A stretch of DNA of 21,062 nt from a virus: positions 1 to 21,062 of IMG/VR virus record IMGVR_UViG_3300044641_008079, one strand, 5' to 3'. Below the pieces are notes generated by a model, which worked only from the letters and a program-made list of their open reading frames with translations, was not told the origin of the DNA and did not search any database. A program made the position numbers and the translations under genes. This document shows positions 1-21,062 of the stretch, piece after piece (position 1 is the first letter of the stretch; every line of letters begins with the position of its first letter).

Positions 1-1440
1 GTGGCGAAAAGCATCTTCGACAGCCAGGGCATCAGCGCCTGGGGTGCGTACACCGACGGCCGCTACAAGCAATACATGGGCCAGGCCCGGGCCGTGGCCC
101 CTTCGGTGCTGGGCAGCGGCAACATCGGCGGCGCCGGCGTCGGCGTCGGCGTCGGCGGCGTGACCAGCACCGCCAACCAGGCCCAGGCCCTCCAGCAGGG
201 GCTCCAGGGGCTGAGCCAGCAGGAAACACGGCTCACCAAGGCTCTGGAGGAGCTGGTGAAGTGGCTGTCGCAGCTGGGGGATGCCCAGGCCCTGGAGAAG
301 GAGAGCCTCACCGAGCAGCAGCTGGCGGAAAGGGCACAGTTCGAGTTCGAGCAGCGCAAGGCCCTGTTGACCGCCGAGATCATGAACACGCCCAATGGGC
401 GGCTGGGAGTGGCCGCTGGGGATGCGGTGAGTGGAGGCATCAGCGGCAGCCTGTCCGGTGCGATGCAGGCCCTGCTGAACGGTGGGGACGTGAAGCAGGC
501 GGTGACCAGCGCGCTGTCGGATGCCGGTCAGCAGCTGATGCAGGCCACCCTCGACGCCCTGCTGAACCCCCTGCTGGAGCAGATCCAGGACGGGATCTTC
601 AAGGTCATCACCGGCAAGGACGTGAGTGCCCTGGCGCTGCAGAAAGCTGGCGTCGATCTGAACAAGGCCGCCTGGGTTTTGATGGAGGCAGGCCAGGTGC
701 TGATCGGCAACGGCGGCACCGGGGCCGCGGCGGTGAAGTTCGGGACCAACCCCTTCGGGATCGGGCCCACCATTCTTGGCCTCCTAGGGGGCTTCTCTGG
801 CGCCGTGGGCCTCGACTTCGGCATCCCTGCCCTGACAGGCATCCCCGATTTCTCCAGCGCCTTCACACCAGGCCGCGCCGGCGGTGGAGAGGTGAAGTAC
901 GGCCTCGACTACCTGGTGGGGGAGAAGAACGCGGAGATTGTCCGGTTCAACAAGGCCGGCGGGAAGATCTACTCCAACCGGGCCCTCACCCAGGCGCTGG
1001 GGGTGCCATTCCAGCGGACGCCCGGCGGTGGCGCTGCGGTGGCCGATGGCGGCGGCGACAGCCTCGGCGTGCCGTTCATGGGTGCTGGTTCGACCCGGGC
1101 CGCCAACGCCAGCAATCCTGGGGTGCCGTTCATGGGCGGCAGCACGGCCCGGGCCGCCGGTGGGGGTGACAGCCTTGGGATCCCGTTCCTCAAGGCCTCC
1201 CCCGGCGCCGGCGGCGGCATGGCGTTGGGAGGCCCTGCCCGCGGCGGCCCGGGCGGTGGCGGCGCCCGTAGCTCCTCGCTGCGCCTCAGCCTTGAAACCC
1301 AGGTCATCAACGGGGTGGAGTACGCCACAGTGCAACAGGTGCGGGATGCCGCGGCGGCGGCGGCGGAAGCGGGCCGTGACTCGGCCTACGACGGGATACG
1401 GAACAATCCCTCGATCCAGAGCAGCCTGGGGATGCGCTGA
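1..1440 (+). CDS. Phage tail tape-measure protein, C-terminal part
   Basis: Tape-measure proteins fill the tail tube during assembly, set tail length and take part in DNA ejection. The open frame begins at the first base of the window (GTG) and is probably a continuation from outside, since intact members are usually much longer. Visible features are an early Gly/Val-rich stretch with three GGCGTC hexamers (136-153), a Gln/Glu-rich coiled-coil-like region at about residues 60-125, a small-residue hydrophobic middle, and near residues 295-325 the pattern GGGEVKYGLDYLVGEKNAEI followed by GGKIYSN, which closely resembles the C-terminal module of many tape-measure proteins. After that comes a Gly-rich tail with four GVPF/GIPF repeats, ending in NNPSIQSSLGMR. 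It is followed after 4 nt by the next tail gene. The family call is recognition by motif and context; the true start is unknown. Confidence 0.8.
   Translation: MAKSIFDSQGISAWGAYTDGRYKQYMGQARAVAPSVLGSGNIGGAGVGVGVGGVTSTANQAQALQQGLQGLSQQETRLTKALEELVKWLSQLGDAQALEKESLTEQQLAERAQFEFEQRKALLTAEIMNTPNGRLGVAAGDAVSGGISGSLSGAMQALLNGGDVKQAVTSALSDAGQQLMQATLDALLNPLLEQIQDGIFKVITGKDVSALALQKAGVDLNKAAWVLMEAGQVLIGNGGTGAAAVKFGTNPFGIGPTILGLLGGFSGAVGLDFGIPALTGIPDFSSAFTPGRAGGGEVKYGLDYLVGEKNAEIVRFNKAGGKIYSNRALTQALGVPFQRTPGGGAAVADGGGDSLGVPFMGAGSTRAANASNPGVPFMGGSTARAAGGGDSLGIPFLKASPGAGGGMALGGPARGGPGGGGARSSSLRLSLETQVINGVEYATVQQVRDAAAAAAEAGRDSAYDGIRNNPSIQSSLGMR
1000..1188 (+). repeat. Four degenerate GVPF-coding repeats in the tape-measure tail
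   Basis: Short in-frame repeats begin at 1000, 1066, 1120 and 1177, coding GVPFQ, GVPFM, GVPFM and GIPFL, separated by Gly/Ala/Asp-rich linkers that share GGGDSLG and TARAA/TRAA words. Spacings are 66, 54 and 57 nt, all multiples of three, so this is a protein-level repeat. It is probably a flexible C-terminal linker of the tape-measure protein. Confidence 0.7.
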
Positions 1441-1444
1441 GCTG

Positions 1445-1906
1445 ATGATCGCCATCTGCGCCTACATCAGCTTCCAGGCCAATGGGACGCCAGTGCCCGG
1501 CTACGCCTGGCAGAACCTGTTCGTGGGCCTGACCCGCACCTATGACGGCCGGCCGCACGTGTTCATGGGCTTTCGCATCTCCGACTCGGCCGGTGCCCGT
1601 GGGGGTGATCGCTCCCAGGGCCGGCTGGCGCTGAACCGCAACCAGCTGGCGCTCAATGTGCTCGCCGAGGCCCGCGCCAATCAGTGGAAGCTGCGGGCCG
1701 ATGTGATGCTCTGCGATACGCAGACCAGCAGCGATGTGCGGCTGCTGTCCCGTCACCTCTGGCGGCTGGGCCCGATCGAGCGGAGCGAAATCATCACCGT
1801 CACGCTCACCTCACCGCTGGATGCGATCCGCGGTGATGCCCCGCGACGACGACTCACCACCGAGCTGGTGGGCCAGGTGCCCGATACCGGCCAGATCTTC
1901 CTTTGA
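1445..1906 (+). CDS. Small phage tail assembly protein (DUF1833/gpM-like by position)
   Basis: This 153-residue protein lies between the tape measure and the NlpC/P60-like protein, the place where lambda-like and related phages encode distal tail-tip assembly proteins such as gpM/gpL or DUF1833 family members. The ATG at 1445 is 4 nt after the tape-measure stop. The frame stays open upstream but there it only shadows the tape-measure gene. The protein is rich in beta-strand-like residues and ends with a segment containing SEIITVTLTSPLDAI, which resembles the strand-plus-DAIR ending of such tail proteins. No catalytic motif is seen. The stop TGA at 1904-1906 overlaps the next ATG at 1906 by one base. 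The exact family is uncertain and rests mainly on gene order. Confidence 0.6.
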   Translation: MIAICAYISFQANGTPVPGYAWQNLFVGLTRTYDGRPHVFMGFRISDSAGARGGDRSQGRLALNRNQLALNVLAEARANQWKLRADVMLCDTQTSSDVRLLSRHLWRLGPIERSEIITVTLTSPLDAIRGDAPRRRLTTELVGQVPDTGQIFL

Positions 1907-2343
1907 TGCCCTCCACCCTCATGCCACAAACCGCCCCATGGGTGCGCTACATCGGCCTGCCGTACCGGTGGGGGGGAGACCCCGATCGCCACGGCGGCAC
2001 CGACTGCCTGAGGCTCACCATTGCTGTGCTCGCCCTGTACGACGCCCCCCGCCCGGCGGTAAAACGCGATTGGTATCAGGCTGCGGGGCGCGCTCGTTGG
2101 CGGCCGTTGCTCGAGGAGCTCACCACCATCAGCAGCGAGGTGCCTGGCGCGATGCCCCTTGATGTGGCGCTGCTGGCCGGCGGTGAGCCGATCGCCCTGG
2201 GGATTTGCGTTGCCGGGGGGATCCTCACCACCTGCCAGGGGCAGGGCGTGCACTGGCGGCCTCTGGGGGTCTGCAAGATCCGCCGGTGGTTTCGCTTCCT
2301 GCCCCCAGATCCCGTAACGGCTGCGCCCACACTGATCCTGTGA
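1906..2343 (+). CDS. NlpC/P60-like phage tail peptidase (lambda gpK-type)
   Basis: A 145-residue protein with the layout of phage NlpC/P60 domains: an early YRWGGDPDRHGGTDC segment puts a candidate nucleophile Cys at residue 34, and QGQGVHW puts a candidate His at residue 116. In tail-tip complexes such proteins cleave peptidoglycan stem peptides during infection or assist tip assembly. The ATG at 1906 overlaps the preceding stop by one base; a TTG two residues' worth of sequence earlier (1903) is possible but less likely. It ends in a GTGA overlap with the tip protein gene. The order assembly protein, NlpC/P60, large tip protein matches lambda M/L-K-I-J style tails. Activity is inferred; the third catalytic residue was not identified. 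Confidence 0.72.
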   Translation: MPSTLMPQTAPWVRYIGLPYRWGGDPDRHGGTDCLRLTIAVLALYDAPRPAVKRDWYQAAGRARWRPLLEELTTISSEVPGAMPLDVALLAGGEPIALGICVAGGILTTCQGQGVHWRPLGVCKIRRWFRFLPPDPVTAAPTLIL

Positions 2344-5300
2344 CCCGCCATCCCTGCCCCCTCCCTGGTGACGCCTACCTGGCGGAGCTGCTCGGCTGGA
2401 GCGAAGACCAGCTTCTGCACTACCAGATTGAACGGCAACAGGCCGCGGCGAGGGAGTACGAGCGGAACCCGCCGGTGGCCACCTGCGCCGCCGAGACGCT
2501 GGGTGTGATCTCGCTGGTGACCACCATTCTCTCGGTCGGCTACACGGTCCTCTCCTCCCTGCTGGCGCCCAGGCCGCGGCGGCCTGGCCAGGTCACCAGC
2601 AGCCAGCAGCAGGGAGAGAACATCTCCGATGGGGCTCGGTATTCGCCACGGCCGGGCTTCGACTCCACCCAGGAGGTGGCGCGGCTCGGCAGCGTGATCC
2701 CGATCACCTTTGCGCGGCGGGAGTATCTGCCGGCCCTCAACGGCCGCCCCGCAGGCTGGTACGGCGGCTGCCGCGTGGATCTCGGCGTGGTGTGGTCGAA
2801 ACTCTCCAGCCTTGGCGGTGCGCAGCTCTTCAGCGGCTACTACGTGCTGGGGGAGGGCCCGATGGCGGAGATCGATCCGGCTGGTTTCGCCCTGGGCAAC
2901 AACCCCTTGCGGTCTTACGACCTGGGCACCGCCGGGGCTAACGAGAACGCGGCGCGACTCACCCTCTATGCCCGCCTGGGTGGGGGAAGGATCCGATCCA
3001 CCGATCGCATCGCCGGCCGCCTGGCTGCCAACGACATCGGCAACATGGAGAACGCTGGCGGTGGCGATGTGTTCCAGGTGCGCAGCACCGGCGGCGTGAT
3101 CCGCCCCGATGCCTGCGCGACAGGCCGCCCCAGCAACAACACCGCCTGCGGCCTCTACAACACGATCGGCAACAGCCTCGGCTACCGGATCAACCCTCAG
3201 CTGCGCCCCACCCGCCAGTTCGCCGCCTACCCGACAGGCGACGACGGTGACCAGCGGATCAATCCGGTCGATGATCCAGTGGCCATGGGTGCGACATGGA
3301 AGGCGAAGTACGTATGGTCAGGCCGGAGCGGCGTCATCAGCACCTCTACCGGCGTCACCAACAGCTTCGCAAATCTGAGCGTGGGAGCGACCTTCGACTT
3401 CCTGCTCTCCGATAGCTCGGACGCGCTGACCACGCTGAAGTTCAACAGCACCAACACTGACGGCGGCGCTGATCACACGGAAACCTGCTCCGATGTGGGA
3501 GCGGCGATCAGCGCCCGCCAGCGCAGTGCGGATGACGCCCTGGTGATTGGTGAGCTGTTCAAGTGCGGCAGCTGTCTGGCGGTGCTGGAGCAGCGCACGC
3601 CGTCTGATACGGCCTTCATCTCCGACGCGGACAATCAACCGTTTGGCAACGGCATTTCGATCACCGCCCGCTTTCGCGTGGTGCGTGCTGGCGTGGTGGT
3701 TGTGACCCCCCAGGATGAAATCGATCCGGACACCACCGGGGATCAAATCTTCCCGATGAGGGTGACCAGCGGCATGAACTGGGACTGGACAGCGGTAGAT
3801 TCCGGGCCCAGGTATGAGACCGGCACCAGCCGAGGGCACCTGCACCGGTGCGCCATTGCCGACTTCACGCTCAATAAGCCGGCGCGAGTGGTGGAGATCG
3901 GACTGCGCAGCACGGTGGGGATCCGTGGCAGCGGATTCACGAACCTCCGCCAGGCGCCAACGATCAAGGAGATCAACCGCTTGGCTGGCGGCGAGAAAGG
4001 CGGGGAAATCCTGTCGGCTGGCGAGAACCTGAAAATCGCCACCTACCAGAGCGGGACACGGGGATTTCCTGAGGAGCGTTACAGCTTCATCCGCCTCAGC
4101 TACCGGCCAGAAGGCGCGGTCGACTTTGTGGAGCTGCCCACCCTCTATGGCATCCGGGGGCTGACCCAGCAGGCCCAATACAACAGCATTCAGCTAGAGC
4201 TCCCTGCCGGTGCCCGCTGCGCCCAGATCCGCCTCGAGCCCATCAGCGGCTGGGAGATCCGCTCAGGCACCGCCACCGGCCAGCTGGCAGTGCTTGACAG
4301 CCGTATGACCAACCTGCAAACGGTTGTCGATGGCTCCTGCACCGTGCGCTACGCCGGCAAGTCCCCATTCGCCCGATCGGCCGGTCGCTTCAGGCTGAGA
4401 TCGATCGAACCCGAGCAGGATCTCGGCCTTGGCTGGAGCGATGGCGATGCCATGACCGATCCATGGGGCAAGCTGGCCGAGGCCTTTGTCTACGACGAGA
4501 TCCAGACCACGGCGGGCCAGGGGCCTGAGCATGAGATTGCCTACGTCAACATCATTCAGTCCAACGCCACGGCCCCCAGCTACAGAGCGATTGCCTCGGT
4601 GGGGCTCAATGCACGATCGGCGCTGGAGCTCCAGAGCGTCAATCAGCTCTCGGCCCAGGTGATCGGCGGCCACATCTGCGAGCGCTACATCGAGCAGAGC
4701 GCCGGGCCCACCCACTTGCTACCTGACATCTTCACCAGGCTGGCCACCAGCACGGACTTTGGCGCCGGCCTGGACGTGTCTGCCGAACAGATCAATACCC
4801 CCAGTTTTCTGGCCGCGGCGCAGTGGTGCTTTTCCAGGCGGTATTTCTTTGATGGCACTCTGCCGCAGCCGGAGAACCTAAGGCAGTGGGCGGCGGATCA
4901 GGCAGGTTTTCACCTGCTCGCCTTCTACGAGCTCAATGGTCAGTTCTACTTCAAACCCACACTCTCGTTCGATCCGGTGCAGATCGTCGATCTATTCACC
5001 GCAGCCAACATCAAGAAGGGTACGTTTCGGAGCACCACCAGCGACGACGACCAGCGGCGGCCAATCCAGGTCAGCGGGCTGTACCGAGAAGAACGCAGCA
5101 ACGATGACATGCTCTCCCCTGGTGTGTTTGCGACGGTGCGAGAGATCACGATCCGCGAGGCCACCGCCAGCGACAGCGACCCGGTGGAGCCGCTGGACCT
5201 GAAGGCCAGCTGCACGAATCGCTGGCACCTGATCGACGCGGCGAAGTTCCTTATCCGCTGGCGGCGCCTGGTGGGGGATCCGATCAGCTTCGAGACCACT

Positions 5301-5714
5301 TATGCCGGCATGCTGCGCCCCGTTGCGCCGGAGGACCACATTGCGGTGGCCTATGACGAAACGCTGGATGACCTCTACAGCAACGGAGCGGTGATGGCCG
5401 ATGGCACCCTGGTGGCCTCTGAACCGCTGACCGATGGCAGCTATGAGGTGCTGGCATGGGATGGCACCTCCCCGCCGGGCCCCACGATCCAGTCGCTGGT
5501 GGTCAGCGGCGGCGGCACCAGGGGCAACTTGCTGGGCAGCCAGTGGACACGCACGGCACCACCCCAGGTGCGCACCTACCGGGTGATGCGCGTCAGCCCT
5601 ACCGATGACGGCCGGCAAAAGATCGAAGCGGTGCTGATGCCCACTGATGACGCTGGCCGCCTGCTCCTGGCAGCAGACTGGGATGAGCCCACCGCCTGGG
5701 TGATCCGAGGGTGA
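2340..5714 (+). CDS. Tail tip / host-specificity protein (lambda gpJ-like)
   Basis: This 1124-residue protein is in the position and size range of gpJ-type central tip proteins, which close the tail end and direct host binding. I chose the GTG at 2340 because it overlaps the upstream stop as GTGA and because the frame upstream only shadows the NlpC/P60 gene. Residues 53-76 form a hydrophobic stretch (LGVISLVTTILSVGYTVLSS), a feature near the N-terminus of many gpJ relatives, followed by a Pro/Arg-rich turn. The next ~100 residues (segment with STQEVARLGSVIPITFARRE) resemble the conserved start of the hub domain. The middle carries Ig/fibronectin-like, strand-rich sequence, and a conserved-looking block near residues 850-1040 (WCFSRRYFFDGTLPQPENLR through RWHLIDAAKFLIRWRRLVGD) fits the tip-attachment region. 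It ends in a second GTGA overlap with the next gene. Family call is by motif, length and context. Confidence 0.78.
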   Translation: MTRHPCPLPGDAYLAELLGWSEDQLLHYQIERQQAAAREYERNPPVATCAAETLGVISLVTTILSVGYTVLSSLLAPRPRRPGQVTSSQQQGENISDGARYSPRPGFDSTQEVARLGSVIPITFARREYLPALNGRPAGWYGGCRVDLGVVWSKLSSLGGAQLFSGYYVLGEGPMAEIDPAGFALGNNPLRSYDLGTAGANENAARLTLYARLGGGRIRSTDRIAGRLAANDIGNMENAGGGDVFQVRSTGGVIRPDACATGRPSNNTACGLYNTIGNSLGYRINPQLRPTRQFAAYPTGDDGDQRINPVDDPVAMGATWKAKYVWSGRSGVISTSTGVTNSFANLSVGATFDFLLSDSSDALTTLKFNSTNTDGGADHTETCSDVGAAISARQRSADDALVIGELFKCGSCLAVLEQRTPSDTAFISDADNQPFGNGISITARFRVVRAGVVVVTPQDEIDPDTTGDQIFPMRVTSGMNWDWTAVDSGPRYETGTSRGHLHRCAIADFTLNKPARVVEIGLRSTVGIRGSGFTNLRQAPTIKEINRLAGGEKGGEILSAGENLKIATYQSGTRGFPEERYSFIRLSYRPEGAVDFVELPTLYGIRGLTQQAQYNSIQLELPAGARCAQIRLEPISGWEIRSGTATGQLAVLDSRMTNLQTVVDGSCTVRYAGKSPFARSAGRFRLRSIEPEQDLGLGWSDGDAMTDPWGKLAEAFVYDEIQTTAGQGPEHEIAYVNIIQSNATAPSYRAIASVGLNARSALELQSVNQLSAQVIGGHICERYIEQSAGPTHLLPDIFTRLATSTDFGAGLDVSAEQINTPSFLAAAQWCFSRRYFFDGTLPQPENLRQWAADQAGFHLLAFYELNGQFYFKPTLSFDPVQIVDLFTAANIKKGTFRSTTSDDDQRRPIQVSGLYREERSNDDMLSPGVFATVREITIREATASDSDPVEPLDLKASCTNRWHLIDAAKFLIRWRRLVGDPISFETTYAGMLRPVAPEDHIAVAYDETLDDLYSNGAVMADGTLVASEPLTDGSYEVLAWDGTSPPGPTIQSLVVSGGGTRGNLLGSQWTRTAPPQVRTYRVMRVSPTDDGRQKIEAVLMPTDDAGRLLLAADWDEPTAWVIRG

Positions 5715-6151
5715 CGATCCTCTTCCCTGCCATCGAGCCGACCGCCTTCGCGTTCCTCATGCCCCGTCATCCGGTCACCAGCGCGGTGTCGGAAGCCGGC
5801 ATCGAAGACCATCGGCTGTGGGGCACCGTCGCAGTCGGAGGATTGCTCGATCTGGAGTTCCGCAACATCACCACCGATCGAGCCACCGAGATTCTCTCCA
5901 CCTTCCACCAGAGCTACTCCGGCCTGCTGCCCCTGACGCTGCCCGACATCCTTTTCGCCGGGGTGACGGCAGATCACCGGGCCTTCATCGAGTCGGTCAC
6001 CACCGACGCCGGCCTGCGCTGGTTCTGGCCCCTCGGCCAAGGCGCCCCCACCCCGCGGACTTCTCACACCTACCGCCACCGCTGCACCCTGCCCGTGCAG
6101 CTACAGGCCCGGCTGCAGAACAGTCCGGCCACCGCCGGTGGTGGGGAGTAA
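5711..6151 (+). CDS. Small tail-tip companion protein, unknown function
   Basis: A 146-residue protein starting at GTG 5711, which overlaps the stop of the tip-protein gene as GTGA, so the two are probably translationally coupled and made together. It begins with a hydrophobic TILFPAIEPTAFAFLMPRHP segment that is not a clear signal peptide and contains WGTVAVGGLLDLEFRNIT and a Trp/Arg-containing stretch LRWFWPLGQG, with predicted beta character throughout. I do not recognise the family. Its tight coupling to the gpJ-like gene makes an accessory tip or fibre-attachment role a reasonable inference. A seven-pair stem-loop starts right after its TAA stop. Confidence 0.65.
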   Translation: MTILFPAIEPTAFAFLMPRHPVTSAVSEAGIEDHRLWGTVAVGGLLDLEFRNITTDRATEILSTFHQSYSGLLPLTLPDILFAGVTADHRAFIESVTTDAGLRWFWPLGQGAPTPRTSHTYRHRCTLPVQLQARLQNSPATAGGGE

Positions 6152-6170
6152 GGCTAGGGACTGCCTAGCC
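6152..6170 (+). terminator. Intercistronic perfect stem-loop (terminator-like, no T tract)
   Basis: GGCTAGG at 6152-6158 and CCTAGCC at 6164-6170 form a perfect 7-bp stem around a 5-nt loop, directly after the stop codon at 6149-6151 and 28 nt before the next start at 6199. No T-run follows, so it is not a standard intrinsic terminator. It could be an attenuating hairpin, an mRNA-end stabiliser or a processing site separating the tip genes from the following structural genes. Confidence 0.5.
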
Positions 6171-6198
6171 TGCTGGCGTGGTCATGATCTAAACAGGG

Positions 6199-6597
6199 AT
6201 GGGCGTCAGGAACACCACCCAGAGCGACGTCTACTGGAACGGCTCCCTGGTGGGCAAGATCACCGACGTCAGCGTCTCCGTCTCCCGTGACATCCTGCCC
6301 ACCACCGGCGTGGGCCAGGTGGCCACGACCAGCACCAAGGGGATGCGCGAGTCGCAGATCAGCTGCACCTTCCTCTACGACCCAGACAACGCCCCTGCGG
6401 TGGCGATGGCGAACAGCATCTGGAACGACAACGACGACGTCGACACCCTGCGCATCGTCACCCGTCGCGGCTCCGAGCGCGGCGACTTCACCATGGACGT
6501 CCTCACCGCATCTCTCGGCACACCGGTCCGGGTGCGGGAGATCATCTCCTGCTCCCTCTCCCTCACCGTCAACGGCGACATGAGCGGCCGGTTCTGA
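6199..6597 (+). CDS. Tail-tube-like structural protein
   Basis: A 132-residue protein with strand-rich sequence: DVYWNGSLVGKITDVSVSVS, then TTSTKGMRESQISCTFLYD, then an alanine-rich helix-like segment, then DTLRIVTRRGSERGDFTMDV and a final strand pair. The arrangement 'small protein, KGMR-type loop, helix, hydrophobic strands' resembles phage tail-tube/major tail protein folds. The classic major tail gene lies upstream of the tape measure, so this may be a second tube-like ring protein, for example at the distal tail or as a fibre adaptor. The ATG at 6199 is immediately preceded by an AGGG, too close to act as a normal ribosome site, so the start is not firm. The gene is followed after 3 nt by the 360-aa gene. 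Fold assignment is by pattern only. Confidence 0.55.
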   Translation: MGVRNTTQSDVYWNGSLVGKITDVSVSVSRDILPTTGVGQVATTSTKGMRESQISCTFLYDPDNAPAVAMANSIWNDNDDVDTLRIVTRRGSERGDFTMDVLTASLGTPVRVREIISCSLSLTVNGDMSGRF

Positions 6598-6600
6598 GCC

Positions 6601-7683
6601 ATGGCGATCGACGGCGAGATCGGCACCCTCACCCTCAGCCGCAACTGGCCACGGCCGGTGGTGCTCACCGATGACCTGCTCGATGCCCCCGGCAGCGTGG
6701 TGCGGCTGCGGCTGGAAGAGCCCTGCTTTCTCAACGGCGACCAGGTGCTCCTCACCGCCCCCCTGGGCCTGCCGTTCGACGTGCTCGGCACCGGCTACGC
6801 CAACTGTCCCGACGGCCACTCGTTCTGGGGGGATGCCGGCTCCAGCGGTCCGGCCACCCTCCACCGTGTCGGCGCCGATCCTTCCTTCTGGGGACCTGAC
6901 GACAACGCCACCTTCTGGGAGCACCCCGGCACCGTTGGCCTGAGCCAGCAGGCCACCGTCTACATCCATCAAGATGCCCTGGAGCGCGCCACCTTCTACA
7001 ACCTCGAGGTGGGTGCGGTGAACGGCGGCGAGCTCAGCCGCCTGCCCCTCCGCCTGGTGGGATTCGATCGGCTCATCCTCAGCGTGGCCAGCGAACGCGC
7101 CGGCTATGCCGAGGCCCTGCTGGCCCTGGCCCTCACCATCCCCCGCCCTGAGGAGGCTGAGGTGGGGCTGGAGGACATCGTTCCGGCCCTGCCGCCTGTG
7201 ATCCGGGACGCGGGGGCCGCAGCGGATGAGCGGGGCTGGAAGCGGCAAGCGGATCTCTCCGGCTGGGAGGTGGAGACCGACACCACCGCCCTTGACCAGG
7301 GGGCTATTGGCGAGGTCTTCGGGGCCGTGCTCGCTGGCCAGGTGCGGGGAGCCGGGAGCTTCTCCGGAGAGCTCAGCAACATCTATGCCCCTGGCGTCAG
7401 CCCCAGCTCCGCCATGCTCCGCCTCGACATGCTCACCAAGAACGGGGGCACCGGCACCATCCGCCTGTTGGTGGCCGATGGGCGCCGGGGACACTCGAAC
7501 GGGGGCTGTTTCATCCGGGAGGAGTGCCTCTTCTACGAGATGGACATCCTCCTGACCAAGGTGCAACTCTCCACCCAGGCCGGCGAGACCAAGAAGATCC
7601 GCGGCCAGTTCGCTTCGATCGGCGACGTTCGCATCGTCATCGCTGATCGCACTCATCCATTGTCAGCAATGAGCCAGCCCTAG
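6601..7683 (+). CDS. Putative virion structural protein, 360 aa, with tube-like C-terminal half
   Basis: The protein starts at ATG 6601, 3 nt after the previous stop. The N-terminal ~150 residues are rich in Trp, Gly and Asp (for example SFWGDAGSSG, SFWGPDDNATFWEHPG), consistent with a compact beta domain. A central helix-forming stretch includes a Glu-rich turn (PRPEEAEVGLEDI). The C-terminal ~150 residues (WKRQADLSGWEVETDTT, GAGSFSGELSN, LFYEMDILLTKVQLST, KKIRGQFASIGDVRIV) repeat the strand/loop pattern of the preceding tail-tube-like protein, so it may be a fusion of an adaptor domain and a tube-like domain. I do not recognise a named family. Its location between the tip genes and the giant fibre suggests a baseplate or fibre-attachment role, which is inference. 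Confidence 0.65.
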   Translation: MAIDGEIGTLTLSRNWPRPVVLTDDLLDAPGSVVRLRLEEPCFLNGDQVLLTAPLGLPFDVLGTGYANCPDGHSFWGDAGSSGPATLHRVGADPSFWGPDDNATFWEHPGTVGLSQQATVYIHQDALERATFYNLEVGAVNGGELSRLPLRLVGFDRLILSVASERAGYAEALLALALTIPRPEEAEVGLEDIVPALPPVIRDAGAAADERGWKRQADLSGWEVETDTTALDQGAIGEVFGAVLAGQVRGAGSFSGELSNIYAPGVSPSSAMLRLDMLTKNGGTGTIRLLVADGRRGHSNGGCFIREECLFYEMDILLTKVQLSTQAGETKKIRGQFASIGDVRIVIADRTHPLSAMSQP

Positions 7684-7706
7684 CCTGACGGCAGCAGCAG
7701 CAGCAC

Positions 7707-10700
7707 ATGGCCCGGATCAGTTTTGCGAATGCCCTTGCCGGCATCCGTAACGCCTTCGGACCCGGCGGGCAGCTGCGCGCCAAGGACCAGCTGGCTGCGG
7801 TGGTGGATGCCCTGCTGCAGATGGCGGGCAACGCCAACATCGCCCCGGGCAACAGCGAGCCGGCCGATCCGCTCAATAGTCCCTTCACGATCTACATCAA
7901 CCCGTACATCGGCAGCGATCGGTTTGTTGGTGGTTCCTACAACTGGTTTGAAGAGCCCGGCGGGGCCACCGATGCGGCCAAGATCGCCGCCAAGCTCAAG
8001 CGGTTGGAAAATCAGCGGCTCACCTGCGGCTACAGCAAGGAGCGGCCCTTCCGCACCATCAACCGCGCAGCGATCGAGATCGTTGCGATGACCAGCAAGA
8101 ACTTCTTCACGATCAACTCAGAAGAGGCAAACGTCGACTGCCCCTCGGTGGAGCTGAGCCCGGGGACGCACATTTTCTACAACGACCCTGGCAATTCCAG
8201 CTACGCCATCCCGGTGACGGAATGGCCGGCAGCCGGCTTTGATCCGACCACCAACCACCTGATCGCCTTCAACCCCAACAGCGGCGGCATCGTGCTGCCC
8301 CGCTACGCCACGGCCAGCTCGCCGATCAGCCTGCGGCAATGCACCGTCCGCCCCTCCTATGTGCCGGCTGCGGCGGATGAGGCGAGCGACTACAGCAACC
8401 GGGCGGCGATCCTCAAGATCACCTCCACCAGCTACGTCTATGGCTTCACGTTCCGGGATGCGTTCGGCGCTTCCAGCAGCCATCACCTGCTCGACTGCTT
8501 CCACAACGCCAGCCAGGCGGATCTGGATCAGCTCTACGCCAAGGTGCGAACCGCCATGGGAGGGGCCAGCAACAGCGGCAACCTCTCCAATGCCCTGGCG
8601 GTCACCCGGCTGTCCGAATGGCAGACGGTGGGACCGATCAGCGGCAACCCATCCGAGGCATGGGACACGGTCAAGGGAGCGAGCCCGTACATCTACAACT
8701 GCTCCCTGCGCACCGAGTGGGGCATGTCGGGCGTGTTCTGGGATGGTGCTCGCCTGGCTGGCCTCAAGAGCCTGGTGGCGGCGCAATTCACCGGCATCAG
8801 CCAGCAGCGTGACCTGAGCTGCTGGGAGATCTACCGCTCCGGCGCCTGGCGGGCCCCGATCAACTACCAGGAGCTGATCGACAGCGAATCCGACGACGTG
8901 CGCATGAAGCCACGCCGCATGAGCCGGCACATCACGTTGCTGAACGATGCGTTCGGCCAGATGGTCTCGATCTTTGCCATCGGCGCCGGTCGTCACCACC
9001 TGGCGGACAGCGGCGCGCAGATGGAGTTCTCTAACTCCACCTCCAATTTCGGCGGCTGCGTCGCGGTGGCCAAGGGTTACCAGACCGCCAGCGTGGCCCT
9101 GGATAGCAACTGGAACCTTCGGCGCTTCAGGGTGGCCCGCAGTGTGGCCGATCAGACCGGCAACATCCGCCGCATCCCGCTGGGCCTTGTGTCGGCCATC
9201 TCCGGCAGCAGCATCACCCTGCAGGAGCCCCTAGCAGTGGGCGCCGATACGGCGGTGCCGGCGGTCCTGGCGGCTGGCGGTTACAGCCTGGCCGCGGGCA
9301 CCCTGATCTGGATCGAAAACCCCAACGGCGTTGACTGGAGGGCCACCCTCCAGGCAAACGCCTGGAACAGCGCCACACCCACCGCCATTGCCATCACTGC
9401 CGCCGCCGCCCAGGCCGGCACTGGTGAAGCCATTGAAACTGATGGCGGTGTCTCTCGTGCTGTTGGCCGCCGGGTCTACGTTCGTCGGCTGATTGATACC
9501 CGCTCGACGGCGCAGCGGCGGGTGACGCTCAAGCTGGCCAACACCACCACCGCAAGGGTGCCGCTGCGCAATTCGATCATCCAGACCCGTCCTGGCGTTG
9601 GAGGCGGTGGCATCAGCCGTGCCCTAGCCCCTGGCGGCGCCGAGGTGCTGGCCGTCACCCAAACCAAAGCCATCCCGGCGGAAGGCAGCGGTGTGGTGCT
9701 CTCGGCAGAGGTCACGCTCCGCCGTTGCTGCCCTGATGAGGTGTATGCCGCCGGGGTCTTTTACCGCCAAGGCCAGACGGTGAAGTACGGATCCAAGCAC
9801 TTCACAGCAAAAAGCACCTTCACATCCAGCGGCAGCGTCCCGAATGCTGACCTGTGGCAGCAGAGCTACGTCCAGCAGGAGAGCGCCTACAACGCCGAGG
9901 ACCCCACCACGCTGGAAGGACCGGTTCTGATTTTCGATACCGACACCGACGCTTCCAGCGATCAGACCGCTACCTGCGGGATCAACTGGAGCACCGTTTA
10001 CACCGCCAGCGGCAGCGTGCGCGATCAACTGCGCAGCGCCACCGACTACCGGGGCGCCCTGGCGCTGCTGCTGGCGCTGGGGTTCACCAGCACCGCTGCC
10101 CATGCCGCCCTGGTGCCGCGCGCCGAGGTAAGCCGTGAGCTGGATCCAGCAAACGCCACACATTTCCCCACGGCTCCCAGCGGTGGTGCTGCCAGCGAAC
10201 GCGCCAACTGGGCTCTGGAGTTCAGGCAGCCGTCGTTCATTCAGCTGCTGGGTCACAACCTCAACGGTGTGGGCTTCTGGAACTACTCCCGAGCCTTGCC
10301 TCGCGCTCGCCGCCAGCTCAGTCTCCTCAACGAGTTCAATGCCAACTTTGCACCCGAGCAGGGCGGCCGGGTGGAGGTGAAGGGGATCAACAAAGACGGC
10401 TATGAGGTCACCAACCAGGGGCTGATCAGCACCGATACCGGAGAAGTGGTGGCGGTCGAGGGGATCGGCGCCGAAGGCGATCAATTACTGCCAACCCAGT
10501 TCAACGATATATCAGTTGAAAACCTATCGATCACCGGAACGCTTGATGTCAGCGGGGTAGCCGCGCTGGACGGTGGCGAGTCGATAGCGATGCAGGTCGA
10601 TCGTTACGGCTTGGGCCAGTTGGCCACGAGCAACGATCTGCTAACGGCCACCCAGATTGCTACAAACGATGATCAGATCAATGGGTCCAGCGACAAATTA

Positions 10701-12455
10701 GTGACCCTTCCTATGTTGTATGCCTGGAAGAGCATCAACCAGCTTGTATCCGCACTAGCTGGCGAGTTGATTATTTACGTGAATGGCACCAAGGCTGACC
10801 GCAACCTGGACTCAATGCTGGCGGCGGCGGCCCCCACGACACCCGCCAACGCCGTGCCAAGTCTGGCTCGTGCGGCTGATTACGCCAACTACATTCTGGC
10901 CGGCAGCGAAACAACAGCAGTTATCAGGATTGCCGCAGGAGCCACCGCTGACGCTGGGTACTATCTACCTAACGCGACATGGACATGCAATGTCAGGTTT
11001 GAATCGTGGAATAGCGACTTCACCGCAATGCCATTCCCGAGTAATTCGGGAATAAGCACAACGGGGGCAACTAATTACTTTGCTGGCGAAGGCTACGATG
11101 ATGGAGCGCTAATCCCGCAATTCATCCCATTCCGGCTGTATCTTATGGGGGCTGCAAGTGCTGGCAGCGATAGTAACGGGACAAGGCTGCGTATTCTGTG
11201 CCAGCCTTACGCCATGTCGTTTCAGCGCTCTTGGGAGTTCCGGGGGGGATTCTCCTTTCTTGGCCTTGCCGAGACAATCAAATGGGTTGCCGGTGATGTT
11301 CCCGCTAGAGCGCCGCTCTTCATTATTAACGCCGAAGGCGCATTAACGACAAGTCAGGTGCTGAATCTTACTTACTCAACCAATACCAGCACTAATGTAG
11401 ACGCATTGTTGAGCAGCATCAGAACCGCAACAGGCTACAATGGTGCGTTTACTACTTCGAGCTTTAATTTTTCGGTGATTCAAAGCGCTAGTCGCGAAAC
11501 CGACAGACCACGTCTTTTTGATTGCATCTTTGGCCCTGGGCTACCGTCTCACAAGGACAACCTTGACGGAGCGAAGCCCCCGTACATTGACATTCAGACA
11601 GAGGTTCCGCTTATACTTGCCAATCTGTACCTTAGAGGAAATACCACAATCACAAGCGCCGGAATTGGCTTGCCTGCAAGTGCGACTGGCTACCCTATTG
11701 AAGGATCAGCAACGCGGCACTATGGGTCATCCCTGGTACAAACGTCGCCTTCTGGCTGGATATTCAGACAGTTTTATCATACCTTTATCGGCTCCACCAG
11801 GCTTGGCGTTAGGATCAACATAGAGAGACTCGGCCGCAATGTCTTTGTGCGGTCGTCGGAAGCACCAATAGATTCCACTTGGAACACAAGCTCAAACCGC
11901 AACTTTTATGCCGACTTAACTGGCCGCCTGCTGCCAAACCACATTCATTTGCTTAAAAGGGATGGATCCACCCCAGGAGCAGGCGACCTTGATAATGGGC
12001 CATTCCTGGATCAGTTCATTCATGCTCCCTCTTCTATCTCGATTAACATTATCTGGGACTCTGGTGGTATTACCGGGTCAACAGTGCAGGCAAGCTGTGG
12101 CTTTGTCGGGCGCTTTGGCTCCAATGGTCACAACACAACCAAAACGCGGGGCATCCTGCTAGGCAATCAATTTGATGAACCAGAAGGCGGCGTTATTCAA
12201 CTAGGGGGCGTGACACCGCTAACCACGATTTGGGCAAAGGCTGGAGCAACTAACTTGGGCCTTGCGGGATCTCGCATCTCCTTCATCACCACCGGGAATA
12301 CGACGACCTTTGGAGAAGCTTTCCCCGCTGGGGATAACCCCGTCATCACAACCACGGATAGCGTGGTTGATCTCAACCTGGGGGGCCGGAGCTGGAAGGC
12401 TGGCATCTCCTCCCAGTACGGCTCCATCATCCGCCCTCGCAACATTACTATCTGA
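7707..12455 (+). CDS. Giant tail fibre / virion structural protein with exchanged distal region
   Basis: A 1582-residue protein, the longest in the window. Residues 1-100 contain YINPYIGSDRFVGGSY, and around residue 115 the motif KERPFRTINRAAIEIVAMTS, a style I recall from cyanophage structural proteins. Strand-rich, low-charge sequence with many Ser/Thr/Asn/Gly follows, as in beta-helical fibres. Residues ~672-715 (YAAGVFYRQGQTVKYGSKHF, then ending in LWQQS) look like a small carbohydrate-binding-type module. From about residue 930 to 1530 the DNA is visibly lower in GC (bases 11341-11400 have 24 G/C of 60, against 37 of 60 at 8041-8100) with more A/T-ending codons. The last ~50 residues return to high GC (WKAGISSQYGSIIRPRNITI). 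This points to a conserved base and tip anchor with a swapped receptor-binding middle. No catalytic motif is evident. Confidence 0.8.
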   Translation: MARISFANALAGIRNAFGPGGQLRAKDQLAAVVDALLQMAGNANIAPGNSEPADPLNSPFTIYINPYIGSDRFVGGSYNWFEEPGGATDAAKIAAKLKRLENQRLTCGYSKERPFRTINRAAIEIVAMTSKNFFTINSEEANVDCPSVELSPGTHIFYNDPGNSSYAIPVTEWPAAGFDPTTNHLIAFNPNSGGIVLPRYATASSPISLRQCTVRPSYVPAAADEASDYSNRAAILKITSTSYVYGFTFRDAFGASSSHHLLDCFHNASQADLDQLYAKVRTAMGGASNSGNLSNALAVTRLSEWQTVGPISGNPSEAWDTVKGASPYIYNCSLRTEWGMSGVFWDGARLAGLKSLVAAQFTGISQQRDLSCWEIYRSGAWRAPINYQELIDSESDDVRMKPRRMSRHITLLNDAFGQMVSIFAIGAGRHHLADSGAQMEFSNSTSNFGGCVAVAKGYQTASVALDSNWNLRRFRVARSVADQTGNIRRIPLGLVSAISGSSITLQEPLAVGADTAVPAVLAAGGYSLAAGTLIWIENPNGVDWRATLQANAWNSATPTAIAITAAAAQAGTGEAIETDGGVSRAVGRRVYVRRLIDTRSTAQRRVTLKLANTTTARVPLRNSIIQTRPGVGGGGISRALAPGGAEVLAVTQTKAIPAEGSGVVLSAEVTLRRCCPDEVYAAGVFYRQGQTVKYGSKHFTAKSTFTSSGSVPNADLWQQSYVQQESAYNAEDPTTLEGPVLIFDTDTDASSDQTATCGINWSTVYTASGSVRDQLRSATDYRGALALLLALGFTSTAAHAALVPRAEVSRELDPANATHFPTAPSGGAASERANWALEFRQPSFIQLLGHNLNGVGFWNYSRALPRARRQLSLLNEFNANFAPEQGGRVEVKGINKDGYEVTNQGLISTDTGEVVAVEGIGAEGDQLLPTQFNDISVENLSITGTLDVSGVAALDGGESIAMQVDRYGLGQLATSNDLLTATQIATNDDQINGSSDKLVTLPMLYAWKSINQLVSALAGELIIYVNGTKADRNLDSMLAAAAPTTPANAVPSLARAADYANYILAGSETTAVIRIAAGATADAGYYLPNATWTCNVRFESWNSDFTAMPFPSNSGISTTGATNYFAGEGYDDGALIPQFIPFRLYLMGAASAGSDSNGTRLRILCQPYAMSFQRSWEFRGGFSFLGLAETIKWVAGDVPARAPLFIINAEGALTTSQVLNLTYSTNTSTNVDALLSSIRTATGYNGAFTTSSFNFSVIQSASRETDRPRLFDCIFGPGLPSHKDNLDGAKPPYIDIQTEVPLILANLYLRGNTTITSAGIGLPASATGYPIEGSATRHYGSSLVQTSPSGWIFRQFYHTFIGSTRLGVRINIERLGRNVFVRSSEAPIDSTWNTSSNRNFYADLTGRLLPNHIHLLKRDGSTPGAGDLDNGPFLDQFIHAPSSISINIIWDSGGITGSTVQASCGFVGRFGSNGHNTTKTRGILLGNQFDEPEGGVIQLGGVTPLTTIWAKAGATNLGLAGSRISFITTGNTTTFGEAFPAGDNPVITTTDSVVDLNLGGRSWKAGISSQYGSIIRPRNITI

Positions 12456-12459
12456 GCCC

Positions 12460-12636
12460 ATGGCCATCCCATCCGATCCTGATTACATCTCGCTGGCTCC
12501 TCCAGAGGTGCAGGCACATTCCAAACTGTTTCGCACCCTGCTTTTGATGAATGATGACCCCTATGCGGCCCATTCACGAAATGAAGAGATGATCCGAACC
12601 ATTGAGGCAAACCTGACTATCCCCGGTGAACCATGA
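12460..12636 (+). CDS. Small 58-aa hypothetical protein after the fibre gene
   Basis: ATG at 12460 lies 4 nt after the fibre stop. The 58-residue product starts MAIPSDPDYISLAPPEVQ and ends in a helix-forming EEMIRTIEANLTIPGEP; it has no membrane segment. Codon third positions are G/C rich, fitting a real gene. It sits between fibre and lysis genes and could be a fibre assembly helper or a lysis-region accessory, but nothing in the sequence decides this. An upstream extension of the frame only shadows the fibre gene. Confidence 0.55.
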   Translation: MAIPSDPDYISLAPPEVQAHSKLFRTLLLMNDDPYAAHSRNEEMIRTIEANLTIPGEP

Positions 12637-12670
12637 CCGACCGGGCCTAGCCTTTGGATACCCAGAACTC

Positions 12671-13027
12671 ATGGGGAAAGTAGATCGTGGCCTGCTGGCC
12701 CCTCTTTTTAAGCCTGCCATCACCATGTTTTCTTTCTTGTTCCAACCGCTTCTTTCTTGGCTGGTGCGACAGCTGCTTGCCATGGTCGTCCGGGCACTGG
12801 GGCGTGACCTGCGCCAGCGACTCCCGGAGGTGTTCAAGATCATCGATCAGCAGATCATCCCTGCCATGCAGCGCGGTGCCAGCGCCGTCGCCATGACGTT
12901 CTTCACCGCTGTGCAGCGGGTCGTAAAGCGTGACCCCACGGACATGGAGCTGCGCATCCTGCAGCTGCTCTTTGATCCATCCATTGCCGCTGAGCACCAG
13001 CAACCCACCACCACAGCAGATCAATGA
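12671..13027 (+). CDS. Small membrane-associated protein, holin candidate
   Basis: From ATG 12671 the product is 118 residues. A GTG at 12626 would overlap the preceding gene, and an ATG at 12725 is also possible. Residues ~8-40 are strongly hydrophobic (FKPAITMFSFLFQPLLSW then LVRQLLAMVV), followed by an Arg-containing amphipathic helix, a second milder hydrophobic stretch (ASAVAMTFFTAVQ) and a charged tail. It overlaps the endolysin gene by ATGA (13024-13027), a coupling common for holin-endolysin pairs. Size, hydrophobic start and position make it the best holin candidate here, though one long hydrophobic segment is not diagnostic and it could also be a peripheral membrane protein. Confidence 0.6.
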   Translation: MGKVDRGLLAPLFKPAITMFSFLFQPLLSWLVRQLLAMVVRALGRDLRQRLPEVFKIIDQQIIPAMQRGASAVAMTFFTAVQRVVKRDPTDMELRILQLLFDPSIAAEHQQPTTTADQ

Positions 13028-13746
13028 CGCTCTCCCTCATGCGTTATGCCATCCACACGGTGGCGGGCCATCCCGGCCATGAAGCCTTCTGGAAAGCAGT
13101 GGAGGCGATGCTCACGCCAGAGCAGCTCCAACGGCTCGACAAAGGGGGCGACATCCGCGAGAGCACCTGGATGGCAACCGCCCCTAAGCCAGCGGCCCAG
13201 AACCCATGGGAGAGGGAGATCACGGCGTGCCGGCCTCTGCTCGATCTGATCTACCGCCACGAAGCGGGCGGCTTTGCCAGCCCCTACGAGGCCTACAACC
13301 GTGGCGGCGCCGGCGACAGCCTCGGCAAGCCCTGGCCCGGCGGCCTCCAGAACCTCACCATCGGCCAGATCAAGACCCTGCAGCGGGACGGGAAGCTGTT
13401 TGCCGTCGGGGCCCCCCAGCTGATCCCTTCCACCCTGCTCGAGCAGCAATCGGTGGCCGGTCTTTCAGATGCGGATCTGTTCAGTGCCGTGAACCAGGAT
13501 CGGCTGACCACCGCCATCCTGCTGCGGGGCAAGCGACCCATGCTGGCCCGGTTCCTCCTCCAGGGGACCAACCAGGCCGCCGCGGTCGACGATCTGGCCT
13601 TCGAGTGGGCCAGCCTGCCCAACAGCCAGGGCAAGGGCTGGTACGACGGCGACAATGGCGGGAACAAGGCCCACGGCAGCCTGGCCGCTGTGACCGGCGC
13701 GCTGCAGGCCTCCAGAGCCCTGGTGCTCAGCCCAGCCAATGCCTGA
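13024..13746 (+). CDS. Endolysin, lysozyme-fold (lambda R / GH104-like) muramidase or transglycosylase
   Basis: A 240-residue protein whose residues ~71-235 match the layout of lambda R-type lysozyme-fold enzymes, which cut the peptidoglycan glycan chain at the end of infection. LLDLIYRHEAGGFASPYEAY places the likely catalytic Glu at residue 80. AVGAPQLIPSTL is the equivalent of the fold's G(A/R)YQ(L/F)IP segment. DLFSAVNQDRLTTAILL is the helix before the FEWASLPN and WYDGDNGGNKAH stretch, which is close to the C-terminal 'WASLPG..G..' part of lambda R. The first ~65 residues are an extra helical region without a signal peptide, so export would need a holin. It starts by ATGA overlap with the holin candidate and its TGA (13744-13746) abuts the stop of the convergent peptidase gene. 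Confidence 0.75.
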   Translation: MTLSLMRYAIHTVAGHPGHEAFWKAVEAMLTPEQLQRLDKGGDIRESTWMATAPKPAAQNPWEREITACRPLLDLIYRHEAGGFASPYEAYNRGGAGDSLGKPWPGGLQNLTIGQIKTLQRDGKLFAVGAPQLIPSTLLEQQSVAGLSDADLFSAVNQDRLTTAILLRGKRPMLARFLLQGTNQAAAVDDLAFEWASLPNSQGKGWYDGDNGGNKAHGSLAAVTGALQASRALVLSPANA

Positions 13747-14526
13747 TCAGTACCGCCAGACATCTGCGGGCCTGGCACCAGCACCCGGCACGAAGCGTCC
13801 GCCATTGCGGCGATCCAGGTGGATGAAGCCCCGATCGCGGCCGTCACCAAAGCCGCCGGTCCAGCGCACGATCAGCCAGTCGTAGAGCGCCTGCAGGGGC
13901 AGGCCGATTGGGTAGATGTCCATGGCCATGCCGGGGACGTGGAAGCTGTTGCGCACGCCGCCCACCTCCCGGTTGATCGGCTCCGGCCGATAGAAGCTCG
14001 TCACCCCCAGTGATCTGCCCCAGGCCTTCCGGATCGCCTGGAACTCTGCTGCCGTGCCCAGGATCCGAGGGATCACCGAGCTTTGCGCCGACGGCCGCCG
14101 CCGGCGGTCAAACTGCAGCACCTCCCCCACCGTCAGGTTCGGGGTCACCAAGGCATCGAAGTTCCCCCAGTCGATCGCCCCAGGCTGGAGCAGCCCCCCC
14201 AGAGCCGGGGCCGCATCCGGCGCCTTGGCCTGCAGCCGGCGGTAGTGGGGGGAGAAGACGTGCCACTGGCCGGCGCCATGGCCCAGCTCGACCACATCAT
14301 GGGCATTCCCCTGGATCTCCTGCGTCGCCACCACCGGCAGCTGGTGGCCCGCCGGCACCAGCACCTTCTGATCATCCGGCAGATCGCCCGCCGGATCGGT
14401 GCTCTTCTTCAGCCAGGTGTCCTGGACCGCCTGAAGCCTGAAGAGCACCGGCCGCTGTGGCGCCGTTTCAGCCTGCTTGGCTGGGGTGGTAGCCGCGGCG
14501 GCAGGTTTGTGGCTGGTGGAGGGCAT
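13747..14526 (-). CDS. Peptidase M15-type (D-Ala-D-Ala carboxypeptidase-like) protein
   Basis: A 259-residue protein with a C-terminal zinc peptidase pattern: SFHVPGMAMD gives the His196-x6-Asp203 pair and FIHLD gives His236, the three zinc ligands of the M15A/DUF882 group, which cleaves peptidoglycan peptides. FYRPEPINREVGGVRNS just before it is the typical approach to the metal site. Residues ~27-100 look like a small SH3-like or wall-binding domain (VLVPAGHQLPVVA, QWHVFSPHYRRLQ), and the first 25 residues are Ala/Pro/Thr rich without a clear signal peptide. It is the last gene of the leftward operon and ends back to back with the endolysin stop with no spacer. It may be a second lysis enzyme, or a cargo gene. 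The start at 14526 has no strong ribosome site. Confidence 0.8.
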   Translation of the reverse strand: MPSTSHKPAAAATTPAKQAETAPQRPVLFRLQAVQDTWLKKSTDPAGDLPDDQKVLVPAGHQLPVVATQEIQGNAHDVVELGHGAGQWHVFSPHYRRLQAKAPDAAPALGGLLQPGAIDWGNFDALVTPNLTVGEVLQFDRRRRPSAQSSVIPRILGTAAEFQAIRKAWGRSLGVTSFYRPEPINREVGGVRNSFHVPGMAMDIYPIGLPLQALYDWLIVRWTGGFGDGRDRGFIHLDRRNGGRFVPGAGARPADVWRY

Positions 14527-14590
14527 CGTCAGGCGGTGCTGTCTTGCTTTCAGTGTGGGCGTGCGGCGAAATCATGTCGGCGGGGGTCAT
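14468..14590 (-). CDS. Possible 40-aa overlapping leader ORF
   Basis: An ATG at 14590 overlaps the stop of the 67-aa gene as ATGA, the coupling used throughout this operon. It opens a 40-codon frame (MTPADMISPHAHTESK...) whose first half has G/C-rich third positions, and which runs into the start of the M15 peptidase gene in another frame. It could be a tiny coupled gene that carries ribosomes to the peptidase start. The second half looks like a shadow of the peptidase gene, so I hold this only weakly. Confidence 0.25.
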   Translation of the reverse strand: MTPADMISPHAHTESKTAPPDDALHQPQTCRRGYHPSQAG

Positions 14591-14790
14591 GCAGCCGGCC
14601 TCGATCGCTCCCCCAGCCGCCGCTGGAACCACTCCGCCGGCAACTCAATCCCCACCGCCTGCGCCCGTTGCTGAAACAATGCCTCGGCTTGCCATGCTTG
14701 GCCGTGCTCAATGCTCAGCCCAGGAATCTCAACCCTGTAGGCCGTGCTGCCGTCCTTGTGCGACAGCGTGGTGATCTTGGGATAGATCAT
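14587..14790 (-). CDS. Hypothetical 67-aa protein
   Basis: This small protein begins MIYPKITTLSHKDGSTAYRV and contains a strand-strand-helix pattern: two short beta segments, then a long helix (HGQAWQAEALFQQRAQAVG), and an Arg-rich end. The ATG at 14790 overlaps the upstream stop as ATGA. I do not recognise a family. Its compact size, balanced composition and coupling to both neighbours support it as a real early phage gene. Confidence 0.6.
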   Translation of the reverse strand: MIYPKITTLSHKDGSTAYRVEIPGLSIEHGQAWQAEALFQQRAQAVGIELPAEWFQRRLGERSRPAA

Positions 14791-14972
14791 CGGGGCATCG
14801 CGAGTTTGTCGAGCTTGGCGGCGAACGTGTTCAGGTCGCCGGCTGCCATGTGCCGTGCATCATCTGCAACCTCCCGCAGCACTGCCGCAACGCCGGCATG
14901 TGTCGAGGTGGCATAACCATCAGCGCGATTGCAGTGGTTCGCGTGGACTTGGGCGAGGGTGTCGAGGTTCAT
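14787..14972 (-). CDS. Hypothetical 61-aa helical protein
   Basis: The 61-residue product (MNLDTLAQVHANHCNRADGY...) is almost entirely helix-forming, with two Ala-rich amphipathic stretches (GVAAVLREVADDARHMAAG and TFAAKLDKLA). There is no membrane segment and no Cys pair. It starts by ATGA overlap at 14972 and ends by ATGA overlap at 14787-14790, in the middle of the coupled leftward operon. The function is unknown. Confidence 0.6.
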   Translation of the reverse strand: MNLDTLAQVHANHCNRADGYATSTHAGVAAVLREVADDARHMAAGDLNTFAAKLDKLAMPR

Positions 14973-15244
14973 AGTTCAGGGTTCCTGCTTTCCGCCCGCT
15001 CGGCCTCGGCGAGCAGTAGGGCGCGGATGCGGCCGCGTGCTTTCCATGCACCCCATGCTGCGGCTTGGATGGTGTCGGGATACTCGGGCAGGATCACCTC
15101 TGGCTCATCGGGCAGCACTTCCCGCTGCAGGGCGCGGATCTCGGCGGCGATAGCCAGCCGCTCAGCGTCAGGCCGGCCGACGATGACACGGGCGGACCAT
15201 GCGCCGGCCATCACCCGCCATAGCGGATCTCGTTCTTGTGTCAT
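14969..15244 (-). CDS. Hypothetical 91-aa protein
   Basis: Begins MTQERDPLWRVMAGAWSARV at an ATG (15244) overlapping the upstream stop, and ends with an Ala/Glu/Arg-rich helix (ARGRIRALLLAEAERAES). A central DEPEVILPEYPDTIQAAAWG segment carries acidic residues and Trp. No family is recognised. Third codon positions are G/C rich and both ends are ATGA-coupled, which supports expression as part of the early operon. Confidence 0.6.
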   Translation of the reverse strand: MTQERDPLWRVMAGAWSARVIVGRPDAERLAIAAEIRALQREVLPDEPEVILPEYPDTIQAAAWGAWKARGRIRALLLAEAERAESRNPEL

Positions 15245-15747
15245 TGAGATTCCAGTTCGTTTGCAATTAAGATCAACTCATCAGCGGCCCGTTGTAGGCC
15301 GAGGTTGAATCCGCCGTCAAAGGGGCCGCCGTCCAGGTATTTCAACTTGCAGGCGAGGATGTGAGCTGCCGCAGTGCGGAGGTCGGTCGTTCCTCCCCAC
15401 TTGGCATCCAATACCGCCAGCGCCTGCTCCCGCAGGGTCGGGGGCGCGGGGCGGCGGGCTTCGCGCAGCCGGGTCACGTAGCCATCTGGTAGGTGCAGCG
15501 ACCGGAGTACGTCGATAGACGCCTCAAGCTCCGCATCCGCGCCCCGCTGCTTCGCCTTCTGCACCTCCTCTTCGCGCTGGGTCCAGGCCCAGGCGGCGGC
15601 GCGGTCCACCATGTGGCGCTCGCGATCAAGAGCGTAAACCGAAGATGTGTAGAGAGAGTTGGCGACCCATTCGCCGTGCCATTGCCGTCGCAGCTCCTCC
15701 GGCACGGCGGGTGGTTGGGTGGGGCGGTCGGGGGTTGGGGTGGTCAT
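15241..15747 (-). CDS. Hypothetical 168-aa protein
   Basis: The ATG at 15747 gives MTTPTPDRPTQPPAVPEELR and overlaps the upstream stop as ATGA. The frame extends 99 nt further upstream, but that part only shadows the neighbour and would break the coupling pattern. The Pro/Thr-rich start is followed by Trp-containing helices (EELRRQWHGEWVANS, RAAAWAWTQREEEVQKAKQR) and a C-terminal helical part ending LILIANELESQ. The charged, Trp-rich helices could mediate protein or nucleic-acid contacts, but no known domain is evident. Confidence 0.6.
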   Translation of the reverse strand: MTTPTPDRPTQPPAVPEELRRQWHGEWVANSLYTSSVYALDRERHMVDRAAAWAWTQREEEVQKAKQRGADAELEASIDVLRSLHLPDGYVTRLREARRPAPPTLREQALAVLDAKWGGTTDLRTAAAHILACKLKYLDGGPFDGGFNLGLQRAADELILIANELESQ

Positions 15748-15968
15748 TTTCGCGCCTCCTGCGAAAGAATCTGAGCAGCCATTTGCCATCCGTCCGCTTC
15801 TTTGGGTGTCGCGCAATCGGGCAGGCCAGCGTTGCTGTCCAGCCACTCCGCCACGGCGGCGATGATGTCCTGAGCTACGCCTTTGGCGGTGTCGGCAACA
15901 GCAGCGTTTACGATCACTCTCACCACCACCAACTGGTTATAGCTGGGCGGGTCAGTGCGCTTCGTCAT
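15744..15968 (-). CDS. Hypothetical 74-aa protein
   Basis: Starts MTKRTDPPSYNQLVVVRVIV at the ATG ending at 15968, which overlaps the upstream stop as ATGA; a GTG two codons earlier is possible. It contains a hydrophobic strand (QLVVVRVIVNAAVA), a helix with Trp (DIIAAVAEWLDSNAG) and a final helix (EADGWQMAAQILSQEARK). The pattern resembles small phage early proteins of unknown role, and no motif allows a function call. Confidence 0.6.
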   Translation of the reverse strand: MTKRTDPPSYNQLVVVRVIVNAAVADTAKGVAQDIIAAVAEWLDSNAGLPDCATPKEADGWQMAAQILSQEARK

Positions 15969-16591
15969 GCCCACACCTCAGGTTGAGGCCGGCTGTAGTC
16001 AAAACGCCACCACCTTGCTCCGGAAACAGTCGAGTGCCTATCGAACAGATTCTCCCGGCAGGCGATGGGCCAGCCGTTGCTGGCGAAGAACACCACCGCC
16101 GTCTCGACATTGCCATAGTGCGTGTAGATGTGCTGCTTTTTGCACCAGCCGCTGCAGGGCACCGTGGGGACCTCCACAGGGGTCGGGAGAGTGGTGAACT
16201 GATCGATCACCTGCCGTTCGTCTTGGTCGACGATGATCTGCAGAGACCCGGGCGGGAAGTGGCGGCCTTCGGGAGGGATGTGGATCCCTGGGAATGGCGC
16301 CTCGAGGATGAAATCGCCGTCGTTGACGGCCAGCCTGATCAGGGTTTCGGCCTCTACGGGAAAGCGGCGGGGGCGCATCACGGTTAGAGGCCTGGCGTTA
16401 TGGATCAGCCGCTGCTGAGCCTCCCCGTTGCCGGAGAAGGTCGAGCGACTTACGGAGATCCACTCGATCCCGTCGTGTCTGCGGCCGGCTGCCGCGTCGC
16501 CGACGCTGTTGCGACTCTCCGGTGCATGGATCAGCCAGGGCCGCAGGGAGTGATGGGCGCGGCCCAGGGCCACCCCGGAGAGCTGAACCAC
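15965..16591 (-). CDS. Hypothetical protein downstream of nuclease, start uncertain
   Basis: The frame codes a convincing protein ending WWRFDYSRPQPEVWA, with a Cys/His/Trp-containing block (PCSGWCKKQHIYTHYGNVE) and a strand-rich middle (DFILEAPFPGIHIPPEGRHF). I place the start at GTG 16591, preceded by a GGCGGAG about 9-10 nt away, because codon third positions in this frame are strongly G/C-rich back to about 16620. An ATG at 16378, 20 nt after the nuclease frame ends, would give a shorter 137-aa version. Between 16378 and 16620 this frame overlaps the nuclease frame and looks the more coding of the two, so a frameshift joining or separating the genes is possible. Its stop overlaps the next gene by ATGA. 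No family was recognised. Confidence 0.55.
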   Translation of the reverse strand: MVQLSGVALGRAHHSLRPWLIHAPESRNSVGDAAAGRRHDGIEWISVSRSTFSGNGEAQQRLIHNARPLTVMRPRRFPVEAETLIRLAVNDGDFILEAPFPGIHIPPEGRHFPPGSLQIIVDQDERQVIDQFTTLPTPVEVPTVPCSGWCKKQHIYTHYGNVETAVVFFASNGWPIACRENLFDRHSTVSGARWWRFDYSRPQPEVWA

Positions 16592-16997
16592 GGGCGGGGT
16601 CTCCGCCGAGTAGCTGATCTCGTCGGTGTGTGATGAGGTCCGCAATGAGCTGGAGCCAGTAGGGGGTGCCATCGAAGATGTGAGCATCGGAAAGAGGGAT
16701 GAGGACCCATCCGGAGAGCTGGGCAAGGGTGGTTTTGGTGATGTCTCGGGTGATCCCGGCGCCCGTGGAGTGACCGCCGGGCCTCCAGATGCCGCCATTG
16801 ATCTCGACCGCGACCTGGGCAGCGGGCCAGGCGAAGTCGGCGCGGAAGGCGGGGGGCTTACGCGACCGCAAACCCTCCTGTTTCTGGAACACCACCCAGT
16901 CGTGCCACACCGGCAGCGTGTGCTCTCGGACGAAGGGAAGGTTTGGGAAGGAGACGAGCCACTGGTTGGCAAAGGCCTCTTCCAGATGGCTGGGCAT
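16398..16997 (-). CDS. PD-(D/E)XK-like (VSR/DUF559-type) endonuclease, C-terminus frame-suspect
   Basis: Residues 1-124 look like a small single-domain nuclease of the restriction-fold group. MPSHLEEAFANQW is the start helix, FRADFAWP places Asp54, VAVEINGG places Glu65 in the conserved strand, and GGHSTGAGITRDITKT supplies His76 and Lys88 of the metal/phosphate site. It would cut DNA and, next to ERF, could serve recombination or junction processing. From about residue 125 (near 16625) the reading frame turns Arg/Gly/Pro rich with low third-position G/C, typical of an out-of-frame shadow, while the neighbouring frame becomes coding-like. The annotated end at 16398 is therefore formal; the functional protein is probably shorter or shifted. 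The start at 16997 lies inside the open tail of the preceding gene. Confidence 0.65.
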   Translation of the reverse strand: MPSHLEEAFANQWLVSFPNLPFVREHTLPVWHDWVVFQKQEGLRSRKPPAFRADFAWPAAQVAVEINGGIWRPGGHSTGAGITRDITKTTLAQLSGWVLIPLSDAHIFDGTPYWLQLIADLITHRRDQLLGGDPARGSALRGGPGPRPSLPAALADPCTGESQQRRRRGSRPQTRRDRVDLRKSLDLLRQRGGSAAADP

Positions 16998-17328
16998 CGT
17001 CGTCAGAACAGGCAGCGATGGGGTAGGGACGAACCCAGGTCATGACGGCACCGGTGACGGGATCCGGGGGGCGGTTGCTGGTGCAGAGGCAGAGGGCCAT
17101 CACCCGCAGGAGGGAATTGATGGAATCCGGCTCGGTCTGCTGCAGCTCGTTGTGGCAGGCGCCGAGGGCCGCCTCGATGACCCAGAGCAGGGCCTTGAAA
17201 TCGTTGGCGGGTAGATCGTCAGGCCGGCACGGCTGAAACTGCTGCTGGCCGTAGCCACGCTGCAGGTGGAGGGCGCCATCGGCAAACAAGGCGAACCCTG
17301 TGATGGGCTGGTCGTTGGGGATGTCCAT
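16858..17328 (-). CDS. Hypothetical protein, C-terminal extension probably spurious
   Basis: Starts MDIPNDQPITGFALFADGAL. For about 105 residues it has G/C-rich third positions and a plausible sequence with a helix-rich centre (FKALLWVIEAALGACHNELQ, INSLLRVMALCLCTS) and an end near GAVMTWVRPYPIAA. Beyond about 17000 the same frame runs ~140 nt into the nuclease gene with poor coding character before stopping at 16858. The natural end is likely near 17000; a TGA lies 11 nt upstream of the nuclease ATG in another frame, so one indel would restore a tidy gene. Function unknown; it may work with the nuclease it precedes. Confidence 0.5.
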   Translation of the reverse strand: MDIPNDQPITGFALFADGALHLQRGYGQQQFQPCRPDDLPANDFKALLWVIEAALGACHNELQQTEPDSINSLLRVMALCLCTSNRPPDPVTGAVMTWVRPYPIAACSDDDAQPSGRGLCQPVARLLPKPSLRPRAHAAGVARLGGVPETGGFAVA

Positions 17329-17361
17329 GGCTGCAATGCAGTGGGGATGGGTTGATGCAGA

Positions 17362-17625
17362 TCAAGCGGTGGTCTTGCCGGTGCGATCGGTCGCGATGGC
17401 GGTGCCGACCCGTGGGCGCATGGGGATGACAGCCAGGTTTAGCTCGCCCTGATCCTTATCCCTCGACGGGGCCCATTGCGTGGGAGAGGCCGGGAAACCT
17501 CCACCGAGTCGTCCGCTCAGTGGCCGGCATCACCTGGGAGGCCATCAACACGACGTCTCCGCGTGTGCAGCACCAGCAGAGGTGGATCAAGGGCCACGTA
17601 CTGGATGACGGGCTATCCTGCTCAT
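17362..17625 (-). pseudogene. Frame-broken small gene between zinc protein and 17328 gene
   Basis: An ATG at 17625 overlaps the zinc-protein stop as ATGA, so a coupled gene is expected here, but that frame ends after 12 codons. Coding-like segments continue in succession in the other frames: PVIQYVALDPPLLVLHTR, then GDVVLMASQVMPATERTTRW, then TQWAPSRDKDQGELNLAVIP and RVGTAIATDRTGKTTA up to the stop at 17362. Joined, they would give a sensible ~80-90 aa protein. I infer an original gene disrupted by about two or more single-base indels, which are either real mutations or sequence errors. The gene identity is unknown. If instead none of the pieces is real, the 285 bases contain no gene. Confidence 0.4.
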
Positions 17626-17999
17626 GGCTGGTCTTTGCGCAGATGCGCAGCAAGCCCGCAGCCGTTACAAGTAAGGCAACTGCGGTAAGATGTGCCGTTG
17701 ATGCCTGCGGATTTGATGGTTTGCCCAGAGCCGCCGCAGTGGTGACATTTGCCGGTTTCCTTCTCATAGATGCTTTTGGCAGCATCCACGTCTAGGCGGG
17801 TCACAATCACGCGCAGTAAGTCACGCTTTGGCGGCCATTTAGGCGTGCCTTTGCGAGGGCCACGAGAATAAATACCGGTTGGGACGGAGCCATGCAGCAG
17901 GATTCCACCAGCGATGGCTTCGTAACTGCATGGTTTCCACTCGTCGGGCAGATCGTGGACTTGACGTGCAGCCAAGGCGAAAAAATCGATACTGGTCAT
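17622..17999 (-). CDS. Small protein with DnaJ-like four-cysteine zinc motif
   Basis: The 125-residue protein is coupled to the ERF gene by ATGA (17996-17999). The N-terminal ~60 residues are a globular region with SIDFFALAARQVHDLPDEW. After a basic linker, CHHCGGSG (Cys85, Cys88) and CLTCNGCG (Cys108, Cys111, with Cys114) form one CxxCxGxG-type zinc knuckle pair, like half of a DnaJ cysteine-rich domain. Such knuckles bind zinc and often nucleic acid or protein. Placement directly after a single-strand annealing protein suggests a recombination or replication accessory. I know no named family member, so the function is inferred from motif and context. Confidence 0.7.
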   Translation of the reverse strand: MTSIDFFALAARQVHDLPDEWKPCSYEAIAGGILLHGSVPTGIYSRGPRKGTPKWPPKRDLLRVIVTRLDVDAAKSIYEKETGKCHHCGGSGQTIKSAGINGTSYRSCLTCNGCGLAAHLRKDQP

Positions 18000-18961
18000 G
18001 GCTGTGGCCCCGCTGGCGCCTGCCCGCCCTGGGCCCGGCTGGTCGCCAGCTGATCAGCGGCGATGAGCTTCGCTTCGATCTCCGCGAACCGCTCCGGGGT
18101 GATCGCCGGATCCATCAGTTCCTGCTCGAGCTTCCGCCGATCGTCTTTGCTGATCCACCCGGGAGGCGGCGGGGGGATTGCCCTTCCCCCCACGGTCCTC
18201 GCCTGTTGTGCGGTGCTCTCACCCTGCCGCCGTTGTGGGGTCGCAACGGTCCGGCCTCCGGAAGGCCTGGCGGCCTGTTGCCGTGGGCTGGTCTCGCTGC
18301 TGGCGTTGAAATCGTCATCACGCTCTGCGGCCAGCCCCAGCACCATCTGCAGGGCCAGCCGCCTGGCGGTGGTGAGGGCTGCAGCGTGGGCCTGGCCGCG
18401 GCGGTCGCTCTCGCCCATGAATAGGGGCACTGGTCCGCTGGTGATCGCTCCACCACCGGAATGGACCAGATAGGCGGTGACCACCGGATCCCCGAAGTCA
18501 TCGAGCTCCTGGCGGGTGATGGCCGCCAGGCCATGGGCCGCGGCACCCTGGCCCGTGGCGATCACGCCGGCCAGGTCGGCGTAGCCGTAGGAGATGGTGC
18601 TGCCCTTCTTGGTCTGATACTCCGCCTGCCGGTTCTCCGTCAGCCTGGGTGCGGTGGTCTGCCATTCGGCGAAGGCGGCGAACAGTTGCATCTGCTGCTC
18701 GACGGTGGGCCTGTAGCCGAGGAACTCGATCAGCCGGCGTTCCTGGTCATCTCTCGGCGCGGGCTGTCCGCCCTGGTCCTGGTTCAAGCGGCTGCGCAGC
18801 TCACCAAAGGCAGCGCGCATCGCCTCGAAGCGTGAGGCGGTATCGGCCTCACCGGCGGCGACCCGATCGGCCAGCTGCAGCAGGGTCTGGGTGATGTGTT
18901 CGAGGTCGGCCTGCTCGGCGGGCCTCCCCGGCGGCCCGGAGGGTGGGGAGCTGTTTTCCAT
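17996..18961 (-). CDS. ERF-family single-strand annealing protein
   Basis: A 321-residue protein whose residues ~88-220 match the ERF superfamily (P22 Erf-type): a helix (EQQMQLFAAFAEW), KKGSTISYGYADLAGVI, HGLAAITRQEL, a strand with HSGGGAI, and the hallmark GQAHAAALTTARRLALQMVL ending in acidic ERDDDF. These proteins coat single-stranded DNA and anneal complementary strands, driving phage recombination or genome circularisation. Residues 16-60 form a coiled-coil-like N-terminus. A Gln/Arg/Pro linker with PPPPPGW (from residue ~267) leads to a C-terminal helical segment (DRRKLEQELMDPAITPERFA). It is the first gene of the leftward operon, so it is probably an early gene. The ATG at 18961 has no strong ribosome site. 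Confidence 0.85.
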   Translation of the reverse strand: MENSSPPSGPPGRPAEQADLEHITQTLLQLADRVAAGEADTASRFEAMRAAFGELRSRLNQDQGGQPAPRDDQERRLIEFLGYRPTVEQQMQLFAAFAEWQTTAPRLTENRQAEYQTKKGSTISYGYADLAGVIATGQGAAAHGLAAITRQELDDFGDPVVTAYLVHSGGGAITSGPVPLFMGESDRRGQAHAAALTTARRLALQMVLGLAAERDDDFNASSETSPRQQAARPSGGRTVATPQRRQGESTAQQARTVGGRAIPPPPPGWISKDDRRKLEQELMDPAITPERFAEIEAKLIAADQLATSRAQGGQAPAGPQP

Positions 18962-19106
18962 CGGGAGCGTTTTTGGTCAGGTTGATCACGGGACGGCTAC
19001 GCTTCGCCCGGCCCGCAAACCGAACACTAGCACCCATTGCTGACTCGTGATGTCCCCGTTCCGTGATGGCCTCAGGCCAGTCCCAGACTGCCTTCCCGTG
19101 AATTGC
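18962..19106. promoter_or_regulatory. Divergent control region between ERF operon and small plus-strand ORF
   Basis: These 145 bases separate the minus-strand ERF gene from a plus-strand ORF. They contain two CGTGATG copies 16 nt apart (19046-19052, 19062-19068), a further CGTGA at 19097, a TCACG at 18986 and an inverted pair TGGCCT-C-AGGCCA at 19067-19079. Three more TCACG copies follow just inside the next ORF (19121, 19130, 19145). This looks like a place for repressor or activator binding. I saw no convincing -35/-10 pair. Confidence 0.4.
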
Positions 19107-19322
19107 ATGGCAAGGAACGCTCACGCACTTCACGTCACAGTTCTTCACGCGGCCGCGGCCGACCTGTTCTGGCAGGTCCGTGGCCCTCTCACCGCCCTCT
19201 ACGGCTGCTCCACTCTGCGCCTCACCGTGCTGAAGCCACCCAACACCGACGACCCAGCCATCTACATTGAGTGGCACCGGCCACCGGACGCAGCGACGCC
19301 TTTCAGTCGCCCGCGGCGGTGA
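19107..19322 (+). CDS. Small 71-aa plus-strand hypothetical protein
   Basis: The ATG at 19107 (or GTG 19098) gives MARNAHALHVTVLHAAAADL and then FWQVRGPLTALYGCSTLRLT, with a strand-helix-strand character and G/C-rich third codon positions, ending at 19322. Its last 20 bases overlap the end of the convergent 304-aa gene. It sits where phages often place a small regulator transcribed away from the recombination operon, but no helix-turn-helix is obvious. The antisense alternative (19277-18849) reads as an Arg/Gly-rich shadow. Confidence 0.45.
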   Translation: MARNAHALHVTVLHAAAADLFWQVRGPLTALYGCSTLRLTVLKPPNTDDPAIYIEWHRPPDAATPFSRPRR

Positions 19323-20217
19323 TGTCCTTCACCACCACCCGCGTCTCAGCCTCCTGGCCCTTGGTGGCGTGCTGCTGGAGGTTCTGCAGCAGGACCAGGC
19401 AAGCCAGCCGCTCATCGTCCTCCTGGCCCTGGTCCCACTGACCGAGCCCTCGCATGACCTGCTGAAGCCTTTCCAGACGGGTCGGGTCGGTGGTCGGGTA
19501 CATGGCGGCAATCGCCTGCCAGTCCTCGATGATGTCCAGCCCTGCGGCGGCGGCCGCGGCCCGCAGCTGGCGTGCTGGCACGCCATCCCCTGCCTCTGAT
19601 GGGGCAGCAGTCCCGGGCCATGGTGGCGGCTGGATCCGCCCGACGGCGATGGAGAGCATCTCCTCGGGGCCCAGGGCGCCCTGCTCATCGGTGATGGCCG
19701 CGGCCTGGTTGAGCAGCTCCTGAAGGCGGCCCTCCTCCGGCGGCGGCCGTTTGCCGGCCTTCACATCGGCGACCCATTCGTTCAGCCGACCCACCTCGAG
19801 GAAGAAGGTGGAGGTGAGGGTGCGGTTCTTGCCGCGGAGGAACAGGTTCAGGCCAGAGGCATGCAGCCGACTGGTGAGTCCCACATCCCTCCAGCCGGGA
19901 TCGCCGTCCGCCGGTTCTGAGAGGGGAGAGCCAATGGCCTCCCAGGCATGGCCCTTGTGGTTCACCCAGTCCCCAGGCTGTAGGGGCATGCCGGCAGCCC
20001 AGTCAGGCACCGGGGTGTCGGAGGCGGCCAGCAGGGCCAGCTCTGCCAAGCGGGAGGTGACAGCGAGGCTCCAGTTGTTGCGGGCCAGCCATTGCTTCAG
20101 CAGGACACGGAAGCGCTCTCGGCCGATGGTTTCGGTGGTGAGCCAGTGGTCACGGCCAGCACCAGGGAGAGCGTGAGTAGCGGCCGGCGCTCGCGGCTTG
20201 CTGTGCTGCTGATCCAT
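19303..20217 (-). CDS. Hypothetical 304-aa protein, possible regulator or DNA-binding protein
   Basis: I start at ATG 20217 (MDQQHSKPRAPA...), with GGAT about 10 nt upstream; the frame remains open further upstream but is Arg-rich and unconvincing there. Residues ~35-65 form helices with Trp (FRVLLKQWLARNNWSLAVTS). Residues ~79-112 (LQPGDWVNHKGHAWEAIG through PGWRDVG) resemble a small Trp-based beta module. Residues 114-149 (LTSRLHASGLNLFLRGKNRT, then FFLEVGRLNEWV) have the look of a degenerate helix-turn-helix with a basic recognition helix. The rest is helical with an Ala-rich stretch. Lying upstream of the ERF operon and next to the control regions, it could be a regulator, but this is weak inference. 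Confidence 0.6.
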   Translation of the reverse strand: MDQQHSKPRAPAATHALPGAGRDHWLTTETIGRERFRVLLKQWLARNNWSLAVTSRLAELALLAASDTPVPDWAAGMPLQPGDWVNHKGHAWEAIGSPLSEPADGDPGWRDVGLTSRLHASGLNLFLRGKNRTLTSTFFLEVGRLNEWVADVKAGKRPPPEEGRLQELLNQAAAITDEQGALGPEEMLSIAVGRIQPPPWPGTAAPSEAGDGVPARQLRAAAAAAGLDIIEDWQAIAAMYPTTDPTRLERLQQVMRGLGQWDQGQEDDERLACLVLLQNLQQHATKGQEAETRVVVKDITAAGD

Positions 20218-20325
20218 GGCGTCATCCGTGCGTAGTGGGAGTGTCCGACCCCATCGAGAGCCGAACATAAGTCCTATCAGGTGCTCACCGGGATACATCC
20301 GGCGTGCCTGCCGTGATGACCGCAC

Positions 20326-20365
20326 ATGGCCCTGCAGCGGATCTGCAGCACCGCTGCCAGGGCAT
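20326..20365. other. Imperfect 14-bp stem-loop
   Basis: Bases 20326-20340 and 20351-20365 pair over 14 positions with one single-base bulge on each arm (G20328 and C57 of the 203xx block, i.e. 20357), closing a 10-nt loop at 20341-20350. No T-run follows on either strand, so it is not an intrinsic terminator. It could be an origin or operator structure or part of a 5' leader. The structure is seen directly; the role is inferred. Confidence 0.5.
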
Positions 20366-20473
20366 CAGATTGGAGACGCCGCTGGCTCAGTTCGTCCTGA
20401 TACGGCTATGGTCAAGCCATCTAGGCCGGTTTGCCGCCCACAACAAAGGCCCCGCCGTAACGGAGCCAATGTT

Positions 20474-20485
20474 GCCCTTTCGGGC
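20474..20485. other. Short GC hairpin
   Basis: GCCC and GGGC flank TTTC on the plus strand; on the minus strand the loop reads GAAA, a stable tetraloop class in RNA. With a four-pair stem it may be a weak structural element of a minus-strand transcript or have no role. Confidence 0.3.
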
Positions 20486-20600
20486 TGCGACCGCCGGAAA
20501 CGCTCCCCAGCAGAACCGATGGCCGCAACGTGGTCATTTTACAGCAACAGCCGGTATCTGCAGGCCGAGGGGAGTGGAAGGAACCACACAAACCCCTGAC

Positions 20601-21062
20601 ATGCCGACCAAAGACTTCAGCGGTGAACTGCACCGTCCACTGTTTGCTCAGATCCCCCTCGATCTCCTGAGTTCGTGTGCAGAACGCAAGCGCAGAAGGC
20701 TGGTGTTTGTGTATGCCTGGCTCTTTTTCTACGCGGGGCGTGCTGATAACGCTTTCCCGTCCATCCCACGGCTTGCCCTCGAAACCGGCATGAAGGAGGA
20801 CGACGTCCGGGCGGCGATTTCCACCCTTCTGGGCGAGGGCTGGATCACGCGCACCGGTTCGGGCCCAAACGGCACCAACTCTTACCGGGTGAGAATGGAA
20901 GCAACGCGCAAGCGACGGGCGCCGAAAGCCGTTGGCAGACAGCGGAAGTCAGGATCACCACCCCCCGTAAAGGGGACCCCCCGTTACGGGGGGGGGACCC
21001 CCCTTACCGGGCCCCCCGTTACAGGGGGTGGGGACCCCCCGTTACGGGGCCCCCGTAACGGG
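20601..21062 (+). CDS. Winged-helix replication-initiator-like protein, 3'-truncated by window edge
   Basis: ATG 20601 opens a frame that runs off the window after 154 codons. Residues ~8-45 (LHRPLFAQIPLDLLSS, RRRLVFVYAWLFFYAG) and 51-97 (FPSIPRLALETGMKEDDVRA, then LLGEGWITRTG and NSYRV) form a winged helix-turn-helix typical of phage replication initiators and DnaD/lambda-O-like proteins, which bind origin DNA and recruit helicase. A basic linker (ATRKRRAPKAVGRQRKSG) follows, then a Pro/Gly-rich stretch from residue 119 coded by the C-run/G-run DNA repeats. A GGAAGGA lies 18 nt before the ATG, too far to be a normal ribosome site. It is on the strand opposite to the recombination operon. A transcription-factor role is the main alternative. 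Confidence 0.65.
   Translation, partial: MPTKDFSGELHRPLFAQIPLDLLSSCAERKRRRLVFVYAWLFFYAGRADNAFPSIPRLALETGMKEDDVRAAISTLLGEGWITRTGSGPNGTNSYRVRMEATRKRRAPKAVGRQRKSGSPPPVKGTPRYGGGTPLTGPPVTGGGDPPLRGPRNG
20961..21062 (+). repeat. Iteron-like C-run/GTTAC/G-run repeats inside the initiator gene
   Basis: Six C-runs (five of six C, one of five) start at 20961, 20977, 20998, 21012, 21035 and 21050, each followed by a core (GTAAA, GTTAC, TTACC, GTTAC, GTTAC, GTAAC) and a G-run. CCCCGTTACGGGG is an inverted repeat around a single central base. Spacings of 16, 21, 14, 23 and 15 nt are not all multiples of three, and the GTTAC cores at 20983, 21018 and 21041 fall in three different codon phases, so the DNA word rather than the peptide is conserved. 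The array continues to the window edge. It is a candidate origin of replication of the lambda-ori type. Confidence 0.7.

Follow-up and report, generated by a model that had tools for sequence, protein, structure and literature searches.

The 3' end of a viral contig raises the question of whether a GC-rich repeat array, embedded in a replication-initiator gene, is the replication origin on which the encoded protein acts. In lambdoid phages the origin is situated midway along the O gene (PMC7466680), and an earlier note made from the letters of this DNA had proposed the same design here. The DNA analysed (the window) is the entire 21,062-base IMG/VR record IMGVR_UViG_3300044641_008079. The record terminates at its 3' edge in a near-perfect inverted repeat (21038-21062), so the contig edge is probably an assembly break, and the following features were defined in the window and in its relative, contig L003.

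20601-21062, + strand: 5' part of an O-like replication-initiator gene (ATG at 20601; 154 codons; cut by the contig end)
20658-20891, + strand: winged-helix DNA-binding domain (residues approximately 20-97; Pfam, and AlphaFold2 on L003)
20796-20837, + strand: helix 66-79, the likely recognition helix (residue 67 is D in the window)
20961-20975: iteron 1, CCCCCCGTAAAGGGG
20977-20991: iteron 2, CCCCCCGTTACGGGG
20998-21011: iteron 3, degenerate, CCCCCCTTACCGGG
21012-21028: iteron 4, CCCCCCGTTACAGGGGG
21035-21049: iteron 5, CCCCCCGTTACGGGG
21050-21062: iteron 6, truncated by the contig end, CCCCCGTAACGGG(G)
L003 5465-5560: A+T tract, expected in the window's phage past the contig end
20448-20467, - strand: terminator-like stem-loop upstream of the initiator gene, GGCTCCGTTACGGCGGGGCC TTTGTTGTGG

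The initiator gene and its product

The complete reading frame in L003, whose product is 97% identical to that of the window across the N-terminal 115 residues, encodes 428 amino acids and is open throughout the array and the A+T tract. The HTH_36 model (PF13730) scored 24.9 bits in the window (E 1.7e-5) and 21.5 bits in L003, the Pfam gathering score being 25. An AlphaFold2 model of the L003 protein, which was moderate in quality (mean pLDDT 61), contained a winged helix at residues 20-97 (helices 20-29, 33-44, 55-62, and 66-79 plus two strands) and a helical domain from residue 231. Residues 101-227 between the two domains were predicted to be disordered, and this linker covers both the array and the A+T tract.

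The L003 protein matched the PHROG replication-initiation profiles 270, 391, 1032, and 678 (E 1e-10 to 1e-6); its likeness to these families spans the winged helix and runs into the linker, and the C-terminal domain is hardly covered (phrog_1032 to residue 253). Lambda O matched profiles 391, 678, and 345, of which 391 and 678 are common to the L003 protein. Direct comparison with lambda O using hhalign gave a probability of 0.1%, from a shallow alignment in which the lambda side was a single sequence. Because the PHROG profiles are shared but the direct comparison fails, the initiator is called O-like here and not a proven homologue of lambda O. Structure searches using Foldseek against the PDB returned winged helices of a generic kind, with no match reaching E 0.001, and those against BFVD returned, at low TM-scores, phage helix-turn-helix proteins that are mostly uncharacterised. 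No match was obtained when tblastn was run with the complete L003 protein against phages or with its N-terminal part against plasmids.

Among 14 related contigs, which are possibly incomplete, no recognisable DnaB (DnaB_C), DnaC/IstB-type, or family A polymerase (PolA) gene was found. A gene of 169 amino acids in L003 (6284-6793) shares a few bases with the end of the initiator gene and matches only phrog_35089, a profile of unknown function. Its place corresponds to the position of lambda P, and it could be the missing helicase loader.

The array, its constraint, and the adjoining A+T tract

The earlier note had claimed at least six units of the form C-run/core/G-run, and six such dyads were located at 20961-21062, with starts at 20961, 20977, 20998, 21012, 21035, and 21050. 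All three codon phases are used and both orientations are present. The codon position at which the word GTTAC begins is 2 in the unit at 20977, 1 in that at 21012, and 3 in that at 21035, in full agreement with the earlier note, and the different peptides that result (PRYG, PVTG, and PLRG) were also correct. Under a first-order Markov model, 5.8 occurrences of the strict form C4+N3-7G4+ were expected in the window and 6 were observed, 4 of them within the 102 bases of the array and just two in the rest of the window. Single units thus occur at chance frequency, and it is their clustering that constitutes the signal. Elsewhere in IMG/VR the exact word CCCCCCGTTACGGGG occurred as unrelated singletons, the exception being L024, which is contig L003 itself.

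Selection on the DNA, under which the earlier note would expect the use of several phases, was assessed by synonymous resampling, in which the array peptides were recoded with codon frequencies taken from the remaining parts of the genes (5000 trials each). For each of the seven genes, none of the 5000 recodings reached the observed number of units, and the same result (0/5000 in each gene) was obtained for the A+T content of the tract. Glycine codons were GGG in 49 of 66 cases in the arrays versus 21 of 160 elsewhere, and arginine codons were AGG in 11 of 14 versus 23 of 254. As neither the arrays nor the tract arose in any resampled coding, selection acts on the DNA. The likeness of units within an array also exceeded that obtained when position-matched units were swapped between arrays (matched in 0 of 500 permutations, or 1 of 500 without the window); units are therefore homogenised within arrays despite their different codon phases.

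Extension of the contig to the right, which had been proposed as a way to find the full array and an A+T-rich region, was achieved by way of L003. Its array closes at unit six and is followed directly by GACCCAATCAATAAACCTCTAAACAAAGAAGAAGAAAACC, and an array succeeded by an A+T tract is common to all close relatives. The tract was the lowest-GC 70-bp window of the locus examined in 8 of the 8 close relatives checked, and GC across its 96 bases was 0.35-0.43, versus 0.55-0.71 in the N- and C-terminal parts of the gene.

Six units are the rule in close relatives (60-75% identity), at gene positions 363, 379, 400, 416, 435, and 451. Units of the window lineage are shifted by 0 to 5 bases from these usual positions, and in L031/L032 a 12-base insertion carries a seventh unit. 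At this level of identity the arm runs, the six-unit geometry, and the A+T tract are kept and the cores have changed, being GTTAC in the window, AGA in L004, CAG-type in L052, and TACA/TGTA in L031. Alignment of homologues, which the earlier note had offered as a check on whether the DNA cores are conserved while frames drift, came out in favour of its reading in that the arms are conserved as DNA, and cores and peptides change; the other computational checks that it proposed did likewise, apart from GC skew. Three phases do occur inside each array, but the phase of a given unit is largely fixed between close homologues because the geometry is kept. Repeat-number variation, also suggested at that time, is not needed, the number of units being nearly constant at six in close relatives. 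The number of units is four to seven in distant relatives (approximately 45% identity in the winged helix), the cores being AAAT, AAAC, or AAAA, and a tract such as CTAACAAGAAGCCTTTAACAAGAAC again lies 3' of the array. An additional dyad, CCCCCCAGTGGGGGG, was observed in three of the distant relatives (L066 2930-2944, L068 2930-2944, and L089 2706-2720) approximately 60-70 bases past the last iteron, beyond the A+T tract.

A DNA-only search of 2.9 million IMG/VR viral contigs with the pattern C4N4G4N4C4N4G4N8C4 returned 19 contigs, comprising 17 already known through the protein, one with an O-like relative (L100), and one outside the family (L097). The array is thus a nearly specific DNA marker for the initiator gene family. 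The contig of the L097 match (4485-4524), the sole one outside the family, is GC-rich and apparently unrelated, and the match consists of C-run/G-run dyads.

The origin reading and its alternatives

The array and tract very probably serve a probable cyanobacterial phage as its replication origin, located inside its own initiator gene as in lambda and bound by the winged helix. We infer that origin activity would begin with binding of the six C4/core/G4 dyads by the winged-helix N-terminal domain, which would build an O-some whose strain would melt the A+T-rich tract that adjoins the last dyad on its 3' side. The helical C-terminal domain would then recruit the host replicative helicase, either directly or through a loader not recognised in these contigs. 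In this mechanism the array and tract would be encoded as the disordered linker between the two domains, and such a linker tolerates many peptides, so that the DNA would be free to serve as an origin. In a 67-kb relative, cumulative GC skew turned near 5 kb, adjoining the gene at 6.4 kb, and also at several other places, a measure that is confounded by gene direction.

The lambda-like design put forward earlier is well supported by the O-like PHROG profiles, the in-gene dyads, the A+T tract, and the selection on the DNA. Lambda has four annotated iterons (ATCCCTCAAAACGAGGGA and variants) in gene O codon phases 1, 3, 3, and 2, likewise covering three phases, with an A+T tract next to them, and O binds the duplex iterons. 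Common to both systems are dyad iterons of the C-run/G-run kind in several codon phases in the middle of the initiator gene, an A+T tract directly 3' of the iterons on the coding strand, and a protein with a DNA-binding N-terminal part and a separate C-terminal part, between which the linker encodes the origin. The system described here differs from lambda in having C4-6/G4+ arms and far higher G+C content, six units instead of four, cores that vary between relatives where lambda's four iterons share an A-rich core, an N-terminal domain of HTH_36 type with no direct profile match to lambda O, and no recognisable DnaC-type loader in the 14 possibly incomplete contigs. In Stx lambdoid phages six iterons are present in gene O, and the lambdoid A+T tract is crucial for unwinding and dispensable for O binding (PMC7466680). 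Salmonella phage P22 is similar in that a rep_origin is annotated inside its O-like gene 18, with repeats followed by A+T-rich DNA; it differs in that the repeats are of TTTACC/CGGTAAA type, not C-run/G-run, and in that the adjoining gene 12 is annotated as similar to DnaB helicase. A literature search for cyanophages with iterons returned no origin of this kind. The mechanism is already known from lambda, and the new part is a family, associated with cyanophages, in which the C4/G4 arms are fixed and the cores drift. The locus provides a concrete, sequence-defined candidate origin for a probable cyanobacterial phage family, and suggests that the lambda design, in which the origin is hidden in the disordered linker of the initiator, also occurs in GC-rich genomes with other repeats.

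Were the array instead used to autoregulate the initiator or to control copy number (as operator or titration sites), with the origin proper elsewhere, its winged-helix-bound dyads would have the same appearance. This reading is nevertheless improbable, because the array lies more than 350 bases inside the gene, away from the promoter, and no further similar C4/G4 array was found in the flanks examined around the gene. In addition, the lowest-GC stretch of the locus, which is itself constrained as DNA, adjoins the array in every close relative, and a pure operator needs no melting tract. A further, very unlikely reading is that selection favoured a Pro/Gly-rich linker peptide and that the DNA pattern merely resulted from this, repeat slippage in a GC-rich genome having expanded it. 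In its favour, P and G are consistently abundant in this part of the linker, which is predicted to be disordered, and homogenised cores within arrays could result from slippage or gene conversion, but resampling yielded the observed units in none of the trials for any of the seven genes, the units stand in different phases and both orientations, and array codon use is strongly unlike that of the rest of the gene. Near-constant unit number and spacing and the A+T tract next to the array also argue against a peptide by-product.

Action of the arms through structure, as single-strand hairpins, cruciforms, or G-quadruplexes (for example, in a single-strand initiation site or an RNA element), is similarly far-fetched. 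Single-strand folding of three arrays was stronger than that of shuffled sequences (z about -2.8 to -3.6), but any dyad array folds in this way, and the corresponding z for lambda ori was -5.3. Either strand carries G-runs and C-runs in alternation, an arrangement more favourable to hairpins than to quadruplexes, and the G-quadruplex formation considered in the earlier note is not needed. Homogenisation of cores within arrays is explained by sequence recognition and not by structure alone.

Core type, probable host, and neighbouring features

Residue 67, the second residue of helix 66-79, is D in the window and R in most close relatives. It was R in 13 of 13 sequences with A/T-poor cores (at most 2.4 A/T per unit) and D, E, or another residue in 12 of 12 sequences with A/T-rich cores (at least 2.86); because this sample holds two events at most and many of its sequences are near-copies, the link is put forward as a hypothesis only. 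In a tree built without residue 67, the window lineage sat among the R sequences and the best tree needed two changes; one-change trees were obtained in 0 of 200 bootstrap replicates, but the strongly supported branches alone still allow one change. The window lineage appears to have switched both residue 67 and core type within the R clade. A possible, though rather doubtful, interpretation is a clamp-and-core code, in which the fixed C4/G4 arms would anchor the initiator and the drifting core together with residue 67 would set type specificity. Relatives with equal geometry and different cores form a natural experiment on initiator-origin co-evolution.

The cyanobacterial label in the earlier note is backed by the tail-fibre protein of the window, which matched 458 phage records at approximately 30% identity, all 458 of them named as Synechococcus, Prochlorococcus, cyanophage, or marine virus. 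These matches support, short of proof, a cyanobacterial host. In a scan of genome contigs the only matches were short helix-turn-helix ones (Labilibacter, an Ignavibacteriae MAG, and Solobacterium), and therefore no host genome or prophage was identified.

The stem of the stem-loop at 20448-20467 is largely conserved in relatives, as is its T-rich tail (CAACAAAGGC on the + strand). The word GTAACGG at 20452 was considered as an operator-like unit and rejected, since in relatives it is part of this conserved stem-loop and not a copy of an array unit. No promoter was found for a leftward transcript ending at the stem-loop; the placement of this leftward terminator recalls the lambda oop antisense RNA. 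An Erf-type single-strand annealing protein is encoded on the - strand at 17996-18961 (PF04404, E 1.9e-7; phrog_2324, E 1.9e-14), which suggests phage-encoded recombination near the initiator.
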